A DNA stretch of 64,000 nt, taken from contig CAMDCN010000008.1 in NCBI GenBank assembly GCA_945890485.1, positions 186,001-250,000 on the forward strand, in the 5' to 3' direction. The stretch is from Candidatus Sulfopaludibacter sp. SbA3. Its GTDB lineage: Bacteria > Acidobacteriota > Terriglobia > Bryobacterales > Bryobacteraceae. Positions within the stretch are counted from its first letter, which is position 1; the number at the start of each line of letters is the position of its first letter. This document shows positions 1 through 64,000 of the stretch, piece by piece. The notes beneath the pieces are model-generated. The model saw nothing but the letters and a program-made list of their open reading frames with translations. It did not search any database and was not told the DNA's origin. A program made the position numbers and the translations under genes.

Positions 1-176
1 CCCGATCCCCGCGCGCACCCCGCCACCAGGGAGCCGAAGAGCACGGGCGCAATCACCGATTGGATCAGTTTCAGGAACGTGCGGCCCACCGGGGCGAGGC
101 TCTGTCCGAACTCCGGCCAGGCCAGTCCCACCGCCGCGCCCACCGCCATACTGAGCAGAAGATAGGCGCTAAGCAA
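1..176 (-). CDS. dicarboxylate/amino acid:cation symporter, N-terminal part (cut by window start)
   Basis: Reading the minus strand from about 176 gives an uninterrupted frame off the window edge. It begins with a hydrophobic helix, then a 'G-rich helix, P-E-F-G-Q-S-L-A-P-V-G-R-T-F-L-K-L-I' segment and 'VIAPVLFGSLVAGCA'. This is the first-helix / loop / second-helix pattern of the DAACS (GltP/DctA) family, which imports C4-dicarboxylates or glutamate with Na+ or H+. Only about 58 residues are visible, so the substrate cannot be told. The start is uncertain: TTG at 176 overlaps the preceding small gene by 8 bases, while the first ATG (149) lies inside helix 1. The overlap suggests cotranscription with the small membrane protein upstream. 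Confidence 0.6.
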   Translation of the reverse strand, partial: MLSAYLLLSMAVGAAVGLAWPEFGQSLAPVGRTFLKLIQSVIAPVLFGSLVAGCARGS

Positions 177-363
177 TCTTCCTGACCAGGCGCGCGGGGA
201 GACTGAAGAGCGACCAGATCAACTCCAGTACACCCGACACAGCCACGCCAACCAGGCGGAACGGCAGCAGAACCAGCCAAATCACCGGGTAGAGCAACAG
301 CGCCAGGATGGCCAGCGGCCAGCACAGGAACAGCAGGATGCACCACAGCAGGAATTTGAACAT
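169..363 (-). CDS. small hydrophobic membrane protein, 64 aa
   Basis: The product is a 64-residue protein that is almost entirely hydrophobic: two probable membrane helices (about residues 3-24 and 26-45) with Trp and Pro at the borders, then a short amphipathic tail ending in basic residues. A G-rich ribosome site (GAGGGGGG) lies about 8 bases before the ATG. Similar tiny proteins starting M-F/V-K-F-L are familiar from Acidobacteria and Bacteroidetes, but no function is known to me. It is probably cotranscribed with the symporter that follows with an 8-base overlap. Confidence 0.6.
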   Translation of the reverse strand: MFKFLLWCILLFLCWPLAILALLLYPVIWLVLLPFRLVGVAVSGVLELIWSLFSLPARLVRKIA

Positions 364-429
364 GAAAATACCCCCCTCGCTTGGAAGTACGCAGTTTACC
401 AGTCTGAAGTTCGGCTAAACTCGAAAGCT

Positions 430-1497
430 ATGCGGTGGTCCGTCATTTTTTTGTTGGCCGCAATGCTCCGCGCCGAAGAGTGGTCCGCGGACAAGGCGCG
501 GCGGTTGGAGCAGGCGATTGAAGCTGAGCGGCAGCGGCAGCAGGTGGTTGGCCTGAGTGTCGCGATCGCGGAAGGCGGTCTGCTCCGTTTTGCGGATGGT
601 TTTGGCAAGGCCGACCTGGAGCATGATATCTCTGCCACGCCGGATACCGTGTATCGTCTGGCCTCGATTTCGAAACCCATCACGGCCGTTGCCGCGCTGC
701 AACTCCACGAACGGGGCAAGCTCAATCTAAACGCACCGGTTCAAAACTATGTCCCGAGTTTTCCCCAGAAACAATGGGGGGTTTCCGTCCGTGATCTCCT
801 TGGCCACCTGGCCGGGGTGCGCCACTACCGGGGCGGGGAACTCGCCTCTACCGTCCATTACGGCAACGTCACGGAGCCGCTGCGGATTTTTGCCGAAGAC
901 CCGCTGCTCCACCAGCCTCGCACGAAGTACCTCTACACCACATATGGGTACAACCTCATCGGCGCCGCCATTGAGGCTGTGGCGGGCGTGCCGTTTCTCC
1001 AATACGTCCGGGAGAATATTTTCAAGCCAGCCGGAATGGTTACGATTCGCGCTGACCACCAGGCCGAGATCATCCGCCACCGCTCCCGTGGCTACGCGAA
1101 GAGCAAAGAGGGCCGCATCATCAATACTGGCTTGGCGGATACGAGCAACAAGATTCCCGGCGGGGGACTGGCCGCCACCGTGTTTGATCTGATTGCTTTC
1201 GCCAATGCCTTCGACTCCGGCCTGCTGCTTAAGCGCCCGACGATGCGCATGATGACCCAGCGCCAGCGCCTGCTTGATCGCCAACTCACCGGTTACGGGC
1301 TTGGCTGGAATGTGATGCCGCTCGCGGGCCGGCCGGCCATTTCCCATAGTGGCTCCCAACAGGGGGCGCGGACGATTCTCGTGCTGTACCCCGAGTCGAA
1401 GCTGACGATCGTGGTTCTAGCGAACTCGGATCACGCGGTCGTGAACGACTTCGTTTCGGCCATCTTGAAAGCGCTCGAAACGCCCTCATCGGCGTGA
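430..1497 (+). CDS. exported serine hydrolase, beta-lactamase class C / LACTB-like
   Basis: A 355-residue protein of the penicillin-binding / class C beta-lactamase fold (peptidase S12). A short signal peptide (about residues 1-15) implies export. The S-x-x-K motif S79-I-S-K82 supplies the nucleophile and general base. The second motif reads Y169-T-T, followed by Y-G-Y-N-L-I-G, where most family members have Y-S-N; a Y-x-T version is known in LACTB-type proteins. The third motif is H-S-G near residue 305. The substrate cannot be inferred; family members hydrolyse peptides, esters or D-amino acid peptides. Its 3' end overlaps the convergent lipA by 67 bases. Confidence 0.85.
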   Translation: MRWSVIFLLAAMLRAEEWSADKARRLEQAIEAERQRQQVVGLSVAIAEGGLLRFADGFGKADLEHDISATPDTVYRLASISKPITAVAALQLHERGKLNLNAPVQNYVPSFPQKQWGVSVRDLLGHLAGVRHYRGGELASTVHYGNVTEPLRIFAEDPLLHQPRTKYLYTTYGYNLIGAAIEAVAGVPFLQYVRENIFKPAGMVTIRADHQAEIIRHRSRGYAKSKEGRIINTGLADTSNKIPGGGLAATVFDLIAFANAFDSGLLLKRPTMRMMTQRQRLLDRQLTGYGLGWNVMPLAGRPAISHSGSQQGARTILVLYPESKLTIVVLANSDHAVVNDFVSAILKALETPSSA

Positions 1498-2339
1498 TAG
1501 CTGCTCCGTACCAATGGCCCGGCTTCGACGTGGGCATAGCCCATCTCGTAGCCCAGCCTGCGGTACTCATTGAACTCTTCGACCGGGATGTATCGCAGGA
1601 TCGGCAGATGCTTCGGCGAAGGCCGCAGGTACTGCCCCAAGGTCAGGATGTCTACATGATGTGCCCGGAGGTCTTTCATTACCTGGATGACCTCTTCCGG
1701 CGTCTCGCCCAGGCCAAGCATGACGCCGGACTTGGTTGGTGTTTGCGGCCGAAGCTGTTTTGCGTAGGCCAGCATGTCGAGTGACCGCTCGTAGCGCGCG
1801 CCGAGCCGCACCATGCGATAGAGGCGGGGTACGGTTTCCGTGTTGTGGTTCAGCACGTCTGGGGCGGCGTCCATGACAATTTCCATGGCTTCGCGCTTTC
1901 CTTGGAAGTCCGGTACGAGCACTTCCACTTGGCAGCCGGGGACGCGCTCGCGAATGGCCTCGATGGTCATCTTGAACAGCAGAGCCCCGCCGTCTTTGCG
2001 GTCGTCGCGATTGACGCTGGTGACGACGGCATAGCGGAGGCCCATCAGCGCGACGGCTTCGGCGACGCGACGGGGTTCGTCCATGTCTACTTCCAGCGGC
2101 GCGCCTTTCTGTACCGCGCAGAAGCCGCAGCGCCGGGTGCAGACGTTGCCGAGGATCATGAAGGTGGCGGTGCGCCGGTTCCAACAATCACCGATGTTCG
2201 GGCAGGCGGCCGACTCACACACGGTGTGCAGTTTGAGGTCGGTTACCAGTTGCTTCAGATCCCGGTAGTTTTCGCCGACTGGGGCCGGAGCGCGGAGCCA
2301 CTTGGGCCGTTCAACCTTGGGTTCTATGGTAACGAGCAC
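1431..2339 (-). CDS. lipA: lipoyl synthase
   Basis: A radical-SAM enzyme of 302 residues that inserts two sulfur atoms into octanoyl-lipoyl-carrier domains to make lipoate. The auxiliary cluster cysteines C41, C46 and C52 (C-x4-C-x5-C) and the radical-SAM motif C67-x3-C71-x2-C74 are intact. The conserved R-S-S-Y near the C-terminus, which supplies the serine ligand, is present. The start is a GTG at 2339, because a stop codon lies in frame shortly upstream. The length is typical. It runs convergently into the preceding serine hydrolase gene. No lipB is seen next to it. Confidence 0.95.
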   Translation of the reverse strand: MLVTIEPKVERPKWLRAPAPVGENYRDLKQLVTDLKLHTVCESAACPNIGDCWNRRTATFMILGNVCTRRCGFCAVQKGAPLEVDMDEPRRVAEAVALMGLRYAVVTSVNRDDRKDGGALLFKMTIEAIRERVPGCQVEVLVPDFQGKREAMEIVMDAAPDVLNHNTETVPRLYRMVRLGARYERSLDMLAYAKQLRPQTPTKSGVMLGLGETPEEVIQVMKDLRAHHVDILTLGQYLRPSPKHLPILRYIPVEEFNEYRRLGYEMGYAHVEAGPLVRSSYHADEGVSSAFKMAETKSFTTA

Positions 2340-2657
2340 TACCTTCAGAATACCCTATGCAAATTGGTATTCCGCCAGGCGACTACCCGCCACCCTTGGC
2401 GCGCCCCTGCTCTGGCGTTATCGAGCGATGATGCCTGCATAGAACTCCTCTCGTTGGAGTGCCGGAATATAAGGTACTTCCTCCTGCCGTTCCCGAATAG
2501 AGACAAGCTCGCCGAAGGCAGGCTCCAACGACGGATTGAACATAGGAATCAAGGATTCAACCCTGGCAAACTCACCGATCTTTTCCCGAATCGGGTAAAC
2601 TAAAGTGGCAATTATTGCATTGTTTTAATCCGCCACGAGAGGCGCGAGCCGTCCGCT
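2340..2657. other. intergenic region between lipA and nqrA, with a possible 44-codon ORF
   Basis: This 318-base stretch separates two divergent genes and must carry both promoters; none stands out clearly. Its G+C is lower than that of its neighbours. On the minus strand a short frame runs from TTG at 2552 (AGGG eight bases upstream) or ATG at 2543 to TAA at 2418. It would give an acidic 44-residue peptide containing 'GELVSIRERQEEVPYIPALQ'. It looks protein-like but matches no family I recognise, so it is not called as a gene. Confidence 0.4.
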
Positions 2658-4046
2658 ATGCAGGACCATTCTGGAGCGAACGTATTGGCCCGACTTGTAC
2701 CTGATTCCGCCAGCATAAAACTCACTCGTGGACTGAACCTGAAGCTGTTGGGCAGTGCTCCACTTGTGCGCCTCGACCTTCCGGTCGCTGCCACATTTGC
2801 AGTGAGGCCGATGGATGTCCCGGGCCTTGAGTCCATTCCGCGCCTGCTCCATCAGGTTGGCGACTCCGTTTTGGCCGGGGATCCTGTCCTCGCCAGTAAG
2901 GTGAACCCGGAGGTGGTCTTCTCCTCTCCAGTGAGTGGCGCCATTGTAGAGGTCCGCCGCGGCCCTAAACGAGCGATTACTGAAGTCGTGATTGAGCCAA
3001 GCCGGCAACTCGATTTCCGCGCCTTCCGCAAGCCTAGCCTCTCGTCCCGCGACCAGATGCTCGAGACCCTTTTGGGCAGCGGCGCATGGACTCTGCTGCG
3101 ACAGCGCCCTTTTAACACCTTCGCCGATCCCGCGGTCACCCCGCGCGATATCTTCGTCTCCTGTTTTGACTCGGCGCCGCTGGCTCCGGACACCGGGTTC
3201 TTATTGCAAGGCAGGGAAGAGGCTTTCCTGGCTGGCCTGCGAGCTCTCCGCACCCTGACTTCCGGCGAGGTGCATCTGGGGGTCGCGCCGCATTCGAGCG
3301 ACCTTTTCCGCTGGGCTGACTCCGCGCGCGTACACACCTTCGATGGCCCTCATCCCGCCGGCGCCGTGGGGGTCCAGATCCATCACATCGCCCCCATTGC
3401 CAAAGGTCATGTCGTTTGGACCATCAAGCCCCAGGACGTCGCGATCATCGGTACGCTAGTGACCGAGGGGATCTTTGATGCCCGCCGTACGGTCGCCTTC
3501 ACGGGACCGCAGTTGAAGCGCACCGGCTATGTCGACACCCGCCTCGGCGCCGCCGTCGCTCCCTTCCTTGGGGGCAACCTGAAATCGGAACGGGTCCGGC
3601 TGATCAGCGGCAACGTCCTGACCGGGAAGATCATTCCGCCTTCGGGGCATCTTGGTCATTTCGACGATCAGGTTACGGTGATCGAAGAAGGCGACCAACC
3701 GGAGTTTCTTGGCTGGCTGTTCCCTTCTTATCCTCGTCCGACGCTCTCCAGGACCTTCCTCTCCTACTTCCTGCCCAACCGTGAATACGCTGTCAATTCC
3801 AATCCCCACGGGGAGCAGCGAGCGTTCGTCATGACCGGAGAGTATGAGCGGGTGGTGCCGATGGACCTCTACCCCCAACACTTACTCAAAGCCATCCTGT
3901 TCCGTGACTTCGACCAGATGGAAGGTCTGGGCATCTACGAAGTAGTCGAGGAGGACCTGGCGCTTTGCGAGTTCGCCTGTACCTCCAAGCAGCCCGTGCA
4001 ACGCATCCTTCGTGAGGGCCTCGATTGGATGAGGGGCGAGGCATGA
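2658..4046 (+). CDS. nqrA: Na+-translocating NADH:quinone reductase subunit A
   Basis: First gene of a complete nqrABCDEF operon. NqrA is the peripheral cytoplasmic subunit of the sodium-pumping NADH:ubiquinone oxidoreductase and helps form the quinone end of the complex. The 462-residue product contains the family start 'IKLTRGLNLKLLG', the biotinyl-lipoyl-like region around residues 50-100 and the long SLBB-type C-terminal half. The ATG at 2658 has no good ribosome site; TTG at 2685 has GGAG eight bases before it and would still keep the whole conserved region, so the N-terminus is uncertain by about nine residues. nqrB follows after 25 bases. Confidence 0.93.
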   Translation: MQDHSGANVLARLVPDSASIKLTRGLNLKLLGSAPLVRLDLPVAATFAVRPMDVPGLESIPRLLHQVGDSVLAGDPVLASKVNPEVVFSSPVSGAIVEVRRGPKRAITEVVIEPSRQLDFRAFRKPSLSSRDQMLETLLGSGAWTLLRQRPFNTFADPAVTPRDIFVSCFDSAPLAPDTGFLLQGREEAFLAGLRALRTLTSGEVHLGVAPHSSDLFRWADSARVHTFDGPHPAGAVGVQIHHIAPIAKGHVVWTIKPQDVAIIGTLVTEGIFDARRTVAFTGPQLKRTGYVDTRLGAAVAPFLGGNLKSERVRLISGNVLTGKIIPPSGHLGHFDDQVTVIEEGDQPEFLGWLFPSYPRPTLSRTFLSYFLPNREYAVNSNPHGEQRAFVMTGEYERVVPMDLYPQHLLKAILFRDFDQMEGLGIYEVVEEDLALCEFACTSKQPVQRILREGLDWMRGEA

Positions 4047-4071
4047 TGACGAAGGGGAAAGGGGCATTTTG

Positions 4072-5241
4072 ATGAAAGTTATTCGCGGCCTGCTGGATCA
4101 GGCGAAGCCCCATTTCACCAAGGGCGGGAAGCTGGAAAAGTTCCACTACGCTTACGACGCCTTTGAAACCTTCCTTTTCGTGCCGGGCGAGACCACCACG
4201 GAAGGAACCCACATTAAGGACGGTATCGACCTGAAGCGGACGATGTTCACTGTCGTCGTGGCGCTGCTGCCCTGCCTGCTGTTCGGCATCTGGAATGTAG
4301 GGCACCAACACTATGCCGCCACCGGTGAGTTCGCCGCACTCTCGTCCGGTTTCGTCGAAAAGCTGCTATTCGGATTGCTTGTCGTTCTGCCGATGCTCGC
4401 CGTTTCCTACGGCGTCGGCCTGACCATTGAGTTCGCGTTCGCGATCTTCCGGGATCATCCCGTTAACGAGGGATTTCTTGTCTCCGGCATCCTGATACCG
4501 CTAATCATGCCGCCCACAGTCCCGCTGTGGATGATTGGTCTTGCCACTGCCTTCGCCGTCGTAATCGGAAAGGAAGCTTTCGGTGGAACCGGCATGAACA
4601 TCCTGAACGTGGCCCTCGTCGCCAGGGTGTTTCTTTTCTTCGCCTATCCGCCGTACATGGCAGGCGACGCGGTGTGGGTCGCGGGAGATCCTTCACGCTT
4701 TGTCGACGGCTACTCCGGCGCTACTCCGCTTGCGGTAGCTTACTCCGGCGGACTCACTGCTCTCGATCAGTCTTACAGTTTGGAGAACCTGTTTTGGGGC
4801 GTCATTCCCGGTTCGATTGGAGAGACCTCGGTCGTTGCCATCGGACTTGGAGCCCTTCTCCTGATCGTTACCGGTATCGGCAGTTGGCGCATCATGGGCA
4901 GCGTGATCGCCGGGGCCGCCGCCACCGCGCTGCTCTTTCAGGTCACAGGGATTCAACCCTATTCCGGAGTGCCCCCGCACTACCACCTGTTGATGGGCAG
5001 CGTCCTGTTCGCGGCCGTCTTCATGGCGACGGACCCTGCTACCGCGGCGCAAACCCAGCCGGGCAAGTACGTTTACGGTCTCCTGATCGGTATCACCGGC
5101 ATGATCATCCGCGTGCTGAACCCAGCCTACCCCGAAGGCTGGATGCTCGCCATTCTACTGTTGAACGTCTTTGCCCCACTCATCGACCACTGGTTCATCA
5201 GCGCCAACATGAAACGGAGGAACGCCCGTGCACTCCAATAA
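4072..5241 (+). CDS. nqrB: Na+-translocating NADH:quinone reductase subunit B
   Basis: Integral membrane subunit of the NQR complex (389 residues, about ten helices) that carries covalently bound FMN and riboflavin. The flavinylation motif S-G-A-T is at residues 215-218, so Thr218 is the expected FMN attachment site, added by the ApbE encoded nearby on the other strand. The ATG at 4072 is preferred over the TTG one codon earlier; a strong purine-rich stretch (GAAGGGGAAAGGGG) precedes it. The gene overlaps nqrC by 14 bases, which suggests translational coupling. Confidence 0.96.
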   Translation: MKVIRGLLDQAKPHFTKGGKLEKFHYAYDAFETFLFVPGETTTEGTHIKDGIDLKRTMFTVVVALLPCLLFGIWNVGHQHYAATGEFAALSSGFVEKLLFGLLVVLPMLAVSYGVGLTIEFAFAIFRDHPVNEGFLVSGILIPLIMPPTVPLWMIGLATAFAVVIGKEAFGGTGMNILNVALVARVFLFFAYPPYMAGDAVWVAGDPSRFVDGYSGATPLAVAYSGGLTALDQSYSLENLFWGVIPGSIGETSVVAIGLGALLLIVTGIGSWRIMGSVIAGAAATALLFQVTGIQPYSGVPPHYHLLMGSVLFAAVFMATDPATAAQTQPGKYVYGLLIGITGMIIRVLNPAYPEGWMLAILLLNVFAPLIDHWFISANMKRRNARALQ

Positions 5242-5929
5242 GTACACGGTGGTGTACGCCTCGGTGCTCACCGCAATTGTTGGCGCTTCGCTCGCCATCG
5301 CGGTTGGCGGCTTGAAGCCGCGGCAGGAGCGTAACGCGCTGATGGCCAATCGCCGGGCGATCCTCCAAACCGTCATGGAGGTGAATCCGCAGACCCTCGA
5401 AGCCGACTATCAGTCTCTGGTCACCGAGCGTGTCTTTGACCTCGGTGGGAAGGAGGTTTCCGGTGTCGAGGCTTTCTCCCTGAACCTGAAGGACGAGGCT
5501 CGCAAGCCCAACGCTCAGCAGCGCCTTCCCCTGTTCGTGTTTTCGCGCGACGGCGTGAAACGATACATCGTCCCCATGCAGGGCGCCGGTCTGTGGGGCC
5601 CTATCGGGGCGTACCTCGCCCTCGAAGCTGATCTCAGCACGATTTATGGCGTCGCCTTCAGCCAGGAGAAAGAGACTCCCGGCCTCGGCGCCGAGATCGA
5701 CCGGCCCTTTTTTGAAGACCGCTATAAAGGGAAGAAAATCTATAACGACGGCGCGACTCTGGAGCCTGTCGCCGTGCTCCGTGGAAGCGGCAACAATACC
5801 GCCGCGATGCCGCATGCCGTCGACGGCTTGACCGGCGCCACGATTACCCTCAACGGAGTTTCGCGGATGTTCCGGGATGAACTTTCCCGCTATGACCGGA
5901 TCTTCGCTACTCTCCGCCAGACCCAGTAG
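5228..5929 (+). CDS. nqrC: Na+-translocating NADH:quinone reductase subunit C
   Basis: Membrane-anchored, mostly periplasmic FMN-binding subunit (233 residues) with a single N-terminal helix (about 7-28) and the FMN-binding domain. The motif D199-G-L-T-G-A-T205 is the ApbE recognition site, making Thr205 the likely FMN-linked residue. The start is GTG with GGAGG seven bases upstream, inside the end of nqrB. This subunit receives electrons from the NqrD/E iron centre and passes them towards NqrB. Confidence 0.95.
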   Translation: MHSNKYTVVYASVLTAIVGASLAIAVGGLKPRQERNALMANRRAILQTVMEVNPQTLEADYQSLVTERVFDLGGKEVSGVEAFSLNLKDEARKPNAQQRLPLFVFSRDGVKRYIVPMQGAGLWGPIGAYLALEADLSTIYGVAFSQEKETPGLGAEIDRPFFEDRYKGKKIYNDGATLEPVAVLRGSGNNTAAMPHAVDGLTGATITLNGVSRMFRDELSRYDRIFATLRQTQ

Positions 5930-5936
5930 GTGACCC

Positions 5937-6593
5937 ATGAGCACGCAACTCCAACCCGCCCCTACGCTGCTTTCGAAGAAGCAGAAGAAGCTGCTGAGCG
6001 ACCCGATCGGCGACAACAACCCCATTACGATCCAGGTGCTCGGCATCTGCTCGGCGCTCGCGATCACCACGCAGTTGCGGACTTCGCTCGTCATGGCGAT
6101 CTCGGTGATCTTCGTCGTGGCTTGCTCAAACGTTGCCATCTCTCTGATCCGCAAAGGCATTCCGGAGCGCATCCGGATGATCGTGCAGTTGATGGTCGTC
6201 GCCGGGCTTGTCGTTCTGGTCGACCAGTTTTTGAAGGCCTTCGCCTATGACATCAGCCGCCAGCTTTCGGTCTATATCGGCCTCATCATCACCAACTGCA
6301 TCGTCATGGGCCGGCTGGAGGCGTTTGCCTTAAGCAATCGGCCGTGGGATGCGTTCCTCGATGGCATCGGCAATGGTATCGGCTACGGCGCGATTCTCAT
6401 GGTGGTGGCATTCTTCCGGGAGTTGTTCGGCGCAGGAACCCTGTTCGGATATCAAGTGGTTCCGCAGGCCTTCTATGACGCCGGTTATCGCAATAACGGC
6501 ATCATGCTCACTCCCTCGGCGGCGATGTTCCTCATCGGCATCATCATTTGGATCCATCGCGCCCGCAAGCCGAAGCTCATCGATATCTCTTAG
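5937..6593 (+). CDS. nqrD: Na+-translocating NADH:quinone reductase subunit D
   Basis: Polytopic membrane subunit (218 residues, about six helices) of the RnfE/NqrD family. The cytoplasmic N-terminal stretch 'LLSDPIGDNNPITIQVLGIC' is characteristic, and the first conserved Cys is within it. NqrD and NqrE form a symmetric pair that binds an iron-sulfur centre in the membrane. The gene starts 8 bases after nqrC. Confidence 0.95.
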   Translation: MSTQLQPAPTLLSKKQKKLLSDPIGDNNPITIQVLGICSALAITTQLRTSLVMAISVIFVVACSNVAISLIRKGIPERIRMIVQLMVVAGLVVLVDQFLKAFAYDISRQLSVYIGLIITNCIVMGRLEAFALSNRPWDAFLDGIGNGIGYGAILMVVAFFRELFGAGTLFGYQVVPQAFYDAGYRNNGIMLTPSAAMFLIGIIIWIHRARKPKLIDIS

Positions 6594-6602
6594 GGACTGC
6601 TA

Positions 6603-7214
6603 ATGGAACTCGTCAATATCTTTATCCGTTCCGCATTTATCGAGAACATGGTGCTGGCTTACTTCCTCGGCATGTGTTCGTTTCTGGCTGTTTCGAAGTC
6701 TGTGAAAACGGCCACCGGCCTCGGGCTCGCCGTGGTGTTTATGCTCAGCGTCACGGCGCCGCTCAACTGGCTGATCAACAACTACCTGCTCGTTAAGGGC
6801 TCGTTCGCCTGGATCTCGCCCGCGTTGGCGGAGGTCGATCTCACGTTCCTTCAGTTCATCCTCTTCATTGCGGTCATCGCGTCGATGGTCCAACTGCTTG
6901 AGATGATCATGGAGCGCTTCTTTCCTCCGCTGTACTCAGCGCTGGGCATCTTCCTGCCGCTGATTACAGTGAATTGCGCAATTCTAGGCGGCTCACTGTT
7001 CATGATCGAGCGCCAGCTTAGCCTGGACGAGTCCGTCGTTTATGGCGTCGGCTCCGGCTTTGGCTTTCTGCTGGCGATCGTGGCGCTAGCCGCCATTCGT
7101 GAAAAGCTGCGCTACTCGAATGTGCCCGCTCCGTTGCGTGGTCTCGGCATCGCGTTCATCATCACCGGCCTGATGGGCCTGGCCTTTATGAGCTTCGCTG
7201 GAATCACCCTATAG
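6603..7214 (+). CDS. nqrE: Na+-translocating NADH:quinone reductase subunit E
   Basis: Polytopic membrane subunit (203 residues, RnfA/NqrE family, six helices), partner of NqrD. The family features '[20 protein letters not shown]' near the N-terminus and '[12 protein letters not shown]' near residues 121-133 hold the conserved cysteines that ligate the intramembrane iron centre. It lies 9 bases downstream of nqrD and 6 bases upstream of nqrF. Confidence 0.95.
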
Positions 7215-7220
7215 ACAACC

Positions 7221-8483
7221 ATGACGGAACTCCAAGACATCATTTGGGCAGCGGCGGCCAGTCTGGCGGCCATGGGCATCGTCGTCCTCGGCATGGTCGG
7301 GCTCCTGATATTCGCGAAGCAGCGGTTGTTCTCCGCCGGCGATCTGGCTGTAGTGGTGAACGGAGATTCGGCGAATCCGATTGCCGCCAATCATGGGACC
7401 ACCCTGCTGACCGCGCTGTCGTCCAAGTCCGTGTACCTCCCGTCGGCCTGTGGTGGAGGCGGTACCTGCGCCATGTGCCGCTGCGTTGTCGAGGAAGGGG
7501 GCGGTGAGGTGTTGGCCACGGAGACCAACCATCTCTCCCGTCGCGAGGTCCGGGAAGGCTGGCGGCTTGCGTGTCAGGTGAAGGTCACGGGCGACCTGCA
7601 CATCAAAGTGCCGGTCGAAGTCTTCGGCGCCCGCAAGCGGGTCTGCACGGTACTCAGCAATCGGAACGTCGCTACCTACATCAAAGAGTTCGTCGTGCAG
7701 TTGCCGCCCGGAGAGGAGCTGGACTTTGAACCCGGCGGCTACATCCAACTCGATGTTCCGCCGTGCGTTGTGGACTACAAGGACATCGACGTCGATGAGC
7801 GGTTCCGCCCGGAGTGGGACCAGGCCCGCATGTGGGATCTCCGGATGGTCAATGAGGAGCCCATTTTTCGCGCCTACTCGATGGCGAACCATCCGGCTGA
7901 AGGGAACATCATCACCCTAAACATTCGCATCGCCCCTCCGCCGTGGGATAAGGAGGCGGATCGTTGGATGAGCGTCAACCCCGGCATTGCCTCTTCGTAT
8001 GCCTGCTCCCGCCGTCCCGGGGACAAGGTCACCATCTCCGGCCCCTTCGGCGATTTCCATATCAAGCGGACAGAGCGCGAGATGATCTACATTGGCGGTG
8101 GCGCGGGCATGGCGCCGCTCCGCTCTCATATCCTGCACCTGTTCCAAACCGAGAAGACCAACCGGAAGGTTTCTTTCTGGTATGCCGGCCGATCCCGGCA
8201 GGAGCTGTTCTACATGGATGTCTTCGAGCAGTTGGAGAGAGACTTCCCCAACTTCAAGCTCAACGTGATTCTCTCGAGGCCCAAGAAGGTCGACGCCTGG
8301 GAGGGGCCCGTGGGCCACATCCACAACCTGCTGCTCAGTTCTTACCTCAGCAAGCACCCTAATCCGGAGGAGATCGAGTACTACCTCTGCGGTCCGCCAG
8401 CGCTGCTGCAATCGTCATTGAAGACGCTGGACGACTTGGGCGTTCCTAAGGAAAATATTGCGTTCGACGACTTCGGCTCCTGA
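7221..8483 (+). CDS. nqrF: Na+-translocating NADH:quinone reductase subunit F
   Basis: NADH-oxidising subunit (420 residues): N-terminal membrane helix (about 12-32), a ferredoxin-type 2Fe-2S domain with C77, C83, C86 and C118, then a ferredoxin-reductase-like module with the FAD motif 'RAYSMAN' and an NAD-binding region starting 'YIGGGAGMAPLRSH'. It takes a hydride from NADH onto FAD and feeds the 2Fe-2S cluster. It ends the operon. Its last 103 bases overlap, on the opposite strand, the 3' part of the NqrM-like gene. Confidence 0.96.
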   Translation: MTELQDIIWAAAASLAAMGIVVLGMVGLLIFAKQRLFSAGDLAVVVNGDSANPIAANHGTTLLTALSSKSVYLPSACGGGGTCAMCRCVVEEGGGEVLATETNHLSRREVREGWRLACQVKVTGDLHIKVPVEVFGARKRVCTVLSNRNVATYIKEFVVQLPPGEELDFEPGGYIQLDVPPCVVDYKDIDVDERFRPEWDQARMWDLRMVNEEPIFRAYSMANHPAEGNIITLNIRIAPPPWDKEADRWMSVNPGIASSYACSRRPGDKVTISGPFGDFHIKRTEREMIYIGGGAGMAPLRSHILHLFQTEKTNRKVSFWYAGRSRQELFYMDVFEQLERDFPNFKLNVILSRPKKVDAWEGPVGHIHNLLLSSYLSKHPNPEEIEYYLCGPPALLQSSLKTLDDLGVPKENIAFDDFGS

Positions 8484-8662
8484 CAGAACCGGGCGCCGCT
8501 TTTTTCTTTAGCCCGCGGGCAGACCATGCACGGATCCTCGTCCGCCGCTCCCGTTCGACCACAGATGCCAGGAAACTTGCTGTCTTTGACGAACAGCAGG
8601 CGGATGGCCAGCAGGGCGAAACAAACACCTAGAAGGCCGATGCTGAGCAGAATCGACGCCAT
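8381..8662 (-). CDS. NqrM-like Cys-rich membrane protein (DUF539-type), candidate NQR maturation factor
   Basis: A 93-residue protein with one N-terminal membrane helix (about 3-24) followed by a Cys-rich segment: C34 in 'GICGR', then C45-x2-C48 and C60. This layout matches NqrM, the small protein needed to assemble the iron centre of the NqrD/E pair, whose cysteines are conserved. It starts 21 bases after apbE on the same strand, and apbE-nqrM next to nqr genes is the usual arrangement. Unlike typical NqrM, it has a C-terminal extension of about 30 residues that is antisense to the end of nqrF, so a sequencing or annotation artefact at that end is possible. Confidence 0.7.
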   Translation of the reverse strand: MASILLSIGLLGVCFALLAIRLLFVKDSKFPGICGRTGAADEDPCMVCPRAKEKSGARFCQEPKSSNAIFSLGTPKSSSVFNDDCSSAGGPQR

Positions 8663-8683
8663 TGTCCAGTATAGCCCGCGGGT

Positions 8684-9691
8684 CTAGCGGAGGCTGGCAA
8701 AGCCTTCGGTTGCGTAGCGCCGGCCATCGGCGCCGATGATGAAGGTGTCGACGCCGAGTTCGCGCGCCAGCGCCAGTCCCTTTTCGGGCCCGAGCACGAA
8801 GATGGTGGTGGCCAAGGCATCCGTCTGTTCGGCCGTTGGCGCCATGACGCTGACGGAGATACAGCCGCGAGCGGGCCATCCTGTTCGCGGGTCCATGATG
8901 TGGTGATAGCGGACGCCCTGCGCCATTTGGAATCGTTCGTAGTCGCCGGAAGTGGATATGGCGGCGCCGCTTACCGCCACGGTCCCAAGTGCTTGGCCCC
9001 GTTCCGAGCGTGGGTCCTGCACCGCGAGGCGCCAGGGCGCGCCGTACTTCGTGCCGGAGGCCAGAATGTCGCCCGCGCCGGCCACCAGCGAGTCCGTGAA
9101 TCCCGCCTGGCGCAAGACGGCCGCCGCCCGGTCTACCGCGTATCCCTTGGCGATGCCACCCAAGCCGATCGCCATCCCTGGCCGGGCCAAGGCCACAGTG
9201 TCGCCCTCCGCGCGCACCGCCCGGTAATCGACATTCTTTCGTGCGGCCTCCACTTCGCCGGCACTGGGGACGCGGAACTGTTCGTCGAAGCGCCAAATGC
9301 CGCCCATGCCTCGCCAGGTGACATCGAACGCGCCATCGCTCCGCGCTCCGTATTCGAGGGCTCGACGCAGCAGTCCGCTCACTTCCGCCGGGACTTTCAC
9401 GGCGTTCCGCCCCGCGGCCGCGTTCACTTGCGAAATCGGCGAATCCGGCAGCCACTCGCTCATCAACTTCTCAATTCGGCCAACCTCCTGCAGTGCCGCT
9501 TCCGCCGCGGCCCGCGCCGCCGTGGTCCGGCCGTGGTCCACGACGGTGATTGACCAAAGCGTCCCCATCAAGGTTCGTGAGACCCGCTGTACCCCGGCAG
9601 GACCTGGCGGTTCTGCTACACCGCGCCAAATCCACCACGCCGCGGCGACCGCCAAGAGCAGCAACAGGCTCACGCTGGCCCGCGTCCTCAT
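8684..9691 (-). CDS. apbE: FAD:protein FMN transferase
   Basis: ApbE transfers FMN from FAD to a Thr in S/T-G-A-T motifs; the targets here are surely NqrB and NqrC of the facing operon. The 335-residue product has a signal anchor (about 6-22) and the family motifs 'GGIAKGYAVDRAAAVLRQAG', 'SGAAISTSGDYERF', and 'HHIMDPRTGWPARG' followed by 'TDALATTIFVLG', which carry Mg2+ and flavin ligands. The start was set at ATG 9691, with AAGGA about 11 bases upstream, rather than an upstream in-frame ATG at 9790 whose extra 33 residues would precede the signal sequence. Confidence 0.92.
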   Translation of the reverse strand: MRTRASVSLLLLLAVAAAWWIWRGVAEPPGPAGVQRVSRTLMGTLWSITVVDHGRTTAARAAAEAALQEVGRIEKLMSEWLPDSPISQVNAAAGRNAVKVPAEVSGLLRRALEYGARSDGAFDVTWRGMGGIWRFDEQFRVPSAGEVEAARKNVDYRAVRAEGDTVALARPGMAIGLGGIAKGYAVDRAAAVLRQAGFTDSLVAGAGDILASGTKYGAPWRLAVQDPRSERGQALGTVAVSGAAISTSGDYERFQMAQGVRYHHIMDPRTGWPARGCISVSVMAPTAEQTDALATTIFVLGPEKGLALARELGVDTFIIGADGRRYATEGFASLR

Positions 9692-10172
9692 CGAGGCAAG
9701 TCCTTCCGCCGTGGCATCCGCCTTTGCACTCCTGTCATCTTCGCTTACCTGGCCGCCATCCGCATCTGCATCACCTCTCGATAAGCTCAATCACCTGGAT
9801 CGCTCGGGGTCTGAATTCTCGGGCCCCGGCGCTCTGCTTGGTTGGCGGGTTCAGGCCGGCCCAACGGGAGCAACGCTCGGTAACCGGAAACACCGCCTTA
9901 TGCCCACGCTCAATTCCACCATCAACTACCGCGCCAACAAATGGTCCAGCCCATGGATCGTCACCAGCAGCTTCACCTCGACCATATACTGCTCCATCAA
10001 CTTCGCAATCCGCACTTCCCGTGCCGTTTTGGGGCGCCGCAAAATCGGACTTCACGAGTAATTGGACTTTTTTGATGTCTCTCTAAGCTGCAGAAAAATA
10101 GGATCTTATCCTTCTCGGTGAGATTGTCGTGTGCCGGAATCCTTGACAAGACTAGATAGGTTTAAGTCAGCG

Positions 10173-10183
10173 AACGTAACGTT
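10173..10183. promoter_or_regulatory. 11-base palindrome upstream of leader terminator
   Basis: AACGT-A-ACGTT is a perfect inverted repeat with a one-base centre, 5 bases before the terminator stem and downstream of a TTGACA hexamer. It could be an operator, or part of a structure that competes with the terminator. Inference only. Confidence 0.3.
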
Positions 10184-10188
10184 TGCGG

Positions 10189-10222
10189 CCCGCTCGGATA
10201 GAAATCCGCTGGCGGGTTTTTT
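10189..10222 (+). terminator. intrinsic terminator in the 5' leader of the 10243 gene
   Basis: CCCGC pairs with GCGGG and, inside it, CGGAT pairs with ATCCG around an AGAA loop; six T residues follow directly. It reads on the plus strand, yet no plus-strand gene lies between nqrF (ends 8483) and here, and the ribosome site GGGAGG of the next gene comes only a few bases later. It therefore looks like a leader attenuator rather than the end of an upstream transcript. Confidence 0.75.
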
Positions 10223-10242
10223 ACATCTGGGAGGCCCCGACA

Positions 10243-12405
10243 ATGCGAGGTTGGAAGCTGTGGACTTGCGTGTTCCACTTCATGCTATTTGGTTTGATCG
10301 CGGAGCGTGCAATCGCCGGTCCGCCGCTAACCACGATTCAGGATGTCATTTACAAAGCCGATGGGACTCGATTCAACGGGGTTGCCTACATCGAATGGAA
10401 ATCGTTCCAGACGCCAAACCAAGTGCCCATTGGGACACAGAGTTTGACGATCGCCATCGTCGATGGAAACCTTAAGGTTCGGCTGGTGCCAACGACGAAC
10501 AGTTCAACGGGTGGTTACTACTATGTCCGATACCACAGCGACGGGAGAATTCAATTCTCCGAGATGTGGGCTGTTCCGCCAAGTTCGACTTCCATCAACT
10601 TGGCCACGGTTCGGGCCGCGGCGGCCCAGCAGAATGGCGGGGGCATCCTGGCCCCAGCGGCTCTTACGATCAGCGAAGTGACCGGGCTAGCTGAGGAGCT
10701 TGCCGCTCGTCCGGTACGCGGCTTGGGCTATGTGGCCAATCGGACGATTCGGACCGGCGCGACTGGCGCTCTAGAGGCGGTCACCGGCAATCTGACCGAC
10801 TGCGTCCGAGTGGACGGAACCAGCGCACCGTGCGAGGGAGGTGGCGGCGGAACCTACACGGGTCCAGGATTCGTCGATGGTGAGACGCCGTCAGGATTGG
10901 TGAATGGGTCCAATACGGTGTTCTCGCTGAGCAGCCAACCGTCTCCGGCATTGAGTTTGGAACTCTATCGGAATGGCGTCTACCTGACGCAGGGAGTGGA
11001 TTACAGCCTGAGCGCCAATTCCATTACGATGCTATCGGGTGCTACTCCATCTTCGGGGGACATTCTGACGGCCAGGTATCGCACGGCGGCGGCGGGGAAT
11101 CCGACGTCGACGGCGGGCGGTGCTCTGACGGGAAGCTACCCGAATCCGCAGATTGCGGCGGGGGTAATCTCGAACGCTAACATTGCGTCAGTCGCGGGGA
11201 TTGTCGAGAGCAAGCTGGCTCTGAACTTTCCTACGCATACGAGTGCCAATGATCCCAGTGCCGGGGAAAAGGCGGCGCTGTCGGGCACCGCGGGGGCACC
11301 GTCGGCGACGAACAAGTACGTCACGACCAGCGATGGCCGGTTGACCGATGCCAGAACGCCGCTGGCGCATCCGCTGCTCAGTGTGAATCATAGTGACACC
11401 ACGGCGGCTACAGTTGCCCGTGGCGACCTCATCGTTGGTCAAGGGGCCTCGGCATCCTGGACCAAACTCGGTCTCGGCAGCGCGGGACGATGTTTGACTT
11501 CGAACGGTGTCGATGCGATCTGGAACACTTGTCTCTATACAGGATTCCAAGCGGGAGCCATTCCGTTTGTGAACGCGAGCGGGATCCTGAGCGAGAACAT
11601 ATTCCAACTGCGCTGGGATGGTTCCAATCGCCGGCTTTCCGTCGGTTCGAGCTTGGCGGATGCGACAGCGAACATCCATGATCAGGCTGGGGCCACCGGT
11701 TTGATCGTACGATCGGGAACGGCGCAGGGGAACGGGCCGCTGACCAGGTGGCAAACTCCTGCCGGGGTTGACTTGGCCACGATTCAAGCGGATGGCGCGA
11801 TGACCGGCTTGGCCGTTCAGGTTAGTCCGACAGTGGCCCGGGCGCCATGGCGGGATGCGGGACTTTCCGCTGATCCGGCGTCGCGAGTGGACGGCGACAG
11901 TTGGTACAACTCGGGGGTAAAGGCGAGGAAGACCCATCAGGCGGGTCAGACCCATACGACATCGCAAGTGATCTGTGCCGAGGAGGGGTCTGCGAATGGC
12001 ACAACCACGGCGCAGGTGATTGCGGCGTGTGCGGTGCCGGCTGGATTTCTCCAGGCGGGCGACCGCCTCGAGGTGATGGTCGACGCCGAGCAGGTGGGAC
12101 CGTTTATTCCATGGAATCTTCGGGTGCAGTGGGGCTCGACAGAGCTGATGCAGCGGGCTATGGGTGCGGGCGACATCAGCTTGGCCGTGCGCGGGCAGGC
12201 TGCGGTACATAGCAGCGGAACGACACTGTCAACGCAGCACTTCAACTCGACCGGGGCGACAATTACTAGTGTTGCCCCGGCGAGCGATCCGTTTCAGGCG
12301 GGGCTGTCGCTGGTGGTCTCGGGGTGGCTGAATGCGCCGGCGGCCGGGGCTAGCGCCGTCGTCCGGAACATCACTGTCATCAGACATCCAGCGCAAGTGA
12401 ATTGA
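10243..12405 (+). CDS. large exported protein with phage tail-fibre-like repeats
   Basis: A 720-residue secreted protein of unknown function. It has a signal peptide (about 1-25, ending AIAG). Around residues 205-285 comes a domain of the type 'F-x-D-G-E-T-P-S-G ... N-G-V-Y-L-T-Q-G-V-D-Y-S-L' that occurs in phage structural proteins and in large exported acidobacterial proteins. A tail-fibre-like 'GGALTGSYPNPQIAAGVI' follows near 300. The C-terminal third is Gly/Ala/Ser/Thr rich and probably beta-structured. The ATG at 10243 has GGGAGG nine bases upstream; an earlier in-frame start at 10183 would lie inside the terminator hairpin and is rejected. No phage genes surround it, so an adhesin or surface fibre is more likely than a virion part. 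Confidence 0.75.
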   Translation: MRGWKLWTCVFHFMLFGLIAERAIAGPPLTTIQDVIYKADGTRFNGVAYIEWKSFQTPNQVPIGTQSLTIAIVDGNLKVRLVPTTNSSTGGYYYVRYHSDGRIQFSEMWAVPPSSTSINLATVRAAAAQQNGGGILAPAALTISEVTGLAEELAARPVRGLGYVANRTIRTGATGALEAVTGNLTDCVRVDGTSAPCEGGGGGTYTGPGFVDGETPSGLVNGSNTVFSLSSQPSPALSLELYRNGVYLTQGVDYSLSANSITMLSGATPSSGDILTARYRTAAAGNPTSTAGGALTGSYPNPQIAAGVISNANIASVAGIVESKLALNFPTHTSANDPSAGEKAALSGTAGAPSATNKYVTTSDGRLTDARTPLAHPLLSVNHSDTTAATVARGDLIVGQGASASWTKLGLGSAGRCLTSNGVDAIWNTCLYTGFQAGAIPFVNASGILSENIFQLRWDGSNRRLSVGSSLADATANIHDQAGATGLIVRSGTAQGNGPLTRWQTPAGVDLATIQADGAMTGLAVQVSPTVARAPWRDAGLSADPASRVDGDSWYNSGVKARKTHQAGQTHTTSQVICAEEGSANGTTTAQVIAACAVPAGFLQAGDRLEVMVDAEQVGPFIPWNLRVQWGSTELMQRAMGAGDISLAVRGQAAVHSSGTTLSTQHFNSTGATITSVAPASDPFQAGLSLVVSGWLNAPAAGASAVVRNITVIRHPAQVN

Positions 12406-12430
12406 GGCCCGACCGGGCCGGGATTCACTT
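12395..12430. terminator. bidirectional terminator hairpin between convergent genes
   Basis: AAGTGAAT (12395-12402) pairs with ATTCACTT (12423-12430), and GGCCC pairs with GGGCC inside it around a GACC loop. The structure spans the stop codons of both convergent genes. T-tracts are weak, so efficiency is uncertain. Confidence 0.5.
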
Positions 12431-12937
12431 CTTCTTGGCGGCTCGTGCGGTGGAGGGCGGAACCACGCCCTTCATCCGCATGTAGCCAACCATGTTGCCG
12501 TAGTGAGCGTTCAAATTCGCAATGTACCCGATCATCGAATCGACCGGCAGAATCTTCCGGTTCCCGATCGTGACCTCGGTGAGCGCTTGGGCGTCGGTCA
12601 TGGAGGCAATCACGGAGTCGCAATAAGCAAAGGACTCCCGGATCACCTTTTCAATCGCGGGCTTGGTGGTCGCTTTGGCCGCCTCGTGGGAAGGGGTCGG
12701 CTTGCCCGCCATACCGGCGCAAGTGCTATAGTTCATTCCGGCCGTGTGGCTGATCCAATCGCCAAAACTGCGCTGAACGGGCGTCAGCTTGTAGTCCATC
12801 GCTTCGGCTGGCATCGCCTCGGCCGACTGGATGAAATTCAGTTTCGCTGTCTCGTAGCGAGTCTTAAAGGACGAAACGATCGGATCAGCGGCCAACAGGC
12901 TGCCGGCCATCAGAAGGCAAATGGAAAAGGAACGCAT
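12425..12937 (-). CDS. exported DinB-like protein
   Basis: A 170-residue protein with a signal peptide (about 1-16) and the four-helix DinB/YfiT-like fold. Likely metal ligands are the His in 'ISHTAGMNY' (near 64) and the His in 'NLNAHYGNMVGYMR' near residue 144; the 'Y-G-N-M-V-G-Y-M-R-M-K-G-V-V-P-P' end is typical of this family in Acidobacteria. Members are metal-dependent proteins, some being thiol transferases; the role of the exported type is unknown. It lies 9 bases downstream of ftsK on the same strand. Confidence 0.8.
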   Translation of the reverse strand: MRSFSICLLMAGSLLAADPIVSSFKTRYETAKLNFIQSAEAMPAEAMDYKLTPVQRSFGDWISHTAGMNYSTCAGMAGKPTPSHEAAKATTKPAIEKVIRESFAYCDSVIASMTDAQALTEVTIGNRKILPVDSMIGYIANLNAHYGNMVGYMRMKGVVPPSTARAAKKK

Positions 12938-12946
12938 ACCGGAATT

Positions 12947-15349
12947 CTACCGGAGTTGATCGTCGACTTCGTCCAGCCACGCCGGAGTCTTGAGTACCTC
13001 GCGGGGACGACTGCCGTCGGGAGGGCCGATCACTCCGTCGCGGTACATCATGTCGAGTATTCTCGCCGCTCTGCCATATCCCAAACGAAGGCGCCGTTGC
13101 AGAACCGACGTAGACGCCTTGCCGAGTTCGCAGACGACGCGGACTGCTTCCCGGTATTGGGGATCTTCGCTCCCGTCGGCGATTTCCTCTCCTCCCTCGC
13201 TTTCGCCGTCTTCATTCGGAGGAGCCATCAGGAAGCTTTGATCGTAATCGGGCTCTGCCTGCTGTTTCCAGTAATCGACCACGGTCGATGTCTCCGTTTC
13301 GCTGACGTACGCCCCGTGGACACGGATCAACCGAGCTGTCCCCGGCGGTAGGAACAGCATGTCGCCTTTGCCAAGCAACGAGTGAGCCCCCATGTTGTCC
13401 AGAATGGTTCGCGAGTCGACCCGGGTCGCCACCCGGAAGCTGATGCGCGTCGGGAAGTTGGCCTTGATGAGTCCGGTGATCACGTCCACGCTTGGGCGCT
13501 GCGTTGCCAGCACAAGGTGGATACCCACCGCGCGGGCCATCTGCGCCAAGCGCGTTACGCTCTCCTCGACACCTGCCCGCTCCAACATCATCAGGTCTGC
13601 CAGCTCGTCGATAATAATGACGAGGAAGGGAAGCGGCCGCAGCTCTTCGAGTTCCGGATTTGCTGCCTCCTGATCGAACAGGCTCCGTGGCGTCGCCATC
13701 AACTGGCGAACTTTTTTGTTGTACTGCTCAATGTTGCGGACGCTCTGGGCGGCCAGGAGTTTCAACCGGCGCTCCATTTCCAACACCGCGTTGCGCAAGG
13801 CGTACGTCGCCTTTTTCGGTTCGGTAATAACGGGCGTCAACAGGTGCGGAATTCCCTCGTAAATTCCGAGTTCCACACGCTTCGGATCCACCATGATTAG
13901 CCGGACCTCTTCCGGCGTTGCCTTGTACAGCAACGACATGATCAAGGTGTTTAACATCACGCTTTTGCCAGCTCCGGTCGATCCGGCGATCAGGACGTGA
14001 GGCATTGTATCCAGCGTGGCCACTTTGATGCGGCCGCTGATGTCCTTGCCCATTGTGATCGTGAGTTTCGAGGGGGAGCTCTGGAACTCCTCACTTTCGA
14101 GAACCTGACGCAAGCTGATGAGCTCCCGCCGCTTGTTCGGGACCTCAATGCCGACGGTCGGCTTGCCAGGAATGCGCTCGATCAGCACGCTCTCGCATTG
14201 GAGGCCGAGGCACAGGTCCTCCGCCAGGTTTGTGATCTTGTTGTACTTGATTCCCGCGTCGGGCTTGTATTCAAACGTCGTGACTACCGGGCCGGGGTTG
14301 ATTTGCACGACGGATCCGAGGACATTGAACTCCTCGAACTTCGATTTAATCTTCGAGGCGGTTTCCTTCAGCTCCTGCTCGTCATACGGGTTCCGCGCCG
14401 GGATTTCGTTGAGCAACGAAGTGGCCGGCATGATGTAAGCGCGGCCGGCACGATCTTTCCTACGCCTTCCGGGTTCCTGTTCCTGGGGTGGCTTCGGCGC
14501 GAGAGGCATTTCCCACGGTGGTTCTTCGAGGGCGCGGATCGGAATTTCTTCGTCTTCCGGCTCCTCTTCCACCGGCACGACGGCTTCCCGCTCTTCGGTT
14601 TCCACTACGGCACGTTTCGATGTCCAGGGCGGCGCCTGGTCGTGGAGCGGCACCACTGGGATTCCGTCTACGGCGGTTTCGGCCATTCGTTTTTCAACCG
14701 GACGCCGGTCCGGTCTAGCCTTTTCTGCTTTCGCCGCAGTGGCCCGGGCCTGACGCCTGCTCTCTCGCCACTCCTGCCACGCGTCGATCCGCGCGTGCCA
14801 CCACGCGAGTGGACCTTCCATCCATCCATAGACCAGTTCCATGGAGAAACGGGAGACCAGGTACAGCGACAGGAAGATGGTGGTGAGGCTGATCATTGCC
14901 GCACCCGCCACGTTGAAATTGGTAATCAGGTAGTTGGCGAGGGCTAAGCCGGCGACGCCTCCCGCTGGAACCGCGCCTTCGAAAGGACGCCAAACCGGGA
15001 ACAGGGAGAAGAGGGTGCAAATCCCGCCCACGAGAAGCATCGAGCCGATCATCCGCACCGCGGGCGCCCCGATCGGGCGGTGGCGGAGCCGCTGGATGCC
15101 CGCTGCCACCACGAGAATCGGAAGGCTGAGCGCAGCGAGACCCAAAGCGCTGTAGACGAAGTCAGCCAAGGTAGATCCGAATCGACCGGTCCAATTGGCA
15201 GCCCGTTCGAGACCCGTGGCCGTGTTCCACGAGGGGTCGCCCGGATGATAGGTAACCAAGCTGAGCAGGAGAAACGTTCCTACCGCAAGGAAGACCACGC
15301 CAGTGACTTCATTCAGCCGATTGTTGGCCGAGGGTTTCAAGATGTCCAT
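12947..15349 (-). CDS. ftsK: DNA translocase FtsK/SpoIIIE
   Basis: An 800-residue septal DNA pump that moves chromosome ends apart and activates XerCD recombination at dif. It has four or five N-terminal membrane helices (about 14-175), a charged linker (about 200-300), then the RecA-like motor with Walker A 'GSTGAGKSV' (near 458) and Walker B 'VIIIDELADLMM'. The C-terminal winged-helix gamma domain ('STSVLQRRLRLGYGRAARIL') reads KOPS sequences. Shorter than the E. coli protein because the linker is short, which is usual outside the Gammaproteobacteria. Confidence 0.96.
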   Translation of the reverse strand: MDILKPSANNRLNEVTGVVFLAVGTFLLLSLVTYHPGDPSWNTATGLERAANWTGRFGSTLADFVYSALGLAALSLPILVVAAGIQRLRHRPIGAPAVRMIGSMLLVGGICTLFSLFPVWRPFEGAVPAGGVAGLALANYLITNFNVAGAAMISLTTIFLSLYLVSRFSMELVYGWMEGPLAWWHARIDAWQEWRESRRQARATAAKAEKARPDRRPVEKRMAETAVDGIPVVPLHDQAPPWTSKRAVVETEEREAVVPVEEEPEDEEIPIRALEEPPWEMPLAPKPPQEQEPGRRRKDRAGRAYIMPATSLLNEIPARNPYDEQELKETASKIKSKFEEFNVLGSVVQINPGPVVTTFEYKPDAGIKYNKITNLAEDLCLGLQCESVLIERIPGKPTVGIEVPNKRRELISLRQVLESEEFQSSPSKLTITMGKDISGRIKVATLDTMPHVLIAGSTGAGKSVMLNTLIMSLLYKATPEEVRLIMVDPKRVELGIYEGIPHLLTPVITEPKKATYALRNAVLEMERRLKLLAAQSVRNIEQYNKKVRQLMATPRSLFDQEAANPELEELRPLPFLVIIIDELADLMMLERAGVEESVTRLAQMARAVGIHLVLATQRPSVDVITGLIKANFPTRISFRVATRVDSRTILDNMGAHSLLGKGDMLFLPPGTARLIRVHGAYVSETETSTVVDYWKQQAEPDYDQSFLMAPPNEDGESEGGEEIADGSEDPQYREAVRVVCELGKASTSVLQRRLRLGYGRAARILDMMYRDGVIGPPDGSRPREVLKTPAWLDEVDDQLR

Positions 15350-15412
15350 GCGCGTTATGGCCGCGTCATTGCCAGAGCCTTACCAGTATCGCAGAACCGC
15401 GCGCCGTCGGTG

Positions 15413-16228
15413 CTATCGGCGCGACATCGCCAATGCGATCACCAGCGCGCCGAACGCGATGCGGTAGATAACAAAGGGTCGAATGGAGTTGGTCCGCAGG
15501 AACCGCAGAAAGAACGCGATCACCGCCAACCCAGTGATAGCACTCACGGCGATGCCAATCAGCATGGGGGCCTGCATGTCGTCCGCCATGCCGTGTTTGC
15601 GCAGGTCCAACACCGCCTTCACGGCCGCCGCGCCGACTGCCGGCGTCGACAGGAGGAAGCTGAATCGCGCCGCTGCCGCCCTGTCCAGATGCCGGAATAG
15701 GCCTGCCGCTAAAGTGATGCCGCTCCGCGAAGTGCCAGGGACGATGGCCAGCGCCTGCGCTGTACCGATCAAAACGCAGTCGGTCAATGTGACTTCGCCG
15801 AGGTCTCTTTTCGCACTGGAGAATCGTTCGGCAGCGTACATCACCAGCCCGATGACGATGGCCATTACTCCGACAACGTAAGGGCTCCGGAGGGTGGTTT
15901 CCACCGCATCTTTAAAAAGTAGACCTGCGATTGCCACCGGAACACTGCCGGCGACGAGAAACCAGAGCAGACGAGGATTCTTGTTTAACTGAGTGTCATT
16001 TCCGGCTCTCATCCCCGCGGCCTGCGCCAGAATTTGAACCCAGTCCTTAAAAAAATAGACGAGCACGGAGAACAGCGTGCCGATATGGAGGGCAACGTCA
16101 AACTCCAGTCCCTGGTCTTTCCAACCCAGCAACCACGGCGCCATGGCGAGGTGTGCCGAACTCGACACGGGCAAAAACTCGGTCAATCCTTGCAGGATCG
16201 CCAGGACGAGCGCTTGGTAAATCGGCAT
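15413..16228 (-). CDS. uppP: undecaprenyl-diphosphatase
   Basis: Membrane phosphatase (271 residues, about eight helices) that recycles undecaprenyl pyrophosphate for cell-wall synthesis; also called BacA. The two catalytic segments are visible: '[15 protein letters not shown]' near residues 14-28 and '[15 protein letters not shown]' in the second half. The ATG at 16228 was chosen since the family starts right at this helix; an upstream in-frame start at 16291 would overlap the divergent pyk gene. Confidence 0.94.
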
Positions 16229-16281
16229 AATGGAAAGATCAGAGTAGCGTAGATCCTTCTTCGATTCCAAAACCATCAAGC

Positions 16282-17706
16282 ATGAGAACAACCAAGATCG
16301 TAGCGACGCTCGGGCCCGCGAGTGACAGCAAAGAGATGATTGCGAAGTTGTTTGCGGCGGGAGTCGATGTCTTTCGACTCAACGCCTCCCATGGAGTTCA
16401 TGAGGACCACGCTCGCCGGCTGCGGCACGTGCGGGAGCTGGGGCAGGAGTTAAATGTTCCCGTTGGCATCCTACTCGACTTGCAAGGGCCGAAGATACGG
16501 CTCGGTCTTTTCGAGGGTGGGAAAGTTCTCCTTGAGAACGGTTCCAACTTCGAGATTACGACCGAAGAGTGCTTGGGAACGAAGGAGCGGGCCTCAACGG
16601 TTTACCAGAATTTCGCGCGGGACGTGAGTCCCGGCGATCGTGTATTGATCGCTGACGGCACCGTCGAGTTGCGGGTCCTTTCGACTGATGGCGTTTCCGC
16701 CCACTGCGTTGTGCATGCGGGAGGCTGGATCGGCGACAAGAAGGGTATCAATCTGCCCGGTGTTAACGTCTCTACCCCATCGCTCACGCGCAAGGATATG
16801 GCCGATCTTCAGTGGGGCATCGAAAACCGCGTCGATTATGTCGCGCTGTCGTTCGTGCGCAAACCCACCGACGTTATTCGCCTCCGCCTGTACCTTGAAG
16901 AGAAGGAGCACATGCTGCCGATCATCGCGAAGATCGAAAAGCCTGAGGCGTGGGAGCAATTGAACGAAATTCTTGCTGAGTCGGATGGCGTGATGGTCGC
17001 CCGCGGAGATCTCGGCGTTGAGATGGCGTTCGAGAAGGTTCCGTTCATTCAGAAGTCGATCATTGAGCGCGCGCGCCAGACCGGAAAATTCGTCATCACG
17101 GCCACACAGATGCTCGAGTCGATGATCGAGAGCCCGGTTCCGACTCGCGCGGAGGTCAGTGACGTTGCCAATGCAATTTTCGACGGCACCGATGCCGTGA
17201 TGCTTTCGGCCGAAACGTCTGCTGGCAAGTATCCCGTCGAATCCGCCGCGACGATGGCCCGGATTGCTGTCGAAGCGGAGTCGTCCATTCGGCCGCGCGG
17301 GTACCAGGACCTGCCGCCCCGTACGAATCCAACTATCGCGGAAATTTTGGCTGATGCGGCTTACCATTCGGCCAGGTCGGCCAATGTCGCGGCCATCGTT
17401 GTGATGACCACGTCCGGGTCGACCGCCCGGCTCATTGCCCGGTATCGCCCGCCTGTTCCGATCTACGCATTTACCAATTCGGAGATCGTCGCGCGCCAAT
17501 TAGCGTTGATTTATGGGGTGCGGGTGCTTGTGACGCCCACCGAGCCATCGACTGAGCAAATGCTCGCGGTGATGGATCGGACTCTACTGGATCGGGGCTT
17601 ATTGAAGCCGCGGGACACTGTCATCCTCGTCGCGGGGCAGCCGATGTGGCGTTCCGGCACCACAAATATGATGATCCTGCACCGCGTCGGCGAGATTCGG
17701 GGATAG
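16282..17706 (+). CDS. pyk: pyruvate kinase
   Basis: Converts phosphoenolpyruvate and ADP into pyruvate and ATP, the last step of glycolysis. The 474-residue protein begins '[13 protein letters not shown]' and contains 'RLNASHG', the substrate region 'AKIEKPEAW' and the signature '[19 protein letters not shown]', followed by the C-terminal regulatory domain. It is divergent from uppP with 53 bases between starts. Confidence 0.97.
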
Positions 17707-17768
17707 GACTAATCTGCTCGTCCCGACCGCCAGACGTTTGGGGACTATGGTTAACTAAAGATTAACGT

Positions 17769-18665
17769 ATGCCGTTGCCTGCCGAGAAAAGTCCTGAAGC
17801 GCAATCAGCGGCTCCCGCGCCCGCTATTCCGTGGCTCTTGCTGGCTTGGTGTGCCGCTCTGCTCGTTATTACGTACCTGCCAATTCTGGCGCGTATGGTT
17901 AGCCAATGGAATAACGACGATGACATGGGCCACGGGTTTTTCGTCCCATTGGTCGCGCTTTACGTAGTGTGGCAAATGCGTGCCGAATTGCTCGAAATCG
18001 TACCCCGGCCGAGTTGGTTCGGAGCCGTGCTGCTCCTCTGGGGCGCCGCGCAAATGGCTGTCGGCATGCTCGGCGCTGAACTGTTCCTGCAGCGGACCGC
18101 GTTCCTGGTCTCCGTCGTCGGTGCGATACTCTTTCTTGGCGGATGGCCGCTGCTCCGCGCCTTGCGATTCCCGCTTTGCATGCTTTTGTTCATGATTCCC
18201 ATTCCGGCGGTTATCTACAACCAAATTACATTCCCGCTCCAGTTGTTAGCGAGCCGGGTGGCAGAGATTGCGCTGACGACCATTGGAATCCCTGTGCTTC
18301 GAGATGGAAACGTGCTGGAACTCGCCAGTCAAAAGCTGTCAGTAGTCGAAGCATGTAGCGGCATTCGGTCGCTCCTCTCTCTCTCGTTTTTGTCGCTCGT
18401 GTACGGCTACTTTTTTGAAGAAAACCGAACGATCATTCGATGGTTGTTGTTTCTCGCGACGGTTCCTATTGCGATTGCCGCGAACTCATTCCGCGTTTCG
18501 CTTACCGGCATAATCAGCGAGTACAACCCGGAACTCGCCCAAGGGTTCTTTCACAGTCTGGAAGGCTGGGTGATATTCGTTTTTGCGCTGGTGTTGCTCG
18601 TTGCGTGCCATCGCCTGATTGTGCGGATTACCGAAGTCCTTTCTTCCCGCAGGGTGCCAGCTTGA
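17769..18665 (+). CDS. exosortase
   Basis: A 298-residue polytopic membrane transpeptidase of the exosortase family, which cuts and anchors PEP-CTERM-type exported proteins, often in exopolysaccharide producers. The catalytic Cys is in 'VVEACSGIRSLLSL' (near 199), the Arg in 'NSFRVSL' and the His in 'FFHSLEGW'. The start ATG at 17769 has no clear ribosome site; GTTAA and TTAAC form an inverted repeat at 17750-17766 just before it. An EpsI gene follows with a 4-base overlap. It is probably XrtA-type, but the exact subtype needs a profile search. Confidence 0.9.
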   Translation: MPLPAEKSPEAQSAAPAPAIPWLLLAWCAALLVITYLPILARMVSQWNNDDDMGHGFFVPLVALYVVWQMRAELLEIVPRPSWFGAVLLLWGAAQMAVGMLGAELFLQRTAFLVSVVGAILFLGGWPLLRALRFPLCMLLFMIPIPAVIYNQITFPLQLLASRVAEIALTTIGIPVLRDGNVLELASQKLSVVEACSGIRSLLSLSFLSLVYGYFFEENRTIIRWLLFLATVPIAIAANSFRVSLTGIISEYNPELAQGFFHSLEGWVIFVFALVLLVACHRLIVRITEVLSSRRVPA

Positions 18666-19318
18666 AATCTTACTCAAAAACTTTCGTTGCGATCTTTTCC
18701 GGCTTCATCGGCCTTCAGGCTTTGGGTGCCTATCTCCTGACGAATCGAGTGGAATACCAGCCCAGCCCTCCTCCGCTGACGAGCTTAGCCAGCCGTTTTG
18801 GTCCCTGGAGCGTGATCGGCGAGTATCCTATCGAGAAAGAGGTTCAGGACGTGTTGCAAGCGTCGGATACCCTAAGCCGGATTTACCACGACTCCGTTTC
18901 GGCGAATGGGGTTAGTCTGTTCATCGCGTTTTTCAAAAGCCAGCGGAGTGGGGTCGCTCCGCACTCGCCCAAGAACTGTCTGCCAGGCAATGGCTGGGTT
19001 CCTGAGCGAAGCGAGATCCTCCGGATTCCCGTCCAAGGGTTGGCGGACGGAATCGAAGTGAACCAATACGTTGTCCAAAAGGGCGAAACGAAGAACGTCG
19101 TAGTCTACTGGTACCAGTCGCGCGGCCGTGTCGTCGCCAGCGAGTACAAGGCAAAGGCCTACGTCATGGTCGACGCCATCACGGATAACCGGACGGACAC
19201 CTCGTTAGTCAAAGTGATCGCACCGGTGGTGAATGATGACGTTGAGGCGGCAATTCAAGTCACTCGTCGCTTCGTGAACGACGCGTTTCCGCTGATTTCG
19301 ACTGCGCTACCGAATTAG
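18662..19318 (+). CDS. EpsI family protein (exosortase-associated)
   Basis: A 218-residue protein with an N-terminal membrane helix (about 6-27) and the EpsI domain, marked by 'APHSPKNCLPGNGW' (near residues 98-111) and the end region with 'V-V-Y-W-Y-Q'. EpsI proteins occur next to, or fused to, exosortases and take part in exopolysaccharide export; their chemistry is not established. The start is TTG overlapping the exosortase stop (TTGA), with AGGGTG eight bases upstream, which argues for translational coupling. A longer in-frame reading from 18440 is antisense-like noise inside the exosortase gene. Confidence 0.85.
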   Translation: MKSYSKTFVAIFSGFIGLQALGAYLLTNRVEYQPSPPPLTSLASRFGPWSVIGEYPIEKEVQDVLQASDTLSRIYHDSVSANGVSLFIAFFKSQRSGVAPHSPKNCLPGNGWVPERSEILRIPVQGLADGIEVNQYVVQKGETKNVVVYWYQSRGRVVASEYKAKAYVMVDAITDNRTDTSLVKVIAPVVNDDVEAAIQVTRRFVNDAFPLISTALPN

Positions 19319-19322
19319 CCAG

Positions 19323-19871
19323 CTACAGACGCCGCGCGAAGAACGGGTGCCCTGCGCTCGAAAGACGCGTTTCGAAGTCCTGTTTCTGCGCCTGGCTCTG
19401 AATGGGTCCGACTAGCAGGCGGTGTTTGTTCTCAATGAGGACTATCTCGATTGGGAACCCAGCCTGTTGGAGTTCTGATCGCAGCGGTTGAAAATCGGGT
19501 ACTTCACCGGCAGCCACCTGGAGAAACAGCCGAGGGCCGTTCGGCGGAACTGTGGCGGCCGCTTGGGGGAGGGCTTCGGTCGTGCTTGGAGCAGCGGGAA
19601 GATTGGGTGGCGTCATCCTTGCCACAGGCTGCGCAGCCGGGGCGCTGAGAGGGGGGGGCGGACTTCGTTCGACGATGACGGGAGGCGGCAGCGCTGAGGA
19701 GGAGGCCTGTTCTGCACGGATGCCCGTGACCGATCGCCCAGCCAAGTAGGCCAAGCATGCGACCAGCCCCATCAACAACGTCATACCCATCACCACAGTG
19801 ACCAATTTGCGGTTTGCGAGCGCCAGCTCGTAACTGGCGGCCTCTGGAGTCGGCAGGTGAGATTCTCCCAT
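19323..19871 (-). CDS. SPOR-domain membrane protein
   Basis: A 182-residue protein: short cytoplasmic start, one membrane helix (about 27-45), a Pro/Ala-rich linker and a C-terminal SPOR domain (about 108-180, starting 'GPRLFLQVAAG'). SPOR domains bind denuded glycan strands of septal peptidoglycan, so a role at cell division or in the envelope is likely. It converges on the EpsI gene with only 4 bases between stop codons. Confidence 0.8.
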   Translation of the reverse strand: MGESHLPTPEAASYELALANRKLVTVVMGMTLLMGLVACLAYLAGRSVTGIRAEQASSSALPPPVIVERSPPPPLSAPAAQPVARMTPPNLPAAPSTTEALPQAAATVPPNGPRLFLQVAAGEVPDFQPLRSELQQAGFPIEIVLIENKHRLLVGPIQSQAQKQDFETRLSSAGHPFFARRL

Positions 19872-19926
19872 GTTGGAGCAGATCGGCTTTATAGGGAAAA
19901 AGCTTTAGAGTGTTAAAATTCGAAAC

Positions 19927-20763
19927 GTGGATTTATTTGACGAAATCGTAAGGTTGCGCAAGCTGGGACAGAAATGTGCGCTGGCGACTATCGTACAGGT
20001 GAACGGTTCCATCCCCAGCTACGAGAGTGCCAAACTGCTCGTCCGCGAGGATGGCTCCATGGCCGGTACGATTGGCGGTGGGTGTGTCGAAGCCGAGGTT
20101 TGGAACGCCGCCCGCGAGGTGATCGCGACCGAGAGGCCTCGTCAAATGAAATTTTCACTTGGTCAGGACGCGGCCTACGACAATGGTTTGATTTGCGGGG
20201 GACAATTGGAAGTTTTTGTAGAGGCGATCGTTCCGCAGCCCAAGGCTTACATCTTCGGCGCGGGCCATATCTCCAAGAGCTTGGCCAAGGCGGCGGGAAT
20301 GGCGGGATTCGCCGTCACCGTCATCGACAACCGCGAAACTTACGCCAATCGGGAGCGGTTTCCCGACGTGGAAGACGTGATTGCCGCGGAGTACGAGGAG
20401 GTGTTCCCGTCCCTGGCGGTGACCGACACAACGTACCTGATTATCGTTACCCGCGGCCATCGAGACGACATGCGGGTTCTGGCGTGGGCGGCGCAGTCGA
20501 ACGCGCGGTACTTGGCGATGATCGGTAGCAAGAGGAAAGTAATCGGTGTCGTGGAGGAGCTCGCGAAAGAGGGGTTCCCGGCTGCCGCTCTGGAGCGCCT
20601 TTACGCGCCAATGGGCTTCGATATCGGCGCGATTACGCCAGAAGAGATTGCGATCTCCGTGGTGGCCGAGATGATCGCGGTACGGCGCAATCCGGAGACC
20701 GGCTGGAGAGCGCTCTCAAAGACCGTTGCAGGGCATAACAAGGTTCAAGAGTTGGCGCGGTGA
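19927..20763 (+). CDS. XdhC family molybdenum cofactor chaperone
   Basis: A 278-residue protein of the XdhC/CoxI family that binds molybdenum cofactor, promotes its sulfuration and hands it to xanthine-dehydrogenase-type enzymes. The N-terminal XdhC domain has 'ATIVQVNGSIP' and 'TIGGGCVEAEV'; the C-terminal Rossmann domain starts 'AYIFGAGHISKSLAKAAG'. The start is GTG with only a weak ribosome site. The mocA-like gene overlaps its stop by 4 bases. No molybdenum hydroxylase gene is in the window, so its client lies elsewhere. Confidence 0.9.
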   Translation: MDLFDEIVRLRKLGQKCALATIVQVNGSIPSYESAKLLVREDGSMAGTIGGGCVEAEVWNAAREVIATERPRQMKFSLGQDAAYDNGLICGGQLEVFVEAIVPQPKAYIFGAGHISKSLAKAAGMAGFAVTVIDNRETYANRERFPDVEDVIAAEYEEVFPSLAVTDTTYLIIVTRGHRDDMRVLAWAAQSNARYLAMIGSKRKVIGVVEELAKEGFPAAALERLYAPMGFDIGAITPEEIAISVVAEMIAVRRNPETGWRALSKTVAGHNKVQELAR

Positions 20764-21299
20764 ATCTGACCGGAGTGGTTCTTGCCGCCGGGGCGTCCCG
20801 GCGAATGGGTTTTCCAAAGACGCAATTGCTCTGGAAAGGAGAGACCTATCTGGCGCGGCTCGTTCGTCTGTTCGGTGAATGCTCGCGGGTCGTTGTTGTT
20901 CTCCGGGAGGAGTTCCCGGTGGCCGGGGCGAAGGTGGTCGTAAATCCGGATCCGGAGCGTGGCATGCTGAGTTCGCTTCAGCTTGGGATGGCAGACGCGG
21001 CGGGACCGGTGATCTTCACGCCCGTTGACTTTGGACATGTGCGAGAAGAAACGGTGCGTGGGTTAGTGGACGCCTATCGCGGGGCGCCCGTGTTCAATCC
21101 ACGATTCGATGGCCGGCGCGGCCACCCGACGATCATTAGCAACGAGACGGCAAAGGGTCTACTGGCGATGCCGCCTACCGGGAACCCGAAGGATCTTTTA
21201 AAGACTTTGCCTCCGGCGTGGTTTGAATGTGACGACCCCGGCGTGTTGCGGGATGTCGATGATCCGGAGGCCTACCGCCGGGTGGTGGCGGAACTATGA
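20760..21299 (+). CDS. MobA/MocA-like nucleotidyltransferase
   Basis: A 179-residue GT-A-fold nucleotidyltransferase. The motif 'LAAGASRRMGFPKTQLLW' at residues 8-25 is the nucleotide-binding signature shared by MocA (CTP:molybdopterin cytidylyltransferase) and MobA; the pairing with xdhC favours MocA, which makes the cytosine dinucleotide cofactor of molybdenum hydroxylases. The start is GTG in a GTGA overlap with xdhC, and the gene overlaps the AsmA-like gene by ATGA. Confidence 0.85.
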   Translation: MNLTGVVLAAGASRRMGFPKTQLLWKGETYLARLVRLFGECSRVVVVLREEFPVAGAKVVVNPDPERGMLSSLQLGMADAAGPVIFTPVDFGHVREETVRGLVDAYRGAPVFNPRFDGRRGHPTIISNETAKGLLAMPPTGNPKDLLKTLPPAWFECDDPGVLRDVDDPEAYRRVVAEL

Positions 21300-23608
21300 C
21301 GAAGCGGCGGATATGGTTCAGCCTGCTATTGTTGCTGATCGTTGTCGTGGCAGCTCCCTTCTGGAAGGCAGACCAGTTTTCGCCAATTTTGGCGGCCAGT
21401 CTGGAGCGAGCCCTCCAGCGGAAGGTCGAAGTTGGCGCCGTCCGTCTTCATTTGCTGACGGGGCCAGGGTTTACGCTCAGCGACGTTGTTATCCATGAAG
21501 ATCCGTCGGTTTCGGCGGAGCCGCTCGCCTACGTCACCTCGTTGGTGGTGCGGCTGCGCATCGGAGCATTGTTACGGGGGGCGATCGAGTTTTCCGCTCT
21601 CCGCCTCGAAGAGCCGTCCGTCAATCTGATGCAGACGGGCAGTGGCGTGTGGAATGTCGAAGCGCTTTTGCGCAACCCGTCCCAGACTACAGGTGGGGAT
21701 CTGCCGGACCTGGAAGTTCGCGGTGGACGTTTGAATATCAAGATTGACGGGACGAAGTCTGTTTATTACTTCACGAGTACCGATCTTGATTTCTCGGCGC
21801 AAGCGGGAGGGCAATCGTTCGAAATCTGGTTTCGGGGCGAACCGGCGCGAACCGACCGACCGGCCCAAGGCTTCGGGCAGGTAACGGGCCGGGGCCGATG
21901 GCTGCGCCCGGAATCGGGCGAGCCGAAACTCGAGATCGATTATCGACTGGAACCGTCCGCCGTCGAGGAGTTAACCACCCTGCTGGCAAGCCGCGACGTC
22001 GGCCTCCACGGGATGGTGGAGTCACGCGGGCGCCTGGCGGGACCGGTGTCGGCGATGGAGCTAACTGGGCAGTTAGACCTGAGTGACCTTCATTATTGGA
22101 ACCAGCCGCCGCGGCCCGGAAAACTGCGGGTTGGATACAAGGGGCTGTGGAACCTGCCGAACCAGGAGTTTCGGGTTTCGACGGACGATCAGGGGGGAAG
22201 CCCTTTGCCGCTGCGGGCGTCCGTGCAGTTGCAATCGTACCTTTCGGCGCCTCGGTGGCAGGTGGAGTTGGAGCCGCAGCGAATGCCACTGGTGTTGGCT
22301 GTTGGGTGGCTCCGTCCGGGCGGTGAACATTTCGTCGATCTTCAAGTGGGCGGCTTCATTTCGGGCAAGGTTGCCGTGGCCCAGGACCGCACCGCGGAAG
22401 GACAGCTACAGGTTGAGGGAGTCTCGCTGGCCGATAAGGGCAGTCAGTTTCTCAGGGCCGCGAATCTGGCAATTGAAGTCGGTGGCGGCAAGATGCGTTT
22501 GCAGGCCCCGGTCATCGAGATGGGCCCGCGTGGTGCGGCTGCGCTCGAATACGAATGGAGCTGGGCGACGCGAGAGGTCTCCGGTGCGCTGCAGGCGAAG
22601 TCCGTTAGCGTTGACCAGTTGCAGCAGTTGGCGGCCTTGACGATCGAGAATCCACCGCTTGTGGGCGAACTGAAACGTGGACAGATCCGAGGACAAATCC
22701 GTGTTCGCCGCTTGGCGGATGCACCTCCGGAATGGAACGGTGTCTTCCAGTTGACCGATTCACTCGTCACTGTTCCCGAGTTCGCAGAGCCCTTGCAAAT
22801 CAATCAGGCGTCGGTTGAGTTGCGGGGGGAGCGGCTCTCGGCGCGGGGCATCAAGGCCCGGGCTGGAAAAGTGGACTGGACCGGCGACTATCAGTATGAT
22901 TCCACCCAGAGGCGTCCGCACCGGTTCCAGGTGCGGGTTGAGAGCGTGTCCGCTGCCGAATTGGAACGGCTTTTAACGCCCGCCCTGCTACGGGAGCGAG
23001 GGTTTCTCGCTCGGACGCTCGGTATCGGCGAAGGTTCCGTGCCGGATTGGCTGGCGTCGAGGCGGGCGGAAGGGACGTTGTCCATTGAGCGCATGGAGGT
23101 GGGGCCTGAAACGCTGCGCGACCTCGCAGCAGTGGTGCAATGGGACGCCTCGCGCGTTAAGTTAAGCAAACTGCGATTCGACTGGGCAGAGGCGGAACTA
23201 GAGGGTGAACTGGGGATCGACCTGCAACGGGCAATGCCAATCTACACTGCGAACGGCCGGGCCACGGGAATCTCGTGGCAGGGTGGAAAAGTGGCATTGC
23301 TTTGGAAAGCGGAATCTCGCGGAATGGGAATGGAGATCGTCCAAAATGCCAGAGTCAGCGGCGAAGCCAGTGGGGAACAGGCGCATATTGGAGATTGGAC
23401 GGCGCGGCGGTTCCGAACCAGATTCGGATTGCGGGCGGAATCCGGCGACCTGCGTCTTGATCTCGAAGCCATCGAGGCCGAGACAGCAGAGGGAACTTGG
23501 ACAGGTAAAGGCAGCACGCAACGGCAAGGCAAACTGACCGTGGAGCTGTCGAGCGAGGGCCGCGACGCCAAATTTAGTGGCCAAGTCTTCCCGCTCGAGC
23601 TCCGCTAA
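21296..23608 (+). CDS. AsmA-like envelope protein
   Basis: A 770-residue protein with an N-terminal membrane anchor (about 6-23) and an N-terminal AsmA domain ('LERALQRKVEVGAVRLHLLTG' style, about 35-130), followed by long repetitive beta-sheet sequence. AsmA-like proteins form periplasmic grooves thought to carry phospholipids between membranes. It is tied by ATGA to the mocA-like gene, although no functional link is obvious. Its stop overlaps the convergent histidine kinase gene by 4 bases. Confidence 0.8.
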   Translation: MTKRRIWFSLLLLLIVVVAAPFWKADQFSPILAASLERALQRKVEVGAVRLHLLTGPGFTLSDVVIHEDPSVSAEPLAYVTSLVVRLRIGALLRGAIEFSALRLEEPSVNLMQTGSGVWNVEALLRNPSQTTGGDLPDLEVRGGRLNIKIDGTKSVYYFTSTDLDFSAQAGGQSFEIWFRGEPARTDRPAQGFGQVTGRGRWLRPESGEPKLEIDYRLEPSAVEELTTLLASRDVGLHGMVESRGRLAGPVSAMELTGQLDLSDLHYWNQPPRPGKLRVGYKGLWNLPNQEFRVSTDDQGGSPLPLRASVQLQSYLSAPRWQVELEPQRMPLVLAVGWLRPGGEHFVDLQVGGFISGKVAVAQDRTAEGQLQVEGVSLADKGSQFLRAANLAIEVGGGKMRLQAPVIEMGPRGAAALEYEWSWATREVSGALQAKSVSVDQLQQLAALTIENPPLVGELKRGQIRGQIRVRRLADAPPEWNGVFQLTDSLVTVPEFAEPLQINQASVELRGERLSARGIKARAGKVDWTGDYQYDSTQRRPHRFQVRVESVSAAELERLLTPALLRERGFLARTLGIGEGSVPDWLASRRAEGTLSIERMEVGPETLRDLAAVVQWDASRVKLSKLRFDWAEAELEGELGIDLQRAMPIYTANGRATGISWQGGKVALLWKAESRGMGMEIVQNARVSGEASGEQAHIGDWTARRFRTRFGLRAESGDLRLDLEAIEAETAEGTWTGKGSTQRQGKLTVELSSEGRDAKFSGQVFPLELR

Positions 23609-24273
23609 GTCGCGATTGGAAAGAGCAGCGTGAACGTAGTCCCGTGGCCGACTCCCGATTCGACGGAAAGGCGCCCACCGTGCGCTTCGACGAAGGCCCT
23701 GACGCTGGAGAGTCCGAGACCCGTCCGTTGTGAATCCGTTCCGGTTGAAAAAAATGGCTCGAACAGTCTGGCGCGGACCGAGTCGTCCATGCCGCGGCCG
23801 TTGTCTTTGACCAGGAGAGCCACGGTTGCACCGTCTGAAGATGTCTCCACCGTGATTCTGCCCGATTCGTCGATCGCCGTGCGGGCGTTCAATACGAGAT
23901 TAAGAAGTGCATTGCGGAGCTGATTGGGGTCCACAAATATAGACGCACCGGGCGCGGCGTCATGCACCAGAAATCGTACGCGCGCGCCAAGCAGCTGGCG
24001 CAGGGCGGATTCTACGAAACGAAGCCATTCGTCGATAACTACTCGTTCGAGGACGGGAGGGGTTTGCCGGAGATAGCCAAGCAACTGGCGGGGCAAGGCT
24101 GCAGCGTCCGCGAGGGAAGTCGACAGGTTATGGGCTGCCTCGCTGGGAGGGAGTTCGGCACACTGGGCTTGGAGTAATGTCAGAACGTTGTTCCAGTCGT
24201 GAACCAGATGTGCGGTCTGCAGCCCGAGCAGGAGAAGCTTCTCCTGGTGTTCTGCGGTTATGGTGGCACCCAT
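23605..24273 (-). CDS. minimal sensor histidine kinase-like ATPase
   Basis: A 222-residue cytoplasmic protein with only the transmitter core: an H-box-like 'LVHDWNNVLTLL' (His25; compare H-D-F-N-N of orphan kinases), the N box 'NQLRNALLNLVLNA', the G1 box 'DNGRGMD' and the G2 box 'RTGLGLSSVRAF'. It has no sensor, membrane or receiver domain, and no response regulator is adjacent, so its partner is unknown. The start at ATG 24273 fits the family; the in-frame extension to 24486 is antisense to the debranching enzyme and rejected. It is divergent from that gene with 23 bases between starts. Confidence 0.8.
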   Translation of the reverse strand: MGATITAEHQEKLLLLGLQTAHLVHDWNNVLTLLQAQCAELPPSEAAHNLSTSLADAAALPRQLLGYLRQTPPVLERVVIDEWLRFVESALRQLLGARVRFLVHDAAPGASIFVDPNQLRNALLNLVLNARTAIDESGRITVETSSDGATVALLVKDNGRGMDDSVRARLFEPFFSTGTDSQRTGLGLSSVRAFVEAHGGRLSVESGVGHGTTFTLLFPIAT

Positions 24274-24296
24274 TGGACCTATACTACAAGCAGAGT

Positions 24297-26075
24297 ATGT
24301 CCAATAGCCAATTGGGTCCTGAATTGCTGCGGGAGTATCCGAAATCGTCCCATTTGGAGTGGCTGGCAGCCAATGGGGAAGGCGCCTATGCCATGGGCAC
24401 CGTCGCGGGTGCCAACACGCGCCGGTATCATGGCTTACTCGTCGCGCCTTGGGGCGACAGCGGAGAGCGGCATGTGTTGTTCCCAAAAGTGGAAGAGGAG
24501 ATTTTCGTTGACGGCCGCTGGGTCGAATTGGGCGCCTGTCAGTATCCCGGAGTGGTGACGCCGCGAGGCTTTGAATACCTGATCGATTTTGTCGCCGAAC
24601 CCGAGCCTGTGTGGACGTGGATGGTTGCGGGCGTTCAAGTGGTGCGCCGTCTGCAATTAATGAAGCGGCCTTCCGGAGTGCGCCTCCTCTACTCCTCGAG
24701 CGTGGAATGCCCGTTTCGGGTTCGCGTCTTCACGGCGACCCGCGGCTACCATGGACTGGGAACGGGGCCCGATTCTCCGTTACGATTTGCGATGGCGGGA
24801 GCTACTTGGGAGGCGTGCAATGAGTGGTACCGTAACGTCGAGTATCTGGAAGAGCTGGATCGCGGTTTTCCGTTTCGGGAGGATCTTTGGTGCCCGGGCA
24901 CGTTTCACGGGATCTCTAATAGTGCGATCACCGCTTCGCTCGGCGAAATAGGACAGCCGGAGACGCGCACTGGCGCCGACGTCTTTTTGTTCCAAAAAGG
25001 CGAACGATTGACGTTGCTGGCGGGCTATCCCTGGTTTACGGATTGGGGCCGGGATACATTTATCGCGATGCCGGGGCTGCTGATCGAAACGGGGCGTATC
25101 GACGAAGCAAAGCAGATTTTTTCCGGGTTTCTGGCGCACATGCGGCAAGGACTCCTTCCCAACCGGTTCCCTGATCAGGGCAGTGAGCCGGAGTACAACA
25201 CCGTCGATGGAACCCTTTGGGCGTTTGAAGCCGCCAGCCACCTGGTTCAGTCCGGGCAATTGGACTGGGTCCTGGCGGAATTCTATCCTGCCGGGGTGGA
25301 GATCATCGGATGGCACGAGCGGGGAACGTTATTCGCTATCGGGATGGATCCCGCCGACGGGCTACTTCGCTGCGGCGATGAACAGACGCAGTTGACCTGG
25401 ATGGACGCCCGTAGCGACGGCAAACCGGTAACCCCGCGGTACGGCAAGCCGGTGGAGGTGAATGCTCTCTGGTACAACGCGCTTCGATTGATGTCCGCGT
25501 GGGCGGGACAACGGGGAGAAGAGTCGCGTCAGATGAAGTATGCGGCCTTGGCGGATTGGGCTGAACGAAGCTTCGCCGCGGTCTACTGGAATGAGGATGC
25601 CGACTGCCTGTACGATCTGCCGGGATGCGCCGAGATTCGCCCGAATCAAATTTTCGCGGCTGCCTTGACCTATCCGCTCCTTGATCCGGCGCGGCGCCGC
25701 GCTCTCTTGCAGACCGTGCGCCAGCACCTGCTGACCCCTTTCGGGTTGCGTACATTGGCGCCGCAGGATCCGTCCTACCAGGGACGCTACGCTGGTGGGC
25801 CAGCCGAGCGGGATGCCGCCTACCATCAGGGGACCGTGTGGCCGTGGCTCGCAGCGCCGTTTGCCATTGCCTGGGAGCGCGAATTTGGGGAGCCGCATCC
25901 GTTTCCCGACTTGGAGCAGGAACTGCATGAGGGGTGCTTAGGATCGGTAGCCGAAATCTACGATGGCGACGCGCCGCACCACCGACGCGGCGCGCCGGCC
26001 CAAGCGTGGAGCATGGCGGCTCTCTGCACTCTCAGGAGTCGCCGCCAGAACCCGCCGCGACCGCCCGCCGCTTAA
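24297..26075 (+). CDS. glycogen debranching enzyme (amylo-alpha-1,6-glucosidase type)
   Basis: A 592-residue protein of the bacterial/archaeal GDE type: an N-terminal beta domain (GDE_N, to about residue 220; 'GEGAYAMGTVAGANTRRYHG') and a C-terminal (alpha/alpha)6 barrel (GDE_C, GH133) with 'EYNTVDGTLWAFEA' (residues 299-312), 'TQLTWMDAR' and 'HQGTVWPWLAAPF'. It releases the alpha-1,6-linked glucose stubs of glycogen or other branched glucans. ATG 24297 starts it. Its last 44 bases overlap the convergent DUF2520 gene. Confidence 0.92.
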   Translation: MSNSQLGPELLREYPKSSHLEWLAANGEGAYAMGTVAGANTRRYHGLLVAPWGDSGERHVLFPKVEEEIFVDGRWVELGACQYPGVVTPRGFEYLIDFVAEPEPVWTWMVAGVQVVRRLQLMKRPSGVRLLYSSSVECPFRVRVFTATRGYHGLGTGPDSPLRFAMAGATWEACNEWYRNVEYLEELDRGFPFREDLWCPGTFHGISNSAITASLGEIGQPETRTGADVFLFQKGERLTLLAGYPWFTDWGRDTFIAMPGLLIETGRIDEAKQIFSGFLAHMRQGLLPNRFPDQGSEPEYNTVDGTLWAFEAASHLVQSGQLDWVLAEFYPAGVEIIGWHERGTLFAIGMDPADGLLRCGDEQTQLTWMDARSDGKPVTPRYGKPVEVNALWYNALRLMSAWAGQRGEESRQMKYAALADWAERSFAAVYWNEDADCLYDLPGCAEIRPNQIFAAALTYPLLDPARRRALLQTVRQHLLTPFGLRTLAPQDPSYQGRYAGGPAERDAAYHQGTVWPWLAAPFAIAWEREFGEPHPFPDLEQELHEGCLGSVAEIYDGDAPHHRRGAPAQAWSMAALCTLRSRRQNPPRPPAA

Positions 26076-26913
26076 CTGCGGGTGGATCGTCGATCGTTGC
26101 CTCATCTTCGAGGGCGCGAAGCCAATCGGCATCGTGCCCGAAGAGTTCAAGCGCCATATGGGCTGTCTCAGCGAAGTAAGCTCCCAAGATGGTGTTTTCC
26201 TCTTCGAGGGCGGCCAGTTGGCGACGAACGGATTCGAGGTCGCGCTGTGGAAGAACACCGGTCCAGCCTTGGCGGCCGGCTTTTTGCCAAGCGCGAATCG
26301 TGTGGAGCAGCGTTCGTTCCGCGATGGCGGCTGCCTCCTTGGGATCGAGGCCCGCTTTTCGGAAACAGTCCACGGCTGCGGCCAGCAGCGGGGTCGCCAA
26401 AGTTCCGGTGAAAGCCAATCCCGCGGAAAACACCTGCTTCTTCCCCCGCTCGACGGTGAAGAAGGGCGTGCGTACAGCGGCGAGGAACTTCTTCAGCTTA
26501 CGCAGCGCCGCGGGGTCGCCTTCGGCGCAGAAACGCACATCGCCGAAGCCGTCCATGGAGTCCAGGGTAGCCACCTCTGCGCCGAGCGCCGCCAGGTCCG
26601 CCAAGTCCTTGCTGTCCATCCGGGAATCGAGCAGGACAAGCGCCCGTTTGTTCCAATCGAGGTCCGAAGTGCGTGCAAGTTCGAGTAGCGATGGGAGCGA
26701 GGCGTCAGGTCCCGACACGAAGAGCATCGAGGCGGCTCCCATCTCATTGATCCTTGCCGGTTGTCCGGCTTTGAGTTGATTCGCGATGCGGCTGGCAACG
26801 CGGAGGCTAGCGGCCGTAACAGGGCCTAGCTGCGTATGCAGGCCTGGCAAACGAGCCAGCGCCGGACTAATCGGGCCGGCCGCAATCAGGCCGACCCAGA
26901 GCGGGAATTTCAT
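26032..26913 (-). CDS. Rossmann-like / DUF2520 domain protein
   Basis: A 293-residue protein. The C-terminal part (about 150-260, '[20 protein letters not shown]' ... '[18 protein letters not shown]') matches the DUF2520 all-helical domain that normally follows an NAD(P)-binding Rossmann domain resembling F420-dependent oxidoreductases. The expected N-terminal G-x-G-x-x-G is degraded to '[13 protein letters not shown]', so dinucleotide binding is doubtful. It is the last gene of a long minus-strand operon and overlaps uvrB by 4 bases (ATGA). Function unknown. Confidence 0.65.
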
Positions 26914-28889
26914 GGTTCTGGTGATTTTAGCGCTTTGATGCGATCGCGATATTGCGCCGCTTTCTCGAACTCGAAATGGCGTGCGGCTTCTTTCATCTTT
27001 TCTTCGAGGCTGGCAATAAGTTGAAGCTTTTGTTCAGGATCGAGTAGCTCGGTAGGCTCCTCGGGCTCGATTGGAATATCGACGTAGTCCGCGGCGGCAA
27101 TGCGAACGAGCGTCATGTCAATGGGCTTGGAGATGCTTTGGGGCGTAATTCCGTTGGCCTCGTTATAGTCTTGCTGGATCCGGCGCCGGCGGGACGTCTC
27201 GTCAATCGCGCTCTTCATGGAGTCGGTGAGGACGTCGGCATAGAGGATGGCCCGTCCATTCAGGTTCCGCGCCGCGCGGCCAATCGTTTGGATCAACGAG
27301 CCGGCGGAGCGGAGGAATCCTTCCTTGTCGGCGTCCAGGATCGCAACCAAGGACACTTCCGGCAGGTCGAGACCTTCCCGGAGCAGGTTGACTCCAATCA
27401 ACACGTCGTACTCCCCACGGCGGAGATCGCGCAGGATTTTGATTCGGTCCAAGGTCGTGACCTCGGAGTGCAGCCACGCGCATTTTACGCCGACTTCGGC
27501 GTAGTAACTCGAAAGATCTTCGGCCATACGCTTAGTCAAGGTCGTGACGAGGGTTCGTTCGTTGCTTGCCGTGCGTTTGCGTATCTCGTTGAGCAGGTCG
27601 TCCACTTGACCTTTAATCGGCCGGATCTCAACGGGCGGATCGATCAAGCCCGTGGGACGAATGATTTGCTCGACGAATTCGCCCTGCGTCTTTTCAAGCT
27701 CATACGGACCCGGCGTAGCGCTGACATAAATTACCTGATTCACCCTGTTTTCGAACTCCTCGAAGGTGAGCGGACGATTGTCGAGGGCGCTCGGCAGGCG
27801 GAAACCAAAGTTCACCAGGGTCTCCTTCCGAGACCGATCGCCTCCCCACATGCCGCGTAATTGAGGCATGGTCTGGTGGCTTTCGTCAGCAAAAATCAGA
27901 TGGTCGGCTGGGAGATAGTCGAGGAGGGTGGGCGGCGCCTCGCCGGGCAGGCGGCCCGAAAAATGCCGGGAATAGTTTTCGACCCCGTGGCAGTAGCCAA
28001 TGGTTTTCATCATCTCCAAGTCGAACTTTGTCCGTTGCCAAAGGCGCTGGGCCTCGATCAGCTTGCCCTGTTTCTCCAGTTCGACCTTCCACCAATCGAG
28101 CTCTTCCTGGATGGTCGCCATGGCCCGTTCCTTCATGTCGACACTCATCACGTAGTGCGTCTTGGGATAGATGGGCAGCCGGGAAAGGGCCTGATGAACC
28201 TGGCCGGTCAGCGGATCGATCTGGAAGAGGCCATCGATCTCGTCACCCCACAGTTCAATGCGATAGGCGAACTCGTCGTAGGAGGGGAAGACTTCCACCA
28301 CGTCGCCGCGGACGCGAAACTTGCCGCGGCTGAACTCATGGTCGTTTCGTTCGTAAAGCAGCTCAACCAGTTTGCCCAGCAACTCTTTGCGCGGAATCTG
28401 CTGGCCCTTTTCGAGCAGGAGCAACATCCCGTAGTAGGCTTCCGGCGATCCGATGCCATAGATGCAACTGACGCTCGCGATAATGACGACATCCCGGCGT
28501 TCAAATAATGAGCGAGTGGCCGCCAGGCGGAGCCGGTCCAGCTCGTCGTTCACAGTGGCTTCCTTTTCGATGTAGGTATCGCCGGCGGGAATGTAGGCCT
28601 CTGGCTGGTAGTAATCGTAGTAGCTGACGAAGTACTCTACGGCGTGTTCCGGGAAGAAGGTTTTGAACTCGTGATAGAGCTGGGCAGCAAGCGTCTTGTT
28701 GTGGGCGAGGACCAGGGCGGGCCGATTGCAGCGCTCGATAACCTTGGCCATCGTGTAAGTTTTGCCCGAACCCGTGACGCCCAACAGTACCTGGTGCCGG
28801 GCCCCATCCAGGACACCCTGCGAGAGCGCATCGATCGCCTGTTGCTGATCGCCTTTGGGGGAGTATGGGACCGCGACGTGAAAGGACAT
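26910..28889 (-). CDS. uvrB: excinuclease ABC subunit B
   Basis: Damage-verification helicase of nucleotide excision repair (659 residues). Walker A 'GVTGSGKT' is near residues 36-43, the DNA-pinching beta-hairpin '[15 protein letters not shown]'-type region near 90-105, helicase motif '[12 protein letters not shown]', motif VI 'QTIGRAARN', and a C-terminal UVR domain that binds UvrC. Full length. It lies 9 bases downstream of the yihY-like gene. Confidence 0.97.
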
Positions 28890-28898
28890 CTTTCCAGT

Positions 28899-29714
28899 CT
28901 AACGGGCTCGAATGAGACGTTCCCGTTCGGCATTGTACTCGCAGCCAAAAAGTGCGATCGCCGCCAGCAGATACATCCACACGAGCATCGCGATCACCCC
29001 TCCGACGGTTCCGTACATGACGTTGTAGTCGGCCAGATTCTGAACATACCAACTGAAGATTAGAGTCACGATGAACCAGAGGATGGAAGCTATCCAAGCG
29101 CCCGGCCAAACATCGCGCCAACGCATGGGTCGATTGGGCGCAATGAAATATAGGAGGGCGACAACGAGCACCACCGTGCAAAAGGAGACGGCGAAGGTCA
29201 GGCCTTGGGCGACGAACTGAATCCATCCTCCGGCCGGGAACAGGAAGCTCCGCAGCCGGCTGCCCGAGAGCAGCAGGACGGATGCCGCCACGGCGGGTAC
29301 GGCGGCGACGAAAACCAGGATCATCGCGACCAGGCGATCCTTGACGATACCGCGGCCGGTGGGGAGCCGGTACGCCGCCCGGAAGCCCTCCATGAGCGAC
29401 TCCATCAGCGACGCCGCGGCCCACACCGAAAGGAGTGTGGCGCCAATGATGAGCCAGAAAGGCCGCTGGCCGCGAGCCGTGAACTGGTACTGCACCATGT
29501 CCGCCGTGCCAGGGGGGACCACTTGCAGTAGAAAGCGAGCCAGGTACTCGCTGACCGCTTCGGCGTTGGCCTGCACCAAGATCGCCGCCAAAGAGGAGAG
29601 GAACGGAAACAGACTCAACAAGCCCGAGTAGGCGGCGGCCTTCGCGATTCCGAAACATCCGTCCATCATCGCGTTGAAGAAGGCGCGGCGGAGGAGAAGC
29701 AAAAACTCATGCAT
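28899..29714 (-). CDS. YihY/UPF0761 family membrane protein
   Basis: A 271-residue polytopic membrane protein (about six helices) of the YihY/BrkB-like family, with 'AAAYSGLLSLFPFLSSLAAI' near the start and 'YGTVGGVIAMLVWMYLLAAI' near the end, the latter being a family hallmark. The role is not settled. It overlaps the preceding membrane protein gene by 8 bases and is followed by uvrB after 9 bases. Confidence 0.88.
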   Translation of the reverse strand: MHEFLLLLRRAFFNAMMDGCFGIAKAAAYSGLLSLFPFLSSLAAILVQANAEAVSEYLARFLLQVVPPGTADMVQYQFTARGQRPFWLIIGATLLSVWAAASLMESLMEGFRAAYRLPTGRGIVKDRLVAMILVFVAAVPAVAASVLLLSGSRLRSFLFPAGGWIQFVAQGLTFAVSFCTVVLVVALLYFIAPNRPMRWRDVWPGAWIASILWFIVTLIFSWYVQNLADYNVMYGTVGGVIAMLVWMYLLAAIALFGCEYNAERERLIRAR

Positions 29715-31683
29715 GGGTTCGCCGGGAACGCAGCCAGAACAGCAGGCAACTGAACCAGCATATCGCGCTCACTCCAGCGGCCAGACGCGTTTCGAGAGGG
29801 GCCCGATACCGCAGAGAGATCTCCGTTTGGGCGGACGCTCGGGGCGCAACGGTGAAAAATCCCAACTCATTGGGCTGAATCGGGATGGCCACGCCGTCCT
29901 GCGAGGCTTGCCACCCTTCTTCGAAACTGATCGCCACGGCCACCAGATGGCCTGCAGGCACGGGGCCGGAAATCGTTGCCGCCGAGGGCCCTTGCCAGTT
30001 AAACGCGAGCGAGGGGCGAGCGCCATCGCTCATCGCTGCGACATATGGGGTAATCACTTGAAACTGGCCGCCTCGGGGAGGATGGGCCGGGAGTTCGCCG
30101 GGAAGGATTAAATGCGCGTACCGAACCGGTTCGAGACGATAAATGCGATCGTCCCCCTCGCTCCAGACCTTTTCGAGTACCCCTTCAAACTTGTCGGGGT
30201 ATTTCACATCGCGGTAATATTCCTCCGAATCGGGGCCATGAATAACAATGTATTCAACCCCCAGCGCCCGGAGTTGGAGCATCGAGTTGGCGGCCTCTTC
30301 GCCTCGTTTTGACCCGAGGTCCGTGCGAACCTGATAGGCAATGTCCACCGGGATGCGATTGCGTAGACCGGTTTCAAAAACGCCGCCGATCTGCGGGTAG
30401 AGAAACCAGGAATTGAAGCGAAAGCGGCTTCCGCCCGAGAGCAACAGCCGCCCAGTGGGCTGTCGGGCGGCCAAAGCAGATGCCACCCGAAACTCGGAAG
30501 TCTCCTCGCGAGGCACTGGAACCCACAGCTGATAGCCGTGCGACAGGAACCGGGTGAGCAGCGGAGTGGACTGCAGGAGAAAGACAAGCAGGCAGGCCCG
30601 GCCAATCCAGGGCCGCCGAGTCATGAGAAGTCGAATCGATTCGACCACGAGTAATAGCAGAAAGAGTTCGTATTCGAGCGCGTAGCGACGGGATTCGGGC
30701 AGGGCATTCAAGCCGTAGGCGTAAAAGCAGGTAACCAGGAATCCGAAGCAGTAGGTCGCCAGTACGAGCATTGAAAAGTAACGGTTTTCACGGAACCGCC
30801 AGTGGCACAACAGCCAAAGGGCAACGAGGCCTCCGCTCCAGGCGAGCAGCGCCATTCGTTCCTGGCCTTGCAACTGATACCCGAAGGCGTCCTGCGGCCA
30901 ATTGCCGAGCATGCGGAGGACGAACGACGGAGTCAGCCAAAAGGCGGCCAGCAGATACCCAAGAACTCCCGCGGCCAGAACTCGCCGGGTGGAGAATTCA
31001 GGAGCCGTGAAGTGGGTCATGAGAAGAATGACCACCAGCAACGCCAAGGCGAGTCCCGCGACCCAGTTCGTCAGCACCACTGTGGCCAGCCCCGCTGCGG
31101 CCAGCCAGAGCGAACCGAAGGTACGGCGTACCGCACACCGGTGAACCGCGATCAATGCCAACGGCATTAATGCGAGCCCGACTGTGTGCGGTCCCTCTCC
31201 GTACTTCAGCAGTACCTGGATTCGCCAAGGAATCTGGAAAAGCCCTTGATCGTTCTGGATCGTTTCGATCAGTCGATAAAGCGGGCTGCAAAACGTGACC
31301 GCAAGCCCGGCGCAAAAGGCGATCCGCCGAGAGGATCCGAAATAGCGAACGAATAGATAAACGGAAACGACCCCAAGGCAAAGCGCGGCCGCGCAGGTAA
31401 CTCGATGGACCTGAGTCGGGTCGACGCCAGCGAGTATCCGGATCCAAAGCGCACTCCAGTACGGCAACAGCGGAAGATAGATGAAATGGGTTGGCAGTCC
31501 GCAGTACTGCAACGGACTCCAGCCCCAAGGGTCCGGCTGCTGTGCCACCCAATTGGCCATGAAAGCGTAGCCACGCTCGATGGAGCCCCGGTACGGCGTA
31601 ACTCCGGGCAGAAAGATCCGCCAATTCAGAACCAGGTTCAGGAGCAGCAATAAGAATGCCCACGGCGCATTTGCCCGCATCAT
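29707..31683 (-). CDS. polytopic membrane protein, GT-C / PTPS-related type (copy 2)
   Basis: A 658-residue protein with about a dozen membrane helices and a C-terminal soluble region (about 430-620). It is related to the gene just upstream: both have a Trp-Tyr/Pro-Leu entry loop ('YLPLLPYWSALW' here) and the shared motif 'LL-K/R-YGEGPH'. It resembles the '6-pyruvoyl-tetrahydropterin synthase-related' membrane family and the GT-C glycosyltransferase fold (YfhO-like). With the GT2 and methyltransferase genes it probably adds or processes lipid-linked sugars. The start ATG 31683 overlaps the previous stop. No substrate can be named. Confidence 0.65.
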   Translation of the reverse strand: MMRANAPWAFLLLLLNLVLNWRIFLPGVTPYRGSIERGYAFMANWVAQQPDPWGWSPLQYCGLPTHFIYLPLLPYWSALWIRILAGVDPTQVHRVTCAAALCLGVVSVYLFVRYFGSSRRIAFCAGLAVTFCSPLYRLIETIQNDQGLFQIPWRIQVLLKYGEGPHTVGLALMPLALIAVHRCAVRRTFGSLWLAAAGLATVVLTNWVAGLALALLVVILLMTHFTAPEFSTRRVLAAGVLGYLLAAFWLTPSFVLRMLGNWPQDAFGYQLQGQERMALLAWSGGLVALWLLCHWRFRENRYFSMLVLATYCFGFLVTCFYAYGLNALPESRRYALEYELFLLLLVVESIRLLMTRRPWIGRACLLVFLLQSTPLLTRFLSHGYQLWVPVPREETSEFRVASALAARQPTGRLLLSGGSRFRFNSWFLYPQIGGVFETGLRNRIPVDIAYQVRTDLGSKRGEEAANSMLQLRALGVEYIVIHGPDSEEYYRDVKYPDKFEGVLEKVWSEGDDRIYRLEPVRYAHLILPGELPAHPPRGGQFQVITPYVAAMSDGARPSLAFNWQGPSAATISGPVPAGHLVAVAISFEEGWQASQDGVAIPIQPNELGFFTVAPRASAQTEISLRYRAPLETRLAAGVSAICWFSCLLFWLRSRRTHA

Positions 31684-33644
31684 GAGCGCCGGCCCCTCCA
31701 ACACAACCAGACAAAAAACAAAGCGGCGACTCCGAACAGCGCTCGACCAATTTGGTTTTCGCGCGGAGTCTCCCAATAAAGCTCGATGTGGTGGGAGCCT
31801 GGGGGAGCCAGGATCCGCGTCTGGCCGATGGCGTCGCGAACCACCGGAAACTCGCTCCCGCCCGACTTTGCCCGCCAAGACGGGTCATACGTCACCAGGA
31901 CGGCCAGGGCCTGGCCCGCTTCGATCGTCGCATCAATGCTCAAGGTCCGCGGGTTCAGCCAACGAGTGGCCGCAGGTGAGTCCGGGCCCTCCTCCAAGGC
32001 CTTGACGTAAGGAGCCAGCCGTTCGACATCTTCACCATTGCGGGCAGGCAGCAACGGCTCAACCTCGGCCAAGCGCACGACCCGTGCCAGGGACCGCCAT
32101 CGACGGGGCACCTCGTGAATCCAGTTGCCCTTCCCATCGTCGAACACGATGGGCAACCGTTTCCGGAAACGGTTGGGAAATTGATAGTCCTGGATCGGCA
32201 GGGCCGAGGTGGCGTCGTTCATTACGATCAGGTCGTTGCCCGTCGCCTGGAGCCACAAAACGGCGGGCTCCGGGTCGTCCCCCAGCAGGATCGACCAGTA
32301 GAGGCTCATGAGGTCGAAATTGATCAACCCCTGCTCACTCCCCCCTCCAATCTGGGCCTCGTTAAACCACCCGTTCCACCAGAAGCGGACGGTTCCCGTG
32401 ACGAACGAACGCGCACCGGGCCGATTTTTCGCCACCCACTCGGCCGTTTGATACTCGATCCGGTCGGTCCATGCCGGCGTACGGTGGATATGGAGCCATG
32501 GGTAAGTGAGGTAACCCCAGGCGGGAATAAAGCAGGCCAGGACCAGCAGCGCGGCCACCATTCGTTCGCGATGCCAGCCGCGGCGGATGATCTCCGCCCC
32601 CGCCAGGACCAGCAACATGTCGAGTTCCGGCACCAGACGTTCCGGTTCTCCCGCAACCCGGAATGCCCGGTTGGTGAAGTGGTGGCCAAGGACGTTGAGG
32701 CTGATCATGGCCGCCCCGCCCCAGACAAAGATCGACCAGGCATGAACAGGTGAGCCGGCAGCCTTTCGCCAACTGACGATGGCTACTGTGACGGCAAGCA
32801 GGATGGCCAGCCCCAAAGACCATAAGTTCCCGGGCTGCGAAACGATGGCCAGATTCCGATTGGTAATGGCGATGTAGGAAGGCGTCAACCAGAAAGCGGT
32901 TAAGCCGTACGCGAGCAGAGCGACCGCGGCGGCGCGTGCCCACACCATCCAGTCTCGCGTCACGACGAAGATGGCCCATGTCAGAACCGGAAAGAAAATC
33001 GCCAGTGCCGTGGCGCCATAGAAGTTGTTCGATACCACCAGCGCCGCGGCTAGGCTGGCGAGGGCCAACTGCGCCGGGTATCCCTTCCGCAGGCCCCACC
33101 AGGCTGCTGCAAACACGAACGGAAGGATCGCCAGGGCCGACATGTGAGGGCCTTCACCGTAGCGAAGCAGTACGTTGAATCGCTGCGGCATGTATGGCAT
33201 GACGTCGCCGCGAATGTGCGCCATAAATAGGAAACTCGGGGAGAGCAATGCCACCCCAGCCGTCGCCAGCCAGGCCCGGACGCGCGACTGGGTAGCCACC
33301 CACACGAACAGCCAAACGCCGGCGATTCCGAGAACATACAGGATCGCCGTATAGAGGTGGTAGCCCCGAGCCGGAGTCACCCCGGCATACTTCGAAAGCG
33401 CGGCCGAGCCATAGCGCAACGCCGGAGGGTAGATGTAGTCGAATCGGGTGCCCCCGTACCAAAGCGGTTGCCAGCCTGGATGAGGCCAGTTCTCGGATAG
33501 GTATCGGGCGTCCGCGATGAAGGTGGCGTCAATCGAGGTCCAGTTTTCCAGATACTTGGTTTTGAAAAGTGGCCAGATGAGCACCATGGCCACGAGCAAA
33601 ACCAGAGCAAAATGAAGCGCGGGCGACGAGAGACGAGCTTTCAA
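31680..33644 (-). CDS. polytopic membrane protein, GT-C / PTPS-related type (copy 1)
   Basis: A 654-residue membrane protein with a first helix (about 9-27), a periplasmic acidic loop 'SIDATFIADARYLSE' (D-containing, as in GT-C enzymes), 'WYGGTRFDYIYPPALRYG', and about ten more helices. The motif 'LLRYGEGPHMSALAILPF' is shared with the next gene, so the pair arose by duplication. The C-terminal 150 residues are soluble. The start is TTG in a TTGA overlap with the GT2 gene. A lipid-linked-sugar transferase role is inference. Confidence 0.65.
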   Translation of the reverse strand: MKARLSSPALHFALVLLVAMVLIWPLFKTKYLENWTSIDATFIADARYLSENWPHPGWQPLWYGGTRFDYIYPPALRYGSAALSKYAGVTPARGYHLYTAILYVLGIAGVWLFVWVATQSRVRAWLATAGVALLSPSFLFMAHIRGDVMPYMPQRFNVLLRYGEGPHMSALAILPFVFAAAWWGLRKGYPAQLALASLAAALVVSNNFYGATALAIFFPVLTWAIFVVTRDWMVWARAAAVALLAYGLTAFWLTPSYIAITNRNLAIVSQPGNLWSLGLAILLAVTVAIVSWRKAAGSPVHAWSIFVWGGAAMISLNVLGHHFTNRAFRVAGEPERLVPELDMLLVLAGAEIIRRGWHRERMVAALLVLACFIPAWGYLTYPWLHIHRTPAWTDRIEYQTAEWVAKNRPGARSFVTGTVRFWWNGWFNEAQIGGGSEQGLINFDLMSLYWSILLGDDPEPAVLWLQATGNDLIVMNDATSALPIQDYQFPNRFRKRLPIVFDDGKGNWIHEVPRRWRSLARVVRLAEVEPLLPARNGEDVERLAPYVKALEEGPDSPAATRWLNPRTLSIDATIEAGQALAVLVTYDPSWRAKSGGSEFPVVRDAIGQTRILAPPGSHHIELYWETPRENQIGRALFGVAALFFVWLCWRGRRS

Positions 33645-34435
33645 ATCCGGCGGTCCTGAGCCTTGGGTGGAGTGTTTTGATACCGACCCAGGATGCTATC
33701 GAACTGGAGCGACCGGCGCACGCCGGTGCGATGCAACAGGTAGCGGGAGAGGACCCAAATGATCGAAAGTCCGTACCGCGTGCTCTGCACAAACGAGGCA
33801 GACGAGGCTTGCGGAAAGTATCGGGTCGGAACCGGCACCTCGGCGATACGAAGCTTGGCCTCAACGAACTGAGCCATGATCTCCTGGTCAAACACAAAGT
33901 TGTCGGAGTTCATGTCGACATTCACCGTTTCGAGGGCGGACCGCCGATAGGCGCGGTATCCCGTATGGTACTCGGCCAGTTTCAGTCCAAAGACCGAATT
34001 CTCCATTTCGGTGAGGAAGCGGTTGGCGATAAATTTCCACCAAGGCATACCTTGCTTCATGACGTCCCCACCCAGAAGCCGGGAACCCAAAACCACGTCA
34101 GCGGCTCCGGTCTCAATGGGCGCGATAATCTGGGGCAGCAATGTCGGGTCGTACTGATAGTCCGGGTGGACCATCACAATGATGTCCGCGCCGGCCCGGA
34201 GCGCTTCGCGATAGCAGGTTTTCTGATTCGCGCCATAGCCGTAGTTCCGGTTGTGGACGAAAATCTCGAGGCCGAGTTCGCGGGCGATCTGGATGGTTTC
34301 GTCCTTGCTGCCATCGTCAACCAGGATCACTAGATCGACCACATCATGCGGAAGTTCCTGGTACGTCATCCGAAGCGTCTTGGCCGCGTTATAGGCCGGC
34401 ATCACGACGACAACCTTCGGTTTGGTTTCACTCAT
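33641..34435 (-). CDS. glycosyltransferase family 2 (polyprenyl-phosphate sugar synthase type)
   Basis: A 264-residue cytoplasmic GT2 enzyme: 'VVMPAYNAAKTLRMTYQELP', nucleotide-sugar Asp pair in 'ILVDDGSKDETI' and the acceptor loop 'VHPDYQYDP'. It resembles dolichyl-phosphate mannose/glucose synthases that load a sugar on a lipid carrier, which would feed the two GT-C-like membrane proteins encoded next. No C-terminal membrane helices are seen. It overlaps the upstream methyltransferase by 8 bases. Confidence 0.85.
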   Translation of the reverse strand: MSETKPKVVVVMPAYNAAKTLRMTYQELPHDVVDLVILVDDGSKDETIQIARELGLEIFVHNRNYGYGANQKTCYREALRAGADIIVMVHPDYQYDPTLLPQIIAPIETGAADVVLGSRLLGGDVMKQGMPWWKFIANRFLTEMENSVFGLKLAEYHTGYRAYRRSALETVNVDMNSDNFVFDQEIMAQFVEAKLRIAEVPVPTRYFPQASSASFVQSTRYGLSIIWVLSRYLLHRTGVRRSLQFDSILGRYQNTPPKAQDRRI

Positions 34436-35156
34436 GAGAACGTTCCAAAATCACTATAAACTGGTAGGCAAAAAGAGTCTTCCACACGGACGCAAATCTC
34501 CAAAAGAGCCATTCCAAGCCTCGGGCCAGCCCGTTTTGGGAATTCAAGAACACACTGAAAGGTACTGGCGTTAGAAGAACCGACGCTACATTATAGCCAG
34601 ACTGCACAAAGAGTTCTCGCCAGCCTGACCAGACGCGAAAGTGAATGTGCGTCCGGTCGAACAGCCCTTTTTCGTCCTGGGGAAACCGTCCGGAGAGCAC
34701 AACCGCCCGGAAGTAAAAGTTGCCACTGTTGGGCACTGACACGATCAGGCGCCCGTTGGGCTTTAAAAGCGACCGCAACTGTACCAGAACTTTCGGGCAT
34801 TCGAGTAGGTGTTCAAGCACATCCGCACAGAGGATGTAGTCGAACCGCTCGGAGAGTGGCGGGATTTCGTGGTGAAGGTCGGCCACGATCAACTTGACGT
34901 TGGAAGGGAATTGGCCGGCGGGCCACGATTGGCGTTCGATTCCGGTGACCTGAAATCCCCGGTCGGCGAACCGGGCGGCCATGTTCCCGTCCCAACAACC
35001 CACATCCAGCAAAGACAGGCCCGCGCCGTCCTGTGGAATGAGCCCGAGGATTTGGGAATGGCTGCTCCATGGGCTAGCCTTAAAGGAATAGCTCTGTTGA
35101 GCTAATGTGTCTGTTGCTCCCATCCCCTCTCTCGTAACCATTGACCCTATCTGCAC
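34428..35156 (-). CDS. class I SAM-dependent methyltransferase
   Basis: A 242-residue methyltransferase with motif I 'LLDVGCWDGNMAARFADRG' (near 49-67), post-I 'VTGIERQ', and motif 'DYILCADVLEHLLE', as in the UbiG-like/Methyltransf_23 group. As first gene of the GT operon it probably methylates a sugar or lipid in glycan synthesis. Start choice is open: GTG 35156, ATG 35141 (AGGG three bases before it) or ATG 35123. The divergent efflux-adaptor gene begins at 35176, so one of the later starts would leave more room for promoters. Confidence 0.85.
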   Translation of the reverse strand: MQIGSMVTREGMGATDTLAQQSYSFKASPWSSHSQILGLIPQDGAGLSLLDVGCWDGNMAARFADRGFQVTGIERQSWPAGQFPSNVKLIVADLHHEIPPLSERFDYILCADVLEHLLECPKVLVQLRSLLKPNGRLIVSVPNSGNFYFRAVVLSGRFPQDEKGLFDRTHIHFRVWSGWRELFVQSGYNVASVLLTPVPFSVFLNSQNGLARGLEWLFWRFASVWKTLFAYQFIVILERSHE

Positions 35157-35175
35157 GCCATCCCTAGATTAACCC

Positions 35176-36399
35176 ATGAACTCGAGCGTCGTCTTTCTAA
35201 CCCTTCCCCTGCTATTGTCCGTCCTCGTCGGTTGCAATAAGCAAGCGGGCCCAGTGCAAGCCAAGCAGGAATCTGGACCGCTGGCGGTCCGGATGACCGA
35301 TGTCAAGGTTCGGGACATCACGCGCGTCGTCGAAACCACCGGAACGCTTTTTCCCTTTGAAGAGGCCGTGATCAGTGCCGAAATCGGAGGAAAGGCGGAA
35401 GAAGTTCGGTTCGATCTTGGCGATGTCGTCGAAAAAGGTCAAGTCCTCGTCCGCATTAACGATGAAGAGCAACGGTATCAGGTACAGCAAAGCGAAGCCC
35501 AACTCCGTCAATCGCTGGAGCGTCTGGGCCTGAAAGCGGAGAACGAAAAAGTCGCCGACATCCGTGAGACCCCGGACGTGCGACGGGCAAAGGCCGATCT
35601 GACCGAGGCGGAACAGCGTTTTAAGAGGACTCGCCAGCTGGTCGACCAGAACATTGGGGCGAAGTCAGAACTCGATCAGGCCAGTTCGCGATTCCAGGCC
35701 GCGCAGGCAGCCTATGACGCGACGATCAACCAGACTCGCAACCTGGTCCAAGAGGTGGAGCGCTTCCGGGCGAATCTGGAGATCGAGCGGAAGAAACTTC
35801 GGGACACCACGGTGAAATCCCCGTTCCGCGCGATCGTGAAGGAGCGTCAGGCCAGCCTTGGTCAGTTCGTTGGACCGAATACTCCGCTTTTTGTTCTGGT
35901 GAAGATCGATCCGATCCGCCTTCGCATTGAGATTCCGGAGCGGATGGCGCCCTGGATCAAGGTGAATCAACAGGCCGAAGTATCCCTCGAAGCCTTTGAA
36001 GGCCGGAAGTTTCAGGGCAAGATTTGGCGGATTTCGCCGACCGTGGACCAGAGCAAGCGCACCTTCGTAGCCGAGGCGCTCATCGACAACAAACTTGGGG
36101 AGTTAAAGCCGGGCTCCTATGCGAAAGCACGGGTACCGACCAGCAAGAACGAACGGATTGTGGTGGTTCCGCAGCGCGCTGTCTACTACGTGCTCGGCTC
36201 CAACAAAGCGTATGTCGTTAAGGACGGAGTGATTGACGCCCGCGATGTGCGGCTTGGCGATCGGATCGATCAGGATGTGGAGATCTTGGAGGGATTGGCG
36301 GAGGGTGAAAAGGTAGCGACCAGTCAGTTGGCCCGATTGGACACCGGGACCAAAGTGAAATTAGCGGTCGACGCACCGAAGAAGAATGCTGGCCAGTGA
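35176..36399 (+). CDS. RND-type efflux periplasmic adaptor lipoprotein
   Basis: A 407-residue membrane-fusion protein (HlyD/AcrA family). The lipobox L-V-G-C20 marks an inner-membrane lipoprotein. It has a barrel-sandwich part ('AEIGGKAEEVRFDLGDVVEKGQ' region), a coiled-coil hairpin (about 95-215) and the beta-barrel and membrane-proximal domains. Normally such adaptors pair with an RND pump and an outer membrane channel; neither is next to this gene, which stands alone between a divergent operon and a hairpin terminator. Confidence 0.88.
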   Translation: MNSSVVFLTLPLLLSVLVGCNKQAGPVQAKQESGPLAVRMTDVKVRDITRVVETTGTLFPFEEAVISAEIGGKAEEVRFDLGDVVEKGQVLVRINDEEQRYQVQQSEAQLRQSLERLGLKAENEKVADIRETPDVRRAKADLTEAEQRFKRTRQLVDQNIGAKSELDQASSRFQAAQAAYDATINQTRNLVQEVERFRANLEIERKKLRDTTVKSPFRAIVKERQASLGQFVGPNTPLFVLVKIDPIRLRIEIPERMAPWIKVNQQAEVSLEAFEGRKFQGKIWRISPTVDQSKRTFVAEALIDNKLGELKPGSYAKARVPTSKNERIVVVPQRAVYYVLGSNKAYVVKDGVIDARDVRLGDRIDQDVEILEGLAEGEKVATSQLARLDTGTKVKLAVDAPKKNAGQ

Positions 36400-36429
36400 G
36401 GCGGCGAAGCCCGCGAAGGCTTCGCCGCC
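36400..36429. terminator. hairpin between convergent genes
   Basis: GGCGGCGAAGCC (36400-36411) and GGCTTCGCCGCC (36418-36429) form a perfect 12-bp stem with loop CGCGAA. It starts directly after the stop of the adaptor gene and ends 6 bases before the stop of the convergent gene. No T-tract follows on either strand, so it may block or stabilise 3' ends rather than act alone. Confidence 0.55.
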
Positions 36430-36435
36430 CAATCC

Positions 36436-37323
36436 TTACCGGGCGTTTTGAACTTTAGGAGTGGCCAAGTAACCGCTAATCGTGTCTTTCCCAATTGAAT
36501 TGATCACGAGTTCATAGGGCTGTCTGGCTTTCGACGTATAAAACTGAAGCGGCTCGTTGAGAGTCTTGTCCTTCTTCTCCATCTTCTTGTCGTCAAACGT
36601 CAGGTCGATGGTGAAGCGGTTTTTCTTAACGTCTGATTTCTTGAGTTGCAACATGATGTCGCCCACTCGCCGAGCCGTCTTCTCCTTCGGCAGTGTGAAC
36701 TCGAAGTAGTTGCGGTCGCCCAACGCCTTCAGCGCCTGGAACTCCTTGTAGTTCGTCGCGATCAGGCCGCTTTGCTCACCCAGATCGCCTCGCGTCCGCT
36801 TGAGATCGGAGATGGTCTTGTCGAGTTCCGTCTTCGTGTTCGCCACGTCGGTCTTGACGGTACCGACTTCGGATGAAACCGCGGCAATCTTCGTATTGGC
36901 GGAGCTGGCTTCCTGCTTCACTTCCGTGATCTGGCTAGCCATCTGCTGCTGCACTGCTTTGGTCTCGCGTTCCAGTTTCGCGGTCAACTCCACCGCTTTT
37001 TTTTCCGCGTCGACCTTGGCTTGGCCGGCAGCCATCGCGGACTGGCGGCGAGCAGCTTCCAACTCGTCCTTCAATTCGCTGATGTATCGCTTGCTGGTGG
37101 CCGTCGTTACATTCGACGTCTCTTTGACGCTGGAAATTTCCCGGGTCATGGCGTCTTTCAAGCCGGCGACCTCGGTCTTCGTCTTGTCTAATTGAAGGAA
37201 CAAGTAGACATTGGCGCCCAAAAGCGCGAGCACTGATCCGAAAAGAATCGGAATCTTGATGCCACCACCCGAAGGGGGCGGGGGCGGGGGGGGCATATAC
37301 ATGGGGGTTGGATTGGGATTCAT
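36436..37323 (-). CDS. membrane-anchored coiled-coil protein, unknown function
   Basis: A 295-residue protein: a Pro-rich cytoplasmic start (a run of seven Pro), one membrane helix (about 22-42), a long coiled coil (about 45-190, heptads of Lys/Glu/Ala/Val) and a C-terminal beta domain of about 95 residues ending near 'GKDTISGYLATPKVQ'. ATG 37323 is preceded by GGAGG at 11 bases; a longer in-frame start at 37473 would run into the thymidine kinase gene. I do not recognise the family. The topology suits an envelope or cytoskeletal spacer. Confidence 0.75.
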   Translation of the reverse strand: MNPNPTPMYMPPPPPPPSGGGIKIPILFGSVLALLGANVYLFLQLDKTKTEVAGLKDAMTREISSVKETSNVTTATSKRYISELKDELEAARRQSAMAAGQAKVDAEKKAVELTAKLERETKAVQQQMASQITEVKQEASSANTKIAAVSSEVGTVKTDVANTKTELDKTISDLKRTRGDLGEQSGLIATNYKEFQALKALGDRNYFEFTLPKEKTARRVGDIMLQLKKSDVKKNRFTIDLTFDDKKMEKKDKTLNEPLQFYTSKARQPYELVINSIGKDTISGYLATPKVQNAR

Positions 37324-37348
37324 TTGCGGGTCAGCCTCCTGACAGTCG

Positions 37349-37375
37349 AATTTAGAATAACATTCGTCTTGACAA
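37349..37375 (-). promoter_or_regulatory. possible promoter for the coiled-coil gene
   Basis: On the minus strand TTGTCA (37375-37370) is followed after 15 bases by TAAATT (37354-37349), about 25 bases before the start codon. The spacing is short, so this is a weak call. Confidence 0.3.
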
Positions 37376-37402
37376 CTATATGCGGCAGGTGCGGGGCGGG
37401 TT

Positions 37403-38017
37403 TCAGGATTCGGGCCGCAGCGGCTTCGCGGCGGCGAACTCGAACCGCTCCTGCTTCGAGATTCCGGGCTCAAAACAGCGCCGGCAGCGGGCTTCGTACA
37501 TTCCCGTCGCGCCGACTACGATCAGATCCTCGCTCTCCACCAACCGTTGCGTATGTTTCGCCGGATTTCCGCAGCGCATACAAATCGCGAGCGTCTTGGT
37601 GATCGATTCCGCCCGGGCGAGCAGGTCGGGAATCGGTGGAAAGGGACGTCCCAGGTAGTCTGTGTCCAACCCGGCGATGATCACCTGTTTGCCGCTATCG
37701 GCTAACTGTTCGGCCAGCTCAACCAGCGCTGGGCCCATGAAGTTGGCCTCGTCAATTCCCACCACCTGCGTCCGCCAGTCCAGGATTGCGAGGATATCTT
37801 GCGCCCCGTCGACGACCTCCGACGCCATTCGCTGGTCGGCGTGAGAGACAATCTCTTCATGTGAATAGCGGATGTCGATCTTGGGTTTAAAAACCTGAAC
37901 CCGTTTCCGCGCGATGCGAGCCCTCCGCAGCCGGCGGATCAGTTCTTCGCTCTTGCCTGAAAACATTGGTCCGCACACAACCTCAATCCAGCCGGTGTGT
38001 CCGGTAAAAATATCCAT
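37403..38017 (-). CDS. tdk: thymidine kinase
   Basis: Salvage enzyme that phosphorylates thymidine (and deoxyuridine) with ATP; 204 residues, type II TK. The P-loop is 'GPMFSGKS' (residues 16-23), the catalytic region 'GIDEANFM', and the zinc-binding lasso has Cys pairs 'CMRCG' and 'CRRCF'. It is divergent from a methyltransferase gene with 8 bases between starts. Confidence 0.95.
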   Translation of the reverse strand: MDIFTGHTGWIEVVCGPMFSGKSEELIRRLRRARIARKRVQVFKPKIDIRYSHEEIVSHADQRMASEVVDGAQDILAILDWRTQVVGIDEANFMGPALVELAEQLADSGKQVIIAGLDTDYLGRPFPPIPDLLARAESITKTLAICMRCGNPAKHTQRLVESEDLIVVGATGMYEARCRRCFEPGISKQERFEFAAAKPLRPES

Positions 38018-38025
38018 ATCGCTTT

Positions 38026-38688
38026 ATGATGCCATGGCCCCCACCGCTAACCCACCGGAACATCGTGCCCGAATTGCTCGGCAATTTGACCCCCGAGCAG
38101 GCGGAACCCAATCTCCGCGATCTTCGGCGGCTGAACCGGTACTTCGGCGGGCGCCAAACCCTCCAATCGGTGCTCGCGCCGCTGTTGAAGCCGGGAATGC
38201 GGATTTTGGATGTTGGGGCCGCTTCCGGAGACCACGCCGCGGCGCTGGCGGATGCCGAGGTGGTCAGCATCGATATTTCCGAGTCCCACCTGCGCGGCGC
38301 CGCCGGGCAACGGGTGGTGGCGGACGCCTTCGCCCTGCCGTTTGCACCGGGGGCGTTCGACATCGTAATGGCGAACCTTTTTCTCCATCACTTTGAGGAT
38401 GCTGAAATCGTCGGCCTCCTAGCGCAATTTGCCACCCAGGCGAAGGTCGCCGTGGTGGTGAACGATTTAGAGAGAAACCGGATGGCCTGGAGCTTTCTGC
38501 CGCTCACCGCGCCGTTCCTAGGATGGGATCCGGTAACGATTCATGACGGCACCGTCAGCGTGGCGGCCGCTTTCCATCCCGGCGAGCTATCTGGCCTGTT
38601 CGATCGTGCTGGAATGAAGGGCGCCTGCATCCGGCGGCATCGCCCGTGGTTTCGGCTCTCGGCGGTCTGGCTGGCAGCAGACCGGTAG
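38026..38688 (+). CDS. class I SAM-dependent methyltransferase
   Basis: A 220-residue methyltransferase with motif I 'ILDVGAASGDHAAALADAE' (near 60-78), acidic post-I 'VVSIDISESHL', and 'FDIVMANLFLHHFED'. The N-terminal segment 'PELLGNLTPEQAEPNLRDLR' resembles small-molecule methyltransferases often found beside polyketide-type genes, but none are here. Two tandem ATG codons (38026, 38029) are possible starts. Its stop lies next to the stop of the convergent PQQ dehydrogenase gene. Substrate unknown. Confidence 0.8.
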   Translation: MMPWPPPLTHRNIVPELLGNLTPEQAEPNLRDLRRLNRYFGGRQTLQSVLAPLLKPGMRILDVGAASGDHAAALADAEVVSIDISESHLRGAAGQRVVADAFALPFAPGAFDIVMANLFLHHFEDAEIVGLLAQFATQAKVAVVVNDLERNRMAWSFLPLTAPFLGWDPVTIHDGTVSVAAAFHPGELSGLFDRAGMKGACIRRHRPWFRLSAVWLAADR

Positions 38689-38689
38689 A

Positions 38690-40522
38690 CTACGGCAGCG
38701 CAAACGCGATGTACGAACCATCGATCGGCTTCTGCGTCGCCGGAATCAGCCCCACCTGGGCCGACGCGCAAAATACGATGTACTGCTTTCCATTCACTTC
38801 GTAGATCGATGGAATGCCTTCGATCGCCATCGGCACCTCCTGCTCAAACAGCATTTTCCCGTTGTCGATGTCGAACGCCCGCACTTTCCGGTCTCGCGTC
38901 CCAGTAAAGATCAGCCCGCTCGCCGTTACCAGCGGCCCAACTTTGGGGTAGTGCGTCCCCGTGTTCTTTATCCCCTTGGCCGCCAACTCCGGCACCTCGC
39001 CCAGCGGGATCCTCCATTTGATCGAACCATCGTTCAAGTCGTAGACTGTCAACGAAGTCCACGGCGGCTTGATGGCGGCCAGCCCGTCGCTTGCGATCAT
39101 AAACCCGAATTGGCTCTCGTACCGTTCCTCCGCCGTCATGCCCGGCACCGCGTCTGCCTTCTTATCCAGCTTCAGCAAGCACGGCACATCTTTGCTTACC
39201 ACCACCAGCGTCCCCTTGAACGGATCCACCGCCGCCCCACCCCAATTCGCCCCGCCGTTGTTCCCCGGCATTTGAATCGCGCCCCGCGCCGCCGGTGGCG
39301 TAAACAAGCCCTCGTTCCGCGCGCTTAGGATCTGGTCCCGGAATTTCGCCCGGTCGGCCGCACTCAGAAAAGGACTCAAATCATCCACCGTGAACGACTG
39401 CCGGGCAAACGGCTCCGGCTTGGTTGGAAACGGCTGCGTCGGCCAGGTCGTCTCGCCCGGCATATCCGTCTTCGGCACCGGCCGCTCTTCAATCGGCCAC
39501 AGCGGCTTCCCGTTGGTGCGGTCAAACACCCAGACGAAGCCCTGTTTTGAAACCTGCGCCACGGCATCAATTGATTTGCCTTCGTGCTTTACCGTCAGCA
39601 GCTTCGGGGCCGTCGAATCGTCGTAATCCCAGATGTCGTGGTGCACCATCTGGTAATGCCAGATGCGCTTTCCGGTCCGGGCGTCCAATGCCAACAGCGA
39701 ATCCGCGAACAGGTTATGCCCCGCGCGGTCCTTGCCGTAGAAATTGTATTTCGCGCTCGCCGTCGGCGCGAACAGGATGCCCCGCTTCTCGTCGACCGAC
39801 ATCTCAGACCACACATTTGCCCCGCCTACCTTCTTCCAGGCATCCTTCTCCCACCCGTCGTAGCCAAACTCGCCGGGGCGGGGAATTGTGTGGAAGGTCC
39901 AAACCAGCTTGCCCGTTCGCACGTTGTACGCCCGGATGTCGCCTGGCGCCGAACCGTATCCTTGATTGGTGGCCGAACCGAGAATGATCAAGTCTTCAAA
40001 CACGCGCCCCGGGGACATCGACTGCAGCACCGTCAGCAGCTTCGGGTCCCGGTCGAGGCCTACGCGCAGGTCCACGCTGCCGCCCGTACCGAAGCTCTCG
40101 ATGCTCTTCCCCGTTAGGGCGTCAATCGCCCGCAGTGCATGGTTGCTCGCCAGCAGCAGCCGCCGATCCTTCCTGTCCTTGCTCTCCCAATAATTGATGC
40201 CGCGGTTGGTAATCACCTTCGTGTCCGCGGGCGGCGTCCACGTCCAAACCGGCTTCCCGGTCGCCGCCTGCAAGGCCACAATCGTGTTGCCTGCCCCCAT
40301 CACGTACATCAGGTCATCCACAATCACGGGGTTGAAGTTGTACTTCTTGTTCTCTCCGATCCGATAGCTCCAAGCGACCTTGAGCTTGGCTACGTTCTCC
40401 TTCGTAATCTGCCGCAACGACGAGTACTGGCTCGAATCCGGGCCGCCCCCGTAGTCGGACCAGGTCTTATAATCCTGAGCAAACGCCAGCGCGGCAACGG
40501 CAAAACCAAGAAGAATACGCAT
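38690..40522 (-). CDS. exported PQQ-dependent dehydrogenase
   Basis: A 610-residue quinoprotein with a signal peptide (about 1-15) and an eight-bladed beta-propeller built from W-docking repeats ('WSDYGGGPDSSQYSSLRQI', 'VAWSYRIG', 'ALDARTGKRIWHYQMVHHDI', 'PGNNGGANWGG'). It resembles membrane-type glucose/quinate dehydrogenases and other PQQ enzymes that oxidise alcohols or sugars in the periplasm. No cytochrome c or membrane domain is fused, and no PQQ synthesis genes are in the window, so the electron acceptor and substrate are open. Confidence 0.9.
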   Translation of the reverse strand: MRILLGFAVAALAFAQDYKTWSDYGGGPDSSQYSSLRQITKENVAKLKVAWSYRIGENKKYNFNPVIVDDLMYVMGAGNTIVALQAATGKPVWTWTPPADTKVITNRGINYWESKDRKDRRLLLASNHALRAIDALTGKSIESFGTGGSVDLRVGLDRDPKLLTVLQSMSPGRVFEDLIILGSATNQGYGSAPGDIRAYNVRTGKLVWTFHTIPRPGEFGYDGWEKDAWKKVGGANVWSEMSVDEKRGILFAPTASAKYNFYGKDRAGHNLFADSLLALDARTGKRIWHYQMVHHDIWDYDDSTAPKLLTVKHEGKSIDAVAQVSKQGFVWVFDRTNGKPLWPIEERPVPKTDMPGETTWPTQPFPTKPEPFARQSFTVDDLSPFLSAADRAKFRDQILSARNEGLFTPPAARGAIQMPGNNGGANWGGAAVDPFKGTLVVVSKDVPCLLKLDKKADAVPGMTAEERYESQFGFMIASDGLAAIKPPWTSLTVYDLNDGSIKWRIPLGEVPELAAKGIKNTGTHYPKVGPLVTASGLIFTGTRDRKVRAFDIDNGKMLFEQEVPMAIEGIPSIYEVNGKQYIVFCASAQVGLIPATQKPIDGSYIAFALP

Positions 40523-40608
40523 GAAACCTCAACGATATCACGCAGCCCCTGCGTCCCCCCGCCAGATTTTTTTGAACTCCGAAGCGCACCGCTTTCGAGT
40601 TCTGAATT

Positions 40609-41502
40609 ATGTTTAACCGTATTCTTCCCTTGTTTGCCGTCGCGGGATGCCTGGCCGCCCAGTCCTTTCCTACGCACGTCGCCATGGACGCCCTCCTCCG
40701 CATTCGTTTCTATCCCAATCAGGGCGCCTTCCTGATGGACAGCCCGATCCCCGTCCTTTTTCCCCCGCCGGGCGAATCCACCGGCCGCCTGCTCATTAAA
40801 AAGGCTGGCGGCGCCGCTGTCGTCACCAAAGACATCGTCATCCGCCCCTGGGCGCCCCACGGCGCGTTCGGCGAACTGCGCACCGCGGGCAACCAGGATT
40901 CCCTCGGTCCTATTCCCGCTGGCGACTACGTCGTCTCGGTTGAGATCGGCGGCAAAGAGGTGTCGGCCTACTCGTTCAGCATGAAGTCCGAAGGCTCCGG
41001 CGACGCCTTCAACCCGAAAACCGAAATGGTCCGCTCCGGCCCGTGGTCGAAGACCGCGTTTCTCACCGCCTTGACCGACGTCAACGTGCCTCTCGCCGGT
41101 ATTGGCATGTACGTCAGCACCCGCGAACTCCCCGGCTACACCGCCGGCAAACACGGGCCATTCTCCGTCCACCTGCTCCGCGCCGGCGCACAGATCGGTT
41201 CGATCGAAAGCACCGCCACCACGAGCGATTGGACGTTTTTCAAAGGCGACTTCCACGTCAACAAAGCCCAGGGCTATGGCTTCGTCAAATGGGCGGACGT
41301 CACGGGGACCCCGGGGGCATACTCCGTCGAGTTCCGCGCCGGCGGCAAGACGCTTCGCAGCTACAAGTTCACGGTCGCGGGCGGAAAGCTCGTCATGATT
41401 CCCGCCAACGAACCGTCTTTCGCCGGGCCCACCGCTCTCCCTGCTCAAACGCTGATCAATAATCGGCGGACCCAGGCGTTCTGGCTCGCGCCGATTCAGT
41501 AG
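40609..41502 (+). CDS. exported protein of unknown function
   Basis: A 297-residue protein with a signal peptide (about 1-17, cleavage after 'CLAAQ'), rich in beta-strands, with a repeated Ig-like feel: 'GDYVVSVEIGGKEVSAYSF' in the first half and 'PGAYSVEFRAGGKTLRSYKF' in the second. This suggests two related beta-sandwich domains of about 120 residues. No enzyme motif is seen. It is followed after 12 bases by the DoxX gene and may be the first gene of the long ABC/CHAT operon. A 469-codon frame antisense to it is judged a shadow. Confidence 0.65.
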   Translation: MFNRILPLFAVAGCLAAQSFPTHVAMDALLRIRFYPNQGAFLMDSPIPVLFPPPGESTGRLLIKKAGGAAVVTKDIVIRPWAPHGAFGELRTAGNQDSLGPIPAGDYVVSVEIGGKEVSAYSFSMKSEGSGDAFNPKTEMVRSGPWSKTAFLTALTDVNVPLAGIGMYVSTRELPGYTAGKHGPFSVHLLRAGAQIGSIESTATTSDWTFFKGDFHVNKAQGYGFVKWADVTGTPGAYSVEFRAGGKTLRSYKFTVAGGKLVMIPANEPSFAGPTALPAQTLINNRRTQAFWLAPIQ

Positions 41503-41514
41503 ACTCAAACATAA

Positions 41515-41961
41515 GTGATCGACTTCGGCTTGCTCTGGCTCCGGTTGGGATTCGGTTTCGGCATGGCGTGCCTCCACGGCGCGCAAAAGGTAGCCGGAGC
41601 GTGGGCCTACTTTCGCACCGGGGCCGAATGGGATTTGCTCCCCGAAGTTATCCTGCTCGGCTTCCCGTGGCCCGTCGCGTTCGCGCTTGCGGCCACGGCC
41701 GCCGAGTTTGCGGCGGCGATCCTGCTCGGATTGGGCCTCTTCACACGTTGGTGCGCCGGAGTGCTGGCGTTTACGATGCTGATGGCGGCACGCTACCACG
41801 CCATTGCTGGCGGCGAAGGGGAACCTGCCGCCGCTTACGGCTTCGTCTTTCTCGCTCTGGTATGGACGGGTGGGGGACGCTATTCCTGGGACTACTATCG
41901 GGGCTATGCCGATAATGGGAAGTTTCCCTCTGCGACAATCGAACGATGGCGCCGCGACTGA
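41515..41961 (+). CDS. DoxX family membrane protein
   Basis: A 148-residue protein with four membrane helices of the DoxX type ('LRLGFGFGMACLHGAQKV' start, 'AEFAAAILLGLGLFTRWCAG'). The family includes quinol-oxidase subunits and redox-linked membrane proteins; specific function unknown. The start is GTG. The end overlaps the start of the first ABC ATPase by 16 bases, so it is probably cotranscribed with the importer. Confidence 0.8.
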   Translation: MIDFGLLWLRLGFGFGMACLHGAQKVAGAWAYFRTGAEWDLLPEVILLGFPWPVAFALAATAAEFAAAILLGLGLFTRWCAGVLAFTMLMAARYHAIAGGEGEPAAAYGFVFLALVWTGGGRYSWDYYRGYADNGKFPSATIERWRRD

Positions 41962-42620
41962 AGATCGCGAATCTGAGCGTGACTTACGCCGGGGCGGTGA
42001 CGGCGCTTTCCGGCGTTAATCTCGAAGTTGCGCCCGGCGAGGCCCTCGGCGTCTTCGGCGAATCGGGAGCGGGGAAGTCGACTCTGCTGCGGGCAATCGT
42101 GCGGCTCCTACCGGCAGGAACTCTGGTCGAGGGTTCGATCCGCTCTGAAAGTGTGGAACTCCTTCTCGAGCCCGAAGACGGGATGCGGCGCGTGAGAGGC
42201 CGTGGCGTGGCCTACATCCCCCAGGCTCCGTCAGAGGCATTGAACCCGGTGCTAACGGCTCTGACACAGGTCGCGGAGGTTCTGCGCGTGCATTTCCCGA
42301 TGACCCGCGCGGCGTTGCGTGAAGCGGCTATGGAACGGCTGGCCCGCTTCTTCCCCGAGAACGCAACACGCATTGCGCACGCCTACCCGCATGAGCTGAG
42401 CGGAGGCGAGCGGCAGCGCGTCGTGATCTGCCAGGCGTTGTGCGCTTCTCCCGGCCTACTGTTGGCCGACGAGCCAACCTCGGCGCTCGATTCCGTCGCC
42501 CAACTGGAGTTTCTGCGGATGTTGCGGCACGAGCGGGAGCGAGCCGGGATGAGCTTGATCTTCGTGAGCCACGACCGCGCGGTGCTACGGTTCGTCACCG
42601 GCCGGCAGGTGTCACTGTGA
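41946..42620 (+). CDS. peptide/nickel-type ABC importer ATPase 1
   Basis: A 224-residue nucleotide-binding subunit like OppD/NikD: Walker A 'GESGAGKST' (near 38-46), Q-loop 'YIPQAPSEALNPV', signature 'LSGGERQRV', Walker B 'LLLADEPTSALDS' and the switch His in 'IFVSHDRAV'. It is about 100 residues shorter than OppD since it ends right after the core and lacks the C-terminal oligopeptide-type extension with Fe-S ligands. First of five importer genes; its stop overlaps the next start (GTGA). Confidence 0.9.
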   Translation: MAPRLKIANLSVTYAGAVTALSGVNLEVAPGEALGVFGESGAGKSTLLRAIVRLLPAGTLVEGSIRSESVELLLEPEDGMRRVRGRGVAYIPQAPSEALNPVLTALTQVAEVLRVHFPMTRAALREAAMERLARFFPENATRIAHAYPHELSGGERQRVVICQALCASPGLLLADEPTSALDSVAQLEFLRMLRHERERAGMSLIFVSHDRAVLRFVTGRQVSL

Positions 42621-43318
42621 CGCTTGAGTTGGTCGATGCTGGAAAGCTTTACGCGGAACGGCAGCGGTTCCGGGCCTTCGGGCCGGTGAGTCTCACACTG
42701 CGCGAAGGAGAGTGCGTGGCGCTCGTCGGCCGGTCGGGCGCGGGAAAAAGCACACTGGCGCGATGCCTGGCGGGGTTGGAGCCGTTGACGGAGGGCAGGC
42801 TGGAGGGCGGCGGACGAGCCGTGCAACTGCTGTTTCAGGATTCGCCGTCGGCGCTGCCTCGGCAGTGGACGGTGGCCGAAATTCTAGCGGAACCTCTCCA
42901 TCTGGCCGGACGGAGCGAGACGCCGGGGCAGTTGGGCGAACGATTGGAACAGGTGGGCCTGAGCGCAACGCTGCTTGGCCGTCCGGCGGACACCCTCAGC
43001 GGTGGGCAGCGGCAGCGCGTGGCTCTGTCAAGAACCTTGGCCGTGCCGGAGCTGCGGCTGCTGCTGCTCGACGAACCGTTTGCGGGATTGGACCCCGCAG
43101 CGGCCGCGGGATTGGCCGGCCTGGTGGAAGATTGGCGCGTGCGGAGGGGCATAGGCCTGCTGCTGATCACGCACGATCTGGCGGGGGTGCAACGGCTGGC
43201 GGAGACGGTGATGGTGATGGCGGAGGGGAGAATTGTCGAGACGAAGCCATCTGCGGAGTTCTTCAGCCGTGCCGAGCACCCGGCGAGCCGGGCCCTGCTG
43301 GAGGCCATGCTGCCTTGA
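42617..43318 (+). CDS. peptide/nickel-type ABC importer ATPase 2
   Basis: A 233-residue partner ATPase (OppF/NikE type) with Walker A 'GRSGAGKST' (near 38-46), signature 'LSGGQRQRVALSRTL', Walker B 'LLLLDEPFAGLDP' and the H-loop 'LLITHDLAG'. Like ATPase 1 it has no C-terminal extension. The GTG start at 42617 lies in a GTGA overlap; a longer in-frame reading starts inside the previous gene and is rejected. It ends in a TTGA overlap with the first permease. Confidence 0.9.
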   Translation: MTLELVDAGKLYAERQRFRAFGPVSLTLREGECVALVGRSGAGKSTLARCLAGLEPLTEGRLEGGGRAVQLLFQDSPSALPRQWTVAEILAEPLHLAGRSETPGQLGERLEQVGLSATLLGRPADTLSGGQRQRVALSRTLAVPELRLLLLDEPFAGLDPAAAAGLAGLVEDWRVRRGIGLLLITHDLAGVQRLAETVMVMAEGRIVETKPSAEFFSRAEHPASRALLEAMLP

Positions 43319-44223
43319 AGTATCTCCTCCGGCGGGTGGGTGGGGCGCTGCTGCAACTGGCGGCCGTGTCGGTGCTGGCGTTCGGCTTAATGGAACTCGC
43401 GCCGGGGGACTACCTCGAAGACATGCGCGTGAATCCGCAGATTCCGGCCGAAACGGTGGCGCGATGGCGTGCGGAATTCGGCTTGGACCAGCCGGCGGCG
43501 GTGCGGTACTGGCGATGGGCCGGTTCGGTCGTGCGCGGCGAGTTCGGCATGTCGATGGCGTATGGGATTCCGGTGTCGGAGCTGTTGGGGCCGCGCGTTG
43601 AACGGACGGTGGCCCTCTCCTTACTGGCGCTCGCGCTCACTTGGCTGATCGCGGTGCCGTGCGGGGTATGGTGCGCGGCGCGCCGCGGCGGATGGGTGGA
43701 CCGGCTGCTCGGCGGCGGAGCCACCGTCGCGTTGGCGTTGCCGGAACTCCTGGTGGGGCTGCTCCTGTTGCAGGGGGCGCTGTGGGCGGGATGGGGCCCG
43801 GTCAGCGGCCGCATCGGCCCCGCTGCCGCGGTCTTGCTGCTGGTCTCGTTCCCCGCCGTATTCCGGCACACGCGCAGTAGCGTTGCCGAGGTGCTGCGGT
43901 TGCCGTTCGTGGATCATCTCCGTGCCTCGGGCCTGAGCGAAATGCGAATTCTGTTCCGGCATGTGTTGCCCGCGAGTTTGAATCCGCTCGTCAGCTTACT
44001 GAGTCTGTCGCTCGCCGGAGTCACCAGCGCATCGCTCGTCGTGGAGGTGACACTCAGTTGGCCGGGCCTGGGGCCTCTGCTGCTCGAAGCTATTCTGGCG
44101 CGGGACGTCGCCGTCGTACTGGCTTCCGTGATGCTTGCCGCGGCGCTTTTGCAGGTGGCGACACTCGCCGGGGATCTGATGCTCTACCTTGTCGATCCCC
44201 GGATCCGGAGGGGCCGGGCATGA
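43315..44223 (+). CDS. peptide/nickel-type ABC importer permease 1 (OppB/DppB-like)
   Basis: A 302-residue inner-membrane permease starting 'KYLLRRVGGALLQLAAVSVLA', with the family's 'ELAPGDYLED' loop, about six helices and the EAA coupling motif region 'DHLRASGLSEMRILFRHVLP'. It pairs with the next gene to form the channel. The start is TTG overlapping the previous stop; the 200-residue in-frame upstream extension is a shadow of ATPase 2. Confidence 0.9.
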   Translation: MKYLLRRVGGALLQLAAVSVLAFGLMELAPGDYLEDMRVNPQIPAETVARWRAEFGLDQPAAVRYWRWAGSVVRGEFGMSMAYGIPVSELLGPRVERTVALSLLALALTWLIAVPCGVWCAARRGGWVDRLLGGGATVALALPELLVGLLLLQGALWAGWGPVSGRIGPAAAVLLLVSFPAVFRHTRSSVAEVLRLPFVDHLRASGLSEMRILFRHVLPASLNPLVSLLSLSLAGVTSASLVVEVTLSWPGLGPLLLEAILARDVAVVLASVMLAAALLQVATLAGDLMLYLVDPRIRRGRA

Positions 44224-45026
44224 AGGCGTGTGCCGTGTTCCTGATCGTGGCGCATCTGCTGGCTGCCATGGCGGGATGGGTGTCGAGCTATGACCCAGCC
44301 GAGCAGCATCGCGAACATGCGTGGGAAGCGCCGGGAGAGCGGTTTCCGCTCGGAACGGATGGACTGGGGCGGGACCAGTGGTCGAGGCTGGTCCATGGGG
44401 CGCGTATCTCTCTGTATTCCGGGTTGGCGGCGGGAGTGCTGTCGGCTGCGCTGGGACTGTTGCTCGGCGGCTGGGCTGGGCTGTCCGGCGGCTGGACCGA
44501 CCGGCTGATCACCCGCTTGATGGAGCTGTTCCTCGCCTTGCCGTGGATGTATCTGCTGCTGGCGGTGCGGGCGTTTTTCCCTTTGGAGACGGATGCCCGC
44601 CTGGTGTTCCTCGCGCTGCTGCTCCTGCTGGGAGCCATCGGATGGGCCCGGCCGGCGCGTCTGGTGCGAGGAATCGTGATGAGCGTGAAGGAGCGGGAAA
44701 GTCTTTTGGCGGCTCGGGGATTCGGCGCCGGACGATGGTATCTGTTGCGGCGGCACATCCTGCCGGAGGTCTTACCTGTGCTGGGAACGTATCTGAGCCT
44801 GGCGATTCCGCAGTATGTCGCGGCGGAGGCGACGCTGTCGTTTTTAGGGTTGGGCTTTAGCGGGTCAACCCCCAGTTGGGGTTCCCTGGTGGGGGCGATG
44901 GGGAGCCTGGAGGTGCTGAGCGAGGCATGGTGGATGGGGTTGCCCGCGGTGGCGCTAGCCCTGGTGTTGGGATGTTATTCTATTGTTTCCAGCGCTTTGG
45001 CGGGAACAGAACACCAGGGAAGGTGA
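44220..45026 (+). CDS. peptide/nickel-type ABC importer permease 2 (OppC/DppC-like)
   Basis: A 268-residue permease with the OppC-type N-terminal helix, the periplasmic stretch 'FPLGTDGLGRDQWSRLVHGA' that is diagnostic of this subunit, five more helices and the EAA motif 'ESLLAARGFGAGRWYLLRRH'. It is shorter at the N-terminus than typical OppC. ATG 44220 lies in an ATGA overlap with permease 1; the binding protein gene begins 2 bases after its stop. Confidence 0.9.
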   Translation: MKACAVFLIVAHLLAAMAGWVSSYDPAEQHREHAWEAPGERFPLGTDGLGRDQWSRLVHGARISLYSGLAAGVLSAALGLLLGGWAGLSGGWTDRLITRLMELFLALPWMYLLLAVRAFFPLETDARLVFLALLLLLGAIGWARPARLVRGIVMSVKERESLLAARGFGAGRWYLLRRHILPEVLPVLGTYLSLAIPQYVAAEATLSFLGLGFSGSTPSWGSLVGAMGSLEVLSEAWWMGLPAVALALVLGCYSIVSSALAGTEHQGR

Positions 45027-45028
45027 CC

Positions 45029-46684
45029 ATGCAAATGCGATCGGCCAGGCTCTGCCGAGGACTGCTTCTGTCGGTGCTGGCGGTTTTGCCTGTCTGGGGG
45101 CAAAGCGGAGGCCGCGTGGTCGTGGTGCAACGGTCCGAACCGAGAGGCTTTCAACCGGTCTACGCCGTGGACGAGCCCTCGCGCGCCGTCATCGGCTTGT
45201 TGCACGCGCCGCTGCTGCGGATTCACTCGGAAACCCAGGAGACGGAAGCCGCTCTGGCGGAATCGTGGAAGGTGAGCCCAGACGGGCTCGTCATCACAGT
45301 GGCTTTGCGGCGAGGGGTGCAGTTTTCTGACGGTACTCCGTTGACGGTGGACGATGTCCTGTTCACCTTTGCGGTGCATCAGGATCCTGCCGTGGCGTCG
45401 CCGCAGCGGGAGGTGCTGCAGGTGGGGGGCAAGCCGCTGGCCGTCTCGGCCGCCGGGGCGGGCGCCATCAAATTCCAAATGGCGGAGCCGTATGCGGCGG
45501 GCGAAAGGCTCCTGGCCGGCATTGCGATCCTGCCGAAGCATCGGATGCAGGCGGCCTACCGCGAGGGCAGGTTCCGCACCTTTTGGGGACTGGGCACCAA
45601 GCCCGAAGAGCTAGTGGGCGCTGGTCCGTTCCGTGTGAAAACCGTCGAGCCCGGGCAGCGGATGGTGCTCGAACGGAATCCCCGGTATTGGAAGCGGGAT
45701 AAAGCAGGCAAAACGATGCCATACCTGGACGAAATGGAGTTCGTGTTTGCCGCTGGCGAAGACGCCCAGGTGGCGCGCCTGCTGGCCGGAGAGGCCGACC
45801 TCGCCGCGGGGTTCGGCGGTGGAAGCTACCGCGCCATCGAGGCCAATCGTGAAAGGCGCGGAATCCGCCTGACCGATGCGGGGCCGAGCCTGGACTACAC
45901 GTTTCTCTTGTTCAATCTCAACCCGGAGAGCAAGCGCGAATGGTTCGGCCAGACAGCGTTCCGCCAGGCCGTCTCCGCGGCGGTAGACCGCGAGTCAATC
46001 GCTCGCTTGGTCTACCGCGGGCGCGCTTCGGCGATTCGAGGGCCCGTTACGCCCGCTCGCCAGAAGTGGTTTGCCGGGCCGCCACCGCCATTCGGGAAGC
46101 CACGGGAGATATTGACCAGCGCCGGCTACCGCTGGGATACAGAGGGGCGGCTGCTGGACCCGAAGGGAGCCACCGTATCGTTCACCCTGCTGGTCAACGC
46201 GGCGAACCCCGCCTACACGCATACCGGCGCGATCATCGAAGAAGACCTGAAAAAGCTTGGCATCGCCGCGCAAGTGGTGCCGATGGAGTTCCGCAGTCTC
46301 GTCGACCGGGTGGTCAACCGGAAGGACTTCGACGCGGCCATCATGGCGCTCCGTCCCGGCGACGTCGATCCCGCGGCGGACGTCAACGCTTGGGTATCGG
46401 CCGGGAAGACTCGGCTTTGGAATTTAAGCGGCAAGGCGATCCGGCCCTGGGAAACCGAAATCGACGAGAAGATGCGCGCGGTGATGGCGACACGGGATCA
46501 GGCGGTTCGAAGACGGTTATTTCACGAGGTCCAGCGGATTCTCGAGCGGGAAGCGCCCATGGTTTGTCTGGTCAGCCCAAATCTGCTGGTTGCCTCCCGG
46601 ATGGGTCTCGAAAACGTGCGTCCCGGGGTGATCGGCGATCTGGTGCTCTGGAACGCGGACGAGTGGTACTGGCGGCGGCCGTGA
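45029..46684 (+). CDS. ABC importer substrate-binding protein, family 5 (peptide/nickel type)
   Basis: A 551-residue periplasmic binding protein with a signal peptide (about 1-25) and the SBP_bac_5 fold: 'AALAESWKVSPDGLVITVAL', 'GVQFSDGTPLTVDDVLFTF', and the domain II region 'FNLNPES' ... 'FRQAVSAAVDRESIARLVY'. These proteins capture oligopeptides, dipeptides, nickel or heme; the ligand cannot be read from sequence. AGGGAAGGTGACC before ATG 45029 is a good ribosome site. Its stop overlaps the sigma factor start (GTGA), tying importer and regulator. Confidence 0.9.
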   Translation: MQMRSARLCRGLLLSVLAVLPVWGQSGGRVVVVQRSEPRGFQPVYAVDEPSRAVIGLLHAPLLRIHSETQETEAALAESWKVSPDGLVITVALRRGVQFSDGTPLTVDDVLFTFAVHQDPAVASPQREVLQVGGKPLAVSAAGAGAIKFQMAEPYAAGERLLAGIAILPKHRMQAAYREGRFRTFWGLGTKPEELVGAGPFRVKTVEPGQRMVLERNPRYWKRDKAGKTMPYLDEMEFVFAAGEDAQVARLLAGEADLAAGFGGGSYRAIEANRERRGIRLTDAGPSLDYTFLLFNLNPESKREWFGQTAFRQAVSAAVDRESIARLVYRGRASAIRGPVTPARQKWFAGPPPPFGKPREILTSAGYRWDTEGRLLDPKGATVSFTLLVNAANPAYTHTGAIIEEDLKKLGIAAQVVPMEFRSLVDRVVNRKDFDAAIMALRPGDVDPAADVNAWVSAGKTRLWNLSGKAIRPWETEIDEKMRAVMATRDQAVRRRLFHEVQRILEREAPMVCLVSPNLLVASRMGLENVRPGVIGDLVLWNADEWYWRRP

Positions 46685-47250
46685 GCGGGAAGACTCCGAC
46701 AGCGCAGTGGGAAGACGCCGCCCTGGTCGAAGCCTGCCTGGCGGGCGACGAGCGGGCGTGGGTCGCGCTGATTGAAAAGTACAAACGGCTGATCTACTCC
46801 GTGCTGATGAAGTACCGCATGCCGGAGCAGGACGCGGCGGACGTGTTTCAAGCCGTCTGCCTCGATCTCTATACCGAGTTGGGTCAATTGCGGGAGGTGG
46901 GGGCGCTACGGGGCTGGCTGGCCCGCGTGGCGGCGAATAAGTGCTTCCATTGGCGGCGGCGAGGAATCAACCGGCCGGAAGAGGAGTTGGACGAGAAGGT
47001 ACACGGCTTGCCGGAGGCGGGGGATCCGGAATGGCTGCAGGCGCTCGAACGGGAGCAGGTGGTTCGCGAAGGGATCGACCGCCTGAGCCCGCGCTGCCAG
47101 GAACTGGTGCGGATGCTCTTCTTTGAAGATCCGCCGAGGCCCTATGAGGACGTGGCGCGAGAGTTGGGATTGGCCACGGGTTCCATCGGCTTCATCCGCG
47201 GACGGTGCCTCGAAAAGCTGGCTGCGGCGCTGGAGGAGGTCGGGCTGTGA
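46681..47250 (+). CDS. ECF sigma factor
   Basis: A 189-residue extracytoplasmic-function sigma-70 factor. Region 2 (about 15-85) includes 'MPEQDAADVFQAVCLDLYTE' for core binding and -10 recognition, with 'GWLARVAANKCFHWRRR'. Region 4 (about 125-180) includes 'LSPRCQELVRMLFFEDPPRP' and the helix-turn-helix 'YEDVARELGLATGSIGFIRG' for -35 recognition. Between them is an acidic linker. The GTG at 46681 overlaps the binding-protein stop; its own stop overlaps the CHAT gene start. The target promoters are unknown; an ECF of this kind often drives its own operon. Confidence 0.92.
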   Translation: MSGKTPTAQWEDAALVEACLAGDERAWVALIEKYKRLIYSVLMKYRMPEQDAADVFQAVCLDLYTELGQLREVGALRGWLARVAANKCFHWRRRGINRPEEELDEKVHGLPEAGDPEWLQALEREQVVREGIDRLSPRCQELVRMLFFEDPPRPYEDVARELGLATGSIGFIRGRCLEKLAAALEEVGL

Positions 47251-49961
47251 CGGCCGAGATGGTCATCGCCCTGTGCGAGCAGGCCCGGGAGGCCATGCGG
47301 AGTGATCTGGGCCGGGCCGGTGAGTTGGCTGAAACAGCCCTGGCCGCGGCCAGGAAAATCGGCGACCGCGCGGCGCGGGCCGAAGCGTTGCGGATGAAAG
47401 GCCATGTGGCGTATCTCGTCGGGCAATATCGGAAGGCGATGGCGGCCTACCGCCCGGCCGTACGCTTGCTGGAGCAGTTGGGGCAGACGGTGGATGCTGG
47501 ACGCACACGGAGCAGCGCCCTGCAGAGCTTGATTTATCTGGGCCGCTACGAAGAGGCGCTGGAATGGGCCGCGCTGGCGAGAAAGGTGTTCGCCGAAGGC
47601 GGCGATGAGTTGCGGCTTGCCCGGTTGGACAGCAACGAAGCAAACATCCTGCACCGGCAGGACCGGCACGAGGAGGCGCTCGCGTTGTACCAGCGGGCGG
47701 CGGAGGGCCTGAGGCGGCATCGTGACCTGGATTCGCTGGCCATCGCGGTGCGGAACATGGCCGTCTGCCATGCGGCGCGCCACGAACTCAGCCTCGCGCT
47801 GGCCTGTTACGAAGAGGCGGCGCGCTTGTACCGGGAGCGCAATCTGCCGCTGCTGGCTGCGGAGGTCGGCGACAATATCGCCCAACTGCACTACCTCCGG
47901 GGCGACTACCTCGTCGCTCTCGAAACCTACCGGGCGGCCAACGTGGACGGGCGGGCCAATACCTTTCATGCCGCTGTGGCGCGCCTGGACCAAAGCGAAC
48001 TGCTCCTTGAACTGAACCTGTTCAGTGAGGCCGCGGAGTTGGCCGCGGCCGCCGCCGGGCGGTTTCGCGCGCTGGGTATCCGGTACGAACGGGGAAAAGC
48101 GCTTTTGGCTTGGGCGGCCGCGGCGTTTCGATTGGGAGAAAGCGAACGGGCGCTGCGCCTTCTGCCCGAAGCGGCCAAACTGTTTCGCCGGGAAGGGAAC
48201 TTGGGTTGGATGGCCGCGACCGGTTTCTACCGGGCGGCGATGCTGATGGACCTCGGCGATCGTGACGGCGCGAAGATCGCTGCCGAGGCTTCGCTCAACC
48301 AGTTGGAGGGGAGCAAGCACCTGGCGGCTCTATTTCTGCTCACGAGGATTGCTCTGCGGGACGGGCGGATCGCCGAGGCGTGGAAATACTTCCGGTGGGC
48401 GGACGAACGGGGACGGATCGCTGGAACGCTACCGGTGCGGTACCAATTGGCGATGGTGGCGGGCGCCTTGCGGGAAGCCAGTGGAGAGCTGGCGGCGGCG
48501 TGGGCGGAGTATCAGCGGGCGCATGAGATTCTGGAGATTCTCCGGGGGCAGTTCGGCGGAGACGGCCTGCGGATCTCGTTTCTGGAGGATAAGCGCGGCT
48601 GCTACGAAGAGCTCGCCGGGATGGCGCTTCGAGGCACGGTGGCCTGCCCCGTTGAGCAGGTGTTTACCTACATTCAGCAGGCAAAATCGCGGAGCTTGGC
48701 CGACGGCATGCTACAAAACGATGGGCCGGAAGAGCCGGAGGAGACAAAAGCCATCCGGGGAACCTTGTCGTGGTGCTATCGCGAGTTGGATCGCGCCGAT
48801 ACGCCGGCCCTCCGGGCTCGGATTGATAGCCTGGAGCGGCAACTTGCCGGCGAATGGTCGCTCCGGAGTGGATCCGGGGGGCGGGCGTTGATCTCCGCCG
48901 CGCAGGTTCAGGCTGGCTTGGGGCCGGACGAATCGTTGATCGAGTATTTCGTGGCCCAGGAATGGTTGTACGCGCTGGTACTGACCCAAGGCTCCTTGCG
49001 CGCGGAGCGGGTGTCGCGTTGGCAGGACGTGGAGCGGACGTGCCATCTGCTGCGGTTCCAGATGTCGCGCGGGATCTGGGCCGGAGTGCAGACGGATGGG
49101 CAGATGTGGATGGCGGCGACGGAGCATCATCTGCGGGAACTCTACCGGTTGTTAGTCCTGCCGCTGGAGCCGCACCTGACGGCGGGACATTGGACTTTCG
49201 CGCCACAGGGCGTGCTGCACCGGGTTCCTTTTCCGGCCCTTCTGGCTGCTGACGGATACCTGATCGAACGGAGAACCATCGGCTATGCTCCCAGTGCGAT
49301 GGTTCACCAACTGTGCCAGAGCCGGCCGCGAGGGAAAGGGTCCGGAATGGCCCTGTTTGGAGTCCCCGATGCTGCTGCGCCGGAAATTGAAAGCGAAGTG
49401 CGCGAATTGGCCGGCCTGCTGGATGTACCCGCGGTGTTCGTGGGCGAGGCGGCGTCGCTGCGGAACTGGGCCGCTGAAATGGGTCGCAGCCGCGTGGTGC
49501 ACTTGGCGACGCACGGCCTTTTCCGCCAGGACAACCCCCTGTTCTCCTCAGTGCGCTTGCAGGATGGACGATTCTGCCTCTATGACCTTTACTCGATGCG
49601 GGTGGAGGCCGATCTCGTCACGTTCAGTGGCTGCGCGACGGGAATGCTGGAAACCCGAGGCGCCGATGAAGTGATGGGCTTGGCGCGGGGCCTGCTGTCG
49701 GCGGGCGCTCGCGCCGCCCACCTCTCACTCTGGGATGTGAACGATGGTTCGACCGCCTATTACATGGCGCAGTTCTACCGGTCCCTGCGCGATGGGTCGA
49801 CCGTGGCCAATGCCGGCCGCACGGCGATGCTGGCCACTCGCGATCGTTCCCCGCACCCGTTCTTCTGGTCTGCCTTCTTCCTGACGGGCCAGGTAAGGAA
49901 TTCCATCGGGACTCTATTTTCGGACCCGCCAGCATACCCTTATGGAGTGAACTCCCCGTGA
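47247..49961 (+). CDS. TPR-CHAT caspase-like protease
   Basis: A 904-residue cytoplasmic protein. Residues about 1-440 are tandem TPR-like helical repeats ('YRKAMAAYRPAVRLLEQLG', 'YEEALEWAALARKVF', 'HEEALALYQRAAEGLRRH' and others); then a helical linker, and a C-terminal CHAT domain (about 620-890) of the caspase/separase clan. The catalytic dyad is intact: His756 in 'VVHLATHGLF' and Cys796 in 'VTFSGCATG'. TPR-CHAT proteins cleave specific partners on a signal; Csx29 of type III-E CRISPR is one example. GTG 47247 has GGAGGAGG upstream and overlaps the sigma factor stop. No signal peptide. The likely substrates are its operon neighbours (inference). Confidence 0.9.
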   Translation: MTAEMVIALCEQAREAMRSDLGRAGELAETALAAARKIGDRAARAEALRMKGHVAYLVGQYRKAMAAYRPAVRLLEQLGQTVDAGRTRSSALQSLIYLGRYEEALEWAALARKVFAEGGDELRLARLDSNEANILHRQDRHEEALALYQRAAEGLRRHRDLDSLAIAVRNMAVCHAARHELSLALACYEEAARLYRERNLPLLAAEVGDNIAQLHYLRGDYLVALETYRAANVDGRANTFHAAVARLDQSELLLELNLFSEAAELAAAAAGRFRALGIRYERGKALLAWAAAAFRLGESERALRLLPEAAKLFRREGNLGWMAATGFYRAAMLMDLGDRDGAKIAAEASLNQLEGSKHLAALFLLTRIALRDGRIAEAWKYFRWADERGRIAGTLPVRYQLAMVAGALREASGELAAAWAEYQRAHEILEILRGQFGGDGLRISFLEDKRGCYEELAGMALRGTVACPVEQVFTYIQQAKSRSLADGMLQNDGPEEPEETKAIRGTLSWCYRELDRADTPALRARIDSLERQLAGEWSLRSGSGGRALISAAQVQAGLGPDESLIEYFVAQEWLYALVLTQGSLRAERVSRWQDVERTCHLLRFQMSRGIWAGVQTDGQMWMAATEHHLRELYRLLVLPLEPHLTAGHWTFAPQGVLHRVPFPALLAADGYLIERRTIGYAPSAMVHQLCQSRPRGKGSGMALFGVPDAAAPEIESEVRELAGLLDVPAVFVGEAASLRNWAAEMGRSRVVHLATHGLFRQDNPLFSSVRLQDGRFCLYDLYSMRVEADLVTFSGCATGMLETRGADEVMGLARGLLSAGARAAHLSLWDVNDGSTAYYMAQFYRSLRDGSTVANAGRTAMLATRDRSPHPFFWSAFFLTGQVRNSIGTLFSDPPAYPYGVNSP

Positions 49962-50605
49962 AACACTATTCGATGGCAGCATGGACGGACTTCATTCGTG
50001 GCTTGACGAACGGGTCTGACCGCTCTGAAATGACGCGGCATTTGAATGCACCTTGTCCCGAGTGCGGACGGTTGGTGGCGCTGCTCGGCGCCGTGAAAGA
50101 AAGTGAAGCGCCCGTCGAGGTGCCGGATGCAATGGTCGCCCGGGCGCGCGCCATCTTCCCGAAGCGCGAGGCCCCGAGGCGGGAATCGGCCGTGGAACGC
50201 CTGGTTGCTTCGCTCATCTTCGACAGCTTTACTTCGGCCGTTCCGCTGGGGGCGCGTTCTACGGCGTCGTCCGTGCGGCGGTTGAGTTTCGGCGCGGGGG
50301 AGACCAACGTGGAACTGGTGGTGGACGCGCCGAAAGGGGGAGCCGTCACGCTTACCGGAACATGCTCCGCGACGGGGCGCGAGGTTCATCTCTACGAAAA
50401 GCAACGCCTGCTGCAGACGGTGAACACGAGTGTGTTCGGGGAATTTCATCTGCAGTTCGAGCCGCACAAGGGCATGCGGCTCGTAATTACTAACCTGCCG
50501 GCCCGCGGATCCGTCGAGGTTCCCCTGGATTTCCTACTTCCCTTGAAACAGAAGAAGGCGGATTTAGATCCAACCCGGTCAACCGGTTCATCGGAGATTT
50601 TATGA
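49958..50605 (+). CDS. zinc-finger anti-sigma-like protein, possible CHAT substrate
   Basis: A 215-residue protein without signal peptide or membrane helix. Near the N-terminus H28-x4-C33-x2-C36 ('RHLNAPCPECGRLVALL') resembles the H-x3-C-x2-C zinc motif of ZAS anti-sigma factors, with one extra residue in the first spacing. A basic helical segment (about 55-90) and a C-terminal beta domain (about 100-200) follow. Its position between the TPR-CHAT protease and the subtilisin, in 4-base overlaps on both sides, and its linkage to an ECF sigma factor suggest that it binds the sigma factor or is cut by the protease. That role is inference. Confidence 0.7.
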   Translation: MKHYSMAAWTDFIRGLTNGSDRSEMTRHLNAPCPECGRLVALLGAVKESEAPVEVPDAMVARARAIFPKREAPRRESAVERLVASLIFDSFTSAVPLGARSTASSVRRLSFGAGETNVELVVDAPKGGAVTLTGTCSATGREVHLYEKQRLLQTVNTSVFGEFHLQFEPHKGMRLVITNLPARGSVEVPLDFLLPLKQKKADLDPTRSTGSSEIL

Positions 50606-51957
50606 AGTTCATCACGATGCTGTTCTTGTTCCTTGCCTCCGGGCCGCTGTCGATGGCGGCGGAACTGTTTATCGTCCGGGCTGTTCCGCCGTACATGCGG
50701 GAGCTGGCGGCGCAGTTTAACTTGACCATTCTGAAGCGGATTCCGGGCCAGGATATCTTCCTGGTGCAGGGCCCCGAAGGGGTTTCGAGTCAACAAGTGA
50801 TCCGGAATCTCGAAAATTGGGACTACGGCAAGGACCCCGGGGACAACGACAGTGATGACGACGACGATGTTAGCGTCGAGTTGGACGTGTCGGTCTCTCT
50901 GGCGGAAACCGCGCCCAACGCTCCGCGTCTGAATAGCGACCAGACCGCCGTATGGCAAGCGATGCAGGACCGGCGCATGGTTTCGTTTCAAGGGACGCCA
51001 GCCTGGACCGGCTATGTGAACCAACCGGCGATCGCGAAAATCCGCGCGGCGGAGGCTCATCGGCGGTATGGAACGGCGGCGGCGACCGTCGCCGTGATCG
51101 ACACTGGCATCGACCCTGGCCATCCGCTGTTGCAAGGGGCGCTCGTGGATGGATACGATTTTGTCCGGGACCTGGCAGGGCCGCCGTCCGAACTCGACGA
51201 CCTCGATGAAGAGACCCGGCGTATATTTAACCCCTATACAACGGCAATTTTGGATATGTTCGGCGAGGCGAATCCGTACACGACGGCCATTCTGGATCAA
51301 TTCACGGCCGCGCGCCTGGATCCGAACCGGCTGCCTCCACAGTTCGGCCACGGGACCATGGTGGCCGGAGTCATCCGGCTGGTGGCGCCCGGTGCGAAGA
51401 TTATGCCGTTAAAGCCGTTCGGAGCGGATGGCCGGGCGAAACTGTTCAACCTGCTGCAGGCGGTCTACTATGCCGTTGACCGCCGGGCGAAAGTGATCAA
51501 TATGAGCCTGAGTTTAGAGGCTTCTTCCGGAGAACTGGAACGGGCGATTCAGTATGCGGCCGGCAAGGGCGCCGTGGTCGTGGCCTCGGTTGGGAACAGC
51601 GGGAAAGAGATTATGACCTATCCGGCCGGGTATAAAGAGGTGATTGGCGTCGCCTCGACGAATGGAGCGGACCGGCAGAGTGTCTTCACCAATTTCGGCG
51701 ACAACGTGACGACGCTGGCGGCGCCAGGAGAAGCCGTCATTACCTTGTATCCGGGCGGCCGATACGCCGCCGGCTGGGGCACCTCGTTCAGCGCGCCAAT
51801 GGTCTCGGGGGCCGTAGCCCTCATGGCGCGTATTTACCGGCCACTCAACTGGGAGAAAGCGGAAGACGGCGTGAAGGAAGCGGCCCCGGTGGACGGTAAC
51901 CTGGGTAACGGCAGGCTGGATGTGTTACGGGCCGTACGGAAAGCGGTAGAATTTTAG
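50602..51957 (+). CDS. secreted subtilisin-like serine protease (S8)
   Basis: A 451-residue exported protease: signal peptide (about 1-19), a short propeptide-like part (20-75), an acidic Asp-rich linker (D81-D89, possibly Ca2+-binding), then the S8 domain. The triad is Asp167 in 'VAVIDTGID', His250 in 'FGHGTMVAG' and Ser395 in 'WGTSFSAPMVSG', with oxyanion Asn332. The Asp-to-His distance is longer than usual because of an insert (about 190-240) holding two copies of NPYTTAILD. ATG 50602 overlaps the upstream stop (ATGA). It may generate the peptides taken up by the importer at the head of the operon. Confidence 0.92.
   Translation: MKFITMLFLFLASGPLSMAAELFIVRAVPPYMRELAAQFNLTILKRIPGQDIFLVQGPEGVSSQQVIRNLENWDYGKDPGDNDSDDDDDVSVELDVSVSLAETAPNAPRLNSDQTAVWQAMQDRRMVSFQGTPAWTGYVNQPAIAKIRAAEAHRRYGTAAATVAVIDTGIDPGHPLLQGALVDGYDFVRDLAGPPSELDDLDEETRRIFNPYTTAILDMFGEANPYTTAILDQFTAARLDPNRLPPQFGHGTMVAGVIRLVAPGAKIMPLKPFGADGRAKLFNLLQAVYYAVDRRAKVINMSLSLEASSGELERAIQYAAGKGAVVVASVGNSGKEIMTYPAGYKEVIGVASTNGADRQSVFTNFGDNVTTLAAPGEAVITLYPGGRYAAGWGTSFSAPMVSGAVALMARIYRPLNWEKAEDGVKEAAPVDGNLGNGRLDVLRAVRKAVEF
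51229..51297 (+). repeat. internal duplication encoding NPYTTAILD twice in the subtilisin
   Basis: Residues 210-218 and 224-232 of the protease are the same nine residues, spaced 14 residues apart (start of copy 1 at 51229, copy 2 at 51271). The nucleotide copies differ at several third positions, so selection on the peptide rather than a fresh duplication keeps them alike. Confidence 0.8.
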
Positions 51958-52060
51958 AATTAATTTCACCCAGCTCTATTTTTAGTCCAGTCAGCGAACC
52001 CTACTTAGATGGCACTTGGATGTAATCAAGTTAGCCACTTACTTAGGAGTTTCTTTGATT

Positions 52061-52615
52061 ATGACGATCAAGAAGAGTCTGTTGATTTTGACGATGCTGG
52101 TTCCGGGGGCTTTGATGGCCGAGGACACCCAGTGCAACGGCGTGCTGAAGGGCTCGCACGACAACGTGATTGTTCCCGAGTCGGCCGTCTGCACCCTGCA
52201 GAATGCCCGCCTGAACGGAAGTGTCTATGTGAAGCGCGGCGGCGCCCTCACGATTCAGGGCCGCACGTACGTGAATGGAAACGTGATCAGCGAGGACGGT
52301 GGCCGCTACGTCCGGATCACCGGGACCAATGTCCGCATCGGCGGAAACGTGCAGATGAAGTATAACTACGACACGAGCGCGATTCAGCCGGGAACGACCA
52401 TTCAGGGTAGCCTGCAGTATGTGGAGAATACCGGCGCGTTGTTTGTTACGGGAGTATTCATCGGCAGCGACCTGCAACTGTTCAAAAACTCTGGCGGTGC
52501 GACGTTGATGAACAACACGATTCGTCAGAACATGCAGTGTAAGGAGAACACCCCGGCGCCTTCAGGCAGCGGGAACGTAGCTGGCGACAAAGAAGACCAG
52601 TGCCGGTCACTCTAA
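52061..52615 (+). CDS. small secreted repeat protein, probably beta-helical
   Basis: A 184-residue exported protein with a signal peptide (about 1-20, cleaved near 'LMAED'). The mature part repeats short strand units of the type N-G-x-V-x-V / G-x-x-x-I-x-G ('NARLNGSVYVKRGGALTIQG', 'YVNGNVISEDGGRYVRITG'), as in right-handed beta-helix or bactofilin-like polymer-forming folds, and it has two Cys near each end. ATG 52061 is preferred; TTG 52055 lies at better spacing (5 bases) from AGGAG. It is separated by 103 bases from the subtilisin gene and has its own terminator. Function unknown. Confidence 0.7.
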   Translation: MTIKKSLLILTMLVPGALMAEDTQCNGVLKGSHDNVIVPESAVCTLQNARLNGSVYVKRGGALTIQGRTYVNGNVISEDGGRYVRITGTNVRIGGNVQMKYNYDTSAIQPGTTIQGSLQYVENTGALFVTGVFIGSDLQLFKNSGGATLMNNTIRQNMQCKENTPAPSGSGNVAGDKEDQCRSL

Positions 52616-52634
52616 CCGGATCGTTGTAACTCAA

Positions 52635-52667
52635 GGGGGGGGAGTCCGCAACATGCGGGCTCCCCCC
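52635..52667. terminator. strong hairpin between convergent genes
   Basis: A G-rich arm (52635-52650) pairs with a complementary arm (52654-52667) around the loop ACA: GGGGGGAG with CTCCCCCC and CCGCA with TGCGG. It lies between the stop codons of the 52061 gene and the PhoD-like gene. T-tracts are short on both strands. Confidence 0.7.
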
Positions 52668-52675
52668 TTCTGCGT

Positions 52676-55156
52676 CTACGCCGGCTGCGCTTCGAGTCGC
52701 CGGTGGTACTCCTCATACCGCGTGGCGGGATCATGAAACCGCACGGTGTAGTCTCCGGGGCCCGGCACCGGCGCCGCAAATTTGTTGCCCGTCATCCGCA
52801 GGCTGTAAAGCACGCGCCCTTCGGCGTCCCGCACCTCGGCCACGCATCGTGTCCGCCCCGTCAACTCCGGCAGCCGGTAGGCCGAGCGCGGCATGTCGGT
52901 AATCGTCAGCGGCCAGCCCGGATACGGCTTGTCGCCCTTCGCGATACTCGCCCAACGCGGCCAGTTCGTCAGCGTAATCTTGTGGTCCGCCCGCGAAATC
53001 TCCACGACGCCGAACCCCGGCGCCCGGTTGTTCAGCGCCGTCGGAAGCACCCCGAACTGCATCGGATTCGCCACTGCGTGCACCGTGATCTTGTTCCCGA
53101 ATCCGTCCGTAAACTCGCCCGTATTCCGCGGGCTGTGGGGCAGGGGATTGCGGCCTGGCTTGGGCGGAAACCACCGCCGGGGGAAGATGTTCGAGATCGC
53201 CGGGGTGCAGAGCGCAAACGGCCCGTCGTTCCAATCGTCGATGCCGTACTGCACCGTGCTGCCCAAATGCTGGTCCCCGGCAATATGAAACGCGCTCGCT
53301 TGCCGGATCAGTCGTAGCGCCTTATTGCGCCCGTGCTGTGGCCACCCGTTCGAATCGTGGTCCATCGTGGGGATTTCGCCCTCGCCGTACTCCCCCGGCT
53401 TCAGCACGGGCAATTTGGTGGTCACGGCGTCCGTCAGCGCCGGCGCAGGCAGCGTGGCCAAGGTACAGAAAATTGTCGCGCTGACGGCGCACTTCATCCA
53501 GATCCCGTTCGACCAATCCAGCGCCCAGTCCGCCAAAAACTGCTCCTGCCGGGCTCCCAGCAGTTCGGCCGTCGGTGAATCGAGCCCTTTCCAGTCCGGA
53601 TTTTGCGGGAAGCCGTTGACGATCCGGGCGTCCGGCAGCACCGTTTTGGGCGCCGTCTTCCACTTTCGGTCTTCAATCAGCGCGAAACTGATTCCGCCCC
53701 AAACCAGATGGCTGTAGAGCACCGCGATGTTCTGTTCTACCGGCGCCTTCTCCGGAGGGTCCGGCAGATGGCTCGATTGGGTCCGTTGCACGAGGTTTAC
53801 CCACGGAGCCGGCATCGTGTAGCCACCCGAGTCCTGGCCCGGCTGACCCTGTCCTTCGGCCCGCCGCCCGCCCGCGCCCCACACGTTCCCATGAAACACG
53901 TCATGATCGTCCGGCAGGCAGACGCACGGTGTATTCCGCGTCAACTCGCCCCACGCCCAGCCAAACAAGTACCACTTTCGCAGGTAGTCGAGCCGGGCTG
54001 CCGGCGCGGGCGTCCGCTGAATGCCGTAGTCGCCGTTCCGTTCGTAGATCTGGTCGCCCGTAAAGAACAGAATGTCCGGCCGCACCGTCTTTAAGTTTTC
54101 AAAGATTGGCGTATGCGGATAGCCGTAATCCCCCTGACAGGTCAACGCGCCAATCGTCAGCTTTGCCTTGTCGTTCGGTTCCCGCGGGATCGTCCCCGCG
54201 AGCCGGGCGGATCCGTATCGCACTTCATAAGGCGTATCAGCGGCCGCATCCCAATTCACTCGGAATGTCGCCGTCGCCGAGTCCCGATCCACCGCTGCCG
54301 ACCCCAACTTCCGCGCTCCCGCGAAGAGCTCCACGGTTGCATTGGGCTCGTCCAACGGCGCCAACTGCACGGTCATCTTAAGAACCTTGTTCGACACGGT
54401 GAACTGGTTGAACAACAGCGGCCCCCAAGCCCGCTCGGGCCTTGCCGCCACCTGCGTGCCGGATACCTTCAGGTTCCGAAACCAGTACCGCACATTCCCG
54501 CCGCGCTCGGTAAACGGCCTCGCCGCGAAGCCGAAATCGGCCGCCGTCGACCGTTCCGGGGACCGCCGTACCGGCCCGTGCGAACAGACGACAGCTACCA
54601 ACCCCGGAATCCAGTCCGCCGGCACCCGTTCCCGCTTGTACTCGGAAAGCACGGGGCCAGTGGGGTCGAATGCCGTCAAGGTCAGCGTACCTGGTTCGGC
54701 GGTGAGCCGGAGCCGGACCGGCTTTGACGGATCGAGTGTCGCCGTGGAGTTCGAAAGGTCGGCAATAAACAATCGTCCATCGGTGGTTACGCCGCAGTTT
54801 ACCCCTCGCCCGAATATCGCGTCGTCCCGATAGTCGCCGAAGTTGCCGCGCATGCCGATTCGCAGCCCCGCCCAACCTTCGTTCATCTTGGTGGCGGGAT
54901 CCAGCGGGCCCATTTCCACTTCCACCAGTACCGTTCCCGGAGCAGCCAGAACCTCTTGCGTTAGGAGCGCGACCGACCGGTCTCCGCCCGAGACAATGCA
55001 CTCCATCCGGCCATCGTGCAGTTGCCAATCCTGCAGTGGGTTGGCCCAATACTCTGGTCCAATCCAAGGACGGGTGACGCCGCTGGGTAATGTGGTTTGG
55101 GCTAGGGCGGGCGTGGCGAGGGCAATGGTCCGAAGGAGTTCGCGGCGGGTGGGCAT
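52676..55156 (-). CDS. PhoD-like phosphatase/phosphodiesterase, exported
   Basis: An 826-residue protein with a twin-Arg-like leader ('MPTRRELLRTIAL'). An N-terminal beta-rich region of about 250 residues may bind a ligand or sugar. The PhoD-type metallophosphatase domain spans about 330-720, with metal ligands visible in 'FFTGDQIYERN' (near 365), 'CLPDDHDVFHGN' (near 413) and 'HIAGDQHLGS' (near 622). PhoD enzymes hydrolyse phosphate mono- and diesters outside the cell using Ca2+/Fe3+. The family here is an atypical long version, so substrate is uncertain. It lies downstream of the TonB receptor with a terminator between. Confidence 0.85.
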   Translation of the reverse strand: MPTRRELLRTIALATPALAQTTLPSGVTRPWIGPEYWANPLQDWQLHDGRMECIVSGGDRSVALLTQEVLAAPGTVLVEVEMGPLDPATKMNEGWAGLRIGMRGNFGDYRDDAIFGRGVNCGVTTDGRLFIADLSNSTATLDPSKPVRLRLTAEPGTLTLTAFDPTGPVLSEYKRERVPADWIPGLVAVVCSHGPVRRSPERSTAADFGFAARPFTERGGNVRYWFRNLKVSGTQVAARPERAWGPLLFNQFTVSNKVLKMTVQLAPLDEPNATVELFAGARKLGSAAVDRDSATATFRVNWDAAADTPYEVRYGSARLAGTIPREPNDKAKLTIGALTCQGDYGYPHTPIFENLKTVRPDILFFTGDQIYERNGDYGIQRTPAPAARLDYLRKWYLFGWAWGELTRNTPCVCLPDDHDVFHGNVWGAGGRRAEGQGQPGQDSGGYTMPAPWVNLVQRTQSSHLPDPPEKAPVEQNIAVLYSHLVWGGISFALIEDRKWKTAPKTVLPDARIVNGFPQNPDWKGLDSPTAELLGARQEQFLADWALDWSNGIWMKCAVSATIFCTLATLPAPALTDAVTTKLPVLKPGEYGEGEIPTMDHDSNGWPQHGRNKALRLIRQASAFHIAGDQHLGSTVQYGIDDWNDGPFALCTPAISNIFPRRWFPPKPGRNPLPHSPRNTGEFTDGFGNKITVHAVANPMQFGVLPTALNNRAPGFGVVEISRADHKITLTNWPRWASIAKGDKPYPGWPLTITDMPRSAYRLPELTGRTRCVAEVRDAEGRVLYSLRMTGNKFAAPVPGPGDYTVRFHDPATRYEEYHRRLEAQPA

Positions 55157-55176
55157 GAGTTCCTAAACTAGCAAAG

Positions 55177-55206
55177 AAAAGGGCCACTCCGAAGAGTGGC
55201 CCTTTT
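55177..55206 (-). terminator. intrinsic terminator of the TonB-dependent receptor gene
   Basis: AAAAGGGCCACTC (55177-55189) and GAGTGGCCCTTTT (55194-55206) form a perfect 13-bp stem with a CGAA tetraloop on the plus strand. Read on the minus strand the stem is followed by TTTTCTTT. It comes 20 bases after the receptor stop and before the PhoD-like gene start, so the two genes are separately expressed. Confidence 0.9.
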
Positions 55207-55226
55207 CCAACAACAACTAAAACCAG

Positions 55227-58200
55227 TTAGAAGATCACTTTTGCGCTCATCAGCATCGTGCGGTTGCCGGGGTTCGTGGTGTTCGACCCGAAGATCGGGG
55301 AGTTCATCGTCGCCACCGGATTGCCAAACGTGTATTGATTAAACGCGTTGATCATGTCATTGCGTAGTTGCAGTTTCACGCGCTCGCCAATCTGGAAATT
55401 TTTGAACAGGCCCAGATTCCAGTTTGCGAACTTCGGCCCGCGGAACGTGTTGCGTCCCAGGTTGCCGAAGACCGCCGACGAGTTCGCCAGCGGTACACCG
55501 GCCGCGTTCAGCGTGGTCGTCACAATGCCGGTGCCGTTGATGGGCAGCACAAACGTCCGGAGGTTTCCCGAAACGCTGTCGCCCGCAAACGCTCCACCAG
55601 GGTTCACGTTCGGTCGGGCCGGGGCCGCCGAACCGATGCCGTTAGTGTCCACGCCAGTACGAATAGTGAAGGGCTGGCCGCTCTGGATGTCGTAAATGCC
55701 GCTCATCTGCCAGCCCCCAAACACTTGCTTGCCGACCTTGTTCCAACCCGAATCGCTCTTGAGCCATGGCACTTCGTAGTTCCAATAGACAACGAAGCGA
55801 TGCGGACGATCAAAAACCGACCTCGACCACTCATTCCGGTAGTCGAAGAAGTTCTGCGGGACCTGCGGACTCGAGTTTGTGATGTCCGCTACGCCAAGCG
55901 ACTCGTCGTTGTCCGACCAATTGCCAGAGAACGTGTAGTTCCCGCCAAATAGCAGACCTTTCGAGAAACGCTTGTCGAAACGGATGTACCCGGCGTGGTA
56001 CTCGCCATTTGCCGTTGTTTCAATCGTCGTCCGCGCGCCCCAAGCTGGATTCAGCCGGCGGGAAGCCGCGGGGTTGGCGCCGGTTACGCCCGGCAAACCG
56101 GGAATGCTATTGGCGTTATTGCTTGCCCGAACTTGAGCGGCTTGCGCCTCGGTCAGAATGCCCGGGTTCAACTGGCCCTGCCGTACGCCATGGTAGCTGC
56201 GATTGCCCGAATACCCGAGTTCCAACTGGAAGCCGGATCCCAACTGCCGTTGAATCGAAAGGCTCCAGATGTGCGAGGTCGGCGATTCCAGACTCTCCGG
56301 AGCGTTGACGTAGGCCAAGCGCGGGTCAAAGCCCGGCGCGGCGCCCGTGCGAAGGCTCGGCCACGCGTTGACAAGCTGCGTCCGGTCCAATGTTGAAGTG
56401 CGCACACGCGGGAAGTTGCTGGCCGTCACGGTAAGGATGTTGAAGAAGAGGTAGTCGTAGGTCATCCCGTATCCGCCACGAATTACGGTACGGTCCTGAC
56501 CAAGCAACTTGCCCTTTAAGCCGCCCGTACCCGAGGGGCTATAAGCGAAACCAAACCTCGGCGCAAGATTGTTCCGGTCGTTCCGGGCGGGTCCGGGAAC
56601 CCCGGCGCTCAAACTTTGCGCATCGGTCGCGCCGAATGCGCCGAATGGGATGTTCGACGTCTCGTAGCGAAGGCCCAAGTTCAGCGTCAAATTGTTGCGC
56701 ACCTTCCAGTCGTCCTGGAAGAAGTAGGCCTGCTGGTGCTGCCGCGCGTCAAAGCTGGCCACGTCCAAGGCTACAGTCAGCGTTGCCGGACGGCCGTTGA
56801 GAAAGTCGGCGAAATTGTCAAAGGTAAAGGCGCCCTTCGAGTTAAAGGCAGCGTTATTCACCAGCTTCAGGTAGCCGTAGTTGATTCCCATACGCAGCGA
56901 GTGGCGCCCCAGATTCTTCGTTAAAGTGTCCTGGAATTGATATTGGTTCTGCACACGCCCCTGCGGGAAGTTCGTGGCGCCACCGATGGTAAAGAATCCA
57001 GAAATGGCACTGGTTGGCGAGGTTGGGTCGTTCTCCGGGAAGCCAAGCTCACCCTTCACATAGGCAAAACGGAATTCGTTCACCGTGCTGGCGTTTACTG
57101 TCCACGTGTCGCTGGCCGCATGGTTCTGCCGTCGAATTGCCTGAGCACCGCTGAAAATCTGGCCGAACTGCAAGTTACTCGTGACGTCTGGCTGAATGCG
57201 ATCGTCAATCGTATACCGGTAGCTCAACTGGTGGCTATCGCTCAACTTGTGGTCAATGCGGTAGACACCGTACCAGAAGTTGTACGGGTTGGCCAACGGT
57301 ATGTTGATCGTGCCGACTTGAACGTTGACGTTGTTGACAGCTACGTTCCGCAGGTTGGTATACCCGGGGTTCAGGCCGTGGATCTGGGTCAGGAAGCCCA
57401 GGCCTCCAAGCGCCGCCTGCCGGCTGGCCGCGGTCTGGTCCGGGCCCAACGGTATCGAACTCAACGTCTGAAAACCTGCCTGAGTCGGGATTGTGGCGGA
57501 GGTTGAGTTGCGCGCGTCCGCCGCCTCGCGTCGCCGATTAGCTTCGATCAGGGCGAAGAAGAAGGTCCGATCCTTGATGATCCGACCGCTGACCGTACCG
57601 CCGGCCTGGTTCTGGTTGAAGCGCGGCGTGGCCGTCAGGCCCGCCCTCTGATTCAACAGGTTCACCGGTTCCATCCAGTTGGCGCGATAGTAGTCGAACA
57701 CGCTGCCGTGAAACTGGTTGCCACCGCTCTTCGTGATTACGCTGATCTGAGCGCCGCTCGAGCGGCCGAACTCTGCCGAATAGGGCGAGGTCTGCACCTG
57801 AAATTGGTCTACCGCTTCCGGAATCACCCGGAGATTGGCGATCGTCACCGACGGGTCATTGTTGTCGACTCCGTCAAGCATGAAGTTGTTGTTGCGAGCA
57901 CGTTGGCCGTTAGCGGAAATGCCGGTCGATCCGGGGCCACGGGTCGCCGTTGGCGCCAGCAAGCTAAGGAGATTCACGTCTCGGGTTGCACCGGAGAGGG
58001 GGGCTTCGTTGACGAACTTCGACTGAAAAGTGCGTTCGACGGTCGCTGTTGATCTGGAAAGCTCAACGCCAACTGGCGGTTCCGTGACTTCGACGACGGT
58101 TGCCGCAGCGCCCACGGTCAGCGAGGGGCTGATAGTAACCTCTGCTCCGGTGTTGACTTGCACGCTTGATACGACATACGTTTCAAACCCTGATTTCCGA

Positions 58201-58439
58201 AACTCGATCCGGTATGCCCCCGGTTCGATACCGATAATCCGGTAAACGCCGGTATCGTTCGATTCGGCATCGCGTTCGATACCGGTTGCGAGACTTTTGA
58301 TTTTGATGGCCACGCCCGGGGCAGAAGCGCCCGAAGGGTCGGTGACGACTCCAGTGAAAGAACCTCTGGTCATTTGCGCTTGCGCAGCAAGACCCAAGGC
58401 GAGAAGGGCGCATATGGCCCTCATCGAATGGTTGAACAT
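55227..58439 (-). CDS. TonB-dependent receptor, Oar/CarboxypepD-reg type
   Basis: A 1070-residue outer-membrane protein typical of Acidobacteria: signal peptide (about 1-21), an N-terminal carboxypeptidase-regulatory-like beta-sandwich ('GVVTDPSGASAPGVAIKI', about 28-105), a plug domain ('FMLDGVDNNDPSV', 'FQVQTSPYSAEFGRSSGAQI') and a long beta-barrel ending in the aromatic signal 'SAKVIF'. Oar-like receptors import large substrates or serve adhesion and protein export. ATG 58439 is the start; an earlier in-frame start at 58523 would lie in the leader, downstream of the promoter. Confidence 0.92.
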   Translation of the reverse strand: MFNHSMRAICALLALGLAAQAQMTRGSFTGVVTDPSGASAPGVAIKIKSLATGIERDAESNDTGVYRIIGIEPGAYRIEFRKSGFETYVVSSVQVNTGAEVTISPSLTVGAAATVVEVTEPPVGVELSRSTATVERTFQSKFVNEAPLSGATRDVNLLSLLAPTATRGPGSTGISANGQRARNNNFMLDGVDNNDPSVTIANLRVIPEAVDQFQVQTSPYSAEFGRSSGAQISVITKSGGNQFHGSVFDYYRANWMEPVNLLNQRAGLTATPRFNQNQAGGTVSGRIIKDRTFFFALIEANRRREAADARNSTSATIPTQAGFQTLSSIPLGPDQTAASRQAALGGLGFLTQIHGLNPGYTNLRNVAVNNVNVQVGTINIPLANPYNFWYGVYRIDHKLSDSHQLSYRYTIDDRIQPDVTSNLQFGQIFSGAQAIRRQNHAASDTWTVNASTVNEFRFAYVKGELGFPENDPTSPTSAISGFFTIGGATNFPQGRVQNQYQFQDTLTKNLGRHSLRMGINYGYLKLVNNAAFNSKGAFTFDNFADFLNGRPATLTVALDVASFDARQHQQAYFFQDDWKVRNNLTLNLGLRYETSNIPFGAFGATDAQSLSAGVPGPARNDRNNLAPRFGFAYSPSGTGGLKGKLLGQDRTVIRGGYGMTYDYLFFNILTVTASNFPRVRTSTLDRTQLVNAWPSLRTGAAPGFDPRLAYVNAPESLESPTSHIWSLSIQRQLGSGFQLELGYSGNRSYHGVRQGQLNPGILTEAQAAQVRASNNANSIPGLPGVTGANPAASRRLNPAWGARTTIETTANGEYHAGYIRFDKRFSKGLLFGGNYTFSGNWSDNDESLGVADITNSSPQVPQNFFDYRNEWSRSVFDRPHRFVVYWNYEVPWLKSDSGWNKVGKQVFGGWQMSGIYDIQSGQPFTIRTGVDTNGIGSAAPARPNVNPGGAFAGDSVSGNLRTFVLPINGTGIVTTTLNAAGVPLANSSAVFGNLGRNTFRGPKFANWNLGLFKNFQIGERVKLQLRNDMINAFNQYTFGNPVATMNSPIFGSNTTNPGNRTMLMSAKVIF

Positions 58440-58494
58440 AGTTTGCTTGACAACTCCAAGGTAATGGGAACGTGAGACTAACGGCTTCGTCAGT

Positions 58495-58517
58495 CCACCA
58501 CTCATGTCAGGTGGTGG
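58495..58517. promoter_or_regulatory. hairpin in the receptor mRNA leader
   Basis: CCACCAC (58495-58501) and GTGGTGG (58511-58517) pair around a 9-base loop. It lies between the predicted promoter and the receptor start, so the mRNA would carry it near its 5' end, possibly protecting it or controlling translation. Confidence 0.4.
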
Positions 58518-58536
58518 ATCCACGCCTTTTAATCCT

Positions 58537-58564
58537 ATTGTAGTGTTTTTGATTCAACAAACAA
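58537..58564 (-). promoter_or_regulatory. sigma-70-like promoter of the TonB-dependent receptor
   Basis: On the minus strand TTGTTT (58564-58559) and TACAAT (58542-58537) are spaced by 16 bases in an A/T-rich stretch that stands out from the G+C-rich surroundings. It predicts a transcript starting near 58530 with a leader of about 90 bases. Confidence 0.55.
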
Positions 58565-58891
58565 TGCAAAAGTTGTCGAATTGTCTTGCCAAGTCATTGA
58601 TATGTCTGAATGTGCTCCCGGCCGGAGCGGGAAGCGTGTGGTCCGGATTCCGGACGCACGCCCTGCTTGGACGCGGTTGCGGAGACCTTGCCCGTGCAAA
58701 GCGGGCCCGGATCGACGTTATTTCCAGCTGTCTGCAATGGCGCAAAAAAGAGGTCCCGCAACCAGTTCGTGGACAAAGTGAGATCAACATTTACCCGCCC
58801 AAGTGCGTGGCGGCGATGAGGGACTATTCCTGTGCTGCTCATAGGGGACCTACGCAGTCCGCCGTGCCTTCCGCGACGCCAGACATTCGGC

Positions 58892-59944
58892 CTAGCTAAA
58901 AATCGCCACCTCTATCGGCGCCTTTCCCGTCGCGATCGTTCTCACCACCTGATCGTTCACGGCGTCAATCACCGAAACCGAGTTCGAATCGAAGTTGCTC
59001 ACGTAGGCGAACGTCCCCCCCGAACTCAGCACAATCGAATACGGATTCGTGCCCACCGCGATCCGTGTCAATATCGAATAGTCCCCCGTATTCAACACCA
59101 CCACGCTCCCCGGCGTCGCCGCCGGCGCACTGGTCACGTACGCCCTCGTCCCCGTCGGATTGAAAGCCACTGCCACCGGGTTGGGCACATTGCGCAGCAC
59201 CGTGCTCACCGTGTCTGAAAGGGTGTCTATCACATAGATCGCACCACTGGCCGTTGGGGCCCAGAGCAACGAACCGTCCGGCGAGATCGCGATCTTCGAC
59301 GGAGTCCCCGGGGTGCTGATCGTCGCGACCACCTGCCCCGCGGCTACATCGATCACCGAAATCGAGTTCCGCGCCTCGTTGGCGACGTACACCTTCTTGC
59401 CGTCCTCGGAAACCGCCACCCCATAAGGCGCGCTCCCGCTTTCGAGTTGAATCGTCTTGCTCAGCCGGCTATCCGCCGTCGTGACGATCGATACCGAGTG
59501 CGAAGCCGCGTTCGTGATCGCCAGGAACTGCCCGTTGGGAGGCGCCGCGATCAGGCTCGGCTGTTGGCCCAAGGTCACCTTCGAAAGCACGGCGCCGTTT
59601 TCCGGATTGATGATTACCAGGGTGTTGTCATCCAGCGTCATGGCGATCCTGGCCGTGTCGGTCGTCGCTGCCGCACCGTCGAACAGCAACTCCGGGAAGA
59701 GGAAAAACGCCAGGACGCCTAGGGCTCGGTTCGCACTGAGGTATGGATTCGGCGATGCCAGCACGGTTCCGAAGATCATCAGGGCGAAGGCGTCGAGATG
59801 CAGGCCCACAAACATTCGCTGCAACAGATCGTTGCTTGCCAAAATCGGGTTGATGCATCGCAGCGTCGTGCAACTCGTCGAGTACGTGGCCGCGCCCACC
59901 GCCACTCCCGCCAGGAGAGATCGTCTTGTCAGTTGGTTCTTCAT
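58892..59944 (-). CDS. YncE-like beta-propeller protein, Tat-type leader
   Basis: A 350-residue protein with a twin-Arg leader ('LTRRSLLAG'), a hydrophobic stretch (about 45-85) and a seven-bladed YVTN/YncE propeller (about 95-350) with repeats such as 'PYGVAVSEDGKKVYVANEA', 'SKIAISPDGSLLWAP' and 'AYVSNFDSNSVSVIDA'. Such proteins occur in the periplasm or on the surface; they bind DNA, metals or proteins in different cases, so no function is assigned. It follows the TIGR03437 gene after 15 bases and is probably cotranscribed. Confidence 0.82.
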   Translation of the reverse strand: MKNQLTRRSLLAGVAVGAATYSTSCTTLRCINPILASNDLLQRMFVGLHLDAFALMIFGTVLASPNPYLSANRALGVLAFFLFPELLFDGAAATTDTARIAMTLDDNTLVIINPENGAVLSKVTLGQQPSLIAAPPNGQFLAITNAASHSVSIVTTADSRLSKTIQLESGSAPYGVAVSEDGKKVYVANEARNSISVIDVAAGQVVATISTPGTPSKIAISPDGSLLWAPTASGAIYVIDTLSDTVSTVLRNVPNPVAVAFNPTGTRAYVTSAPAATPGSVVVLNTGDYSILTRIAVGTNPYSIVLSSGGTFAYVSNFDSNSVSVIDAVNDQVVRTIATGKAPIEVAIFS

Positions 59945-59959
59945 GGTGCGAATGGTCCC

Positions 59960-61603
59960 TTAGCGAAAGATCACGGTTTTCGACTGGATGTCCACGGCAA
60001 ACCCGGAGCCGGCATCCAATCCGGTGGCCGATAGATCCTTCTGATCAGAAAGCAGGGTAATGAACAGGACGCCCGGGGAACGCAGTACGCGCGAACGCGT
60101 AGGCTGAATGTTTCCCAGCATAACGGCGGGCACCGAAAAGCTCTCGGCCTGCGCCGGAACCCGGCAAAGGAACATCGCGCTGCTATTCGTTGGCAGGTCG
60201 ACTCCGATGCCTCCCACGAATACCGGCCGCGATCCCCCACCCGAGAACCGGAACTCTACCGGGCGGCTCCGATCTACAGTGGCAAATGTATCGCGGTTGC
60301 TCCACGAAACCCCCGCCGGCGACGCCAGCGTCACTTCGAACGCCCCGACGTCGGCACCCCCTGCCGCTCGCAATGTGGCGTTCCCCGTCGTATAAAACAA
60401 GGGCTGATTTGCTATGCCCGGCAGCTCGCCGTTCACCCCAACGAGCGTCGAGCCATTCACCGCCACCGGTCCACGGCCTCCCGTCGCCGTCACCGCTCCG
60501 GCGTTCAGTGCCCGGCCCGGCGCCCGCAGCAGGCCACTCCCGCTCAAAAGGTCCCCTGTCGCCGTATAGGTGCTGCAAGACCCTGGAGGCGGCAGGGCGA
60601 CCAAGGGATCGTAGCTGAAAGGCATGCCGGCCGGCTGCGTCAGAAATACAGAGGCGAAGTCTCCGGTGAAGTCCCGGTTGGTCGGAACGCTTGTATCCGC
60701 GCGCATTCGGAAGCGGGTCGCCGCCGCTAGGCCCGTCTTCTTTCCGGCCGCGAAGGCCGTCGCTAGTGGGTTGGCGCTATCCACGCACGCTCCGCCTTCC
60801 CGTCGCACCGCCATCGTCACCGAATTGCTGACCGCCCCGCCGCTGCGCAACTGCACCGGCACAAAACAGCCCTCCGGCGTATCCGCGGGAATCTCGAACA
60901 CAATCTGGTCCACTGCCGCGCAACAAGGCGCCCGTCCGGCATACAGCAGGTTCGTTACAGCCTTATTGCCTACGAAAACCTGTACGCCAGTGTTGAGCGT
61001 CCCCACCGGGGGCGCCACATTATCCGCGGAGGTGATGGGACCCAGGCCCGTGCCCCAAAGCGTCACCACCTGTCCCGGCTTCACGGAGTTCAACGATGAG
61101 TTGATTGGCTGATCCGCCGCGCTCACATAGTTTTGAAAGATGCCTGGTCCCGCTCCGTACCCCGTCGCGGTAAACAGCCCCGGGCTGTTGGGCGCGATTC
61201 GTACCGGCGCCAGATTGCTGCGCGCCCCGCTAAACGTGACTTGCAACGACGCCAGCCCTAACGGGGCGTTCGACGGCAGAATCGCGTTGATCTGGGTCGC
61301 GCTGACGTAGATCGGATAGACATCCACCGATCGAGCCCCCTGCGTTACCCGGATCGACACGCCCTGCAGAGTCGCGCCCAGCGGAAACGCCGTGGCCTGC
61401 GCCGGGACGGCCGGGCCCAGGCTGCGGCCAAAAATCGAGAACATCGAACCCTGTGCCAAAGCTCCGCCGGGTAACCCCGGCTGCATATAGCTCGCTGCGT
61501 TGAGGATGCTGTTGGGAGGGAGGAAGGGCTGAGCAAATGCCCCGCACGTGAAGACGAGAACCAGCAGACTGGGGCGAAGAAGAGACGGACCTGACACTGT
61601 CAA
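59960..61603 (-). CDS. exported TIGR03437 family protein (Solibacter type)
   Basis: A 547-residue secreted protein with a signal peptide (about 1-24). The region from about 33 to 270 is the TIGR03437 domain: 'ILNAASYMQPGLPGGALAQG', 'SIFGRSLGP', 'PGQVVTLWGTGLGPITS' and 'VFVGNKAVTNLLYAG'. This domain is strongly expanded in Solibacter-like Acidobacteria, usually at the C-terminus of large surface proteins; here it is near the N-terminus and is followed by a beta-rich region of about 250 residues. The start may be TTG 61603 or GTG 61597; neither has a good ribosome site. Role unknown, probably surface. Confidence 0.85.
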   Translation of the reverse strand: MTVSGPSLLRPSLLVLVFTCGAFAQPFLPPNSILNAASYMQPGLPGGALAQGSMFSIFGRSLGPAVPAQATAFPLGATLQGVSIRVTQGARSVDVYPIYVSATQINAILPSNAPLGLASLQVTFSGARSNLAPVRIAPNSPGLFTATGYGAGPGIFQNYVSAADQPINSSLNSVKPGQVVTLWGTGLGPITSADNVAPPVGTLNTGVQVFVGNKAVTNLLYAGRAPCCAAVDQIVFEIPADTPEGCFVPVQLRSGGAVSNSVTMAVRREGGACVDSANPLATAFAAGKKTGLAAATRFRMRADTSVPTNRDFTGDFASVFLTQPAGMPFSYDPLVALPPPGSCSTYTATGDLLSGSGLLRAPGRALNAGAVTATGGRGPVAVNGSTLVGVNGELPGIANQPLFYTTGNATLRAAGGADVGAFEVTLASPAGVSWSNRDTFATVDRSRPVEFRFSGGGSRPVFVGGIGVDLPTNSSAMFLCRVPAQAESFSVPAVMLGNIQPTRSRVLRSPGVLFITLLSDQKDLSATGLDAGSGFAVDIQSKTVIFR

Positions 61604-61734
61604 AATAGCGGCTCCGTGTAGTTGCGATCATGCTGTACGCTCGCAAGAATCACGAAGGCGCCGGTCTGAATCCGGCACGTTCGGGCGCACAGCCGCCCCA
61701 GTGTATAACATGTGGCGCACCGGCGTACGACGAT

Positions 61735-63225
61735 TTACGGCGCGGCGGCGCGCTTCTTCCCGTAGAAGAAATAGATTGCCAAGCCGATCCCCAACCATAC
61801 GAAGAACCGCACCCACGTCTCAAGCGGCAGGCTCAGCATCAGCAGGAAGCAGAAGAAAATGGATAGGATCGGAATCGCGGGCACCCAAGGCACTCGAAAG
61901 CCTCGAGGCCGGTCCGGCTGTGTCTTGCGCAACACCAGCACCCCGACTGATGCCAGCATAAACGCAAACAGCGTGCCGATGTTGGAAAGGTCGGCGAAGG
62001 TTCCAATGTCAAAAATGCCAGCCGGGATTCCCACCAGGAAACCAGCCACCCAAGTCGCCGTATGCGGCGTCTTGTACTTCGGATGAACCGTGGCGAAGCG
62101 GTCCGGCAAAAACCGGTCTCTTGCCATCGCAAACCAGATCCGGGCCTGACCATACTGGAAAACGAGCAGCGAGCTCAACATTCCGATCACGGCGCCGGTG
62201 GAAACCACCACCTGCAGATTATCTTTCCCAATTGACGTAAGCGCCTTGGCCACCGGGGCCGCCGTGTCCAACTCCTTCCAGTTGATGACGCCCGTCAACA
62301 CCGTAGCCACCGCGGCATAGAGCACCGCGCAGATGCCGAGGGTCATAAAGATGCCGAAGGGCAGATCCCGCTTCGGGTTCTGGCACTCCTCCGCCGCTGT
62401 CGATACCGAATCGAAACCGATGTAGGTGAAGAAGACAATCGCGGCACCCGTTAGAACGCCTGAAAACCCGTTCGGCATAAACGGCGTGTAGTTGGCCGCA
62501 TTCACGGAACCGGCCGCACCGAACACGAAAATCAGGATGGCCGCGACTTTGATGAAAACCATCACCAGGTTCGCCCGTGCCGATTCCTGCACGCCCTTCA
62601 CCAGGACCCAGGTCACGCCCATCAGGATGATCAGCGTTGGCAAGTTGAACCATGCGCCCGAAAACTGGCCGCCCACAATCATCGGCTGCGACAGCACAAA
62701 CGGCAATTCGACGCCGATCAGCGTCTTTAATATCGCATTGATGTAGGCCGAAAAGCCCACGGCCACCGCCATATTCGATACGGCGTATTCCAGAATCAGA
62801 TCCCACCCGATAATCCACGCCACTATCTCGCCCATCGTGGCATACGCATACGTATACGCACTGCCCGCCACCGGAATCATGGATGCCAGTTCCGCATAGC
62901 AAAGCCCCGCCAATCCGCAAATTAGCGCAAGAATGATAAACGAAAGAGCCACCGCTGGTCCCGCTCCCGGCCGGCCAATAGTCGACACGGCGTCCGGCCC
63001 GTTGAGCAACAGGTCGAGCACCGGCGCGTGAAAAATGGAGTGAGTGCTTAGGGTAACGCCAGCGGCGGCGGTCCCGGTTAGGCTGAAAATCCCGGAGCCA
63101 ATGACGGCTCCGATGCCTAACGCGGTAAGGCTCCAGGGTCCTAGCGACCTTTCAAGTCGCCGACCCGATTGTTCCGAATCTGAGATCAGAGCATCAATGC
63201 TCTTCTTACGAAACAACTGGCTCAC
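61735..63225 (-). CDS. APC family amino acid permease (cationic amino acid transporter type)
   Basis: A 496-residue transporter with 12-14 membrane helices. The first helix has the unwound substrate site 'IGAVIGSGIFSLTG'; 'CYAELASMIPVAGSAYTYAY' and 'FFTYIGFDSVSTAAEE' are diagnostic for the CAT/YfnA branch, which takes up arginine, lysine or related amino acids by proton symport. The start is GTG 63225 with GGGAGG about eight bases before it. Stands alone between the small basic protein gene and the TIGR03437 gene. Confidence 0.93.
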   Translation of the reverse strand: MSQLFRKKSIDALISDSEQSGRRLERSLGPWSLTALGIGAVIGSGIFSLTGTAAAGVTLSTHSIFHAPVLDLLLNGPDAVSTIGRPGAGPAVALSFIILALICGLAGLCYAELASMIPVAGSAYTYAYATMGEIVAWIIGWDLILEYAVSNMAVAVGFSAYINAILKTLIGVELPFVLSQPMIVGGQFSGAWFNLPTLIILMGVTWVLVKGVQESARANLVMVFIKVAAILIFVFGAAGSVNAANYTPFMPNGFSGVLTGAAIVFFTYIGFDSVSTAAEECQNPKRDLPFGIFMTLGICAVLYAAVATVLTGVINWKELDTAAPVAKALTSIGKDNLQVVVSTGAVIGMLSSLLVFQYGQARIWFAMARDRFLPDRFATVHPKYKTPHTATWVAGFLVGIPAGIFDIGTFADLSNIGTLFAFMLASVGVLVLRKTQPDRPRGFRVPWVPAIPILSIFFCFLLMLSLPLETWVRFFVWLGIGLAIYFFYGKKRAAAP

Positions 63226-63257
63226 GGCTGGAGCCTCCCGCGATGGATTTTTACCGC

Positions 63258-63422
63258 TTAGCGCTTACGGATCGTCTGACCCTTAACCATCTTCTTCACT
63301 TTCTTCTTCATCGAACCGCGGGCTACGGTTTCAGCGCGCTTCGGCTTGGCCGGCGCCTCAGCGCGGGCTTTGCGCTTCAGTTCTTTGCGTTCTTTTCTGT
63401 CGGAGACGTGCTTCGTATTCAT
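63258..63422 (-). CDS. 54-residue very basic protein
   Basis: A small Lys/Arg-rich protein starting 'MNTKHVSDRKERKELKRKAR' and ending 'KGQTIRKR', with about 40% basic residues. Its ATG overlaps the stop of the helicase gene (ATGA), good evidence of a real translated ORF in the same operon. It resembles the basic tails of ribosome- or nucleic-acid-binding small proteins and could bind rRNA or DNA; I do not recognise the family. No stop-to-start gap or frame problem is seen. Confidence 0.6.
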   Translation of the reverse strand: MNTKHVSDRKERKELKRKARAEAPAKPKRAETVARGSMKKKVKKMVKGQTIRKR

Positions 63423-64000
63423 TCGGAAATTTTCAATCCTGCGTATTTGGCGACGAGCTTCTTCAAGCCGTGACCGGCAAAACTAACTGTCAGTTTAGCA
63501 TCATCTCCGTCCCCTTCTTGACGCAAGACGTTGCCACGGCCATATTTCGCGTGATTTACCACCGCCCCAACGTAATTTCCTGGCTTCCGGACGGCTTGCC
63601 GGGGCGGCGCAGGCGTAAACGGCACCTTGCTGGGCGCAATCATCGGCTTCCCGCCCGAGTTCGGTGGCGCGGGCCGCTGATACGGTTGAGCGGCCGGGGG
63701 CGGGGAAGCCGGCGGCCGGGACACGGGAGCCGAGTCCACTTCTGCTTCCAACTCCTGCAGCCACGGCGGCCGGTCATCTTTCGGTTTCGGCATCGGCGCA
63801 GGCGCCGCCGCGGCTTTCGCCGCGATGTTCGGAGGCACCTTCACGCCGCGGTCCTCAAAATACCGGGCGATGTTATCCACCGAGTTGTACGTTTTGCCGG
63901 TGAACAGATTCTTCTTCACCGATTCGCGGACCTCTTCCCGTTCCAGGAACAGCTCTACCTCGGCACTGTCTTCTTCTTTCGAGGTCGAGTTCGCCCCCGC
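63419..64000 (-). CDS. UvrD/PcrA-type helicase, C-terminal part (cut by window end)
   Basis: The frame is open to the window edge; 193 residues are visible. The last 55 residues ('GNYVGAVVNHAKYGRGNVLR' ... 'GLKKLVAKYAGLKISE') match the Tudor-like C-terminal domain of PcrA/UvrD, which binds RNA polymerase. Before it is a Pro-rich linker and a segment with 'TGKTYNSVDNIARYFEDRG' seen at the end of acidobacterial UvrD-like helicases. The motor domains lie outside the window. A start at GTG 63919 is possible but not needed. The basic 54-residue gene is coupled to its stop. Confidence 0.7.
   Translation of the reverse strand, partial: AGANSTSKEEDSAEVELFLEREEVRESVKKNLFTGKTYNSVDNIARYFEDRGVKVPPNIAAKAAAAPAPMPKPKDDRPPWLQELEAEVDSAPVSRPPASPPPAAQPYQRPAPPNSGGKPMIAPSKVPFTPAPPRQAVRKPGNYVGAVVNHAKYGRGNVLRQEGDGDDAKLTVSFAGHGLKKLVAKYAGLKISE

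Follow-up and report, generated by a model that had tools for sequence, protein, structure and literature searches.

The locus raises the question of what would release an ECF sigma factor that is encoded in one row with a TPR-CHAT protease, a zinc-finger protein and a secreted S8 protease. The window, that is, the whole stretch of 64,000 nucleotides that was analysed, had been read from sequence alone as holding a four-gene operon in which, by analogy with type III-E CRISPR loci, the CHAT protease would cut a sigma-binding partner upon a trigger sensed by its TPR part, with the S8 protease as an output. Three points lie beyond this sequence-only reading: a peptide importer in the same gene chain, repeated peptides in the S8 protease, and a second copy of the operon at another place in the same genome. 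The best explanation of the operon is proposed to be a peptide export-import signalling circuit, to which a probability of roughly 45% is assigned.

The gene chain and its conservation

The genes for the sigma factor (SIG), the TPR-CHAT protease, the zinc-finger protein (ZNF) and S8 are consecutive, and the ORF coordinates give an overlap of 4 bases for every adjacent pair, as had been claimed (Table 1). These four genes are half of the operon: the chain begins at 41515, upstream of them, and also encodes all parts of an oligopeptide ABC importer, the binding-protein gene of which has candidate start codons at 45023, 45029 and 45035 and a stop codon that overlaps the start of SIG by 4 bases. 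It is doubtful that the DoxX-like protein encoded by the first gene is part of the module. The description of the operon as free of CRISPR holds for positions 36000-60000 of the window, where no CRISPR-like direct repeats were found.

Table 1. Genes of the chain and peptide copies in S8, in window coordinates
Feature	Position	Strand	Evidence and remarks
DoxX-like membrane protein, opening the chain	41515..41961	+	Pfam DoxX, E 1.3e-9; 16-base overlap with ATPase 1
ABC ATPase 1, oligopeptide importer	41946..42620	+	ABC_tran, E 6.1e-26; related loci have homologues ahead of SIG
ABC ATPase 2, oligopeptide importer	42617..43318	+	ABC_tran, E 1.6e-23; GTGA overlap
Importer permease 1, predicted TTG start	43315..44223	+	BPD_transp_1, E 6.1e-31
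Importer permease 2	44220..45026	+	BPD_transp_1, E 2e-21
Peptide-binding protein, SBP family 5	45023..46684	+	SBP_bac_5, E 3.3e-73
ECF sigma factor SIG, 189 aa	46681..47250	+	Sigma70_r2, sigma70-ECF; TIGR02937, E 1.2e-21
TPR-CHAT protease, 904 aa	47247..49961	+	Pfam CHAT, E 3.8e-51, and TPR_12; CHAT at 629-882, TPR N-terminal to CHAT
ZNF, likely soluble ZAS-type anti-sigma factor, 215 aa	49958..50605	+	No Pfam matches
S8 secreted pro-subtilase, 451 aa	50602..51957	+	Peptidase_S8, E 7.5e-39
Peptide copy 1, NPYTTAILD, S8 residues 210-218, Asp-His loop	51229..51255	+	
Peptide copy 2, NPYTTAILD, S8 residues 224-232	51271..51297	+	

The neighbourhood, whose conservation in relatives had been proposed as a check, is kept across Acidobacteriota: the same-strand order SIG-CHAT-ZNF-S8 is found in 34 of 60 related loci, the window counted, and a binding protein lies near SIG in 37 of the 43 related loci that hold SIG (directly upstream in 34, in a divergent importer in two and in a downstream importer in one). 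This order and the importer linkage rule out a chance neighbourhood. Four loci (L040, L047, L078 and L087) have SIG with 3-7 kb of upstream sequence and no binding protein there; in L047, SIG adjoins ZNF and CHAT is absent. In genome G030, S8 has been relocated ahead of the importer, yet within the same gene row. Forty loci were also fetched from outside the family; an S8 match occurs in 33 of them and a binding protein in 13. A single-sequence search of the genome contigs returned no ZNF relatives, and no paper on the importer or the repeats in such a setting was found in a literature search covering titles and abstract openings, most subscription papers being outside its reach.

Octapeptide copies within the S8 protease

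Secretion of S8, claimed previously, agrees with a hydrophobic signal-like segment at its N-terminus, present likewise in 47 of 48 homologues. The catalytic triad is D167, H250 and S395, the latter rather than S397, which was rejected as the catalytic serine; the triad D and H are found in 48/48 homologues and the GTSF motif is invariant in 42/42. According to Foldseek, the structure model of one family member (L114:2477-3844) matches pro-subtilisins, prodomain included, with EpiP and another lanthipeptide leader protease among the matches, and the only stretch of the model with pLDDT below 50 (residues 208-237) falls in the repeat loop.

The S8 proteins bear copies of an 8-residue peptide, from 1 to 15 per protein, located in the Asp-His loop or at the prodomain junction. 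The window has a YTTAILD core, the second operon of the same genome a QSTVAFLDG unit, and other operons QSTVAILD, QETTPILD, QTSQAFID and further variants, including DPRTFVFI and DPRTIVFI in L188 and L191. An extra copy at the prodomain junction, matching at 7 or 8 of 8 positions, occurs in 13 of 70 S8 proteins, and other lineages with copies at this junction are L187, L193, L195, L197, L212 and L214; the 15 copies are those of L181. Three of the four g4 S8 proteins have a single unit, judged by eye, and L065 and L066 have no repeats; outside the family, the octapeptide repeat is missing from 17 of the 33 loci bearing S8. At least two copies are present in 46 of the 48 S8 proteins retrieved via ZNF with the repeats disregarded; in the full set of 72, 24 proteins derive from a scan for the repeat itself. 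That tandem-pattern scan, run over 84,980 genomes, gave 55 matches, all 55 in Acidobacteriota and in this S8, with the other phyla covered through the repeat pattern alone. Within the genome of the window (G000), the pattern coding for YTTAILD is matched exactly only twice, each time in the S8 of the window, and the peptide was thus rejected as a motif common to other proteins of that genome.

The two window copies differ at 6 of 27 bases and every change is synonymous. Copies are near-identical within one protein and unlike between operons (identity 98.6% versus 69%), figures to which the unit finder contributes, since it demanded an acidic residue (D or E) as the eighth and a match at 6 of 8 positions, and the acidic end and the agreement of copies are therefore partly by construction. 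The 299 copy pairs in 70 proteins have a pS of 0.63 and a pN of 0.010, and synonymous sites between copies are near saturation, the mark of selection on the repeats; for this reason, slippage or recent gene conversion was rejected as the origin of the identical copies. A stacked structural solenoid is not supported either, given the low pLDDT of the repeat loop in the L114 model and the different location of the copies among lineages. Even if the peptide had no role as a signal, near-identical copies within a protease at near-saturated synonymous divergence would demand an explanation.

A rival explanation is that of a feeding operon, in which S8 would digest extracellular proteins, the importer would bring in peptides, and TPR-CHAT would sense peptides or starvation in general and free sigma by cleavage of the anti-sigma factor, the repeats being zymogen-processing or sentinel sites that S8 itself cuts and that are free of any message. 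Pro-subtilisins self-process at the prodomain junction, where many of the copies lie; a secreted protease and a peptide importer are a natural scavenging pair, and the acidic end of the unit would suit a processing site, although the finder demanded D or E; repeats at the junction, judged by eye, likewise finish in D or FID. Nevertheless, a feeding operon leaves unexplained why units differ among operons yet agree within one protein, why up to 15 copies are retained, and why the TPR and the binding protein follow the unit more closely than the S8 catalytic domain does (see below), and it is considered rather unlikely.

Covariation, the candidate receptor and the anti-sigma candidate

Across 41 operons, the peptide distance best tracks TPR residues 1-300 of the CHAT protein (correlation 0.56; partial 0.31, 0/500 permutations), and the S8 catalytic domain, which carries the peptide, gives 0.32 (partial 0.14, 24/500 permutations); inclusion of the binding protein (27 operons) gives 0.65, with a partial of 0.30. 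In 20 disjoint pairs, the partial value for TPR 1-300 is 0.50 (p 0.024) and that for TPR 121-260 has a p of 0.061, and the highest raw correlation belongs to the S8 catalytic domain (0.69 versus 0.64 for TPR 1-300). All these values were obtained with the unit of L052 corrected and L056 left out; with the former miscalled and the S8 of the latter mispaired with the neighbouring operon's CHAT, the disjoint-pair test gives p values of 0.11 and 0.095. Windows of the CHAT protein beyond the N-terminal TPR (401-460 and 681-740) are also positive, and the covariation could stem from shared descent.

These data also bear on the idea that the repeats serve S8 alone, as an inhibitory or activation segment for its active site, with SIG, CHAT and ZNF answering an unrelated cue. 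Both sites of the copies, the Asp-His loop and the prodomain junction, suit such a role, as do the positive partial value of 0.14 for the S8 catalytic domain and its leading raw correlation in the disjoint pairs; the weaker partial association of this domain compared with the TPR, the wide variation in copy number and location, and the conserved importer linkage argue against it, and it appears distinctly unlikely.

His756 and Cys796 of the TPR-CHAT protein are exactly where the sequence-only reading had placed them, and both are invariant in all 44 CHAT homologues with a length of 800 aa or more. PDB profiles match the CHAT domain proteins of Craspase and, over residues 56-257, RapF/RapJ, alongside stronger matches to other TPR proteins; this span includes residues 161-220, the TPR stretch that tracks the peptide best. 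The proposal that the TPR part senses another kind of trigger also fits. S8 is probably more than an output: it carries a candidate signal peptide and the operon holds an importer, which makes an imported peptide the most likely trigger.

SIG matches sigma-H, sigma-E, SigW and others in PDB profiles. ZNF has no membrane helix, as stated earlier, with no 19-residue TM-like window in any of 58 homologues, and consists of a helical domain with the motif H28-x4-C33-x2-C36 followed by a carboxypeptidase-regulatory-like beta domain; among the 58 homologues, the histidine is kept in 56, the first cysteine in 58 and the second in 57. The zinc motif of ZAS anti-sigma factors is HxxxCxxC, set in a helical domain and with a usual His-Cys spacing of 3, and the spacing of 4 in ZNF is one residue above this canonical value. 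The profile search gave RsiW at E 0.0018 and 3hug (RslA) at only E 0.12, the best match being that of the beta domain to a hydroxytransferase subunit (E 0.0004). Foldseek returned ChrR twice at E 8.8e-4, the sole matches below 0.001, with TM-scores of 0.20-0.23 and an rmsd of 16-18. At E values up to 0.5, zf-HC2 is found in 11 and CarboxypepD_reg in 12 of 38 family members, the window member having neither. In profile (RsiW) and in fold (ChrR), ZNF resembles anti-sigma factors of the soluble ZAS type and is likely one of them, which makes the claim that CHAT cuts a sigma-binding partner plausible; the SIG/ZNF pair without CHAT in L047 points the same way, and the parallel with Csx29 holds as a working principle only.

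The resemblance of the zinc domain to RsiW and ChrR likewise weighs against control of the type proposed for ECF54, a group with CHAT, subtilase and carboxypeptidase neighbours, where proteases would act on the sigma factor itself with no anti-sigma factor (PMC8999054, in the part accessible); the carboxypeptidase-regulatory-like neighbour in the present operon has such a zinc domain, and this alternative is regarded as most improbable. A Csx29-like switch for stress or defence, set off by an unknown cue inside the cell and acting through S8 as the effector, which follows the line of the sequence-only reading, would account for the pairing of TPR-CHAT with an ECF sigma factor and for the anti-sigma-like ZNF, and has a precedent in Csx29 cutting Csx30, the inhibitor of CASP-sigma (PMC10028731, from the available excerpt). 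However, PADLOC, which assigned a TPR model to CHAT and subtilase and IetS models to S8, called no defence system, and the importer and the repeats would be left unexplained, which makes such a switch very unlikely.

The proposed circuit and known systems

What the sequences show directly is which genes are present and conserved, their domains, catalytic residues that are intact, and the repeats with the selection on them; the steps from peptide release through sigma liberation are those that we infer. In the peptide export-import circuit, S8 would be exported as a zymogen with at least one octapeptide copy at the prodomain junction, in an exposed active-site loop, or both, and the octapeptide would be freed by self-processing or by sister S8 molecules. 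The Opp-type importer of the operon would carry it into the cytoplasm, where binding to the N-terminal TPR superhelix of TPR-CHAT would activate the caspase-like CHAT protease. CHAT may then cleave the soluble ZAS anti-sigma factor, perhaps at the flexible linker between the zinc and beta domains, and the freed ECF sigma factor would transcribe the operon and other genes in a positive feedback loop. The loci that lack a binding protein or the repeats speak against this circuit, as does the fact that an importer and a secreted protease would equally suit simple feeding on peptides. More tentatively, the operons may form a pheromone family that is phylum-wide in diderm Acidobacteriota, in which a peptide encoded in the protease that releases it is re-imported and activates a caspase-like receptor, with destruction of an anti-sigma factor as the result; each operon would use its own octapeptide, and the NPYTTAILD and QSTVAFLDG operons of one cell would therefore be private channels.

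The operon may thus represent a new bacterial way of peptide signalling. If so, it would provide a peptide language for Acidobacteriota, a soil phylum that is abundant and little studied, join RRNPP-type signalling with protease-controlled sigma factors, assign TPR-CHAT proteases a native function apart from CRISPR and hint at how the poorly understood ECF54 sigma neighbourhood works. The proposal is directly testable, because the genome sequence spells out the candidate signals, which can then be synthesized.

The candidate parts recall the RRNPP systems of Bacillota (Rap/Phr, NprR, PlcR, PrgX and Rgg) in the secreted peptide, extracellular processing, re-import and TPR receptor, and the complete oligopeptide importer in the operon would serve the putative uptake of the signal. 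Tandem peptide copies are known from Phr propeptides (PMC11343458, accessible portion), and RRNPP receptors are of 250-500 aa by the definition of a detector (PMC10075063, likewise in part). In contrast, the candidate receptor in the operon is a caspase-like protease beyond this size range, the peptide lies inside a secreted protease instead of a small propeptide, for which the overlapping genes leave no room in 42617-51957, and the output would run through an ECF sigma factor and its likely anti-sigma factor, in Acidobacteriota and not Bacillota.

In type III-E CRISPR, the TPR-CHAT protease Csx29 cuts Csx30, which inhibits CASP-sigma, according to the excerpt of PMC10028731. The operon shares with it a TPR-CHAT protein with catalytic His and Cys, a candidate sigma-binding partner and an ECF sigma factor, and differs in the ZAS-like nature of that partner, the addition of an importer and a peptide-bearing S8, and the absence of a Cas7-11 gene within 41515-51957, where the genes belong to other families; nothing in the analysis ties it to type III-E CRISPR. 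ECF54, whose model member is from Geodermatophilus, is listed with carboxypeptidase, subtilase and CHAT neighbours and without an anti-sigma factor in the available part of PMC8999054, and the importer and the repeats are absent from that description as far as it is accessible; the likeness, judged from neighbour genes and not from the SIG sequence, consists of CHAT and S8 by Pfam and the carboxypeptidase-regulatory-like domain in 12/38. With ChrR-type soluble ZAS factors, ZNF shares a helical zinc domain with a cytoplasmic beta domain after it, and differs in the carboxypeptidase-regulatory-like character of the latter and in its His-Cys spacing of 4. EpiP and the lanthipeptide leader proteases are S8 proteases that process peptide precursors; in the epidermin and lanthipeptide systems the precursor is encoded by a separate gene, whereas here the peptide lies within the S8 protease itself.

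Gene row, importer and neighbourhood

The row proposed in the sequence-only reading, an ECF sigma factor (SIG), a TPR-CHAT protease, a zinc-finger protein (ZNF) and a secreted subtilase (S8), is correctly placed, with a 4-base overlap at each pair; Pfam and NCBIfam assign sigma70-ECF to SIG, TPR plus CHAT to the 904-residue protein and Peptidase_S8 to S8 (catalytic residues D167, H250 and S395), and neither gives a family for the 215-residue window ZNF. His756 and Cys796 are exact in the window CHAT and conserved in all 44 homologues, and the absence of a membrane helix noted for ZNF extends to all homologues (58/58 without a TM segment).

Coordinates of the features discussed
Feature	Location	Strand	Description
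SIG	46681-47250	+	ECF sigma factor
TPR-CHAT	47247-49961	+	904-residue protease
ZNF	49958-50605	+	215-residue zinc-finger protein
S8	50602-51957	+	451-residue secreted subtilase
Downstream gene	52016-52615		small secreted-looking protein
Phosphatase gene	52676-55156	-	PhoD-like
L032	G000:C7:10000-27000		second operon of the same genome
L047	7269-8720		SIG and ZNF
L181	8543-10474		S8 with repeat array

The operon is larger than four genes: same-strand genes upstream of SIG, with 4-base overlaps from 42617 on and some starts being predicted GTG or TTG codons, encode two ABC ATPases, two permeases and a binding protein of family 5, and the stop codon of the last overlaps the start of SIG. Together they make up a complete peptide importer of the Opp/Dpp type, and a DoxX-like gene overlaps its first ATPase by 16 bases. 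Among 43 SIG-bearing loci, the binding protein lies at most 270 bases upstream of SIG on the same strand in 34 (the 4-base overlap occurring in 23), the importer is divergent in 2 and downstream in 1, and no binding protein is seen in 6, two of which have less than 700 bases upstream. A feeding operon would explain part of these data.

With the window ZNF as query, matches are found in 52 of the 237 Bryobacteraceae genomes (23 of 76 genera, 62 places); 60 of the 61 non-window places were fetched, G177:C215 being left out, and ZNF is recovered in the window and in 59 of the fetched places, 60 loci in total, L091 being the exception. The gene order whose conservation in relatives had been proposed as a check, SIG-CHAT-ZNF-S8 on one strand, is present in 34 of these 60; the remaining 26, 9 of which have a contig edge less than 1 kb away on one side, comprise 11 ZNF-S8, 4 CHAT-ZNF-S8, 4 SIG-CHAT-ZNF, 4 ZNF alone and 3 others. 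In genus g4, where S8 had seemed absent, four genomes each carry one S8 of the same protein family adjoining two ABC ATPases, and in G030 of this genus S8 shares a contig with ZNF and stands at the front of the row. A profile search across the phylum Acidobacteriota matched 43 of 396 genomes (67 places), and the 40 regions fetched outside the family contain SIG, ZNF and CHAT in 35, S8 in 33 and the binding protein in 13, frequently in the order SIG-ZNF-CHAT-S8.

The window's genome has a second complete operon (L032), which contains its own importer and encodes another peptide, QSTVAFLDG x2. Two operons stand head to tail on one contig in L056 (G023:C307), the end of CHAT, ZNF and S8 of the first being followed by SIG and CHAT of the second, and genome G368 (L191, L207, L208), outside the family, has seven ZNF matches.

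The zinc-finger protein as candidate anti-sigma factor

Profile and model comparisons make ZNF a likely anti-sigma factor of the soluble ZAS type, carrying a cytoplasmic beta domain. In the N-terminal part, RsiW is matched at E 0.0018 and 3hug only weakly, at E 0.12; the best profile match, a hydroxytransferase subunit (E 0.0004), falls on the beta domain. At E up to 0.5, zf-HC2 is found in 11 of 38 members and CarboxypepD_reg in 12 of 38, the window member showing neither. With the AlphaFold2 model (pLDDT 86, pTM 0.56), Foldseek gives ChrR as the sole match below 0.001 (E 8.8e-4), at TM-scores of 0.20-0.23 and rmsd of 16-18, values that perhaps reflect the two domains lying differently; the low-confidence linker around 71-74 is a candidate cleavage site. 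In L047, SIG adjoins ZNF with CHAT and S8 absent, as expected for a sigma/anti-sigma pair.

Octapeptide repeats in the subtilase

Between the catalytic Asp and His of S8 lie copies of an octapeptide, recognized by a unit finder that required an acidic residue (D or E) in the eighth position and a 6/8 match between copies. The 72 distinct S8 proteins (90 before collapse) were obtained via ZNF (48) or via the repeat scan itself (24), and at least two copies are present in 46 of the former and all 24 of the latter; the S8 of L065 and L066 lack two copies. Over 299 copy pairs, pS is 0.63 and pN 0.010, and mean unit identity is 98.6% within proteins (75% being the minimum that the rule allows) versus 69% between proteins, with positions 4 to 6 as the variable ones. 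A further copy (7 or 8 of 8) where the prodomain joins the catalytic domain occurs in 13 of 70 S8, 12 from the repeat scan and 1 from the ZNF set, and is closer to its own protein's unit than to any other in 12 of the 13; the window S8 is a small variant, with two NPYTTAILD copies and no junction copy. The model of the L114 S8 (pLDDT 87.5) resembles pro-subtilisins, and its single stretch under 50 (208-237) falls in the repeat loop. Part of these data is also explained if the repeats serve the protease alone.

Repeat-bearing S8 genes occur on six stretches of a single genome, gp2 AA80 (L108, L114, L117, L134, L145, L147), with QSTASILD throughout, and tandem pairs of S8 genes sharing one unit are seen in L099, L102, L109, L114, L121 and L179.

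Outside the family, octapeptide repeats are present in 16 of 33 S8-bearing loci, several at the prodomain junction, with units such as QISHAFLD x2, QTSQAFID x3, QRSQAFID x2, QRSVAFVD x2, QRSLAFID x2, QKGAAFVD x2, DPRTFVFI x2 and DPRTIVFI x2. No octapeptide repeat was found in the other 17 (nine checked by script only); of these, L202 and L204 have shorter repeats of WSIGGS type, and visual reading shows one unit each in L207 and L213. A DNA-pattern scan for two tandem Q-S-T-type units, which the window's own unit type would escape, returned 55 stretches from genome_contigs (84,980 species, contigs of at least 3 kb), every title naming Acidobacteriota or its classes or orders; the repeat lies inside an ORF of the same S8 family in 55/55, and ZNF matches in 44, one of them (L118) weakly. 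The S8 of L181 carries 15 copies of QSTGAILD, with a repeated spacer between arrays at the prodomain junction; a Pfam OCRE match at these repeats looks spurious.

Covariation of the unit and relation to known systems

In rank correlations of unit distance with the distance of other operon parts (41 operons), TPR 1-300 is highest (0.56), followed by ZNF beta (0.43), TPR 301-480 (0.41), the CHAT domain (0.40), prodomain (0.35), linker (0.33), S8 catalytic domain (0.32) and ZNF zinc domain (0.26). Partial correlations, with permutations that take no account of descent, are 0.31 for TPR 1-300 (0/500), 0.14 for the S8 catalytic domain (24/500), 0.13 for ZNF beta (35/500) and 0.07 for CHAT (114/500), and lower for the others. 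For eight-column windows drawn 150 times from each of S8 catalytic domain, ZNF beta, prodomain and CHAT, the partial value of TPR is reached 0, 0, 5 and 0 times, and its simple value 0, 0, 0 and 3 times, respectively. Covariation is strongest at TPR residues 161-220 (0.35), and two smaller maxima (0.22 each) lie at 401-460 and 681-740; the TPR profile matches RapF (59-250, E 4e-8) and RapJ (56-257, E 2e-5), many other TPR proteins scoring above both. When the binding protein is included (27 operons), it reaches 0.65 (partial 0.30, 0/200) and TPR 1-300 0.63 (partial 0.26, 0/200). In 20 disjoint closest pairs, partial values are 0.50 for TPR 1-300 (p 0.024), 0.43 for TPR 121-260 (p 0.061) and 0.30 for the S8 catalytic domain (p 0.21), the last being highest in the raw values (0.69 vs 0.64 for TPR 1-300). 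The covariation with the TPR part is suggestive of a receptor and does not shift the weight given to the competing explanations.

The operon parts match an export-import circuit, of which gene anatomy alone is established: S8 would be the secreted carrier of the peptide, the importer would bring it in, TPR would act as sensor fused to the CHAT protease, the ZNF anti-sigma factor would be the CHAT substrate, and SIG would end the circuit. The CHAT and sigma logic is common to Csx29-Csx30-CASP-sigma (PMC10028731), and peptide, import and TPR are common to RRNPP (PMC11343458, PMC10075063); by membership tests, the operon falls outside both RRNPP and type III-E. The outline of the SIG/CHAT/S8 neighbourhood must count as already known via ECF54, which PMC8999054 lists as lacking an anti-sigma factor and as flanked by carboxypeptidase, subtilase and CHAT genes. 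In the literature searched, nothing turned up for such a setting on the importer, on a ZAS-type partner or on the repeats. If the peptide proves a processing site only, the operon would be a variant of a familiar sort; we rank it as a new category because it falls outside RRNPP and type III-E and no known system was found with a comparable peptide-bearing protease.

Directly downstream of S8, the small secreted-looking protein has no Pfam match and a homologue adjoining S8 in L034, and a homologue of the phosphatase lies close to the operon in L033.
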